Below are positions 1 to 37,450 of a stretch of 37,450 bases of DNA, one piece after another. The notes under the pieces were generated by a model. It was not told the DNA's origin, did not search any database, and saw only the letters and a program-made list of their open reading frames with translations. The stretch lies in NCBI GenBank assembly GCA_030528995.1, contig JAUMXR010000006.1:1-37450 (forward strand), written 5' to 3'. The stretch's first letter is position 1; each line of letters begins with the position of its first letter. Source of the stretch: Candidatus Saccharimonadota bacterium (lineage in GTDB: Bacteria; Patescibacteriota; Saccharimonadia; Saccharimonadales; Saccharimonadaceae). The translations under genes and the position numbers were made by a program.

Positions 1-1047
1 AGTTGGGGTTGGAGTTGGGGTGTCGGGAACATATGGTACATCCGGAGTATTGTCCATCTCGTAGTTTGGTTGAAAGCCACAGTAGTAGTTAAGATCGAGC
101 ATTTTTTCGTTTTTCGTGACGCCATTTTCATCTACGAATTGACGATAGATATCGACCTGAGGAGCACCATTGCGTTCTCTAGTAGAATAACCTAGATGTA
201 ATTCATCTGGAGTCATTACGCCATCGTTGTTGTCGTCTATAAAATAGATATAATTTGAATGCTCGGTATCATTCTCATAGTAATAATCGAAGGTCGTATA
301 ATCGCTCGAAAGAACTTCGTCTAATTTACTGAGTAATCTATCTTGCATGGCGCCAGCATCTGGATTTGTCTCGTTACTCATATGATCATCGATTTCACTC
401 ATTGACATATCGGCAATACCAAGTTCTTGTTTTTCCTTGTCAGTGAAAATACTATAGGCATAAGAAGAGAGCGCCTCTGGTTCTCTAGTGGCCACTCCCA
501 TAATGCCTTCTTTAGTGGCTTCGCGATTACCAAATGCCCCAGACATGTCATAATCATAAGATTGAGGAGTCTGTTTATGGTCAAAATCTGCGTAATGCGA
601 ATAGTCGTATTTGACACCCATCACAGTTTCGCCTACATTGGGATCATGGCTTTCATCAACCGCCTCCGTGGCCATGGGTGCAGATTGTGGGGCAGTAGTT
701 CTATTTTCAATTACGTTCGGGATAATTAAGCCTGCAGCCGTTAAAAAGGCTGCAGTGGCGAGAATCGTGATAGCAGTTTTGACATTCGAATTTTTCTTCG
801 CCTTGCCTTCGACCTCTGCCTGGATTGAGCTTCTATCTTTCTCTGGGGCGTTAGCAACCGGCGTCTCGGTGTGAATATCTTCTGCGCTGCTACCAATGCC
901 AGCCGCTGAGGCGGCCATGTGGCCTCTGGATTTTGTAGCTTCTTTACTAACTTCGTCTGCTTCTCTTGCAGCTTTTATGCGAGCAAGCTTTTCCTCCCTA
1001 GAGAGTCGAGGTCTTTCATCCGACGATGGCATTTTTTCTGGGCTCAT
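1..1047 (-). CDS. Membrane-anchored protein with EF-hand-like loop (C-terminus off window)
   Basis: An open frame of 349 codons runs from an ATG at 1047 to the left edge with no stop. It has a charged, probably cytoplasmic N-terminus of about 90 residues, one membrane span at about residues 92-111 (AITILATAAFLTAAGLII), then a long acidic, Tyr/Asp-rich, probably external part. Residues 271-282 read DDNNDGVMTPDE, which fits the EF-hand/dockerin calcium loop (D1, N3, D5, G6, E12). The visible end is a Pro/Thr stretch (PDTPTPTPT), typical of a wall or linker segment. Its ATG overlaps the stop of the 109-aa gene upstream as ATGA, so the two are translationally coupled. I do not recognise the family. 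An extracellular, possibly calcium-binding role is inference. Confidence 0.75.
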   Translation of the reverse strand, partial: MSPEKMPSSDERPRLSREEKLARIKAAREADEVSKEATKSRGHMAASAAGIGSSAEDIHTETPVANAPEKDRSSIQAEVEGKAKKNSNVKTAITILATAAFLTAAGLIIPNVIENRTTAPQSAPMATEAVDESHDPNVGETVMGVKYDYSHYADFDHKQTPQSYDYDMSGAFGNREATKEGIMGVATREPEALSSYAYSIFTDKEKQELGIADMSMSEIDDHMSNETNPDAGAMQDRLLSKLDEVLSSDYTTFDYYYENDTEHSNYIYFIDDNNDGVMTPDELHLGYSTRERNGAPQVDIYRQFVDENGVTKNEKMLDLNYYCGFQPNYEMDNTPDVPYVPDTPTPTPT

Positions 1048-1373
1048 GATGCTTCTCCTCCTAAGAACTCGGTCTTGAATTCTTGTATTGCTTTAGCAAT
1101 TATGTTTTCCATATCAATACCAGCATTCGCAAAAAAAGACGCAAATGTAACTGGAGTGCTGTCGTCTCTATCTAGCAGTTCGTTCATTTGTAGAAGCTGC
1201 TCGTCACTTAGGGAACCGAATACTGCGGTCGTCACTTTATCGTCGAGCTTTTTGATGTTTTGTTCGCGAAGAACATTCAGCTCTTCGGCGCTTTGCGCTG
1301 GCATTGGCTTTGCCTTCATAAGCTCGTCGACAAATCCGCCTAGCATCTCATAATCGAGAAGATAGTTATCCAT
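1044..1373 (-). CDS. Small acidic helical protein, 109 aa, unknown function
   Basis: A complete 109-codon frame, predicted mostly helical and acidic, with no signal peptide, membrane segment or cysteine. The middle (LREQNIKKLDDKVTTAVFGS) and end (AGIDMENIIAKAIQEFKTEF) recall small helical CPR proteins of the DUF5663 type, but that is only a resemblance. It is the first gene of a two-gene unit: its TGA overlaps the ATG of the EF-hand membrane protein by 4 nt. A good promoter lies at 1417-1445, giving a leader of about 35 nt. No clear Shine-Dalgarno precedes the ATG, which follows AATCTCCC. Confidence 0.7.
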   Translation of the reverse strand: MDNYLLDYEMLGGFVDELMKAKPMPAQSAEELNVLREQNIKKLDDKVTTAVFGSLSDEQLLQMNELLDRDDSTPVTFASFFANAGIDMENIIAKAIQEFKTEFLGGEAS

Positions 1374-1416
1374 GGGAGATTGTTTTGTTAATAATTATTA
1401 GACCTTTCTAGTTTTT

Positions 1417-1445
1417 AGTTTAGCATAAGCTAATTCTTTGGTCAA
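1417..1445 (-). promoter_or_regulatory. Promoter of the 109-aa / EF-hand protein pair
   Basis: On the minus strand TTGACC (1440-1445) and TAAACT (1417-1422) are separated by exactly 17 nt, and TGC precedes the -10 so it is also an extended -10. The site lies just downstream of the terminator at 1461-1487. Confidence 0.7.
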
Positions 1446-1460
1446 CTGTGATTTTTTTCA

Positions 1461-1487
1461 AAAAACCGAACATGGTGTTCGGTTTTT
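1461..1487 (-). terminator. Rho-independent terminator of the 70-aa gene
   Basis: Perfect 12-bp stem (AAAAACCGAACA / TGTTCGGTTTTT) with a 3-nt loop, followed on the minus strand by a further T-rich run. It ends the transcript that begins at the promoter at 1919-1947. Confidence 0.8.
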
Positions 1488-1505
1488 GAAGTAATTTATG
1501 GCTAG

Positions 1506-1583
1506 TTGTTTGTCTATTTTATGTACATTGGTCCTCGTTTATGTTGGTATTTGTTTAGTGAAATTGTTTGTCTTACATTGGTC
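1506..1583. repeat. Imperfect direct repeat in the 3' region of the 70-aa gene
   Basis: The 20 bases TTGTTTGTCTTACATTGGTC occur contiguously at 1564-1583. The same two 10-base halves recur at 1506-1515 and 1524-1533, split by 8 extra bases. On the minus strand each copy reads GACCAATGTA after a GGAG or GAGG. The first gives ATG-TAA right after an AAAGGAG, and the second gives a four-codon frame. No longer gene is visible here. Confidence 0.7.
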
Positions 1584-1638
1584 TCCTTTCTGGAAAACTG
1601 CGTTAAGGTGCGATCTAGTTTTTTGATTGATTCTAGAA

Positions 1639-1851
1639 TTAGGCTGCGAGCTTAGAATTGATTTTCTTCCAGTCAACCATACTTCTGATTGTCAACTTGA
1701 TTGGAGATTTTTTAATCTTGTCGAGAGTTTCCTTTTTGATGCTTTTTGGCGAAACATAAGTTTTCTCGTCTTCGTATGGTTCGTAATCGATGTCATCTTT
1801 CCAATCAGAGTCGATTACTTGGTTTGGTAATTTGATGGTTGCGGTTGTCAT
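1639..1851 (-). CDS. Small charged protein, 70 aa, unknown function
   Basis: A 70-codon frame with a good ribosome-binding site (AAAGGAAAAC, about 9 nt before ATG) and its own strong promoter and terminator, which together argue for a real monocistronic gene. The product is hydrophilic, acidic in the first half (DSDWKDDIDYEPYEDE) and lysine-rich in the second. It has no cysteine, signal peptide or membrane span, and I recognise no family. The mRNA has a 5' leader of about 60 nt containing a small hairpin (1884-1910) and a 3' region of about 150 nt containing a repeated motif. Such long flanks around a tiny gene suggest post-transcriptional control, but this is inference. Confidence 0.65.
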   Translation of the reverse strand: MTTATIKLPNQVIDSDWKDDIDYEPYEDEKTYVSPKSIKKETLDKIKKSPIKLTIRSMVDWKKINSKLAA

Positions 1852-1883
1852 TTTTTGTTTTCCTTTGTTTATTTTTGTTGTTT

Positions 1884-1910
1884 GTTAGAATGTTTGTTTT
1901 GTGTTCTAAC
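1884..1910 (-). promoter_or_regulatory. 5'-leader hairpin of the 70-aa gene
   Basis: GTTAGAA (1884-1890) and TTCTAAC (1904-1910) can form a 7-bp stem in the leader, between the promoter and the ribosome-binding site. Function unknown. Confidence 0.4.
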
Positions 1911-1918
1911 TTGCTTTC

Positions 1919-1947
1919 ATTGTAGCACACTTGGGCGATTTTGTCAA
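1919..1947 (-). promoter_or_regulatory. Strong promoter of the 70-aa gene
   Basis: Minus strand: TTGACA (1942-1947), 17-nt spacer, TACAAT (1919-1924), with TGC before the -10. This is close to the sigma-70 consensus. Confidence 0.8.
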
Positions 1948-1992
1948 TAGTGTTTATGCTAAAAAATGGCGAGATTGTCAAATATACAGAGA

Positions 1993-2177
1993 AAAAACCA
2001 TAATAACTTTTATTGGCTTGGATTTGTTTGCTTGTAATTATTACAACGCAAGTCAAGAAAAAATCTCCTTATTCGCCCTTCGGGCTGGGGGAGATTTTTT
2101 CATTGTTGAGTTGCAATAATCACGCAAACAAATCTGGTCTAAATCTCATTATACCAATAAAAGTTATTATAGTTTTT
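1993..2177. repeat. Long palindrome spanning the ileS stop codon and terminator
   Basis: Outer arms of 24 nt (1993-2016 and 2154-2177) are complementary with one mismatch. Inner arms 2021-2031/2124-2134 are perfect, and 2037-2047/2110-2120 have one mismatch. The centre is the terminator hairpin at 2058-2100. The right arm contains the last codons and TAA of ileS (2167-2169). The unpaired stretch is about 16 nt longer on the right side. Confidence 0.85.
2058..2100 (-). terminator. ileS terminator
   Basis: AAAAAATCTCC (2058-2068) pairs with GGAGATTTTTT (2090-2100). A small GCCCGAAGGGC hairpin lies in the loop, and the minus-strand transcript ends in six U. It forms the centre of the long palindrome 1993-2177. 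Confidence 0.8.
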
Positions 2178-5100
2178 CCAGAGATATCGTGATATTTTCA
2201 CCGTTTAGTTTGGCGGTTTCGGTGTGGGAGTAGGTGGCGTCTTTTGCGATGTCGGTGGCGCCGACTTCGGATTTGATGAGGTCTTCAAAGCCTACTGGTA
2301 GCATACAAGATACTGAAAGTTTGATTTGATCGTCTTGGCGGAGGTTGGCGTGCTTACGGGCGGATTGAATGGCGCGGATAAGCTCACGGGCTCTTCCCTC
2401 TTCTTTGAGTTCTGGAGTGAGGGTTTTGTCGAGCTTGAGTTCTTTGCCGTTTGTGACTTCTTTAACGTTGACTTCGTCGGCAATAATTTGTTCATAAAAA
2501 CCATCAAGCTTGTCGCCGTCGTAGGTGAGCTTAGAGAGTGGTTGACGGATTTTGATCTGATCCTCGGTGTCAGACTTCTGCATGCGGAGAGCTAAGGCAT
2601 CGGTGATGATTTGGCGAGTACGGGACATTTGTTCGAGGACGGCGGTATCTATCATGCCCGCTTCTGGCCAATCTTTGAGGTGGATGGAGTCGGTGTGGCC
2701 GGTGATTTTTTGGTATAATTCTTCGGCTAAGAATGGCGTAAAGGGGGCGAGGAGATGTGCTAGATAGGTTAATACATAATAGAGTGTGGCGAAGGCTTGT
2801 TTCTTGTCGGCTGCGTCGTCGTTTTTACTGAAGCGGCGACGAGAGCGACGGACAAACCAGTTACTCATGTCGTCGATAAATAGTAGGACACCTTCTAGGG
2901 CTTTAGGAATGTTGTACTCCTCCATACCTTCCGTTATTTCATCCCTTAGCTGATAGAGGCGCGAAATAATCCAGATATCTAGGGGATTCGAAATATTCAT
3001 TTTTCGACTCGCTTCGTCGCGCCCGTCGTTACGGGGCTCCTCGCTCATTCCGCTCCCGTTGTCGCGGACGGTCTCAAAATGAATATTTTCGAATCCGTTC
3101 GAATCTATATCTTCCACTTCGGCGTAGGTGGTGAAGAAGTCGTAGACGTTCCAAATCATGGCGAGTTTACGATTTACATCAGAGACGTCTTTATCGAGAA
3201 GGGCGAAGTCTTCGCCAGAGAGGACGGGAGAGCTAAGGAGAAGGAAGCGGAGAGCGTCAGCGGAATACTGGTCCATAAGTTCGTTCGGATCGGTGTAGTT
3301 GCCGAGGGATTTACTCATTTTGCGGCCGTCGTTCCCGGCGAGAGTGCCAGTAGTAATAACATTTTTGTAGGCGTTCTTGGCACCGTTTTTGGCTTTGTCG
3401 CCGAAGGCGCCAATAGAAGCAAGGGCGGTATTAACCGCGTGAACATAATAGAACCAGGCGCGAACCTGTCCGACATATTCAACGATGAAGTCGGCGGGGT
3501 AGTTTCGCTCGAATTTTTCCTTATTTTCGAATGGATAATGGAGCTGGGCGAACGGCATAGAGCCTGATTCGAACCAGCAGTCTAGAACCTTTTCGATGCG
3601 AGTAAAGTGTTCGCCGTCGATGTCAAATTCGATTTGGTCAACCCAAGGGCGGTGATAGTCATCTAGGCGCTGGCCAGAGAGAGCATAGAGTTCGTCGTAG
3701 CTACCAACTACTTTCACGGTGCCGTTGTCGCCTTTCCAGACGGGCATAGCGGTAGCCCAGAAGCGGTCGCGGGACAAATTCCAGTCGGGAGCGGCTTCGA
3801 TGTTTTTAGCGAAGCGACCGTGCTTTAAATAGGCTGGGAACCAATTGATATGTTCGTTTTCGTCGAGCATCAGTTGTTTCTGTCCTTCGATGTCGAAGAA
3901 CCAGCTTGGGAAGGCACGGTAGATGATGCGCTCTTTGCTGCGTGGATTATAGGGGTATTCGTGTTGAATATATTCGATTTTGTAAACAATTCCCTTTTCT
4001 TCTAGACATTTAGCAATAAACTTATTGCCAGCCCAAACTTGAATGCCGTTTTCGTCGGTGTCACGAACGCCGAGAGCATGAAGCTTGTCTGCCATTTCGA
4101 GTAAATAATAACCGTTTTCGTCGAGACAGTCCACGAAATCTACTTCGTATTTTTGGGCTAAGGCATAGTCGTCTTCACCGTAGGCTGGAGCGATATGGAC
4201 GATGCCGGTGCCATCTTCGGCAGAGACAAAATCACCGGGGAGGACAGTATAAGTGTCTTTGCGGGCAACCGTTCCCTGGTCACCACGAAGACCAAGGTCG
4301 AAAAGACCGTCAGCTACTTCGATGATGGGTTCGTATTTCTTGCCTACTAAGGCCGTACCTTTGAAAGCTTTTTCGGGTTTTTGGCCTTCGAACAATACTT
4401 TACCTCGCTCCAAAGCTACGATTAGTTTCTCACCATCGATGTTGTAAACACCGTAGTCTAAATCGGGGTTAACGGCAAGGGCCATGTTGGCCGGTAGGGT
4501 CCAAGGTGTGGTGGTCCAAGCTAACAGACATTCGTCGCCAGACTTGAATTTAACGTACGCCGATGGGTCGGTGACGGTTTGGTAGGCGTCATTATCCATG
4601 GTGACTTCGGCTTTAGAGACAGGGGTAGCAAATTTGGTGTCATACATCAATACCTTGCGGCCTTCGTAGATTTTGCCAGCCTCGTAGAGCTGTTTGAAAG
4701 CCCACCAGACAGATTCCATAAAGTCTTTGTTCATGGTGCGGTAGCAGTTATCAAAATCTACCCAACGGCCGACGCGGTCGATGGTGGCGCGCCAGGTTTC
4801 GGAGTTGGCAACCATGGATTCGCGAGCTTTGATGATGTAATCTTCGAGGGACCATTTAGTGCCGATGTCGCGACGGTCGGTAATACCGAGCTGTTTCTCG
4901 ACGAAGTTCTCGGCGGGAAGGCCGTGACAGTCCCAGCCCCAACGTCGCTCTACTCTGTAACCATTCATAGTCCAATAGCGTGGGACAGCGTCTTTGACGA
5001 TAGAGCTAAGTAGCGTACCATGATGAGGATTGCCAGTGATAAACGGAGGGCCGTCATAAAAAACGTAGGATTTATCAATCGGGCGGTTTTCGACCGATTG

Positions 5101-5187
5101 TTCAAAAGTTTTATGCTGTTTCCACCACTTGGTGAGGGCTTTTTCGTATTCTAGGCTACTCCGCCTGCTTCCTGCTCTATATTTCAT
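2167..5187 (-). CDS. ileS: Isoleucyl-tRNA synthetase, type 2 (eukaryote-like)
   Basis: 1006 aa, cytoplasmic, charges tRNA-Ile with isoleucine. The class I signatures are present: HHGT (HIGH motif) at about residues 55-58 and KMSKS at about 621. The WGWDCHGLPAEN segment and the absence of a C-terminal Cys-zinc module place it with the eukaryote-like IleRS, a group usually insensitive to mupirocin (family knowledge). The start was set at 5187: the frame is open 22 codons further, but the ATG at 5187 lies 7 nt after an extended -10 box and matches the usual IleRS N-terminus. Residues about 698-735, just before the conserved PLDIWIISRL, are an extra stretch encoded by a palindromic element (2984-3096). 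The 3' end lies inside another palindrome. Confidence 0.97.
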   Translation of the reverse strand: MKYRAGSRRSSLEYEKALTKWWKQHKTFEQSVENRPIDKSYVFYDGPPFITGNPHHGTLLSSIVKDAVPRYWTMNGYRVERRWGWDCHGLPAENFVEKQLGITDRRDIGTKWSLEDYIIKARESMVANSETWRATIDRVGRWVDFDNCYRTMNKDFMESVWWAFKQLYEAGKIYEGRKVLMYDTKFATPVSKAEVTMDNDAYQTVTDPSAYVKFKSGDECLLAWTTTPWTLPANMALAVNPDLDYGVYNIDGEKLIVALERGKVLFEGQKPEKAFKGTALVGKKYEPIIEVADGLFDLGLRGDQGTVARKDTYTVLPGDFVSAEDGTGIVHIAPAYGEDDYALAQKYEVDFVDCLDENGYYLLEMADKLHALGVRDTDENGIQVWAGNKFIAKCLEEKGIVYKIEYIQHEYPYNPRSKERIIYRAFPSWFFDIEGQKQLMLDENEHINWFPAYLKHGRFAKNIEAAPDWNLSRDRFWATAMPVWKGDNGTVKVVGSYDELYALSGQRLDDYHRPWVDQIEFDIDGEHFTRIEKVLDCWFESGSMPFAQLHYPFENKEKFERNYPADFIVEYVGQVRAWFYYVHAVNTALASIGAFGDKAKNGAKNAYKNVITTGTLAGNDGRKMSKSLGNYTDPNELMDQYSADALRFLLLSSPVLSGEDFALLDKDVSDVNRKLAMIWNVYDFFTTYAEVEDIDSNGFENIHFETVRDNGSGMSEEPRNDGRDEASRKMNISNPLDIWIISRLYQLRDEITEGMEEYNIPKALEGVLLFIDDMSNWFVRRSRRRFSKNDDAADKKQAFATLYYVLTYLAHLLAPFTPFLAEELYQKITGHTDSIHLKDWPEAGMIDTAVLEQMSRTRQIITDALALRMQKSDTEDQIKIRQPLSKLTYDGDKLDGFYEQIIADEVNVKEVTNGKELKLDKTLTPELKEEGRARELIRAIQSARKHANLRQDDQIKLSVSCMLPVGFEDLIKSEVGATDIAKDATYSHTETAKLNGENITISLEKL
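2984..3096. repeat. In-frame palindromic element inside ileS
   Basis: Arms GGATTCGAAATATTCATTTT (2984-3003) and its inverted copy (3076-3096, one extra T) enclose a GC-rich core. On the coding strand the core holds GAGACCGT near its start, then CCCGT-AACG-ACGGG. The same core layout occurs in argS (37280-37384) and in part in polA (27441-27564). The 113 bp add about 38 residues to IleRS without breaking the frame. Confidence 0.85.
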
Positions 5188-5194
5188 ATCTATT

Positions 5195-5203
5195 ATTATA
5201 ACA
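5195..5203 (-). promoter_or_regulatory. Extended -10 promoter of ileS
   Basis: Minus strand TGTTATAAT, 7 nt before the ATG at 5187. No good -35 at 16-18 nt. The message would be leaderless or nearly so. Confidence 0.7.
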
Positions 5204-5234
5204 CAAAGGACGCTTAAAGAGATTATCAATACAT

Positions 5235-5260
5235 AAAAATGGCGGTCTCGCAAGACCGCC
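5235..5260 (-). terminator. Terminator of the 122-aa membrane protein gene
   Basis: Perfect 8-bp stem GGCGGTCT/AGACCGCC with a 4-nt loop, followed on the minus strand by ATTTTTAT. It separates this gene from the ileS promoter. Confidence 0.85.
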
Positions 5261-5274
5261 GGTGTGGATTAATG

Positions 5275-5643
5275 CTATGCCCTAGAGCTTTTGTAAGAAA
5301 CACAAAGAATGGAACAAGCGCAAGCCGTGATTAGTTTGAGCCAAAAGCCCCTCATGGTGAAACCCGTAAGTGCTGCGTCCATTATGTATAGCGCGATAAG
5401 TTTTGCCAACATCACCGAAAATACACCAAGAATTGCCACAAGGCAGCTTGCCGATGCTATCCCTGAGATAGTAAGAATTGCGCCAAATAATTGGACGACA
5501 ATCTCAATAATCCAAAGCACTATAACTGACAAAACAATGTGCCAAAAACCATCAATTTTAACCTGTTCTGGGAAGATTCTGGTCATAGCCCAAAGTATTA
5601 ATCCAGTCACAATAAAGTTACTAATGTTCACTATCCACCTCAT
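5275..5643 (-). CDS. Small integral membrane protein, 122 aa
   Basis: Hydrophobic throughout, with three to four predicted membrane spans (about residues 8-24, 32-57, 64-90, 98-115) separated by short loops. No catalytic motif is visible and I do not recognise a family; the topology recalls small holin-like or phage-holin-IV-like membrane proteins, but this is weak. The ATG at 5643 is set by a strong ribosome-binding site (GAGGGGGTG, about 7 nt upstream). It is monocistronic: an extended -10 lies at 5685-5693 and a terminator at 5235-5260. Confidence 0.75.
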   Translation of the reverse strand: MRWIVNISNFIVTGLILWAMTRIFPEQVKIDGFWHIVLSVIVLWIIEIVVQLFGAILTISGIASASCLVAILGVFSVMLAKLIALYIMDAALTGFTMRGFWLKLITACACSILCVSYKSSRA

Positions 5644-5684
5644 CTTATCACCCCCTCAGAGCGCTCGGATAGAAATCTTGTGGA

Positions 5685-5693
5685 ATTATACCA
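5685..5693 (-). promoter_or_regulatory. Extended -10 promoter of the 122-aa membrane protein
   Basis: Minus strand TGGTATAAT, giving a leader of about 35 nt that contains a Shine-Dalgarno, unlike the leaderless promoters nearby. Confidence 0.65.
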
Positions 5694-5722
5694 TATTCCT
5701 ATGATTTTAGAAAATGCTAAAG

Positions 5723-6412
5723 CTATTTTTTGGTGTGGAGATCAAGTTGGTTATAGGGGAGCATTATTTTATGAACGGCAAAGGTATCGACGACGACCCC
5801 AAGGCAATCGCGGCGAGTTTGGAGTTGTTTAGCGGGGTCACAGGTAATTTGAAGTTGGTAATTGAGAGACGAATTAGTAATATTGGAGACACCTTGATTA
5901 ATAATTGAAGTAACATTGGGCAGTTTCCCGGCTTTTTCGACTATTTCATCCATAACCTTGGTAGCGGCATCGGGTTTGATGCGAAGCGGAAAAGGCACGC
6001 CTAGATAGATGTAGCCATTCGAAACTTCGACTTTATCGATATTGCGGTTAGCAATGGAAACGATATTCATAGTATTGATGTCCTGGATTTTAGTAGTGCG
6101 AAGATTGATGGAAATGACTTGGCCAAAATTGTCACCATATTTAATGATATCGCCTATATCATAATAATCGTCGGCGACGATTTCGAGACCGCGAAAAATA
6201 TCTTTCAGGGCGTCCTGTAAAGCGAAGCCAATGATTATACTAGCAATACCGACACCAGCAAGCATGGAACTCACATTAATGCCAAAGAGCTGAAGAATAA
6301 TCAAAATCAAAATAACGAGAATAACACCGCAAACGATACTCCTTAGCATGCGGAGGTAGGTTTTGCGCTTCTTGGCGGAAAAGATTTTAGCTGGCTTTTT
6401 GGTGGTGCTCAT
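5723..6412 (-). CDS. mscS: Small-conductance mechanosensitive channel, MscS family
   Basis: 229 aa from the ATG at 6412. A first hydrophobic segment (about residues 27-47) is followed by the conserved pore helix region GVGIASIIIGFALQDALKDI (about 58-77), then a soluble beta domain with the FGQV/NxxT pattern (GDNFGQVISINLRTTKIQ) and the usual alpha/beta C-terminal domain. In MscS homologues this makes a heptameric channel that opens on membrane tension to release solutes. The protein is short, with a minimal set of membrane helices. An upstream in-frame ATG at 6445 is less likely because the 6412 ATG sits 6 nt after an extended -10. That -10 contains the TAA stop of the upstream thioredoxin-fold gene. 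Confidence 0.93.
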   Translation of the reverse strand: MSTTKKPAKIFSAKKRKTYLRMLRSIVCGVILVILILIILQLFGINVSSMLAGVGIASIIIGFALQDALKDIFRGLEIVADDYYDIGDIIKYGDNFGQVISINLRTTKIQDINTMNIVSIANRNIDKVEVSNGYIYLGVPFPLRIKPDAATKVMDEIVEKAGKLPNVTSIINQGVSNITNSSLNYQLQITCDPAKQLQTRRDCLGVVVDTFAVHKIMLPYNQLDLHTKK

Positions 6413-6418
6413 GGTTTT

Positions 6419-6427
6419 ATTATACCA
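6419..6427 (-). promoter_or_regulatory. Extended -10 promoter of mscS, overlapping an upstream stop codon
   Basis: Minus strand TGGTATAAT; TATAAT is 6419-6424 and the ATG begins 6 nt later at 6412. The TAA in the -10 (6420-6422) is also the stop of the preceding gene. Confidence 0.7.
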
Positions 6428-6674
6428 TATAGAAAAGCACTTCATTGATGAGGGGGAGTTCCCTGCCGCGCCAGGAGGCGCGTACTTCCCCGTTGGGGCC
6501 TAGAGCCATGATGGTGGGATATTCGACTACGTCGTAAGCTTCACAAAAACCGGGATTTTGGTCTGGGTCCATGGTTTCGACTTCTTTGCCGGTTTGACGA
6601 CGAATGTTTTCGAGCCATTCGTTGACACTTCTTGAATAATCTTGGTTATCTCTAAAAATACATACCACCCGCAT
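6420..6674 (-). CDS. Thioredoxin-fold protein without CxxC
   Basis: 84 aa. The second half has the thioredoxin core with the cis-proline segment (VVEYPTIMALGPNGEV) and the following turn and helix. There is no CxxC: the only cysteines are C5 and C44, so ordinary disulfide exchange is unlikely. The gene follows nrdR with 3 nt between the stop and this ATG and has a ribosome-binding site (AAAGGAAATAAAAC), so it belongs to the ftsZ-nrdR transcript. A binding or peroxiredoxin-like role would be guesswork. The family call is from fold pattern only. Confidence 0.7.
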   Translation of the reverse strand: MRVVCIFRDNQDYSRSVNEWLENIRRQTGKEVETMDPDQNPGFCEAYDVVEYPTIMALGPNGEVRASWRGRELPLINEVLFYMV

Positions 6675-6677
6675 GTT

Positions 6678-7130
6678 TTATTTCCTTTTGGCCTTCTGCT
6701 CCTTGAGAATATTTTCAAAGTCTTCTAAAGTCTTGAATTCACGGAAAACAGAGGCAAAACGGACATAGGCAACTTCATTCACTGCGGCTAAGACATCGAG
6801 GACGGCTTCACCGATTTGCTTACTGGTCACTTCGTCAGTATTATATGCGTAAAGAATCTCAGAGGCACGGTTGACAACATCTTCGACTTCGAGTTCGGAG
6901 TTGAAAAACTTGCCTACACTGCGGCGCACGGCTAATAGTAATTTGTCACGATCGTAAATCTCTTTGTTGCCATTGCGCTTAATAACAGTGAGTGGGGGCA
7001 TTTCGACGCGCTCGTAGGTTGTAAAACGATGGCCATCGCTGGACTCGCGCCGACGACGAATCATGGTCCCGTCAACTGTTTCGCGACTTTCCAGAACTTT
7101 ACTGTCTCCAATTCTAAATTGTCGGTCCAT
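6678..7130 (-). CDS. nrdR: NrdR-like regulator lacking the zinc-ribbon cysteines
   Basis: 150 aa, the normal NrdR length. NrdR represses ribonucleotide reductase genes through an N-terminal zinc ribbon that binds NrdR boxes and an ATP-cone that senses ATP/dATP. The surrounding signatures are clear (SKVLESRETVDGTMIRRRRE, HRFTTYERVE), and the ATP-cone follows (VIKRNGNKEIYDRDKL to the end). All four zinc cysteines are missing: the CPxC position reads RQFR and the second pair reads SSDG. There is no cysteine in the whole protein. No alternative upstream start restores them. The arginine patch is kept. The gene sits 17 nt after ftsZ with AGGAG before the ATG. Confidence 0.88.
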   Translation of the reverse strand: MDRQFRIGDSKVLESRETVDGTMIRRRRESSDGHRFTTYERVEMPPLTVIKRNGNKEIYDRDKLLLAVRRSVGKFFNSELEVEDVVNRASEILYAYNTDEVTSKQIGEAVLDVLAAVNEVAYVRFASVFREFKTLEDFENILKEQKAKRK

Positions 7131-7147
7131 CTGTTTGCTGGCTCCTA

Positions 7148-8308
7148 TTATTTCTTCTTGCGATTCTTAAAGCGTTCCCTCAATGATGGTGGTACATCCA
7201 TATCGTCGTCATGGTCTGGCGTAGGCTCTGGGGTTGGTTCGTTCTTGATGGAATCCCACATGTTGGATTTGTTCTCCAGGGCAAAATCCTTGGCTTCGGT
7301 GGATGGTTTCTCATTTTTGAAACTGGCTTCTTCAGGTTGTGCTGGTTCTGGCTCATTGTAGTAGTCGGAATCAAAGCCAGTAGCAACAACGGTAACAATT
7401 ATCTCGTCCTCCAACTCTGGGCGGATGCTGGCGCCAAAGATGATATTAGCGTCAGGTGAAACAGCGCCAGTGATAACTTCGGCGGCTTCTTGGATTTCGC
7501 TCATAGACATATCGTAGCCACCGGCGACACTAAAGAGTACGCCACGAGCACCTTCGATTTTGACTTCGATAAGTGGTGATTCTACAGCTTGCTGAGCGGC
7601 GATGACGGCGCGATTTTCCCCGCTGGCGCGACCGATACCCATAAGAGCAGAGCCGGCGTTCTTCATAATGGCTTTAACATCGGCAAAGTCTAGATTAATA
7701 AGTGAGTGTTCAGTGATTAATTCGGAAATGCCTTGGACGCCTTGGCGAAGAACATCGTCAGCGATTTTAAAGGTTTCAAGAAGTGGAGTACGGGGGTCAA
7801 TGGTCTGAAGGAGGCGGTCATTCGGAATAGTGATGAGTGCATCTACCTGGCGAGCAAGTTTATCAATAGCAACATCGGCGTTGGCTTTGCGACGAGCACC
7901 TTCAAAGGTGAATGGCTTCGTGGCGACGCCTACGGTGAGGATGTCTTTCTTGCGAGCCTCTTCGGCGACGATTGGACCGGCACCAGAGCCAGTACCACCG
8001 CCGGCACCGAGGGTGATGAAGACCATATCGGCACCGTCTAGGGCTTTATCGATGGCTTCCCTGCCTTCCTCGGCGGCTTCGCGACCTTTCTCTGGGTCAC
8101 CGCCGGCACCGAGGCCTTTACCAATGTGAACTTTGACATCGGCTGGTGAATGATGTAGGGCCTGAGCATCAGTATTGATGGCGACGAATTCTACACCAGA
8201 AAGACCCACTTCTTTCATCCTTTCGACTGCAGAACCACCGGCACCACCTACACCTACGACTTTAATACTTGCTTTACTTTCCACCTCTGTTGGTTTAACT
8301 TCTGGCAT
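7148..8308 (-). CDS. ftsZ: Cell division GTPase FtsZ
   Basis: 386 aa. The tubulin signature GAGGGTGSG is at residues 101-109, with the N-terminal VGVGGAGG loop and the T7/catalytic loop region (LINLDFADVKAIM) present. The C-terminus has a Pro/Glu-rich linker and the usual terminal peptide (MDVPPSLRERF) that binds FtsA and other partners, followed by a basic tail. FtsZ forms the division ring at midcell. The start has a ribosome-binding site (GAGG) and a TATAAT at 8334-8339. The gene is followed closely by nrdR and the thioredoxin-fold gene. Unusually, ftsA lies about 5 kb upstream, separated by the giant surface protein A. Confidence 0.98.
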   Translation of the reverse strand: MPEVKPTEVESKASIKVVGVGGAGGSAVERMKEVGLSGVEFVAINTDAQALHHSPADVKVHIGKGLGAGGDPEKGREAAEEGREAIDKALDGADMVFITLGAGGGTGSGAGPIVAEEARKKDILTVGVATKPFTFEGARRKANADVAIDKLARQVDALITIPNDRLLQTIDPRTPLLETFKIADDVLRQGVQGISELITEHSLINLDFADVKAIMKNAGSALMGIGRASGENRAVIAAQQAVESPLIEVKIEGARGVLFSVAGGYDMSMSEIQEAAEVITGAVSPDANIIFGASIRPELEDEIIVTVVATGFDSDYYNEPEPAQPEEASFKNEKPSTEAKDFALENKSNMWDSIKNEPTPEPTPDHDDDMDVPPSLRERFKNRKKK

Positions 8309-8333
8309 AACTACCTCACTTTACTTTGTAGTT

Positions 8334-8341
8334 ATTATACA
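8334..8341 (-). promoter_or_regulatory. Probable -10 of ftsZ
   Basis: Minus strand TGTATAAT, 25 nt before the ATG, leaving a short leader with AGTGAGG. It gives ftsZ its own promoter apart from ftsA. Confidence 0.5.
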
Positions 8342-8475
8342 CCTAATGAGGGGGTTTATCAAGGGTTAATTTGATAAAGTTAATTTGAGCGCTAGGAATA
8401 AGGTAATTGTTAGAAGAAGAGTCACTTCTTTGACTATAGAATCATGTTCGTATTATCGTCTTAAATTTACTAGCT

Positions 8476-11400
8476 CTATAAACCAGTCACACAGCGTATT
8501 GGGAAGCCATAGCCTTTCTCATTATAACCGCTAGAAACATTGGCCGGGAAGGCTTCATCTGGCTTGAGGGAGAAGAAGAATACAGAATTATTATTACTCT
8601 GGGCTAAGGCGGAATAGTACTCTGAATAATTTCCTAGATTATACACTATGCCATTGTCGGACACTGTACTGGAAAAAACATAATTATTAGGAAATGAACG
8701 GAACTTATTAGATGTAACGTGGCTACGATAGTTGCCTGCGACATCCATCTGTTCTGCGAAATAGTAAAAGCTACCTTTTATATTTTGATAACTCCCAAGG
8801 CCACCGTATGGTAATCTCCACCCCGTTGGACATAAATCGCCTTCGGTGGGTTCACCGGTGTTCCAAGAATAGGTACCATATCCCGCAGTAGCCGAATACC
8901 AGTTATAATAGTTTCCATAAGAGTAAGCCTTAATATTAAAGTTAGTATGGGCATATGGTCGAGAGGTGATCATGTTTTGAGTGAGGGAAGGAGTAATGTC
9001 GGCTGTCGTGTTGTCGGTATTAAGACGGGATTGGTTAAGACAGGCGGCAGAGTATTCGCGGCACCATCCATATGGAGCCGAAGTGGCATCAAATTGCTCG
9101 TTAGAAGAAGGTGAAAGAGAATTAGATTTAGTTGATGAACTGTAAATATTAGTAATAGGTAGAGTAGAATTATTGCTCTTTATATTAGTGTTTGAAGTGG
9201 ATAGCACTGTAGCTACTGTATTGCCATTTTCTTCGTGAGTATCAGCAAGCCTTAAGTTCTCTATCATCCAACAGGCACCGTCAACTAATTTAGCTACAGC
9301 ATAAACTTGGCCATCTCTAATATCTGTAAGGGCTGTAACGCTATTTCTAGATACGGCTAGAGTGCCAGTTGAACTATCGTAAGTAGTTGCGGTCATGGAG
9401 CTACATCCTGTCCAACTTTGAAGGTATACTGGATTACCGCCGTTAGTCTCAGCTGGTGCCCAGACGGCGTAAAGTGTAACAATTGGTGAGGCATTAAAGG
9501 CTGGAGCGGTAAATGTTTCGTTTGGTCCCCAGATTTTAGCATCGTTAGTATTGTCGTTGTCTGTGAGTTTACTCCAAGCATTGCTATCGGTACTCCAGCC
9601 CACGAAGCCATAGCCAGCTTTTTTGAAGTTAGAGGCGAAGAGGTCAAAGGTGTCGCCTTCGGATACATTGGTATGTGCTACCGATTTGATGCCTGTAGTT
9701 GCGTCAGTGGAACCCATACCGGTGCTATCATTATCAGAACCATTGCCTTCATATTGAACGGTATAGATTGGTGTCCAGTGAGCATAAAGCGTGATTTCGT
9801 CACCTGGATTAGCGCCTGTGATAGTATATGTGCTGCTCGTTAGATATGCTGTGCCAGTGCCGTCTGCATTAGTTGTCCATTCTTTGATTTTCCACCCAGA
9901 AAGATTAGTCCAGGTGTTGTAAGCCTTCAATGTGGCAGAACCATTGCCAGAGGAATTTAGGTTAATCTTTTGTGTCGATGTACTAGTGGATTTAGCATCC
10001 GTACAGTTAGCGTCGTTGGGTGCCCAAGTCTTACAATTATGTACATAAGTAATCGTATATTGTGGTACCCACTGAGCATAAAGGGTAATGGCGCCGTTTG
10101 GTTGGAGGTTAAGATTGTTGAGTGAGGCGCCGGCAGCAATGGAAGTGCCAGAACCATCAGCCGAAGTATTCCAGCTGTCAAAGGCCCAACCGTCCCTAAT
10201 GAAGCCATTGGTCATTGCATTAGTACTGTTTATTTCTACATTGGTTTGAGATGCAGTAGTGCCGGTTACTGGATATTCGGTAGTACCATTACCATCGTAA
10301 TTAACAGTAACAGTGCCATTATTGGCAATACATCTTACGGATTCACCGTATCTCTTGTAGTTGCTACTGTAGCTAGCAGTACTATAAGCCGTTGTGTAAT
10401 AAGCGTAAGATGCGCTGTAGTTCGTTGAAGTCCAGAGTCTAATAGCGCTGGTTTGAGACGTAAAGCTAGTGCCATTACGATAACCTGCATAGATAAAGCT
10501 ATATGGAGCGGCACTCATCTTGGCATAGGTGGTGTTACCGGAAACAGTTCTAAGATTGTTGTACTGTGTACTAGTTGGTAAGTCCCAACCTTTTGGACAG
10601 ATGGAAGTAGTGATGTTTTGAGAAGTAGAATAAGCTGTAGTAGAGGCAATAGCAGCGGCATAACTATAATAACTACCATAAGTATTATCCGTAAGTATCT
10701 TAGGGCTAACATAAGTAGCATCACTATTCGTAGTTTCAAAATCAGTAGTAGAGGCTGGAGCTTTGAAGGTGATACCCGTTGGAAGGTCAGTATCGTATGG
10801 GGTAAGAAGTACATCGGTGTTGTTGCCATAGTTTAGGTTCTTAGTAAGCCAAAGTTCGCCATCGGCTAGTTTAGCTACAGTATAAGATTGTCCATCACGA
10901 GCATCAATGAGATTATAAGTGCCAGTAGTTGCATCTGCTATGGAGAGACTGGCCTTCATGCCTGGTTTTACGTCTTGGAGACAAACTGCATCAGTGGACG
11001 CATTACCTGTACCGATAGTTGTAGCAGTAGGATTACAGCTATTATTGGTCCAGATGGCATAAAGGGTAGTATTTGGATTCTTGGTAGTAAAGCTGCTACC
11101 AGGTTGAGCTTCATTTCCTTTTTCATCCATCCAGCCAGCGAAAGTATAGCCAGAACGGGTGGGAACAGTATTAGTTATCGTAAAGGTTGCCAAACCATTA
11201 GCAGTAGTGGATTGCGAACCTGGAGCACTAGAACCGCCGTTAGCATCATAGGTTAAAGTATAAGTTTGCGAATCGGAATTGATACAACGGATAGTTTGTC
11301 CATAATGCTTTGAACTAGAACCTCCAGTACCTGGGAAAACATTTTCCGAAGAATACAAAGTGAATATATAAGAGGAGGTAGAAGAACTATGAGCCGTAGA

Positions 11401-13155
11401 TGTCCAGTAATCACCACGAAAACCATAATTGCCATAGCCACCGTTCCAAACGGCGCCAGAATAGGTATAATTATTTGGATATCTACGAAAGGCTTCATTA
11501 GCTGTATCACCAGCGATGTTTTTGGTAGTCGTATCATAGAAAGAAGTACCTGAATTTGGGTTACTTTCGTATGCACTTAACCCCATAATTTTGTAACCTA
11601 AGTTATAAAAATCACGATATGTTGACAATTCTCCGGTAACATTTACGCCACTTGTATTACCAGCTGGATAACCCTTTCCGCCGGTTGGTAAATGCCACCC
11701 GGCTGGACAAATAGATGTGCTTGTAGTTGAGTTGTTGTCTGTGTTATTAGGGGTTAAGTCCGCAATAGCGGCATGCCAAGTATAATAATTACCATAGCTA
11801 TACAGTGCTGAGTTGTTTTCCGTTGGGTTTAGTGCTCTGTTTTGTGTGTTTTTATTATTATAACGAGGAAATCTGGAGCCCGCATTGCTGGTGCCTATGT
11901 TTATTGTACCATTATTACCGTTTGTGCTATACATGCTATTGGCGACAGAACTAGCGCCGAACTTATCTGGAGTTTCTGGGTCAGCTAAGCCTCCGAAGTT
12001 ACCATAGGTAGCAGATGTGCCATAACCTTGAGCTAGCAGACCATCAGAATTGTGAGCCGCATCGTTGTCTAACCTTAGGTTCTCAATCATCCAGCACTTG
12101 CCATCAGCCAGTCTAGCTACAGCATAGGTATCGTTGTCACGTTGGTCAGTTAGGGCAGTGACGCTGTTTTTGGTGAGGTCTAGAGCTCCGGTATTTGAGT
12201 CGTAGGTAGAAGTATCTAGGTTGTTACAACCCATCCAGCCTTGGAGGTTGCCTTGGCTTTGTAGCCAGACGGCATAGAGTTTAACTATACCATCATTGTC
12301 AGTATCTAAGTCGGTAAATCCTGCTGGAAGAGTAACATCTTCTTGTGGACCATAGACGATTGGGTTATTGGTATTATCATTGTCTAGGAGTTTAGCCCCA
12401 GCATTTGGATCAGTACTCCAACCAGCAAAGCCATAGCCGGTTCTAGAGAAGTTACTAGCGACAAGAGAGACTGTATCACCATCTTTTACGCCAGTATGGA
12501 TTACTCCAGTACCAACTGCCCCCATAGTACCTTCATCAGCATTATTACCATCATAGGCAATGTTTACAGTAAGACATGTAGCATCCATCACTACGGTATA
12601 GGCAATGGAAGTATTGTTAGAGAAAGTATAACTACCAGGAGCCATGCTAGTATTTACGGCAGTACCATAGTAGACTGGGATGGTAGTATCTATATCACTG
12701 TCTGGACTGGCAGTTTGGGAAGGAGTCTTTAGTGTAGTGGGGGTGCTAGTGAGTGCTTTAAATACGCCTGTTCCACTATTTGCCGTCAAACTATATCCCC
12801 ATTTATTGGCATTAGCTGAGTTATTAAGAGCACTAGTACCGTTTACTGGAGAGAAGTAAGTACCGGATGTATTATTAGTGCTATCGCCATTGAGATATAG
12901 GTTATTATCAGTAGGTCCTGCTATAGTCATTGTATAACCAGCACGACAGTTGCTAATAATATTTACATTATCAGTTACAACCGTAGTTCCTATACCACCA
13001 TCTGCAGAAGGCATTACATTAGCTGTGACTGAGCCGGAAGTGGAGACGGTTAATGAATAGGCAGAGACGGAAGAAGAGTGATTCAAGGAGACAAAAACAC
13101 CTGTCAAAATAAAACCAATTACTGCGATAATGTTTGTGATTGTTTTCTTTTGCAT
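8476..13155 (-). CDS. Giant secreted FISUMP/Flg_new-repeat surface protein A
   Basis: 1559 aa. A signal peptide ends near SSVSAYS (about residue 33). Residues about 33-190 are a Thr/Ser/Asn-rich domain almost identical to that of protein B. Next come a Listeria/Bacteroides-type repeat (about 195-300, GYGFAGWST...LYAVW), FISUMP domain 1 (about 315-625, ALTDQRDNDTYAVARL ... ICPAGWHLPT ... IRCI), a repeat (about 630-703), FISUMP 2 (about 745-945), three repeats (about 948-1240) and FISUMP 3 (about 1250-1559). FISUMP domains belong to the C-type-lectin/sulfatase-modifying-like superfold of many surface ligands. There is no LPXTG or C-terminal membrane anchor, so attachment is unknown. It lies between ftsA and ftsZ, with its own promoter and AAGGTG before the ATG. 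Confidence 0.9.
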   Translation of the reverse strand: MQKKTITNIIAVIGFILTGVFVSLNHSSSVSAYSLTVSTSGSVTANVMPSADGGIGTTVVTDNVNIISNCRAGYTMTIAGPTDNNLYLNGDSTNNTSGTYFSPVNGTSALNNSANANKWGYSLTANSGTGVFKALTSTPTTLKTPSQTASPDSDIDTTIPVYYGTAVNTSMAPGSYTFSNNTSIAYTVVMDATCLTVNIAYDGNNADEGTMGAVGTGVIHTGVKDGDTVSLVASNFSRTGYGFAGWSTDPNAGAKLLDNDNTNNPIVYGPQEDVTLPAGFTDLDTDNDGIVKLYAVWLQSQGNLQGWMGCNNLDTSTYDSNTGALDLTKNSVTALTDQRDNDTYAVARLADGKCWMIENLRLDNDAAHNSDGLLAQGYGTSATYGNFGGLADPETPDKFGASSVANSMYSTNGNNGTINIGTSNAGSRFPRYNNKNTQNRALNPTENNSALYSYGNYYTWHAAIADLTPNNTDNNSTTSTSICPAGWHLPTGGKGYPAGNTSGVNVTGELSTYRDFYNLGYKIMGLSAYESNPNSGTSFYDTTTKNIAGDTANEAFRRYPNNYTYSGAVWNGGYGNYGFRGDYWTSTAHSSSTSSYIFTLYSSENVFPGTGGSSSKHYGQTIRCINSDSQTYTLTYDANGGSSAPGSQSTTANGLATFTITNTVPTRSGYTFAGWMDEKGNEAQPGSSFTTKNPNTTLYAIWTNNSCNPTATTIGTGNASTDAVCLQDVKPGMKASLSIADATTGTYNLIDARDGQSYTVAKLADGELWLTKNLNYGNNTDVLLTPYDTDLPTGITFKAPASTTDFETTNSDATYVSPKILTDNTYGSYYSYAAAIASTTAYSTSQNITTSICPKGWDLPTSTQYNNLRTVSGNTTYAKMSAAPYSFIYAGYRNGTSFTSQTSAIRLWTSTNYSASYAYYTTAYSTASYSSNYKRYGESVRCIANNGTVTVNYDGNGTTEYPVTGTTASQTNVEINSTNAMTNGFIRDGWAFDSWNTSADGSGTSIAAGASLNNLNLQPNGAITLYAQWVPQYTITYVHNCKTWAPNDANCTDAKSTSTSTQKINLNSSGNGSATLKAYNTWTNLSGWKIKEWTTNADGTGTAYLTSSTYTITGANPGDEITLYAHWTPIYTVQYEGNGSDNDSTGMGSTDATTGIKSVAHTNVSEGDTFDLFASNFKKAGYGFVGWSTDSNAWSKLTDNDNTNDAKIWGPNETFTAPAFNASPIVTLYAVWAPAETNGGNPVYLQSWTGCSSMTATTYDSSTGTLAVSRNSVTALTDIRDGQVYAVAKLVDGACWMIENLRLADTHEENGNTVATVLSTSNTNIKSNNSTLPITNIYSSSTKSNSLSPSSNEQFDATSAPYGWCREYSAACLNQSRLNTDNTTADITPSLTQNMITSRPYAHTNFNIKAYSYGNYYNWYSATAGYGTYSWNTGEPTEGDLCPTGWRLPYGGLGSYQNIKGSFYYFAEQMDVAGNYRSHVTSNKFRSFPNNYVFSSTVSDNGIVYNLGNYSEYYSALAQSNNNSVFFFSLKPDEAFPANVSSGYNEKGYGFPIRCVTGL

Positions 13156-13200
13156 CTAAAACACCTTTTTATTAAAATATATAACCTCTGTCTAAATAGT

Positions 13201-13229
13201 ATTATATAGCGGTTATGTTTATAATGCAA
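13201..13229 (-). promoter_or_regulatory. Promoter of surface protein A
   Basis: Minus strand TTGCAT (13224-13229), 17 nt, TATAAT (13201-13206). The same TTGCAT -35 and 17-nt spacing occur before protein B, so the two genes share a promoter layout. The leader is about 40 nt. Confidence 0.75.
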
Positions 13230-13262
13230 GAGTTTTGAACAAAGGTTTTCCACAATTTATGG

Positions 13263-14507
13263 TTAAAATTTGGAGAAGATTTTCTTGATGAAGCCGAAGG
13301 GGTTGGAGCTGGAGCCGGAAGGTTTCTTGTGGGATTTCTTGGATTTTTTGCCGGGGGCTGTAGCGAGGTCGCCAGATTCGGCGGCGATGATAGCAAGGCC
13401 AACGGCAGTAGCAAATTCTGGCTTGGCGACAGATTCGGCAACGCCGCCTAATACGACTGGTATACCAATCTTGACGGCAGCTTCGAGGGCCTGCTTAGCA
13501 AAAACTTCAATGTCACGCATTTTGGCACCACCACCGGTGAGGATGATACCTTCGGGTAAGCGTTGGTCATAATGGGCGGCTTTTAGCTTCTTGCGAACCT
13601 CGGCAAAGATTTCGTCGAGACGGGCTTTCACGACTTCTTCGACTTCTTTACGGTCGAAGGTGCGTTCGTTGTTCTTCCCTACTTTGATGGCGAGGGATTT
13701 TTCGGATTCAAAATCTCCTGTAATAAAACGAGTTTTGATTTCTTCGGCCAGGTCAGGGTCAATCGCTAGAACAATAGCAAGATCATTGGTAATATTATTG
13801 GAGCCGACTGGAATGACGCCGACATATTGCAAATCGCCTTCTTCGTAAACGGCAATGCCAGTAGTGGCGGCACCAAAGTCGATCACTGCGACGCCGTTTT
13901 CCTTTTGCTTCTCAGTGAGAACGGCTTTAGCAGCAGCAACGGGACTAGGAATGAGGCGAAGAGCTTCGACGTCAGCAGCGAGAGTAGTTTTCTTGAGATT
14001 CTCGCAGTTTGGCGTAAGAGCAGAAATGACATTAGCGCGCATTTCTAGACGAGCGCCGGACATACCAAGAGGGTTTTTGATGCCGCCCTGACCGTCGAGG
14101 GCATATTCAAGTGGGACAACATCTAGGACATCGCGATTAGCCGGAATACGACCAGATACGGCAACGCCTTCTACGCGATCTAAATCTTCGTCGTTAATTT
14201 CGTGCTCTACGGTGCCAACAGCAATCATGCCTTCAGTGTGGGTAGAAATTACCGTGGAACCATTAATAGAAACATAAGCACTGCGAACATCGTATCCGCC
14301 CATGCGTTCAGCATCACCGAGCATTTTGTCGATGGCGCCAGCTGGGCCGGCGAGATTAGCGGGAACGCCTTTGCGCATCCCGGCAGATTTACCTTCGTTG
14401 TATCCTACTATGGCGATTTCGCCAGATTTGTTGACGCTGGCGATGACGGCACGAACGTTGTCCGTTCCCACGTCTAGGCCAGTGACAAAGCGCTTATTCT
14501 CATCCAT
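13263..14507 (-). CDS. ftsA: Cell division protein FtsA
   Basis: 414 aa from the ATG at 14507. An actin-fold ATPase that tethers FtsZ to the membrane. Visible are phosphate 1 (TGLDVGTDNVRAVI), the SHS2/1C domain region (AYVSINGSTVISTHTEG), phosphate 2 (VAVIDFGAATTGIAVYEEGD) and the adenosine motif (GIILTGGGAKMRDIE). A lysine/serine-rich linker leads to a C-terminal amphipathic helix (NPFGFIKKIFSKF), the membrane-targeting sequence of the family. An upstream in-frame ATG at 14543 is rejected because the extended -10 (14514-14522) lies between it and the chosen ATG. The next gene downstream is surface protein A instead of ftsZ. Confidence 0.96.
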   Translation of the reverse strand: MDENKRFVTGLDVGTDNVRAVIASVNKSGEIAIVGYNEGKSAGMRKGVPANLAGPAGAIDKMLGDAERMGGYDVRSAYVSINGSTVISTHTEGMIAVGTVEHEINDEDLDRVEGVAVSGRIPANRDVLDVVPLEYALDGQGGIKNPLGMSGARLEMRANVISALTPNCENLKKTTLAADVEALRLIPSPVAAAKAVLTEKQKENGVAVIDFGAATTGIAVYEEGDLQYVGVIPVGSNNITNDLAIVLAIDPDLAEEIKTRFITGDFESEKSLAIKVGKNNERTFDRKEVEEVVKARLDEIFAEVRKKLKAAHYDQRLPEGIILTGGGAKMRDIEVFAKQALEAAVKIGIPVVLGGVAESVAKPEFATAVGLAIIAAESGDLATAPGKKSKKSHKKPSGSSSNPFGFIKKIFSKF

Positions 14508-14513
14508 AGCTTT

Positions 14514-14522
14514 ATTATAACA
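14514..14522 (-). promoter_or_regulatory. Extended -10 promoter of ftsA
   Basis: Minus strand TGTTATAAT, with the ATG starting 6 nt downstream. Leaderless layout. Confidence 0.7.
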
Positions 14523-14568
14523 TAACTTTATTAATGCAATCAAATAATACTTTTCGGGGGACGGATTG

Positions 14569-15363
14569 CTAATCTGGTAGAGTTAGAATCTCATAGCCGT
14601 CATGAGTGACGAGGACGGTGTGCTCACAGTGGCAGCCGATGGAGCCGTCTTTCATGCGGACGGTCCAGTTACTGTCTTTGTCAACATAGTTAGCCGGCTT
14701 ACCAAGACAAGACATGGGTTCAATGCAGATAGTATCGCCTTCAACAAGTTTGTAACCTCGGCCTTTTTTGCCGTAATTCGGGACTTCGGGGGCTTCGTGC
14801 ATGGACTTGCCGATGCCATGGCCGATATAATTTTCGATGACACCGAGATGGCCTTTTCTCAAAACTTGTTCCACAGCGTGGCCAACGTCACCGATATGGG
14901 CGCCAGGCTTTACTTGTTCAATTCCCTCCCACATAGACGATTCGGTGACTTGAAGCATTTGTTTGACGGCTGGGTTTGATTTATTGCCAACGAGCATAGT
15001 AAAAGCGGAATCGGTGAAATAACCTTCATAATAAATATCCAAATCAAAGGAAACTTTGTCACCTTCTTCTAATGGCTCATCGGTGGGAGCGCCATGAACT
15101 AGAGCATCATTTACGGAAATACAAATGGCGCCGGGAAATTCATAATCAAGCATATCATAGGCGACCTCAGCACCGCGTTTGGTGATTTCCTTGCGGACCC
15201 AAGCATCGATTTGCTTCCCTGTCATGCCGGGTTTGACATAGGCTTTGAGGTCTTTTAGGAGATTGCCGAGGATTTTGCCGCCTTTACGCATGGCGGAGAT
15301 TTTACGTTCTACCTCGCTTCGGGAGGCGGTTTCAACGTTAATAATCCCCTGTTTATTCGCCAT
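14569..15363 (-). CDS. map: Methionine aminopeptidase type I
   Basis: 264 aa. Removes the initiator methionine from new proteins. The metal-binding set of the family is visible in order: Asp in SFDLDIYYEG, Asp in FTDSAFT, His in IGHGIGKSMHE, Glu in ICIEPM and Glu in CHCEHTVLV. There is no N-terminal zinc extension. The start at 15363 (MANKQG) overlaps the last 11 nt of adk, implying translational coupling; an alternative start at 15387 would overlap adk by 35 nt. adk-map adjacency is common in bacteria, but here the pair is detached from secY and the ribosomal protein operon. Confidence 0.95.
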   Translation of the reverse strand: MANKQGIINVETASRSEVERKISAMRKGGKILGNLLKDLKAYVKPGMTGKQIDAWVRKEITKRGAEVAYDMLDYEFPGAICISVNDALVHGAPTDEPLEEGDKVSFDLDIYYEGYFTDSAFTMLVGNKSNPAVKQMLQVTESSMWEGIEQVKPGAHIGDVGHAVEQVLRKGHLGVIENYIGHGIGKSMHEAPEVPNYGKKGRGYKLVEGDTICIEPMSCLGKPANYVDKDSNWTVRMKDGSIGCHCEHTVLVTHDGYEILTLPD

Positions 15364-15946
15364 AGCTCTTCTCGATCTCTCCACCATTTACGTCATCGTT
15401 TTGCTCAGTAGCATCGGGATTCATCTGCTTGACAACTGCCACCAAGCGAGCAGTAACTTCTTCAATTTTACCAACACCATCGACGTGTTCGATGGGTATA
15501 TTCTTGGCCTCTAGCAGAGGTAGGATTGAACTAATATTTTGTTCAAAGACAGCAAAGCGGCGGTCGATAGACTCTTTTTCCTTGTCGTCATCGCGACCAC
15601 GAAGAGCAAGACGTTCGTATAGCTCGTCTTTGGGGACATCAAGGATGATAGCGCCGTCAATTTTATCTGCCATCGTATCTACGACATACTTTGCCTGTTC
15701 GACATTGCGGGGGTAACCATCCAGAACCAAATCAAAACCTTCGGCTTCAGCTTTTTTGATTTGCTTATCCATTAGTTTAATAACATCTTCGTCTGGAATG
15801 AGATTGCCGTTGTTGATGATGTCATCATAATCACCAGTTTGACGAATGGCTTCGCCAACTGATAGCCAGCGCCAACCAAAAAGCTCAGACAATGCTTTGC
15901 CCTGAGTGCCTTTACCAGAACCTGCTAAACCAAATAATATAATCAT
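15353..15946 (-). CDS. adk: Adenylate kinase
   Basis: 197 aa. Interconverts ATP + AMP and 2 ADP. P-loop GLAGSGKGT at residues 6-14, AMP-binding DGYPRNVEQA, and the arginine-bearing RLALRGRDDDKEK segment. The LID is short and without zinc cysteines. The C-terminus has an acidic tail of about 25 residues beyond the usual fold. An AAAGGAG ribosome-binding site precedes the ATG, and an extended -10 (TGCTATAAT) lies at 15963-15971, so adk-map is its own transcription unit. Confidence 0.95.
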   Translation of the reverse strand: MIILFGLAGSGKGTQGKALSELFGWRWLSVGEAIRQTGDYDDIINNGNLIPDEDVIKLMDKQIKKAEAEGFDLVLDGYPRNVEQAKYVVDTMADKIDGAIILDVPKDELYERLALRGRDDDKEKESIDRRFAVFEQNISSILPLLEAKNIPIEHVDGVGKIEEVTARLVAVVKQMNPDATEQNDDVNGGEIEKSYGE

Positions 15947-15962
15947 AATACTCCTTTATCAT

Positions 15963-15971
15963 ATTATAGCA
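15963..15971 (-). promoter_or_regulatory. Extended -10 promoter of adk-map
   Basis: Minus strand TGCTATAAT, about 17 nt before the ATG. The short leader carries AAAGGAG. Confidence 0.6.
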
Positions 15972-16009
15972 TAATTCCGGGTACGTTACGGTTGTATTAT
16001 TGCGAGAAG

Positions 16010-16915
16010 TTACGATGCTGTTGCCTTATAACTCGATGTCATATCTAGGTATAATAGCCAATAGTCATCTTTTGAGATTTTGCCTTTGGCATAGGATTTA
16101 TCCAAATCGGAGATATTGTTAATGCCCATCTTATTCTTTAGTGAGTGCAGTTGTGCAAAATCATTATCATCTAAAAAGGCATACTGTGCGGTTATGTATT
16201 TCATGGACATCCTAAAGCCAATTTCGTATGCTTCGGCTTCTACAATTTGTTTTTTGTATAATTCAGGGTTTTCTTCGGGTTTAATATAGTTATTGAAGTT
16301 ATCGTCATAAATCTTGCCTTCTTCGCCTTCTTGAATTAATTCCTGCTGTTTGGCATGCCAGAGTTCGTGCGATAACATGTCGATATTGTCCATTTCGCAA
16401 TTTATTGCCCCTTCACCCCAGTACGTTACTATGATATTGTGTTCACGATCGAACCCACCACACTTGCCTTTGTCGTTTGGATTTAAGTCATCGACGTCCA
16501 AATGTATAATGTCTGGGACGTTTTTTAAACAATATGCTGCGGCTATTTTATTGACTAAAAACACTTCAGCTTCATCCCAATCTTTTTCGCAAGTTGTTTT
16601 AATGTAATCAATCATATCGCTAGACGAAATTCTGTTGACAATTCCTTTAGCTTTGTTCCTGATTGCTGCTTCGTCGGGATTGTAAATCTCTGGATGGTAT
16701 TTAACGTATTGTTCCTTCTCCATGCCACTTGGTTCAAATGCAAGGATATCATTTAATAACTTTGCTATTTCTTCTTGGCTTAGCTCTTTTTGGTTGTCGT
16801 CTGACGGCTCCTTTTTGTTACTCCCCGCAAATTCCGGTAAATCCTCCAAATAGTCTTTGCCCCAAATTGACTCTTCATTCAGATTGTTATTGTTTAGTGT
16901 AATTGCTTCAGCCAT
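16010..16915 (-). CDS. Putative zincin (HExxH) protein, unknown family
   Basis: 301 aa, no signal peptide or membrane span. Residues 183-187 are HELWH in the context MLSHELWHAKQQ, the classic HExxH zinc site. A conserved-looking VEAEAYEIGF about 40 residues later could give a third glutamate ligand as in gluzincins. The N-terminal 60 residues are polar and probably disordered; the rest is mostly helical. Role unknown: a cytoplasmic peptidase, or an effector released by another route, are both possible. It has a strong promoter (16996-17024), an AAGGAAG ribosome-binding site and a leader of about 75 nt. Confidence is high for the gene and moderate for the metal site. Confidence 0.75.
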   Translation of the reverse strand: MAEAITLNNNNLNEESIWGKDYLEDLPEFAGSNKKEPSDDNQKELSQEEIAKLLNDILAFEPSGMEKEQYVKYHPEIYNPDEAAIRNKAKGIVNRISSSDMIDYIKTTCEKDWDEAEVFLVNKIAAAYCLKNVPDIIHLDVDDLNPNDKGKCGGFDREHNIIVTYWGEGAINCEMDNIDMLSHELWHAKQQELIQEGEEGKIYDDNFNNYIKPEENPELYKKQIVEAEAYEIGFRMSMKYITAQYAFLDDNDFAQLHSLKNKMGINNISDLDKSYAKGKISKDDYWLLYLDMTSSYKATAS

Positions 16916-16995
16916 TTTTCTTCCTTATCATAACTGTGCTTATTCCATTTTTAAACCCTTAACTAGTGTTTGCCGGAATTCTACAAGATACTGCT

Positions 16996-17024
16996 ATTGT
17001 ATATTGTATGGAAAGAGCTGTCAA
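16996..17024 (-). promoter_or_regulatory. Strong promoter of the HExxH gene
   Basis: Minus strand TTGACA (17019-17024), 17 nt, TACAAT (16996-17001). It starts directly after the rpsU terminator. Confidence 0.8.
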
Positions 17025-17026
17025 TA

Positions 17027-17059
17027 AAAATCTCCCCTTATTGTTTCTGGGGAGATTTT
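17027..17059 (-). terminator. rpsU terminator
   Basis: AAAATCTCCCC (17027-17037) pairs perfectly with GGGGAGATTTT (17049-17059), followed by U-rich sequence on the minus strand. The stem resembles that of the ileS terminator. Confidence 0.85.
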
Positions 17060-17060
17060 A

Positions 17061-17279
17061 TTATTTGAGTCCTAACTTGATGCGCTCGGTCTTTTCGGCC
17101 TTGCGAGCTTCGCGGATGATGGCCTTCAGACGGCGCTCGCGCTTAGAAATAGGTTTCGTGAAACGCATTTGCGACTTCTTTAGGGGCATCATGCCACTCT
17201 GGAGGACTTTGCGGTTGAAACGACGGATAATATTCTCGTTCGCCTCGCCCTGGTCTTTTCTTGTAACTTTAATAGCCAT
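17061..17279 (-). CDS. rpsU: Ribosomal protein bS21
   Basis: 72 aa, strongly basic. The family pattern is visible (ENIIRRFNRKVLQSGMMP, then a KPISKRERR segment and a Lys/Arg-rich helix). bS21 is the last small-subunit protein to assemble, near the anti-Shine-Dalgarno end of 16S rRNA. The ATG at 17279 lies 9 nt after an extended -10 box (17289-17297), so the message is probably leaderless. It is monocistronic and divergent from tRNA-Asp. Confidence 0.93.
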   Translation of the reverse strand: MAIKVTRKDQGEANENIIRRFNRKVLQSGMMPLKKSQMRFTKPISKRERRLKAIIREARKAEKTERIKLGLK

Positions 17280-17288
17280 ATTGGGGTA

Positions 17289-17297
17289 ATTATATCA
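17289..17297 (-). promoter_or_regulatory. Extended -10 promoter of rpsU
   Basis: Minus strand TGATATAAT, 9 nt before the ATG. Confidence 0.6.
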
Positions 17298-17301
17298 CGG
17301 G

Positions 17302-17330
17302 TTGACGAAATGCGCAAGATGGTATAAAAT
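17302..17330 (+). promoter_or_regulatory. Promoter of tRNA-Asp
   Basis: TTGACG (17302-17307), 17 nt, TAAAAT (17325-17330). The mature tRNA begins 10 nt later. Confidence 0.75.
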
Positions 17331-17339
17331 ATGCGTAAT

Positions 17340-17416
17340 GGATTCGTAGCTCAGTTGGTTAGAGCGCTGCCCTGTCACGGCAGAGGTCGCGAGTTCGAGT
17401 CTCGTCGGATCCGCCA
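17340..17416 (+). tRNA. tRNA-Asp (GUC), CCA encoded
   Basis: 77 nt, full cloverleaf. The acceptor GGATTCG pairs with CGGATCC (one T-G wobble), the anticodon stem CTGCC/GGCAG carries loop CTGTCAC with anticodon GTC, and the T arm has TTCGAGT. Discriminator G and the CCA end are encoded. No other tRNA follows. Confidence 0.97.
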
Positions 17417-17462
17417 TTTTTGTTTCACAAAAACATCAAAAAGTGAGACGTCGTTCTTCGAA

Positions 17463-17484
17463 TCGAGTCTCGTCGGATCCGCCA
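17463..17484 (+). repeat. Direct repeat of the tRNA-Asp 3' end
   Basis: 22 bases identical to 17395-17416 (from within the T loop to CCA), offset by 68 bp. It looks like an attachment-site footprint or a partial tRNA duplication. No integrase is visible in the window. Confidence 0.85.
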
Positions 17485-17488
17485 CTCA

Positions 17489-17508
17489 AGAGCCCTTTGG
17501 GCTTTTTT
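17489..17508 (+). terminator. Terminator after tRNA-Asp
   Basis: AGCCC-TTT-GGGCT stem followed by TTTTT on the plus strand. Confidence 0.75.
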
Positions 17509-17681
17509 CGTGTCAAAAAGAGAGACTCGGATCTAAAGATGCGAGTCTCGTCTTAATGTTTCGCTTCGTTGCGAGTCTCGGCGAGCGGAGCTCGTACCTT
17601 CGGTGCGGATCCGCTGCGCAAAACACTTTTGGCTTTTTATATAAAAGGCAAGGCAGAAAAATTTTTGCTAATAAGAATGTT

Positions 17682-20600
17682 TTATGTTGATGAAGTATTG
17701 ACACATCGAACACTTTGGCCCCAGTTTTTGGGGTAATCATTAGTTCCTGCATCAAGAAAATCAAGGCCTATATCAAAAGTCCAAGCATCAGCGCCATTAA
17801 GAGATGAAGTGGTCCAATAATAACCACTATAGCCACGGACAGGTGAAACGCCGCTACTACTATCCCTCGATCCAGAGAAAACATAATTATTAGGAAAACT
17901 CCTAATCTTTCTTGCGCTCTCTTCATTATCACTAGTGGCCGACATGCTATTGGCCAAATAGTAAAAACCGCCGCTAGCATTCCCATAAGAACCCTGACCA
18001 CCATGTGGCAAATGCCAACCCACAGGGCACAATGAAGTCGTCACATCATCGTGGGTATTAGGGGATGAATAGGCGGTAGTATCTGCAATTGCGGCTGCCC
18101 AAGTATAGTAATTACCGTATGAATAAACATAATTATTGAAATTTACTTTCTTAGTTGTTACTAAGTTTTGTGCCAAAGTAGGCGTAGTGGCAGATGCAGA
18201 ATTCCCGTTCCAAGTTATGTTATGGTTACTATAACGAGGGAAACTATAGCAGCTGCTCAGGTTACTAGAGTCGTAAAGGGAGTTTGAAGTTGTGTTGCAA
18301 CCGAAGTTAGTTTCCGGACTTGCCAAACCTACAAAAATCCCACCATAACCCTCGGATAAACTTTGGTTGGTTATACTACTATCATTAATATTGTTACCGA
18401 TGGTGCCACCGTCACTAAGTCTTAGATTTTCCATTAGACAACAATTCCCATCGGTTAATTTAGCTACGGCATAAACCTGATTATCTCTTTGATCGGTGAG
18501 AGCAGTCACGCTATTTTTTGCTACAGTAAGAGTCCCGTTGGAACTATTGTATGTCGTAGCAGTCATAGCGGAGCAGCCAGTCCAATTTTGGAGATATACC
18601 GGATTACCACCACTAGTCTCAGCAGGCACCCAAACAGCATATAGCGTAATGATAGGAGAATCATTATAAGCTGGTGTAACAAATAATTCGTTTGGGCCCC
18701 AAATTTTGGCATTGTTCGTGTTATCATTATCTATCAACTTATCCCACGCATCAGCATCCATACTCCATCCAATGAAACCATACCCGTCACGCTTGAAATT
18801 TGATGCGAACAAAGCGAAGCTATCACCTTCTGTAGCATTATAATGCCTTACGGTTTTAATACCGGTTTCAGCGCGGATGGATCCCATACCGGTACTAGCG
18901 TTATCTGCACCATTGCCGTCATACTGAATCGTATAACTTGGTACCCAGTGAGCGTAAAGGGTAATACCGTCGCCCGCGACCGAGCCGCTCGGAACGGTAT
19001 AGGTACTAGATACCGGGTAAGTAATGCCAGTGCCGTCGGCATTGGTATTCCAATCCTTTATTATCCAACCAGTGAGAGTCCATTTTTCATAGTCAGCAAG
19101 GGTACCCGTTTCGGTGCCAGCGCTAGGGTTATTAGCAAGATTAATCTTTTGCCAGGAAACTCTGTCAGTAAGGGGACTACAGTTCCCATCGCTACTAGCC
19201 CAGCTCATACAGTTATTTACATAAGTAATTGTGTACTGTGTATCCCATTGGGCGTAGAGAGTGATACCGATAGAACCAGCTGGGATGGCATAAGATGAAG
19301 TATAAGTCGCGCCAGAACCATCGCGCGCGGTGTTCCAGTTTCTAAAACCATGTCCAAGTACAGCGATGGAAGCTGAAGGATTGGAAGAAGAAGGCAATGT
19401 TACGGTACTAGCAGGTGCACCATAAACTCTAGATATTGCACCGGTGCCATTGTTAGAATCTAGAGTAATTTCTACTTCAGATGGATTTACGAGACAACGA
19501 ACGGCGGCACCTTCAATTGTATTGCCGTCTTTAACATTCCATCTAGCTGGGTTAAACCTAGCAGCTAACACATTAACATTGTATGAAAACATAGAAGATT
19601 GCTGCGTTCTGCTCCAATAGAAGCCATTAGAGCCTCTTTGCCCGGCACTTGAATTTTTGTAATACCCAGAATAGACATAATTATTCGGATAAGAACGAAG
19701 TCGGTTACTTATAATATCACCCCCTGCGCTTGCACCACTTTGATCACCCCCGGTTCCGCCATAACCTACGGAAAGTTTCCCAAATTCCCTATCGGCACTA
19801 TCCGTGAAAGAAGTTGATGGTAAATGCCAACCGGATGGACAAATAGATGTGCCGATGCTATTTGATGAATTTTCGTCCAGCCAAGCATGGGTATTTGCAA
19901 CCGACGCGGCATAGTTATAATAGTTGCCGTAAGATGAGATTGCAGAAGTTTTGTAAGCACCACTAATAGATGGACTAGAAGCATTGGTGTAACTCTCAGT
20001 GTATGTCGGATCTGACATAGGGGCTAAAGTATTACTGTTATTGTAGCGCGGGAGACGACGGCCTGGATAGCCATACGAACCAATATCTTCCAAGTTGCCA
20101 TTGCCATCATAGGTGTCAGTTGGTGAAAAGGCGGAAGTTTTATAAACAGAATTTGGGGTAGTAGAATAAATGAAGTTAGTTGATTCTGGTTCGGCTAGGC
20201 CAACAAAGTTACCATAAGCACCAGTTGTCCCTCCGTATCCCTGAGCTAGATATTGGTTGGTGACGCTTGGGTCGTTTTGATTCTGCCCCATGGTATATTG
20301 GTTATCTAGTCTGAGGTTCTCTGTCATCCAACAATTACCATCAGCAAGTCTGGCTACGGCATAAACCATGTTGTCACGTTTGTCGGTTAAGGCTACTACA
20401 CTGTTCTTAGTGGCAGTAATCTTCCTTTTTTCGTCTGTCACGGTATCGTCAAAGATTGTTTGGGTTAGAGTACTACATCCATCGTGAGGGAGATTAGTAT
20501 TTGGATTATCCCAGTCTTGGAAATAGACGGTGTTATTACTGCCATCTTTTAGAGCAGGCATCCAGACAGCATACATGGTAATGATGTTTTTGCTGTCTGC

Positions 20601-21464
20601 TGCAGCCATCATATCAGAGTCTACTATCACGTCCTCATTAGAACCATAGATAATTGGATCATTAGTATTGTCGTTGTCAGTGAAGTGGGCGTAAGCATTC
20701 TGGTCAGTGCTCCAGCCCAAGAAGCCATAGCCTGTCTTTTTAAAGTTGGGAGCGAGCAATGTGACTTTAGTATCCTCTGCAATGTTTATTTGTTTTACAC
20801 TTTTAACACCAGTAGATGAATCCGTAGTGCCCATGCCATTAGGATTGTCTGGGTTAGAGCCGTCATATTGGATGGAATACATGGTGCAAGAAGTATCCAT
20901 AACTACAGAATAGGTGACTGAGTTACTGTTTGAGAAAGTGTAGCTACCTGGTGCCATACTGCTATTTACGGAAGTACCATAATAGATGGGGATAGTGGTA
21001 TTAATATCCCTATATGGACTAGCAGTTTGAGATGGGGTTTTGAGAGTTGCTGCGGTGCTAGAAAGCGGAGTGAAGATCCCAGTTTTACTATTAGCCGTAA
21101 GGCTATAGCCCCATTTATTGACATTATTACTGTTGTTTAAGGCGCTAGTTCCATTTACTGGAGTAAAATATGTACCTGAAGCATTATTAGTATCATCACC
21201 ATTTAGATACAAATTATTATCAGAAGGTCCTGCGATAGTCATAGTGTATCCAGCACGACAGTTACTAATAATATTAACATTGTCAGTTACAACGGTAGTT
21301 CCTATACCACCATCAGCAGAAGGCATGACATTGGCTGTGACTGAGCCGGAAGTGGAGACGGTTAATGAATAGGCTGAGACGGAATCAGAATGCGTTAAAC
21401 ACACGCCTCCTAATACACTTAGCCCAATAACTGCGAAAACCTTTGTCTTTATTTTGTTTTGCAT
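17682..21464 (-). CDS. Giant secreted FISUMP/Flg_new-repeat surface protein B
   Basis: 1260 aa, paralogue of protein A. The signal peptide ends near DSVSAYS. The N-terminal domain up to about residue 190 is nearly the same as in A at both protein and DNA level. Then come a Listeria/Bacteroides-type repeat (about 195-305), FISUMP 1 (about 340-660, ALTDKRDNMVYAVARLADGN ... ICPSGWHLPS ... VRCL), three repeats (about 661-950, each ending in LYAQW, LYAHW or LYAVW) and a C-terminal FISUMP 2 (about 960-1260). It has one FISUMP domain fewer than A. There is no sortase motif or C-terminal anchor. The start has AGAGGA at good spacing. Function is probably surface display and ligand binding, by family analogy. 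Confidence 0.9.
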   Translation of the reverse strand: MQNKIKTKVFAVIGLSVLGGVCLTHSDSVSAYSLTVSTSGSVTANVMPSADGGIGTTVVTDNVNIISNCRAGYTMTIAGPSDNNLYLNGDDTNNASGTYFTPVNGTSALNNSNNVNKWGYSLTANSKTGIFTPLSSTAATLKTPSQTASPYRDINTTIPIYYGTSVNSSMAPGSYTFSNSNSVTYSVVMDTSCTMYSIQYDGSNPDNPNGMGTTDSSTGVKSVKQINIAEDTKVTLLAPNFKKTGYGFLGWSTDQNAYAHFTDNDNTNDPIIYGSNEDVIVDSDMMAAADSKNIITMYAVWMPALKDGSNNTVYFQDWDNPNTNLPHDGCSTLTQTIFDDTVTDEKRKITATKNSVVALTDKRDNMVYAVARLADGNCWMTENLRLDNQYTMGQNQNDPSVTNQYLAQGYGGTTGAYGNFVGLAEPESTNFIYSTTPNSVYKTSAFSPTDTYDGNGNLEDIGSYGYPGRRLPRYNNSNTLAPMSDPTYTESYTNASSPSISGAYKTSAISSYGNYYNYAASVANTHAWLDENSSNSIGTSICPSGWHLPSTSFTDSADREFGKLSVGYGGTGGDQSGASAGGDIISNRLRSYPNNYVYSGYYKNSSAGQRGSNGFYWSRTQQSSMFSYNVNVLAARFNPARWNVKDGNTIEGAAVRCLVNPSEVEITLDSNNGTGAISRVYGAPASTVTLPSSSNPSASIAVLGHGFRNWNTARDGSGATYTSSYAIPAGSIGITLYAQWDTQYTITYVNNCMSWASSDGNCSPLTDRVSWQKINLANNPSAGTETGTLADYEKWTLTGWIIKDWNTNADGTGITYPVSSTYTVPSGSVAGDGITLYAHWVPSYTIQYDGNGADNASTGMGSIRAETGIKTVRHYNATEGDSFALFASNFKRDGYGFIGWSMDADAWDKLIDNDNTNNAKIWGPNELFVTPAYNDSPIITLYAVWVPAETSGGNPVYLQNWTGCSAMTATTYNSSNGTLTVAKNSVTALTDQRDNQVYAVAKLTDGNCCLMENLRLSDGGTIGNNINDSSITNQSLSEGYGGIFVGLASPETNFGCNTTSNSLYDSSNLSSCYSFPRYSNHNITWNGNSASATTPTLAQNLVTTKKVNFNNYVYSYGNYYTWAAAIADTTAYSSPNTHDDVTTSLCPVGWHLPHGGQGSYGNASGGFYYLANSMSATSDNEESARKIRSFPNNYVFSGSRDSSSGVSPVRGYSGYYWTTSSLNGADAWTFDIGLDFLDAGTNDYPKNWGQSVRCVNTSST

Positions 21465-21490
21465 GTAAAAATCCTCTTTGTATGACCTTA

Positions 21491-21529
21491 TATACTATAT
21501 ATAGTATAGTACTTATGAATAAAATGCAA
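21491..21529 (-). promoter_or_regulatory. Promoter of surface protein B with an overlapping palindrome
   Basis: Minus strand TTGCAT (21524-21529), 17 nt, TACTAT (21501-21506). A perfect 18-bp palindrome, TATACTATATATAGTATA, covers 21491-21508 and overlaps the -10, as an operator or alternative -10 boxes would. Confidence 0.55.
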
Positions 21530-21565
21530 TAGCTTTGTGACGAAATTGGATTAATTGTAAAATAA

Positions 21566-23434
21566 TTACATGCCGGGGATTTTGAAGGCGCCGGGGTCGG
21601 AAGCCTGAGGACGATAGACTTGGTCTTGCATAGACGGCTGAGAACCAAGTGGTTCTGGGGTTGGCTCTACGATTGGTGCGGCTGGCTCGATAGGAGTAGT
21701 CGGCAAACTGGCATCAAGACTGTCAGCAGACATGTCGATTGGTGGGGTTGGCGGAGGTGGCAAAATGGTCGCATCTGCCGGTGGCACAAAATTCATTTCG
21801 GGCACACCGTTGATTTCGGGGTTCGAAGCCACACTGGGTGCGCTGTCAGCAGCAGGATTACCGCTAAAGGCGGCAGCACTGCCTGGATTGGTAAGACCTT
21901 CGAGTGCTTCTTCTAGCATATGCCCATATTTACTATTGTCTTCGGCTGGCTGAGCAAATTCGGAATCAGGTGATGGGGCAACTACCTTTTCGCCTGGTCT
22001 TTCTTCGTTATCCAAAGTCGGAGTGTCGACTGCCGGTAAGGATGGTTCCTCAGTAGCCGTTTCGATTGGTTCCGGTTCTGTGGGGGTTGGTTCATCGGTT
22101 GAATCTGCGTTGGTTGATTCTACTGATTCTGGTTTCGAAGTTTCTGGTTCTGCCTCCAATGTGGGTTCTGGCTCTGGCGTAGAAGCCTCTGTTGTATCTA
22201 GGCGGACAGGCTGGTTGGAATCGTCTGGAGTCGTTTCAGCACCAGTTTGCGCCAGTGAAGCTTCGGCGGCTTTCAAATCGTCTAGCAAGGTAGAATCTTT
22301 TTCTGTGATGGCATCGTTAATCTCTTTGGTTTCGTCAATTCCCTCTTCGCCTTCATGCTGGATGTCCAACTTGGTGGGGTCAGCGGGCTTACGAGACGAG
22401 GCCGCAGATGGTGAGCTGAGAAGTGAATACATTTCGTTGTCAACATCTGGAGTAATATTCTTAGAGATGAGTTGTTGATTCGCACCGGATTCCATAAGAC
22501 GAGAAGATAGTTGCATAGTCTCAGGAGTAGTCTGAGCGTTGGAGAAACGGTTGGTAGCAGCAACAATACCTGTGAGGAAGGCCGTGGCTTCTTCTTTGCC
22601 GATTTCGACATCGCTCTTGACGGAATATAATAACTGAGCAATCATTTCGGAAACGGAACTGGCTTTCTTGTCGCTCCATTCGATTTCACCAAATTTACCA
22701 GGGTTGCCAGTGGTAATATTGATGATAACAGCATCGTGCATAATGCGACCATGCTCGCGAAGTGCGGAATCGAGGTCGATGCCATTGGCGACATCGAGGG
22801 CCAAGACTAGGTCAACATTGAAATCACCGTAGGAAAACTCTAGGTCATCGGCAGTAATCTTAGTTCGATATGGGGTGATGTAAATCTTAACGTAATCACC
22901 ATCTAACTTATAGCGAAGATGATCGGCTTTTTCTTTATTGAGGGCAATGACGAAATCCTGTAAGGTATCGGCAGTGGGCTCGAAAGTTTCTTCGGGCTTC
23001 AAAAACTCTAGAGCATTTGGAGTGGAGCCAGAGTAAATTGCTGTGGCGCGCTTGCCTAATTTATCTAGATACAGTGACAAACCAATAGCGGCACACATCT
23101 CATCGACAGACGGGTCGCTCGACAAAGCGATGAGAACATTATGGGATTCGGCAATTTTGCCGGCAACTTCGCGATAAATGCTGGGCGGTTCGGGCTCGGC
23201 ATTGGTGGAGGGCAGATCTGGCATTAGAGGGTCAACTACCGTAGGCGATGTGGGCATGCTAGTGTCTTGAGCAACGTCGGTTGGGGTAGGTACATCTGTC
23301 GGGAAGTCTGTTGATGGCGTAGGAAAAGATGGAGTTGGACTATCAGAAGCAACTGGCGGAAGAGTGGGCTCCCCAGTCGTAGTGGATGCATCATCCGTCA
23401 TAGTTGGTGTAGTCGTTGTGTTATCTTCTGGCAT
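21566..23434 (-). CDS. Degenerate DHH (NrnA-like) phosphoesterase with disordered Pro/Thr flanks
   Basis: 622 aa. Residues 1-80 and about 340-600 are low-complexity Pro/Thr/Ser/Glu. The middle (about 85-320) has the DHH-family order: AESHNVLIALSSDPSVDEMC for the first metal motif, VDLVLALDVANG for the second, HDAVIINITTGNPGKFGEIE where DHH is expected, and AFLTGIVAATNRFSN for the GIxxDTxxF motif. DHH itself reads NIT and several aspartates are missing, so nuclease activity is doubtful. It has no signal peptide. A scaffolding role is possible. An AAAGG ribosome-binding site and a TATAAT at 23454-23459 precede it. Confidence 0.75.
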   Translation of the reverse strand: MPEDNTTTTPTMTDDASTTTGEPTLPPVASDSPTPSFPTPSTDFPTDVPTPTDVAQDTSMPTSPTVVDPLMPDLPSTNAEPEPPSIYREVAGKIAESHNVLIALSSDPSVDEMCAAIGLSLYLDKLGKRATAIYSGSTPNALEFLKPEETFEPTADTLQDFVIALNKEKADHLRYKLDGDYVKIYITPYRTKITADDLEFSYGDFNVDLVLALDVANGIDLDSALREHGRIMHDAVIINITTGNPGKFGEIEWSDKKASSVSEMIAQLLYSVKSDVEIGKEEATAFLTGIVAATNRFSNAQTTPETMQLSSRLMESGANQQLISKNITPDVDNEMYSLLSSPSAASSRKPADPTKLDIQHEGEEGIDETKEINDAITEKDSTLLDDLKAAEASLAQTGAETTPDDSNQPVRLDTTEASTPEPEPTLEAEPETSKPESVESTNADSTDEPTPTEPEPIETATEEPSLPAVDTPTLDNEERPGEKVVAPSPDSEFAQPAEDNSKYGHMLEEALEGLTNPGSAAAFSGNPAADSAPSVASNPEINGVPEMNFVPPADATILPPPPTPPIDMSADSLDASLPTTPIEPAAPIVEPTPEPLGSQPSMQDQVYRPQASDPGAFKIPGM

Positions 23435-23509
23435 AATTGTACCTTTCTATATGATTATATTAGCATAAGCTGGAAGAATGCGCAAGAATGTATTTATGGG
23501 GATAAACTC

Positions 23510-23538
23510 TTTACTTTTGGGGAGAAATGGGGTATAAT
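23510..23538 (+). promoter_or_regulatory. Promoter of rpsT
   Basis: TTTACT (23510-23515), 17 nt, TATAAT (23533-23538). The leader of about 35 nt ends in AGGAAG before the ATG. Confidence 0.6.
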
Positions 23539-23578
23539 GAGGAAAAGTTATTAATTTTTAATCTATATAGGAAGTTAA

Positions 23579-23821
23579 ATGCCGATTATTAAATCCGCCA
23601 AAAAAGTTGCGAGACAAGCAGAAAAGCGCACTGCGCATAATGTTGGAATTAAAAAAGACATTAAGAACGCCGTAAAGGCTTTCAAGGCTAACCCAACGCC
23701 AAAGACTTTAGCAAAGGCGCAGTCTGAATACGACAAGGCCGTGAAGAAAGATTTGCTAAAGAAGAATACTGCTTCTAGGCGCAAAGCAAAACTACACGCA
23801 ATCTTAAAAGCAGCAAAATAA
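23579..23821 (+). CDS. rpsT: Ribosomal protein bS20
   Basis: 80 aa, basic and helical with the family pattern (MPIIKSAKKVARQAEKRTAH, then a KKDIKNAVKAF helix and the KKNTASRRKAKL end). It binds 16S rRNA early in 30S assembly. AGGAAG before the ATG sets the start. It is monocistronic on the plus strand between oppositely oriented genes, with its own terminator. Confidence 0.96.
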   Translation: MPIIKSAKKVARQAEKRTAHNVGIKKDIKNAVKAFKANPTPKTLAKAQSEYDKAVKKDLLKKNTASRRKAKLHAILKAAK

Positions 23822-23835
23822 TCTTTAGATTGTTC

Positions 23836-23865
23836 AAAACGGGCTCTGGTGAGCCTGTTTTTGTT
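23836..23865 (+). terminator. rpsT terminator
   Basis: ACGGGCTC-TGGT-GAGCCTGT stem followed by TTTTTG on plus. The A-run on the other side lets it also act for the convergent holA-like gene. Confidence 0.8.
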
Positions 23866-23866
23866 T

Positions 23867-24472
23867 CTAGATTTTAGAGAGGCGCAGTAAGAAAGATTCA
23901 ATAAGAAGCCAAGGGTCAATTGGCGAAGATTTTAGTTCTTGGTCTAATTTGGCAAGGGCTTTTAGGGACTTTTTCTCTTTAATTCCCTGTCTAGCGCCGT
24001 AATCCTTAAGCGCCTGAGAGGCGAGAAGGCCAAAAAACATGATGGGGTCTTCATCTGGTTTGATTTTGTCTAGTAAGATGACGGCCTTTTTGCCGTCGGT
24101 TTTGGCAGTTTTATAAATATCAAAGACGAGACGGAAGTTTGGGTTTTCGGGGAGTTTGAACTCTTTGATGTCGACTTTGTCTTTGATTTGTTTGTAGGTC
24201 GCACTACGCTTGTCGAGCTTGAGTTCCTGAATGATGATATTGTGGGGCGTGTCGAGATAATTAGGTAACTGTTCGAAGGCGGGCTTGCCAGCACTGAGAT
24301 CGTGGATGAGGATGTTGCGCGTGGTAGCAAAAAGTGAAGTCCCCTTAAAGATACTGGGCAAATCACCTGGAGTTAGGTCGGCTCCTTCAATAATCTCGTA
24401 GTCTTCCCCGAGTAGTTTGGTGATTTCCTGCCCCGCTCTGACGCGGTCATCGCCGGTAAAGATTTTAAGCAT
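23867..24472 (-). CDS. holA: DNA polymerase III delta subunit-like, short
   Basis: 201 aa from the ATG at 24472, which follows AGGAG in the end of mutM (8-nt overlap). The start MLKIFTGDDRVRAGQEI, the central region, and DEDPIMFFGLLASQALKDY followed by LIESFLLRL fit the clamp-loader delta subunit, which opens the sliding clamp. At 201 aa it is clearly shorter than the usual 330-340, so parts of the N-terminal or middle domain are reduced. Delta-like proteins diverge strongly, so the family call is moderate. It is the second gene of a mutM-holA unit. Confidence 0.7.
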   Translation of the reverse strand: MLKIFTGDDRVRAGQEITKLLGEDYEIIEGADLTPGDLPSIFKGTSLFATTRNILIHDLSAGKPAFEQLPNYLDTPHNIIIQELKLDKRSATYKQIKDKVDIKEFKLPENPNFRLVFDIYKTAKTDGKKAVILLDKIKPDEDPIMFFGLLASQALKDYGARQGIKEKKSLKALAKLDQELKSSPIDPWLLIESFLLRLSKI

Positions 24473-25337
24473 CTTGCTTGCTCCTGGTTTGGCAGTGAGG
24501 ACAAAGGTGGGTACCACGACCGGCTACTTTGATTTTTTGGATTGTGGTGCCGCATCTAGGACAAGGTTGATTTTGGCGGCGGAAAACTTGTGCGAAAAGT
24601 TCGAGATAGTCGCCTTTGGTGCCGTCGGCTTTGACGTAAGTTTGCATGGTGGAGCCACCGGAAGCGATGGATTTGTCCATTACTTCGCAGGCAGCTTTGA
24701 GGAGTTTCGTAGCTTCGGATTTAGTGAGTGAGCCAGATTCGCGCTCGGGATGGATTTGGGCTGCGAAGAGGGCTTCGTCGGCATAGATGTTGCCGAGCCC
24801 ACAGATGATAGATTGGTCTAAAATAGTAGCCTTGATACAAGAATGCGGATGGTGCTGAAGTTTATCATAAAACTCCGTCGGGGCCATGACCCATGGTTCT
24901 TTGGCGAGTTTTCGAATGAAGGAGTCGTTTTCGACCTCGGCGGTAGGCAGAACTTTGATAAAACCAAATTTGCGTTGGTCATTAAAATAAAGGTTGCCGT
25001 GGCTGAGTTTAATAATGACACGAGTCTGCTTGTTGGGTAGAGTGGCGGTAAAATTATCACTGGGATGCCCAGCGGCGTAACGGTCGGATTGATTATCTGG
25101 ATCATAGATGAGCTGGCCAGTCATACGCAAATGGATCATGAGTGAATAATGATTATCCAGGTCAATGATTAAGGCCTTGCCGAAGCGGCGGAGAGCAACT
25201 ACGCTATGATTCTCTGCTTTGTCTTTTGGACCTTGAAAAGATTTCTCACAATTCACAGTGATTGTGAGGATTTTTTGATGTTTGATGAATTGATCTAATC
25301 CACGCCGAATGGTTTCAACTTCTGGTAACTCTGGCAT
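24465..25337 (-). CDS. mutM: Formamidopyrimidine-DNA glycosylase (Fpg)
   Basis: 290 aa. Removes 8-oxoguanine and formamidopyrimidines and cleaves the abasic site. The N-terminus MPELPEVETIRRGL gives the catalytic Pro and Glu, with the conserved Lys in RRFGKALII, the helix-two-turn-helix segment (ICGLGNIYADEALF) and an intact C-terminal zinc finger (CPRC ... CPHC). The zinc finger contrasts with the zinc loss in NrdR and DnaG. The ATG lies 6 nt after an extended -10 (25344-25352). Confidence 0.97.
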   Translation of the reverse strand: MPELPEVETIRRGLDQFIKHQKILTITVNCEKSFQGPKDKAENHSVVALRRFGKALIIDLDNHYSLMIHLRMTGQLIYDPDNQSDRYAAGHPSDNFTATLPNKQTRVIIKLSHGNLYFNDQRKFGFIKVLPTAEVENDSFIRKLAKEPWVMAPTEFYDKLQHHPHSCIKATILDQSIICGLGNIYADEALFAAQIHPERESGSLTKSEATKLLKAACEVMDKSIASGGSTMQTYVKADGTKGDYLELFAQVFRRQNQPCPRCGTTIQKIKVAGRGTHLCPHCQTRSKQDA

Positions 25338-25343
25338 ATCCCT

Positions 25344-25352
25344 ATTCTACCA
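25344..25352 (-). promoter_or_regulatory. Extended -10 promoter of mutM-holA
   Basis: Minus strand TGGTAGAAT, 6 nt before the ATG. Leaderless layout. Confidence 0.65.
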
Positions 25353-25388
25353 TATATATAATATATAGTGAGGCAAAATTGTGGAAAA

Positions 25389-25445
25389 ACGCTATATTTG
25401 GTGTAGAAAAGGTCTTGACATACGCTATATGTAGGGTTAGAATAG
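25389..25445 (+). promoter_or_regulatory. Promoter and direct repeat before the glycyl-radical-like gene
   Basis: TTGACA (25415-25420), 17 nt, TAGAAT (25438-25443) is close to consensus. ACGCTATATTTGGTGTAGAA (25389-25408) and a related copy (25422-25441, ACGCTATATGTAGGGTTAGA) lie 33 bp apart, about three helical turns, which suggests a paired operator or tandem promoters. The leader is about 70 nt. Confidence 0.75.
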
Positions 25446-25519
25446 ATTGTAGGTAATGCTTATTAAATAAATGTCAGTGGATTTTGACCCCAAAATTGCT
25501 GAAAGAAGAAAGGAAAAAA

Positions 25520-25960
25520 ATGAAGAAAATAATTTACAAAAACCCGAATGAGATTGAAAACTTTGATTTGAAAAGATTCGTAAAATCAATTTCGCGTTAC
25601 GCAAAAGTTTCGGAAAAAGAAGTAAAAGAAGCCTTGGCGGAGTTCGACCAATACGAAACTATGCATGTGTCGTGTTTGGTTGAGGTAGGGATGAAGCTAA
25701 TTGGTGAAAAAGCTGGGGATGAAGCGATGAAAGAATACTACAGTGAGCATGCAGAATGGTTTGAAGAAGGCAAGTTTGAAAGACTACGCCGAATTACCGG
25801 ATATTTGGTAGGCACCCTCGATAGATGGAATGATGCCAAGAAGGCAGAAGAAAAGGCACGCGTGAAGCACTGTGTAAACTCTTCGATTGATGATGCCGAG
25901 CGATTAGCTGCGCTTGAAACACAAGCAATGGAGCAAAACATTGCTTACGCTACGGCTTAA
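25520..25960 (+). CDS. Stand-alone NrdD-like glycyl-radical-domain protein
   Basis: 146 aa from the ATG at 25520, chosen over 25484 because of AAAGGA just upstream. The C-terminal part, LRRITGYLVGTLDRWNDAKK then AEEKARVKH, follows the glycyl-radical tail of anaerobic ribonucleotide reductase NrdD (RRVCGYLG... and a final RVKH in E. coli), with Gly94 in the radical position. The NrdD Cys4 zinc site before this motif is absent. The N-terminal 80 residues are helical and faintly resemble an ATP-cone. Known parallel: YfiD/GrcA, a spare glycyl-radical part for pyruvate formate-lyase. No nrdD or nrdG is in the window. It has a strong promoter and terminator of its own. Confidence 0.7.
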   Translation: MKKIIYKNPNEIENFDLKRFVKSISRYAKVSEKEVKEALAEFDQYETMHVSCLVEVGMKLIGEKAGDEAMKEYYSEHAEWFEEGKFERLRRITGYLVGTLDRWNDAKKAEEKARVKHCVNSSIDDAERLAALETQAMEQNIAYATA

Positions 25961-25973
25961 GATGAGATTCAGC

Positions 25974-26006
25974 AAAATAGCGACTCCAAAGGTCGCTATT
26001 TTTTTT
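25974..26006 (+). terminator. Terminator of the glycyl-radical-like gene
   Basis: Perfect 11-bp stem AAAATAGCGAC / GTCGCTATTTT with a run of eight T. It may also serve convergent polA. Confidence 0.9.
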
Positions 26007-26021
26007 GAGCTTGAAGACAGA

Positions 26022-28418
26022 TTAGAGCTCGCCCCAACTATGCCCAGAAGTAACTTCAACGGCAAGTTTGATTTTGAGTTCAGGGGCAACGGATTCCATT
26101 TTGGTCTTGAGGACGGAGGAGACGGCGTCTTTTTGGGCTTCATCACATTCGACGATGAGGGAGTCGTGGACTTGCATGATGAGATTGGCGCCTTCCGGCA
26201 GAGCTTGGTCGACCATGAGCATGGCGCGTTTCATGAGGTCGGCTTCGGTACCTTGGATGGGCATATTCTGGGCGGCGCGTTCGGCGGCTTGACGAATGAC
26301 AAAATTGCTAGATTTAACATCTGGAGTGGGGCGACGACGGCCATAATAGGTTTCGACATAGCCTTGTTCCCTAGCCTGTTTGAGGATTTCATCTAATTTT
26401 TGCTTGATGGGGGCACGCAAGGCGAAGTAATTGTCAATAAACACTTTAGCTTCTGCGATGGGCATGTGGGCGGCGTCGGAGAGACCTTTGACGCTCATGC
26501 CGTATAGAATACCGAAGTTAATAACCTTAGCGGCACGGCGCTGTTCCTTGGTGACTTGGCCCATGGGGACATTAAAGGCTTCGGAAGCGGTCTTGGTATG
26601 GATATCAATATCGTGGTTGAAGTCGTCGATAAGAGCTTGGTCGCCTGAAAGAATAGCAGCAAGACGAAGTTCGAACTGCGAATAGTCGGCGGAGACCAAA
26701 ACCTTACCCTTTGGCGCAATGAAGCCTTGGCGAATACGTTTACCCTCCTCAGTGCGAACGGGGATGTTCTGGAGATTGGGGTCCTTGGAGCTGAGACGCC
26801 CGGTGGCGGTGACATTTTGGGTAAAGGTGGTATGAATGCGGTCGTTGTCGTCAGCAAGATCTGGCATAGGTATAATATAAGTGTTCAATAGCTTCGTGGC
26901 TTCGCGATATTCGATAATCTTGGCGATAATAGGATGAGCATCTTTTAGCTTGTCGAGCTCCTTGGCGCCAGTGGAATAACCACGAGTGGTTTTCTTGATA
27001 CCTTTAGCCGGAAGCTGAAGCTTAGAGAAAAGAACGTCAGAAAGCTGAACGGGGGAGTTGGGGTTAAAATCGACCCCCGCGAGAGCTTGAATCTCGCGTT
27101 CCAAAATAGCAACATCGGCGGCATATTCAGCTTCTAGTTGCTTGAAATATTTGCGATCAATCAACATACCTTTTCTTTCCATTTTGTAGAGTACTGGGAT
27201 GAGAGGAAGATCAAAATCAGTGTATATATTATATAATCGTGGATAATTTTGAAAGGCTTTGATTTGGTTCTGGTACTCTTCTTCGGGGACAACAAGTTGA
27301 GGAATGTCGCGTGCGAGGGGATTTAACAAAAAAGCGGCTTGACCGAGGTCCCAAAAGGACTCACCTGCAAGTATTTTTTCGGCCGTCTTCTCGTCATTGT
27401 GCATTAGGTGTTTAATGTCCCAATCGATAATCATATCTTTAGAAGACGAAGGACTGATAATTTCTCGGGGCGCGTCGCCGTCGCCCGTCGGCACGGGGAC
27501 GGCGCGCTCGTCCTCGCCTTGCCAGGCTCCGGATCCCCTCGAAATCACAGTCCCTTCGTCTTCTTTAGCAAATTTACGAATGAGAGAGTTAAACTCTAAT
27601 TTCTTCAGGGAGGAGATGACGCAGGGGCGGTCGAAGGTGAAGTCGGGGAGGTCGGAGAGACTCACGGGGGCGTCAAACATGATTTGAGCTAACTGTTTAG
27701 ACATATAGGCGGAGTCGCGGCCGGATTCGAGTTTGGTTTTGGTGGAACCAGAGATTTGGTCTATGTGGGCATAGATACCGTCGAGGTCCTGATAGTCGTT
27801 TAGGAGCTTAGCGGCGGTTTTCTCGCCGATGCCAGGAACGCCTGGGATATTATCAGAGGAATCACCTTTGAGAGATTTGAGGTCAAGGAATTGGGATTTC
27901 TTAATGCCATATTTGGCTTCGATTTCCGCAATATCGATTTGCTCAATGTTGCTAAAACCTTTGAGGATGCGCCACATATGAGTGTTACTGTCGACAATTT
28001 GAAGCATATCGAGGTCGGAAGAGATGATAAAAGTTTCCCAGTCGCCAGCGTCATCAGCTTGTTTACTCAAAGTACCAATGATGTCATCGGCTTCGTAATC
28101 TTCGATCTCAACAAAATCCCAGCCTAGGTCAAGTACTAGTTCTTTGAGCAAAGGGATCTGAGTGTAAAAATCTTCACCCGGCTTGACGCGACCAGCTTTG
28201 TAATCTTTGAAGATGGCGCGACGCTTAGAAGTGGAAGATTTGGAGTCCCAGGCGACGACGACTTTGGTGGGGTTTAACTTTTTGACGATTTCCATAGCGA
28301 TGGCAGCAAAGCCATAAACGCCACCCGTGGGAGTGCCGTCGGAGAGGCTAAGCGCGCCCATGGCGTAATAGCCACGATAGAAAACTGATTTGCCGTCAAT
28401 TAAAACTAGTCTTTTCAT
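26022..28418 (-). CDS. polA: DNA polymerase I
   Basis: 798 aa, shorter than E. coli (928). N-terminal 5'-3' exonuclease (about 1-280, MKRLVLIDGKSVFYRGYYAM and the acidic DYEADDIIG and SSDLDML motifs), a reduced middle region without recognisable 3'-5' exonuclease residues, and a complete polymerase domain: motif A DYSQFELRL (about 577), motif B RRAAKVINFGILYG (about 625-640), motif C QVHDSLIVE (about 747). Acts in repair and Okazaki-fragment processing. Residues about 286-326, between the exonuclease and the vestigial domain, come from a palindromic element (27441-27564). It is the last gene of a kinase-membrane protein-polA unit: the ATG begins 1 nt after the previous stop. Confidence 0.97.
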   Translation of the reverse strand: MKRLVLIDGKSVFYRGYYAMGALSLSDGTPTGGVYGFAAIAMEIVKKLNPTKVVVAWDSKSSTSKRRAIFKDYKAGRVKPGEDFYTQIPLLKELVLDLGWDFVEIEDYEADDIIGTLSKQADDAGDWETFIISSDLDMLQIVDSNTHMWRILKGFSNIEQIDIAEIEAKYGIKKSQFLDLKSLKGDSSDNIPGVPGIGEKTAAKLLNDYQDLDGIYAHIDQISGSTKTKLESGRDSAYMSKQLAQIMFDAPVSLSDLPDFTFDRPCVISSLKKLEFNSLIRKFAKEDEGTVISRGSGAWQGEDERAVPVPTGDGDAPREIISPSSSKDMIIDWDIKHLMHNDEKTAEKILAGESFWDLGQAAFLLNPLARDIPQLVVPEEEYQNQIKAFQNYPRLYNIYTDFDLPLIPVLYKMERKGMLIDRKYFKQLEAEYAADVAILEREIQALAGVDFNPNSPVQLSDVLFSKLQLPAKGIKKTTRGYSTGAKELDKLKDAHPIIAKIIEYREATKLLNTYIIPMPDLADDNDRIHTTFTQNVTATGRLSSKDPNLQNIPVRTEEGKRIRQGFIAPKGKVLVSADYSQFELRLAAILSGDQALIDDFNHDIDIHTKTASEAFNVPMGQVTKEQRRAAKVINFGILYGMSVKGLSDAAHMPIAEAKVFIDNYFALRAPIKQKLDEILKQAREQGYVETYYGRRRPTPDVKSSNFVIRQAAERAAQNMPIQGTEADLMKRAMLMVDQALPEGANLIMQVHDSLIVECDEAQKDAVSSVLKTKMESVAPELKIKLAVEVTSGHSWGEL
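27441..27564. repeat. In-frame palindromic element inside polA
   Basis: Arms 27442-27470 and 27535-27563 are inverted copies with a few mismatches (GAAGACGAAGG... both ends). On the coding strand the core has CCCGT-GCCG-ACGGG, the same hairpin as in the ileS and argS elements, and the encoded peptide keeps a TVISRGSG motif comparable to the ETV...G of the other two. The base composition is much more GC-rich than the surrounding gene. Confidence 0.8.
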
Positions 28419-28419
28419 A

Positions 28420-28857
28420 TTATAGTCCTATATACTCGCGTCCGATTTTGCGCGAAATTAATGATTTAATAGTGGCGAGGATGCGGGGTTTCTCTTGACA
28501 ACTGCCGAGTTCGCAGAGCTCAATGGTCTCTGTATCATATTGCAGTGTAGTGGTATTGAGGTTGTCATATATTAAAACCGCCCGATTCACCCCTTCGTCA
28601 GTGCGACTTTCGTCTTCAACTAATATTTTGTCGTCATAAATATAATAGCGAGTGCGGATATTGCTACCTTCAATATAATTATCAGTGACTGAAAACCTGT
28701 AGCCTTCGGGGACGGAGGCAGAAACTTCACCGTTCATCATGGTGATAAAGGCGTAGATTAATAAACCTATACAGATGGCAGCGAAACCCCAAAGAGTGTA
28801 GCGCATTAAATTGCCCTTTTTGTAAGCAACATTTGAAAGCTTCGCTATATCGGTCAA
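28420..28857 (-). CDS. Single-span membrane protein, 145 aa
   Basis: A short cytoplasmic N-terminus, one membrane span at about residues 19-42 (YTLWGFAAICIGLLIYAFIT), then an external domain of about 100 residues rich in Tyr, Asp and Thr with a cysteine pair (CELGSC). No family recognised. The ATG overlaps the kinase stop as ATGA, and its TAA is 1 nt before the polA ATG, so it is the middle gene of a tightly coupled trio. The functional link to PolA is unclear and may be only transcriptional. Confidence 0.75.
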   Translation of the reverse strand: MTDIAKLSNVAYKKGNLMRYTLWGFAAICIGLLIYAFITMMNGEVSASVPEGYRFSVTDNYIEGSNIRTRYYIYDDKILVEDESRTDEGVNRAVLIYDNLNTTTLQYDTETIELCELGSCQEKPRILATIKSLISRKIGREYIGL

Positions 28858-29420
28858 AATTCAATCTCCTTTAGGATTTTATCTAGTGCGGCATTGGTTT
28901 CCTCTATAGTGCCGTTATTCAAAATATAATAGTCAGCGGCAGCGATGGGGCCGCCTTTTTCGAGGTTCTCGATTTCACTGCGATCTCGTTCACGAATGGC
29001 CTTGCCATCGAAAGAGCGCTCTGGGCGCTTGGCGACACGTTCGTAACGAAGATGCTTATCTACCACAACGGCGATAAAGGTGAGGGTTTTGGGAAATTCG
29101 TGTTTCAGAGTTTTGTATTCTGTCCAGGAGTAGACGCCGTCTAAGATGATGCGTTTCTGGCCGGCTTGGATAAGGTCTTTGGTTTCTGCGATGACTTGTC
29201 TGACGACCCAGTCCTTCCCTTCCTCTTCGCGAATTTGTTCACGAAACTTTTTTTCCGACTCGCCGTCTTCAGTGCGAGGGATGCCGCGTTTTTCCATTTC
29301 TTTGTAAATCATGCCACCAAAGTAAACTTTTGGGTAGCCTTTGTTGGTTAAGTGGTCTACTAAAACTGATTTGCCGGAGCCGGACATACCGACGATGGCG
29401 ATGATTTTTACATTGTCCAT
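28854..29420 (-). CDS. P-loop kinase, dephospho-CoA-kinase/UPF0200-like
   Basis: 188 aa. Walker A GMSGSGKS at residues 11-18, a Walker-B-like IILDGVYSWTEY, and an arginine-rich lid (RYERVAKRPERS). The pattern is closest to dephospho-CoA kinase and the archaeal UPF0200 nucleotide kinases, which share the same fold. Substrate cannot be assigned from the sequence alone. The ATG lies 6 nt after an extended -10 (TGCTATACT), so it leads a leaderless operon with the membrane protein and polA. The promoter is back to back with that of the APH-like gene. Confidence 0.7.
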   Translation of the reverse strand: MDNVKIIAIVGMSGSGKSVLVDHLTNKGYPKVYFGGMIYKEMEKRGIPRTEDGESEKKFREQIREEEGKDWVVRQVIAETKDLIQAGQKRIILDGVYSWTEYKTLKHEFPKTLTFIAVVVDKHLRYERVAKRPERSFDGKAIRERDRSEIENLEKGGPIAAADYYILNNGTIEETNAALDKILKEIEF

Positions 29421-29426
29421 AGATAT

Positions 29427-29450
29427 AGTATAGCATACCTGTGATATAAT
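29427..29450. promoter_or_regulatory. Divergent extended -10 promoters in a 36-bp gap
   Basis: Minus: TGCTATACT (29427-29435), ATG 6 nt on at 29420. Plus: TGATATAAT (29442-29450), ATG 6 nt on at 29457. Both genes would be leaderless, and two polymerases could hardly bind at once. Confidence 0.75.
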
Positions 29451-29456
29451 GGGGGC

Positions 29457-30269
29457 ATGAGTAATTTTTTTACTACTTCTGACCCTCTAGACGAAATTAT
29501 ACAGGAAACGATGAGCGACAAGCAGGTGACGAAAACGGAGCATATTTTGACGGGGTGGACCAACATCGTGATTGAAGTGACGACTGACAAGGGGTCGTAT
29601 TTTTTCAGGTTCCCGAGAAATCCTTTTTGGTCGCGGATGATTGTGAAAGACGCAGCGGTTTGTAATTTTGTAGATGGGAAAACCAGTTATTATACTCCAC
29701 AAATGAAGCTTTACTATGATGCAAAGGGACGACCATTTTCGGTACATGAAAAAATAGAAGGATACACACTGGGGGACAGAATCTATCATTTATCGCATAC
29801 TGCGATTACGGGCGTGGCATATGACGCGGCTAAGTTTATAAAAGAGTTGTCGGGCATTGATCTCGCGAAAGCACCGAAAGAAGTGAAATTCCCGCTATCG
29901 GAATTTTTACACGAATTAGATTATGAACACTACGATAAGCATATCGATGCGGACCACAAATACATCAAGGACACGGAGGGTGATTCCCTAGTCCACGGTG
30001 ATTTAAACCTTGGAAACATTTTGCTTGATGAGAACGATAAGATGATTGGCGTGATTGATTTTTGTTTTGCGGGAACTGGGAATCCAAATATGGACGTGGC
30101 GCGGATGGTATCAAGACCGGCACCGAAAGAATTTCAGAAGGCGTTTTTGAATTATTTTGATAATACTAAAGAAATAGAGCGAATGAAAAAGGCTTGGAAA
30201 CATATTGACAATGGCTATGCGGAACATATCCGAACGCATTTCCCAGAAATTAATCTCAACCAACTTTAA
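29457..30269 (+). CDS. Aminoglycoside/choline-kinase-like phosphotransferase
   Basis: 270 aa. The kinase-fold signature of the APH/choline kinase superfamily is clear: LVHGDLNLGNILLDE (catalytic HGDLNLGN, H180 to N187) followed by GVIDFCFAGTGNPNMDVARM with the metal-binding Asp. The N-terminal lobe carries a plausible ATP-binding lysine/arginine region (SYFFRFPRN). The substrate could be a sugar, choline or a small molecule; antibiotic resistance is not implied. It stands alone on plus, leaderless from the divergent promoter, and converges on the zeta-like gene with 1 nt between stops. Confidence 0.85.
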   Translation: MSNFFTTSDPLDEIIQETMSDKQVTKTEHILTGWTNIVIEVTTDKGSYFFRFPRNPFWSRMIVKDAAVCNFVDGKTSYYTPQMKLYYDAKGRPFSVHEKIEGYTLGDRIYHLSHTAITGVAYDAAKFIKELSGIDLAKAPKEVKFPLSEFLHELDYEHYDKHIDADHKYIKDTEGDSLVHGDLNLGNILLDENDKMIGVIDFCFAGTGNPNMDVARMVSRPAPKEFQKAFLNYFDNTKEIERMKKAWKHIDNGYAEHIRTHFPEINLNQL

Positions 30270-30270
30270 A

Positions 30271-31077
30271 CTAAAATTCGGCTTCTACAAGATATTTAAT
30301 TTTGGCGTCACGGCGGGTGTCGTCGTCTTTTCTAGGTAAATCTTCTCGAGTGGAATAATCTTCGAATTTATCAAGACAATTACGGATGGGGCCATCATAG
30401 ATGGGTGGTTTATCATAAACGCTCCAAATAATAATATGGGTGTCAGGGGCATTGGTGGCATAAAAACTAAGGGCCTTCGATGTGGCACGAATGAATTCTT
30501 GCTCAGTTTCTTTGGAATGGCGCCAGGCGCGACCGGCTAAGTATTGTTCGGTGACGGTAGGAGAAACCGCAATCATTAAAATTAGCATTTCGTAATTCCC
30601 TGCCTTCAATAGTTTCAGGAGGATGCCTTCCATTTCGGGATCAAGCAAAGTTACATCTAATAAAATATCGTAACCACCTTTGATGAGTTCTGACAAGGTG
30701 AGGAAAAGCATGATAGTAGAGAATTCATCGGTCATTTTGCGAAGATTTTCGTCACCGTAATAATCTTTGATGGCTTGATAATGTGGATGATATTCTACAA
30801 ATTTGCGAGCGGCCATCAAGATTGGTTCGTAATTATGCTTTTCGCAATAGGCTTCGACGGCGGGGAGAATTTGAGTGGTTTTGCCAGAACCAGAGATACC
30901 GGCAATACGAATGAGGCGGTGGTTTTTGGTGGTAGAAAGGGTAAAATCTTCAATGACTTTCTTAAGAATGGCTGGATATTCGGCTAAACCAACTTGCCAT
31001 TCTGGCTTGACTTCACTCGGCCAGTGGGCTTTCATGTATTTAATGATTTGTTCTAGTTCTCGATTGTCTTCAGACAT
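30271..31077 (-). CDS. Zeta-toxin-like P-loop kinase
   Basis: 268 aa. Walker A AGISGSGKTTQ (G60-T68) followed by the zeta-like segment EPILMAARKFVEYHPHYQAI and a long helical half. In zeta toxins this fold phosphorylates UDP-N-acetylglucosamine and blocks wall synthesis. The family call is by pattern and moderate; other zeta-like kinases are not toxins. No epsilon-type antitoxin ORF lies beside it. Its start is inside the last 25 nt of the lipid-kinase gene, so it is coupled to that gene. The stop abuts the convergent APH-like stop. Confidence 0.65.
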   Translation of the reverse strand: MSEDNRELEQIIKYMKAHWPSEVKPEWQVGLAEYPAILKKVIEDFTLSTTKNHRLIRIAGISGSGKTTQILPAVEAYCEKHNYEPILMAARKFVEYHPHYQAIKDYYGDENLRKMTDEFSTIMLFLTLSELIKGGYDILLDVTLLDPEMEGILLKLLKAGNYEMLILMIAVSPTVTEQYLAGRAWRHSKETEQEFIRATSKALSFYATNAPDTHIIIWSVYDKPPIYDGPIRNCLDKFEDYSTREDLPRKDDDTRRDAKIKYLVEAEF

Positions 31078-31961
31078 TTTTTGCTCTTTCTGATTTCGAT
31101 TTTATTAATTCCTTCTAGTTTAATGGATTCACCTTCGGCTTGAAGCGTAACATTGGCGGGATGAGCGAATTCTAAAATGTCGCCCTCGGTGGGAGTGCCT
31201 GGAATACGGGAAAAGATGCTCCTTAGCATTAATTTTGCAAGACGGAAAAAATTAGCAAGACGATCGGTCTCGTGGCGGAAGTGGGTTGGATCACGATAAT
31301 CTTCCCCACCTTTCATTACTCTAGCCATGCTACGGCCATTGACGGCGGCGTAGTCGGTGGTTTTGGCTGGTTGAAGAACGCCGTTTAGCTTGAATTCTGG
31401 AATAAAAATGTGTTTGTGGCGGTGTTTGAAATACCAACCGGCCAGATTGGTATAAGAACTAATTTTGCGACCAAAGCCGCTTTTTAGCTTGGCGCGCATT
31501 TTGGGCGAATCGTAAATCTGGACAGCTTCGGCGGTCATGCCGATGGTGACGTAGCAAGTTGCGTAGCGGAAAAATTTCCCGTCTACGAAAATTTCTAAAG
31601 GATAATAATTCGTAATGCGACTATCGCTTTTCATGATATCATCTAAAGTTTTTGTGCCGAGAGTTCGCGCCAAATCATTGAAGTTGCCGTATGGGAGTGC
31701 GGCGAGGGTGACGTCTTTGCTGGATTTCAGAATCGCATTGGATGCAATAATACCAGTAGCGTCACCACCAGCGGAGATTATTAAATCATCATCTTTGAGC
31801 AGTTTGGCTAGTTTGGCGATGTTGTCATCAAGATTAGTGGGAGTAACTTCATATTTACCGATGAGGTGACCTTTTAGCTTGGAGACTTTATCTATCACTT
31901 CAGTGCGAACGTCGGCATAACGCGAGGAACGAGGATTATAAACAATTAGAGTGCGTTTCAT
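31053..31961 (-). CDS. Diacylglycerol/lipid kinase family protein (YegS/BmrU-like)
   Basis: 302 aa. The nucleotide-binding signature IISAGGDATG (residues 61-70) stands where the GGDGT motif is expected, and LPYGNFNDLART matches the P-GT-ND-AR motif. The C-terminal beta domain is present with EGDILEFAHP. Such proteins phosphorylate diacylglycerol or related lipids at the membrane. Gly to Ala in the GGDGT motif is a mild change seen in some relatives. It lies 7 nt after the pilin gene and overlaps the zeta-like gene by 25 nt, completing a dnaG-rpoD-pilin-lipid kinase-zeta run. Confidence 0.88.
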   Translation of the reverse strand: MKRTLIVYNPRSSRYADVRTEVIDKVSKLKGHLIGKYEVTPTNLDDNIAKLAKLLKDDDLIISAGGDATGIIASNAILKSSKDVTLAALPYGNFNDLARTLGTKTLDDIMKSDSRITNYYPLEIFVDGKFFRYATCYVTIGMTAEAVQIYDSPKMRAKLKSGFGRKISSYTNLAGWYFKHRHKHIFIPEFKLNGVLQPAKTTDYAAVNGRSMARVMKGGEDYRDPTHFRHETDRLANFFRLAKLMLRSIFSRIPGTPTEGDILEFAHPANVTLQAEGESIKLEGINKIEIRKSKKCLKTIEN

Positions 31962-31968
31962 AATTATT

Positions 31969-32379
31969 TTAATTAAAGCCAGGCAGAAGCCACTTCAGGA
32001 CAGCATAAAGGAGGACATAGGCTACTAGACCAATAATTATTTCAAACATACGGCGTTTGGCTTTTTTGGCTTTCTCTTCATTTCCTCCTGAAGTGAGATA
32101 CTGGATGCCCACTATAGAGATGCCGATAAGCCCCAAAATACCGATGCCGATAGTCATAATATCAACTACAAGGTTAAGAATGTCGGTAACACCAGAGCCA
32201 TTACCATCGTCACAGCTGCAATTGTACTCCCCTTTTTCGTTTTTGGTACCATCCTGGTCGCATTTGTCTGTGCCCACAACTGAAGTGATAACACATTTTT
32301 GCTCTGCAGCAAGAACTGGAGTCGCCACCACGAAGAGGCTTATAGCAACCAACATCAGGCTAAGAAGAAACTTTCGCAT
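31969..32379 (-). CDS. VirB2/TrbC-like pilin (CPR T4SS-pilin type)
   Basis: 136 aa. Signal peptide 1-24 (ends PVLA), an external loop with four cysteines (C29, C40, C54, C56) and two membrane spans (about 70-93 and 108-130) separated by a short, strongly basic loop (TSGGNEEKAKKAKRRMFE). This is the layout of the small VirB2/TrbC-type pilins common in CPR genomes. No other secretion genes are in the window. It starts 6 nt after the rpoD stop with GAGGT as ribosome-binding site, so it is co-expressed with the main sigma factor. Confidence 0.8.
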   Translation of the reverse strand: MRKFLLSLMLVAISLFVVATPVLAAEQKCVITSVVGTDKCDQDGTKNEKGEYNCSCDDGNGSGVTDILNLVVDIMTIGIGILGLIGISIVGIQYLTSGGNEEKAKKAKRRMFEIIIGLVAYVLLYAVLKWLLPGFN

Positions 32380-32385
32380 ATGTTT

Positions 32386-33360
32386 CTACCTCAAGTATTC
32401 ATGAAGTTTTTTGGTGTCTTTGTTCTTGCGGAGTTTGGAAAGAGCTTTGGCCTCAATTTGGCGAATGCGCTCACGTGTCACATCAAATTCGTTGCCTACT
32501 TCCTCTAGGGTATGTGGCCGACCACCACCGATACCAAAGCGGAGACGGATGATTTTCTGTTCCCTATCAGTGAGAGTTGCGATAATTTCGGATAATTGTT
32601 CTTTTAATATTTGATTGGAAGCGGCTTCTTCGGGAGAATCGCGCTCTTCGTCTTCAACAAAATCACCAAGTACAGAATCCTCATCGTCGCCATCGCGGCC
32701 TACGGAAGCGTCGAGAGAGGCGATGTCTTGTTTAATGCGCATAACATAGTCAACCTTCTCCGGATCCATGTCGAGAGCTTTGGCGATTTCTTCGTTGGTG
32801 GGTTCACGGTTTAGTTCGGAAGTAAGTTTACGGGTAGTACGCAAAACCTTATTAATAGTCTCGACCATGTGAACTGGAATACGAATTGTGCGAGCCTGGT
32901 CGGCGATAGCACGCGTGATGGCTTGGCGCACCCACCAAGTAGCATAGGTAGAAAACTTGAAACCTTTGGCTGGATCAAACTTATCAACAGCACGTAATAA
33001 ACCGGTATTCCCTTCCTGAATGAGGTCGAGAAAATCAAGGCCACGACCGCCGTAGCGCTTAGCGATGGAAACCACTAGACGCATGTTGGATTCGACCATT
33101 TTGTCTTTGGCCTTTTTGTCGCCTTTGACAATGCGTTGAGCGAGGTCGGCTTCTTCCTCGGCAGTAAGTAGAGGAATTTTGCCAATTTCACGGAGGTACA
33201 TGCGAACGGAATCATCGGCGAAAGCATCAACATTCTCAGCAGTGATAGCGAGATCTTCGTCGGAAAATTCTTCTTCATTTTCTAAATCGCGGGTTTCCGG
33301 CTCATCAAAATCTAAACTCAAATCTTTTGCGTTCAAAATATCGTCATTTTTCAAGCTCAT
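32386..33360 (-). CDS. rpoD: Primary sigma factor RpoD
   Basis: 324 aa, compact, without the long region 1.1 or the non-conserved domain. Regions 1.2 ([16 protein letters not shown]), 2 ([12 protein letters not shown], the [17 protein letters not shown] helix that melts the -10), 3.0 ([11 protein letters not shown]), and 4 ([14 protein letters not shown] and the [14 protein letters not shown] helix-turn-helix) are all present. The region 3.0 His and Glu that contact the TG of extended -10 promoters in E. coli sigma-70 are kept, in line with the many TGnTATAAT boxes in this window. The ATG lies 8 nt after a TATAAT (33369-33374) placed at the dnaG stop. Confidence 0.98.
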
Positions 33361-33368
33361 TACAATAG

Positions 33369-33374
33369 ATTATA
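33369..33374 (-). promoter_or_regulatory. -10 box before rpoD
   Basis: Minus strand TATAAT, 8 nt before the ATG and just past the dnaG stop; without the TG extension. It can give rpoD a leaderless message in addition to read-through from dnaG. Confidence 0.5.
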
Positions 33375-33376
33375 GT

Positions 33377-35014
33377 CTACTTTTGAGTTTTTTGCAAATG
33401 GTTTATTTCGTTTAAAGTCGGCAAATATTCATCGGAATCTTCGTCGAGCGTGGAAAGCTTGGCATTTAGTTCGGCAATTCTTTGCTTGTTGATTTCCTGC
33501 TGGTAGAGTTTAAGTAAATCAGCAGCCTCTTTGTCATAGTTGGGGCTTGAAACGGACTCGTGCTCGGAATTGAAAACTAATTCTAGCTCAGCGAGTTTGG
33601 TGTCATCTTCTGGGATTTCGAGGGGGATTTTGGTTTCGGTGACGCCGCCATAAATTTTGAGAGCAAGGAGAGAGTTTTCGAGTTTTTGAAGTTTATCAGA
33701 TTTTACTGTGGTTTTAGGTTTTTTGAGAAACCTCTTGGATGAATGAGCGAGCGCCTCGTTCAAACGTTCGCCCTTGGCACGGAGAGTGGAAACATCAACT
33801 TGAAGTATTTGGGCTACTTTAGTTTCGTAGGAAGCGCGTTCAATTTCATCTTTGACATAAGATAAAAGTGTGAGGGCAATGTCGGAATATTTACGTTTGC
33901 CTGGGGCGGAAGAAAGATCGAGGGTGGTTTCGTATTTTTGGAGGAGCCAATCGACGGCTGGAACACTATGACTGACGGCATCTTGCCAGAGCTTGGGGTC
34001 TTTTTGGATGAGTTCGTCGGGGTCTTTGGCGCCGTGATAATCTGAGATAACGGAAAGGTCGATACCAAGATTACCCGCTAGCATGATAGCGCGTTCGGTA
34101 GCTTTGACACCGGCCTCGTCACCATCGTAGGCAAGGCGAATATCGGTGGTGAGCTTAGAAAGAGCCTTCAGATGCTGTTCCGTCATAGCGGTACCAGAAG
34201 TGGCAACGGCCTCTTTGACGCCAGCTTGGTGAGAAGAAATAACGTCCATGTTCCCTTCTACGATGACAACGAAGCCATTACGGCGAATAGCCTCTTTGGC
34301 CTGAAAAAGTCCAAAGATGAAATTAGATTTGTTGAACAAAATGGTTTCGGGGGTGTTCAAATATTTTGGTTCGCCGTTTTTGAGAATGCGGGCGGTAAAA
34401 CCGATGACATTGCCGCTGGTATCAATAAAGGGGACGGTCATACGGTCGCGAAAAAGGTCTGTTTTGAAACGATTGAGGAGGCCAGCAGAGTCGAGCTCGG
34501 CTTCGGTAAAACCACGTTTTTTTAGTGCTGTCGTGAGAGCTTTACCGGAAGCGGGAGCATAGCCGATTTGGAATTCAGCGACGGTTTGGCGGTTGAGATT
34601 ACGTTTATAAAAAACGTATTCACAGACAGGTTTAGTACGAACAAGACAGGCTTGATAATATTTGGTAGCAAGTTTAAGGGCATCTTTAGCGCGGAGCTTT
34701 TTCTTAGCAACGGCAGGGTCGCCACCACGGTATTTAGAAATGTCCACACCGGCTTGGGCGGCAAGCTTTTCGAGAGCCTCTTTGAAACTGATGCCCTCGA
34801 CCTCCATTACAAAAGTGAAGATGTCGCCGCCTTTATTGGCGGAAAAGTCATGCCAAATGCCTTTTTCGGGAGAGACCATAAAGCTTGGAGTCTTGTCTAC
34901 ACCCCAAGGAGAGCGGCCTTTGAGGTTGCGGCCGGCACGCTTTAACTCTACATATTGACCCACCACATCTTCCACGGCTAAGCGTGATTTGATTTCCTCT
35001 TTTAGGTCATACAT
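33377..35014 (-). CDS. dnaG: DNA primase DnaG without zinc ligands
   Basis: 545 aa. Makes RNA primers at the replication fork. The N-terminal CHC2-type domain is recognisable (RSPWGVDKTPSFMVSPEKG, IWHDFSANKGGD) but all four zinc ligands are replaced: the C-x-x-H positions are S35 and G38, the C-x-x-C positions D56 and A59. The rest of the domain is conserved. The TOPRIM core is intact (VIVEGNMDVISSH, LAYDGDEAG), followed by a helical C-terminal domain for helicase binding. The start sits 8 nt after an extended -10 shared in part with the divergent gene at 35033. dnaG-rpoD adjacency is the classic macromolecular synthesis arrangement. Confidence 0.96.
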   Translation of the reverse strand: MYDLKEEIKSRLAVEDVVGQYVELKRAGRNLKGRSPWGVDKTPSFMVSPEKGIWHDFSANKGGDIFTFVMEVEGISFKEALEKLAAQAGVDISKYRGGDPAVAKKKLRAKDALKLATKYYQACLVRTKPVCEYVFYKRNLNRQTVAEFQIGYAPASGKALTTALKKRGFTEAELDSAGLLNRFKTDLFRDRMTVPFIDTSGNVIGFTARILKNGEPKYLNTPETILFNKSNFIFGLFQAKEAIRRNGFVVIVEGNMDVISSHQAGVKEAVATSGTAMTEQHLKALSKLTTDIRLAYDGDEAGVKATERAIMLAGNLGIDLSVISDYHGAKDPDELIQKDPKLWQDAVSHSVPAVDWLLQKYETTLDLSSAPGKRKYSDIALTLLSYVKDEIERASYETKVAQILQVDVSTLRAKGERLNEALAHSSKRFLKKPKTTVKSDKLQKLENSLLALKIYGGVTETKIPLEIPEDDTKLAELELVFNSEHESVSSPNYDKEAADLLKLYQQEINKQRIAELNAKLSTLDEDSDEYLPTLNEINHLQKTQK

Positions 35015-35015
35015 A

Positions 35016-35031
35016 TGTTATAATTATAGCA
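35016..35031. promoter_or_regulatory. Overlapping divergent extended -10 promoters (dnaG / 210-aa gene)
   Basis: Plus TGTTATAAT (35016-35024) and minus TGCTATAAT (35023-35031) share 2 bp, forming the palindrome TATAATTATA. Each ATG lies 8 nt beyond its box (35033 plus, 35014 minus). The whole intergenic gap is 18 bp. Confidence 0.8.
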
Positions 35032-35032
35032 T

Positions 35033-35665
35033 ATGGACAAACAAGAGTACTTGAATCAGATTTCAGCAGCCAATAGGCCAGCTAAATCTGGTGGTAAATT
35101 ATCAAAGCTTTTTTCTTCAAAAATATTCTTATTGATAGTTGGTGCGGTTGCCGTTTTCATTCTGCTAGCAATTATCGGTGCTGTCCTTAGTGGTTCGAGG
35201 GGAGGTATGGAGAGCGATTCCTATGCGCTTAAGATGAGAATCGATAATACAATGAGTGTCGTGAACAATTATCGGAAACTAATTAAATCTTCAGTATTAC
35301 GTTCGGATAGTGTTTCACTGCAGAGTGTTCTTTCAAATACAAATAGGGACTTGGATAGTTATTTAGCAGATAAGTATAAGCGGAAAAGCAGTGAGATTAA
35401 TAAGGCTATTGGTGAGAAAAAAGTTGAACAGCTGACATTAGAAAAGGATGGTTTAGAGGCAGAATTGTTTGAAGCAAAAATAAACGGAAACTTAGATAGA
35501 ATCTACGCGCATAAATTGTCTTATGAAATTTCTGTGATAATGAGCGAGGAAGGCAAGATTTATAATGGCGATAGCGATGATACGCTAAAGAGCATTTTAT
35601 CAACTTCTTACACTAGTCTGGAAAATTTATATAATTCAATCAGTAATTTTTCGGAAGCCAAATAA
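35033..35665 (+). CDS. Membrane-anchored coiled-coil protein, 210 aa
   Basis: An N-terminal cytoplasmic tail of about 27 residues, one membrane span at about 30-52 (IFLLIVGAVAVFILLAIIGA), then an external, helical, Lys/Glu/Ser-rich part with coiled-coil character (about 60-205). There are no cysteines and no enzyme motif. No family recognised. The layout suggests a structural or pilus-associated envelope protein, but this is inference. It is leaderless from the divergent promoter shared with dnaG, and mscL follows 18 nt after its stop with AAAGGAG. Confidence 0.75.
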   Translation: MDKQEYLNQISAANRPAKSGGKLSKLFSSKIFLLIVGAVAVFILLAIIGAVLSGSRGGMESDSYALKMRIDNTMSVVNNYRKLIKSSVLRSDSVSLQSVLSNTNRDLDSYLADKYKRKSSEINKAIGEKKVEQLTLEKDGLEAELFEAKINGNLDRIYAHKLSYEISVIMSEEGKIYNGDSDDTLKSILSTSYTSLENLYNSISNFSEAK

Positions 35666-35683
35666 TAATTAGAAAGGAGTTTT

Positions 35684-36082
35684 ATGGCTAAATCAGAAGA
35701 AGCAAAAAAAATCGCAGAAAAACAAACTCTAAAAGAAGAATTTATTGAATTTATTAATCGTGGTTCGATGATTGACCTCGCAGTAGGTGTAGCAGTAGGT
35801 GGTGCGTTCACGGCGATTGTTAATTCCCTGGTCAATGATATCGTGATGCCGATTGTGGGGTTGCTGCTTGGTGGTGTAGATTTTACGGGTTTGGCGCTCA
35901 GAATTCCAAACTTTTTCGGAACAGGTGATGAGGCAGTAATTGCATATGGCAATTTCATCCAACATGTCGTACAATTCTTGGTCATTGCTTGGGTAATCTT
36001 TATGGTCATCAAGGCTATGAATCGCATGAATCGTAAACGTGATGCGAAGAAAGCTAAAAAAGAAGCTAGTAAAGCAGAATAG
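35684..36082 (+). CDS. mscL: Large-conductance mechanosensitive channel
   Basis: 132 aa. The family pattern is clear: N-terminal amphipathic helix (EEFIEFINRGSMIDLAVGVA), first pore helix with GGAFTAIVNSLVNDIVMP, a periplasmic loop and a second span (HVVQFLVIAWVIFMVIKAM), then a charged C-terminal helix. Forms a homopentameric emergency valve in the membrane. AAAGGAG sets the start. Together with MscS, the window carries both main osmotic release channels. Its last four codons and stop lie inside the left arm of the palindrome 36068-36238. Confidence 0.97.
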   Translation: MAKSEEAKKIAEKQTLKEEFIEFINRGSMIDLAVGVAVGGAFTAIVNSLVNDIVMPIVGLLLGGVDFTGLALRIPNFFGTGDEAVIAYGNFIQHVVQFLVIAWVIFMVIKAMNRMNRKRDAKKAKKEASKAE

Positions 36083-36238
36083 TTTAGTTTTTCAGCGTTG
36101 AAACATGCGCCGCATAAAAATTACAACAGATTAGGCGGACTCGTCCCGGTATTTCAGTACCGGCTACTCGTCCGTAACTGTTGTAATTTTTATCGGGCAG
36201 TTTCAAAATGCTTCAAAACTAAACTATTCTGCTTTACT
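36068..36238. repeat. Long palindrome joining the 3' ends of mscL and the YjbR-like gene
   Basis: Outer arms 36068-36091 and 36215-36238 are perfectly complementary over 24 nt; inner arms 36114-36129 and 36178-36193 over 16 nt. The centre holds a CCGGTA/TACCGG hairpin. Both stop codons (mscL TAG 36080-36082, YjbR-like TAA 36234-36236) lie in the arms. There is no T-run, so it is not a simple terminator. Confidence 0.9.
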
Positions 36239-36521
36239 GCGTTATGTTGTAGCTTAGGCGAATCAGGTCTTCGATTTCGGAGGGGCTGAGTTGGCCAGCG
36301 AGGACAATCTCGATGCCGCCTTTGCCATAATAGCGAGATTCCATAACGGATTCGTATTTGGTTTTGAGATTTTCGCTGAGACGTTGATCGCAGCGTACTT
36401 CGATGGTATTACGATGTAGGACTAGAAAGGCGAGTTGGCCACGGAAATAAAGAACGCGGTCTTTTTCTTGCTGCACAGTGAATTCACCGATGCCGGCTAT
36501 TTTAGAAACGTCAAGTACCAT
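36234..36521 (-). CDS. MmcQ/YjbR-family protein
   Basis: 95 aa. The pattern YFRGQLAFLVLHRNTIEVRC, then a KTKYESVMESRYYG segment and a terminal LSPSEIEDLIRLSYNI fits the small MmcQ/YjbR family (CyaY-like fold, possible DNA-binding; function poorly known). It is at the short end of the family. The ATG lies inside the last 25 nt of orn, after AGGAG, so the two are coupled. The TAA is supplied by the arm of the palindrome 36068-36238. Confidence 0.75.
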   Translation of the reverse strand: MVLDVSKIAGIGEFTVQQEKDRVLYFRGQLAFLVLHRNTIEVRCDQRLSENLKTKYESVMESRYYGKGGIEIVLAGQLSPSEIEDLIRLSYNITQ

Positions 36522-37027
36522 TTGAGCTCCTCGATTGAACCATTTATGTCATCCAAAGCACGGTGGTTCTCCGGTTTGGCAAATTTCTTGTGCAAAGCGT
36601 TTTCAAAATAGATCTTCCAGGCGGAAACATCAAGCATACTGTAGTGAAGCTTGTCGTTTAAAGCGGGCATTTCGTTTTCGATAAATTTGCGATCTTGATG
36701 GACAGAATTGCCAGCAAGGTAAATGGGGTTTTTGGTGTCGAAATTATGCTTAATGAAATCGAGCAATTCCCTTTCGACAGTTTCCACTGGCTTGCCGTTG
36801 GCATTTTGCGAAATGAGAGCGTCGCGCGAATTACTGTTTTTCTCCCAGAATTCACCGACCATGCGTTCTTTGATGAGTTCGTCGTTGACTTTGACGATGG
36901 CTTCATAGGTCGCAATTTGATTAAGCTCCATGTCGGTAGCAATGGCGGCAACTTCGAGGATTTTGTCTTTGGCTGGGTCTAGGCCAGTCATTTCTAAGTC
37001 TATCCAAAGCAGGGTGGCTTTTTTCAT
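36497..37027 (-). CDS. orn: Oligoribonuclease
   Basis: 176 aa. DEDDh 3'-5' exoribonuclease that finishes RNA decay by degrading oligonucleotides of 2-5 nt. Visible: LLWIDLEMTGLD (first D and E), AGNSVHQDRKFIE (middle D), and ENHRALDDINGSIEEL (H and last D). Length is normal. The ATG overlaps the argS stop as TAATG with GGAGG just upstream, giving strong translational coupling argS-orn-YjbR. If the DHH protein at 21566 is inactive, Orn is the likely route for this step. Confidence 0.96.
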   Translation of the reverse strand: MKKATLLWIDLEMTGLDPAKDKILEVAAIATDMELNQIATYEAIVKVNDELIKERMVGEFWEKNSNSRDALISQNANGKPVETVERELLDFIKHNFDTKNPIYLAGNSVHQDRKFIENEMPALNDKLHYSMLDVSAWKIYFENALHKKFAKPENHRALDDINGSIEELKWYLTFLK

Positions 37028-37450
37028 TACATTTCCTCCGGAATTGTGATTCCTAAAATATTTAGACCATGGGTCATGACGCTCAGATACTTCTCGACGA
37101 GTTTGATGCGTGCAGATTCTTGGTCGCTGCCGATGACCTCGCAGTGTTCGTAGAAACGACTAAAAGCTTGGGCGAGTTCGTACAGGAAATTTGCCACTTT
37201 GTGAGGGGCAAGTTCGGCGACTGCCTCGTCAAGTACTGCGCGGTATTCCAGAAGTTTTTTGATTAGACTTCTCTCGCTTGAATGAAGGTTTTTCGACCCC
37301 GTTCGTTCGCGCCCGTCTTCACGGGGCTCACTCTCTTCGCTCGGGCAGCCGCCCTCGCGGGACACGGTCTCTAAACCTTCATTCTGCGCGAGATTCTTAT
37401 CAAGAATCTTCTTGGCGCGGACGCAGGAGTAGAGGAGGTAGGGGCCGGAG
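37027..37450 (-). CDS. argS: Arginyl-tRNA synthetase, C-terminal part (N-terminus off window)
   Basis: About 141 codons are visible, running to the right edge with no start. The end has the class I ArgRS anticodon-binding domain: GPYLLYSCVRAKKIL (the QYAHAR region), LIKKLLEYRAVLDEAVAELA, FLYELAQAFSRFYEHCEVIG, and the ending GLNILGITIPEEM. Charges tRNA-Arg. The stretch between AKKIL and SERSLIKKLLEY includes about 35 residues encoded by a palindromic element (37280-37384) placed in a normally short loop. It is first in the visible argS-orn-YjbR unit. Confidence 0.93.
   Translation of the reverse strand, partial: SGPYLLYSCVRAKKILDKNLAQNEGLETVSREGGCPSEESEPREDGRERTGSKNLHSSERSLIKKLLEYRAVLDEAVAELAPHKVANFLYELAQAFSRFYEHCEVIGSDQESARIKLVEKYLSVMTHGLNILGITIPEEM
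37280..37384. repeat. In-frame palindromic element inside argS
   Basis: Perfect 12-bp outer arms GAATGAAGGTTT (37280-37291) and AAACCTTCATTC (37373-37384). On the coding strand the core reads GAGACCGT, then GAGCCCCGTGAAGACGGGCG near its middle (hairpin CCCGT-GAAG-ACGGG) and GTCGAAAAA at the far side, which matches the ileS element closely although the arms differ. Confidence 0.85.

Follow-up and report, generated by a model that had tools for sequence, protein, structure and literature searches.

How does a repeated element come to carry outer arms that differ from copy to copy and pair with each other in every copy? The argS gene at one end of the window, as we call the whole analyzed stretch of 37,450 nucleotides, raises this question. 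A palindromic element had been predicted there from the sequence, with the core of a similar element in ileS and arms of its own. Two origins were offered for such arms: the hairpin may be under selection, at the RNA or DNA level, or the insertion process may copy the target as an inverted sequence.

The argS insert and its folded core

Direct reading places the element exactly where the original prediction had it (Table 1). It is 105 bp long, the argS sense strand is the minus strand, and the open frame at 37027-37449 contains it; in a family-model search the DALR_1 domain of ArgS spans the insert, whose predicted translation gives, for example, the peptide SREGGCPSEESEPR. On the forward strand, GAATGAAGGTTT (37280-37291) and AAACCTTCATTC (37373-37384) form a perfect 12-nt inverted repeat flanking an 81-nt core, and the claim of outer arms that are fully complementary to each other and differ between copies is borne out. 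The RNA of the argS strand folds at -63 kcal/mol, compared with a shuffle mean of -38.6 (z = -7.4; 0/200 shuffles as good). In one other species, the 5' half of the argS insert is partly duplicated in tandem with the frame kept (L101:1745-1860 and upstream).

Table 1. Features of the window, with positions counted from its first letter
Feature	Position	Strand	Remarks
argS element	37280..37384	-	three-way-junction palindromic insert; read directly; in frame with the anticodon-binding part of argS
argS 5' arm, sense GAATGAAGGTTT	37373..37384	-	12/12 complementary to 37280-37291; co-varies in orthologs
argS 3' arm, sense AAACCTTCATTC	37280..37291	-	direct reading
argS P3 hairpin CCCCGTGAAGACGGGCG, invariant	37310..37326	-	pattern identical in 17/17 copies found by pattern
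ileS element	2984..3096	-	arms 2984-3003 and 3076-3096; in frame in ileS 2167-5253
polA element, third copy	27441..27564	-	in frame in polA 26022-28418
Intergenic palindromic element	36051..36255	.	different core family; downstream of the 35684-36082 ORF (mscL-like); copy-specific complementary arms
Two large homologous putative surface proteins	8476-13155 and 17682-21464	-	repeated domains; 73% identical over 300 nt

The argS, ileS and polA inserts are all in frame and free of stop codons. The argS and ileS copies had been said to match over most of their core; a common core is indeed present, but the match is strong in parts only (GAGACCGT, the CCCCGTnnnGACGGGCGCGA hairpin and GTCGAAAA), and what the two have in common is structure more than continuous sequence. 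This structure is a three-way junction. Its P1 stem is GAGGGGC...GTCCCGA, its P2 hairpin is interrupted by a GGA/GA internal loop, and its P3 hairpin bears the nearly invariant CCCCGTnnnGACGGGCGCGA (the conserved hairpin is also given as CCCCGTnnnGACGGGCG); tandem GA/GA mismatches recur in the core stems. Copies at L140:548-711, L181:5942-6068, L187:5048-5181 and L251 have extra hairpins nested within P3. A covariance-model scan of the window with Rfam 15 returned a tRNA as its single match, and the palindromic element matches no described RNA family.

MAFFT alignments made without structure gave no useful consensus fold, and a hand-set structure was required. In an alignment of 62 copies this structure is 87% paired, an upper bound because the alignment was fitted to the model, and 30 of 33 pairs have changed on both sides; sliding the partner by 1-3 columns lowers pairing to 35-46%. 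All seven outer-arm pairs have changed on both sides, with 91% paired. By eye, the arms often show a pair of staggered bulges of one base each: a T protrudes from the 3' side after ~6 bp, and the 5' side has an A or G 4-6 bp beyond it. The pair resembles a bulge-helix-bulge motif, but the open frames led us to dismiss splicing.

The intergenic palindrome in the window is very stable (z about -13 to -15). Its core has at least four copies in the genome, and in the copies examined the arms again differ and pair. That a second, unrelated core obeys the same rule suggests that the rule is independent of core sequence. An insert related to this palindrome sits in frame in a cation-ATPase-like gene (L308).

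Copies across genes and genomes

A pattern describing the core hairpin alone, CCCCGTNNNGACGGGCG, found 17 exact matches in the 873-kb genome and none in a reversed control. This search is blind to the arms and so tests their pairing fairly: both flanks are assembled for 16 of the 17 matches, and all 16 fold with paired arms that differ between copies. A covariance model built from seven copies, calibrated briefly and with rough E-values, found 22 matches in the same genome, 19 of them full-length at E <= 1.1e-7. Since the model contains the arm pairs, copies found with it are biased toward paired arms, and the CCCCGTNNNGACGGGCG search serves as the unbiased check.

The element occurs in all 17 sampled genomes of the genus, in 48/199 genomes and 14/61 genera of the family, and in 7/380 genomes of a phylum sample, six of these again in the same family. 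Named relatives are Candidatus Saccharibacteria, many from the ruminant gut. The comparisons rest on species-level assemblies, mostly metagenome-assembled genomes (MAGs), and each named relative is either a MAG or an uncultured isolate from a metagenome project, as an assembly or binning artefact would have it; we give that explanation almost no credence, given that sites and cores recur across many independent assemblies and hosts, that frames are kept and that orthologous copies diverge at the codon level. In another genus (L239, L240; also G068, G109) the elements are intergenic, for example beside groES/groEL, and form divergent pairs 60-290 bp apart, in contrast to the single in-gene copies described here.

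Twenty of the 22 matches in the genome lie in open frames, nearly all of housekeeping genes: uvrB, ligA, a tRNA-methyltransferase-like gene, mnmA, polA, miaA, rarA, rlmD-like, iscS-like, dusB, tgt, recX, ileS, rluB-like, tlyA-like, tyrS, leuS, tatD, gyrA and argS. These names were assigned by inspection of translations, with a family-model check for argS, ileS and polA only. Comparing the strands of hit and frame gives 11 sense and 9 antisense copies, with three matches that are partial or weak (leuS, tatD and gyrA) counted in. Among the retrieved loci, one open frame spans 53 of 62 copies, and this preserved reading frame argues against byp-like translational bypassing, in which an untranslated insert would be skipped by the ribosome. 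The idea that the core lacks stops in every frame, as a domesticated coding element might, was not supported: there are 4.0 stops per element over six frames and 4.2 in shuffled sequence.

The same landing sites recur across the genus. The ileS open frames mostly have ~950 to 1200 codons and are nearly all stop-free. At the tgt site, 19/30 orthologs hold inserts of several families and 11/30 a plain linker of 17-24 residues; inserts are as common at the rluB site. Two further kinds of insert were seen at these two sites, one with GGGTGACG...GGCAGGACCC ends around a GC-rich stem (L130, L131, L139, L141, L143, L253, L254, L258, L263) and a short one, GAGGACCRTAAGCNTGGGCGAGCGCCC..GAGCGTGTCCGA, with the same GA/GA outer motif (L133, L134, L142, L145, L255, L265, L267).

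Origin and maintenance of the arms

Within the 19 full copies of the genome, the best partner of each 5' arm is its own 3' arm (19/19 rows and columns), with a mean duplex energy of -24.6 kcal/mol compared with -8.9 kcal/mol for other partners. The tgt and rluB cores are 100% identical with arm identities of 0.39/0.50, and across tgt, rluB, tlyA and dusB the cores are 91-100% identical with arms at about chance identity. For the 22 pairs of copies with a core identity of at least 0.8, mean arm identity is 0.49, about that of a gapped alignment of unrelated 18-mers. Core identity thus reaches 1.00 alongside arm identities of 0.28-0.67, and terminal inverted repeats are not common to the copies. 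Unrelated arms beside an unchanged core indicate that the arms do not belong to the element, since arms carried along with it could not diverge so completely.

An ileS site shows where they may come from. In the insert-free L193, AAGCTAGTAGATGCGGATTCAG is followed directly by AATATATGC (also written AAGCTAGTAGATGCGGATTCAG AATATATGCTAGCT); the filled site of L194, whose flanks are 89% identical, reads GCGGATTCAG, then GGAATAG-core-GCTATTC, then CTGAATCCGC and GTATATGC. The left part is the same as in L193, and CTGAATCCGC is the reverse complement of GCGGATTCAG. From this comparison the 5' arm appears to be native gene sequence and the 3' arm its inverted copy. Three sequences with inserts at the same site (L163, L164, L096) point in the same direction when set against ~50 insert-free sequences, many reading KLxDSDEYxLA. 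The pairs L199/L200 and L198/L183 agree on arm direction, and L183 and L200 may be deletion products. The reading of L192 as an insert-free site whose 3' arm is native was rejected after many more sequences at that position had been compared; L192 and L073 hold part of the inverted 3' arm (PESAYMLA) and no core, and are best read as deletion remnants. With 89% identity in the closest pair, and with several sites that look empty but may be remnants, we infer the native arm from few clean cases. At several sites the copy apparently joins up with the gene again through a few shared bases (AATCC in the genome's own ileS, CTACC in its own rluB).

These comparisons bear on two other accounts of the arms. 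The element might target inverted repeats or palindromes that were already there, as some insertion sequences target hairpins, which would make both arms native. Some arms are themselves near-palindromic (uvrB ATTGGCAAT, rluB TTTTGCAAAA) and several families use the same sites, which speaks for this account; we nevertheless find it improbable, because L193, at its empty ileS site, shows the 5' arm without the 3' arm, and because perfect inverted repeats of 12-20 nt are unexpected at the insertion points of ~20 housekeeping genes. Equally improbable is an ordinary transposon of the MITE or Rickettsia-palindromic-element kind, with its own terminal inverted repeats, a transposase acting in trans and arms that are its diverged ends. 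Size, in-frame gene insertion and the multiple families do resemble Rickettsia palindromic elements (PMC10969869), but divergence cannot give arms of chance identity on identical cores, L193/L194, the cleanest empty/filled pair, shows no direct target-site duplication at this one site, and a search for the Y1 transposase family found it absent from 20/20 genomes of the genus.

Once in place, the arms stay paired. The argS insert is common to four species (the window, L100, L101 and L103), and the orthologs have five arm pairs changed on both sides, the compensatory changes that had been proposed as a check; 96% of cells are paired, compared with 27-53% for a slid partner. Free drift without pairing, named in the original prediction as its refuter, was looked for in these four orthologs and not seen. 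Some of these substitutions also change the encoded residues in both arms (QNEGL/KNLHS vs QDEGL/RDLHP). Arm maintenance of this kind could reflect selection or arm-to-arm copying.

The cores, meanwhile, flip. At the first ileS site, L199 and L200 have the same arms around an inverted core, and identity rises from 0.62 to 0.79 when the core is re-inverted. At the rluB site, core inversion raises the identity of L244 and L246 from 0.62 to 0.84 (core 0.96), and the cores of L244 and L245 are 0.91-0.96 identical to those of L246 and L248 after inversion. Both signatures of template switching at inverted repeats, arm homogenisation and spacer inversion, are present.

Selection at the RNA level would have the folded mRNA element, or a small RNA cut from it, be functional and compensatory substitutions keep it paired. 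The strong covariation in P1, P2, P3 and the arms, the compensatory changes in the argS arms and the very stable fold all fit this reading, which we consider unlikely on other grounds: about half of the copies in the genome are antisense, where the mRNA carries the complement and GA/GA motifs turn into TC/TC, cores flip orientation in place, the element is missing from some orthologous sites, and unrelated arms sit on identical cores. Core inversion between shared arms, together with the 11:9 split of sense and antisense copies, makes us prefer an explanation at the DNA level to one by a specific mRNA hairpin. Of the two origins first offered, insertion with inverted copying of the target gains support from the chance-identity arms on 91-100% identical cores and from L193/L194; hairpin selection at the RNA level, not needed to explain the arms, is the less likely of the two.

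A proposed mechanism and its relation to known systems

We consider it fairly probable that the argS element is a coding insert resembling Rickettsia palindromic elements (RPEs), in which fold-back template switching on host DNA creates the arms and maintains their match. A self-folding mobile or repeated element of ~100 bp, residing in gut Candidatus Saccharibacteria, would survive in genes when in frame and stop-free. Its core, joined to a host 3' end, would fold back on a short inner stem (e.g. TCTTCT/AGAAGA); DNA polymerase would extend the folded end, copying the adjacent host strand into an inverted arm, and synthesis would then rejoin the original template downstream through a few matching bases. 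Later rounds of template switching may hold the two arms to one sequence, flip the core and, now and then, remove most of the element so that a remnant is left. Arm homogenisation and spacer inversion are both known outcomes of such switching between the arms of inverted repeats (PMC8604942).

Several points weigh against this explanation. Published coding template-switch spacers are a few bases long (PMC8604942) and those here ~80; the inversions could be independent reinsertions between existing arms; the closest empty/filled pair is 89% identical, short of strain level; and the core's covariation needs an explanation beyond template switching. Such covariation suggests that a protein or RNA may recognise the shape of the core. 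Possible, though doubtful, is a class of mobile element that copies the adjacent host strand as it integrates: a structured core on a host 3' end would snap back, the second terminal repeat would be made from the target, a putative enzyme would recognise the three-way junction, and the route would be common to several unrelated Saccharibacteria cores. Every insertion would then build its own custom inverted repeat.

Searches for the Y1 and RVT_1 families in 20 genomes of the genus identified no mobilising enzyme. A Y1/HUH transposase was ruled out, with Y1_Tnp (PF01797) in 0/20 genomes and control genomes positive. RVT_1 was found in only 14/20 and is missing from G200 and G215, among others; as both carry element matches (argS L106 in G200; tgt L135 and argS L101 in G215), RVT_1 and the element do not correlate, and a reverse transcriptase was rejected as mobiliser. 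Viral contigs were likewise rejected as carriers, with 0 exact core matches in IMG/VR. The genome itself has reverse transcriptase genes of ~385 codons at G000:C23:28485-29195 and C49:8541-8804.

Although Saccharibacteria genomes are tiny, peptides of ~25-50 residues derived from such elements occur in many of the essential enzymes (tRNA synthetases, DNA polymerase I, UvrB, tRNA modification enzymes), different families often occupying one site across species. This amounts to a large natural experiment in protein tolerance and a source of new protein sequence. The element seems to remake its own ends from its landing site, and such site-custom arms suggest an insertion chemistry distinct from terminal-repeat transposition. 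A limited literature search found no paper that describes palindromic elements, or repeats inserted in frame, in Saccharibacteria.

Among known systems, miniature inverted-repeat elements (MITEs) are likewise short and non-autonomous with inverted-repeat ends. MITEs share terminal repeats and make target duplications, whereas the element described here has neither (for duplication, at L193/L194 only). REP/BIME sequences with RAYT (Y1) transposases are also dispersed palindromic repeats with imperfect stems; REPs, however, are 20-40 bp long and extragenic (PMC3733652), while the Saccharibacteria element lies in genes (20/22 in open frames) of a genus with Y1_Tnp in 0/20 genomes. Quasipalindrome template-switch mutation shares arm homogenisation and spacer inversion in coding DNA (PMC8604942, PMC7202029), but it is a mutational process rather than an element, with spacers of a few bases instead of ~80, and here the arms are apparently made anew at each insertion. 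The coding palindromes of nematomorph mitochondria are long inverted repeats inside translated genes, with arms that are kept perfect, for which template switching or repeat conversion has been proposed; each of their arms codes for a conserved region of protein, and we found no mention of a core sequence common to them, in contrast to the dispersed conserved core found between arms in Saccharibacteria (PMC6649704).

The nearest kind are the RPEs (also known from Wolbachia as Wolbachia palindromic elements), hairpin-forming repeats of ~100-150 bp in several families that enter unrelated genes in frame and are apparently translated (PMC10969869). The Saccharibacteria element has the same in-frame insertion in unrelated genes (20/22) and a stable palindromic fold of about 100-150 bp; an NCBIfam search with the argS, ileS and polA proteins at E<=1 gave no RPE model among the matches, for these three proteins and a library that may hold none. 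It differs from RPEs in its phylum and in that the core alone is shared, with host-derived arms that are kept paired. RPEs are reported to lose repeat identity over time, whereas the Saccharibacteria arms are remade and kept equal (PMC6649704).
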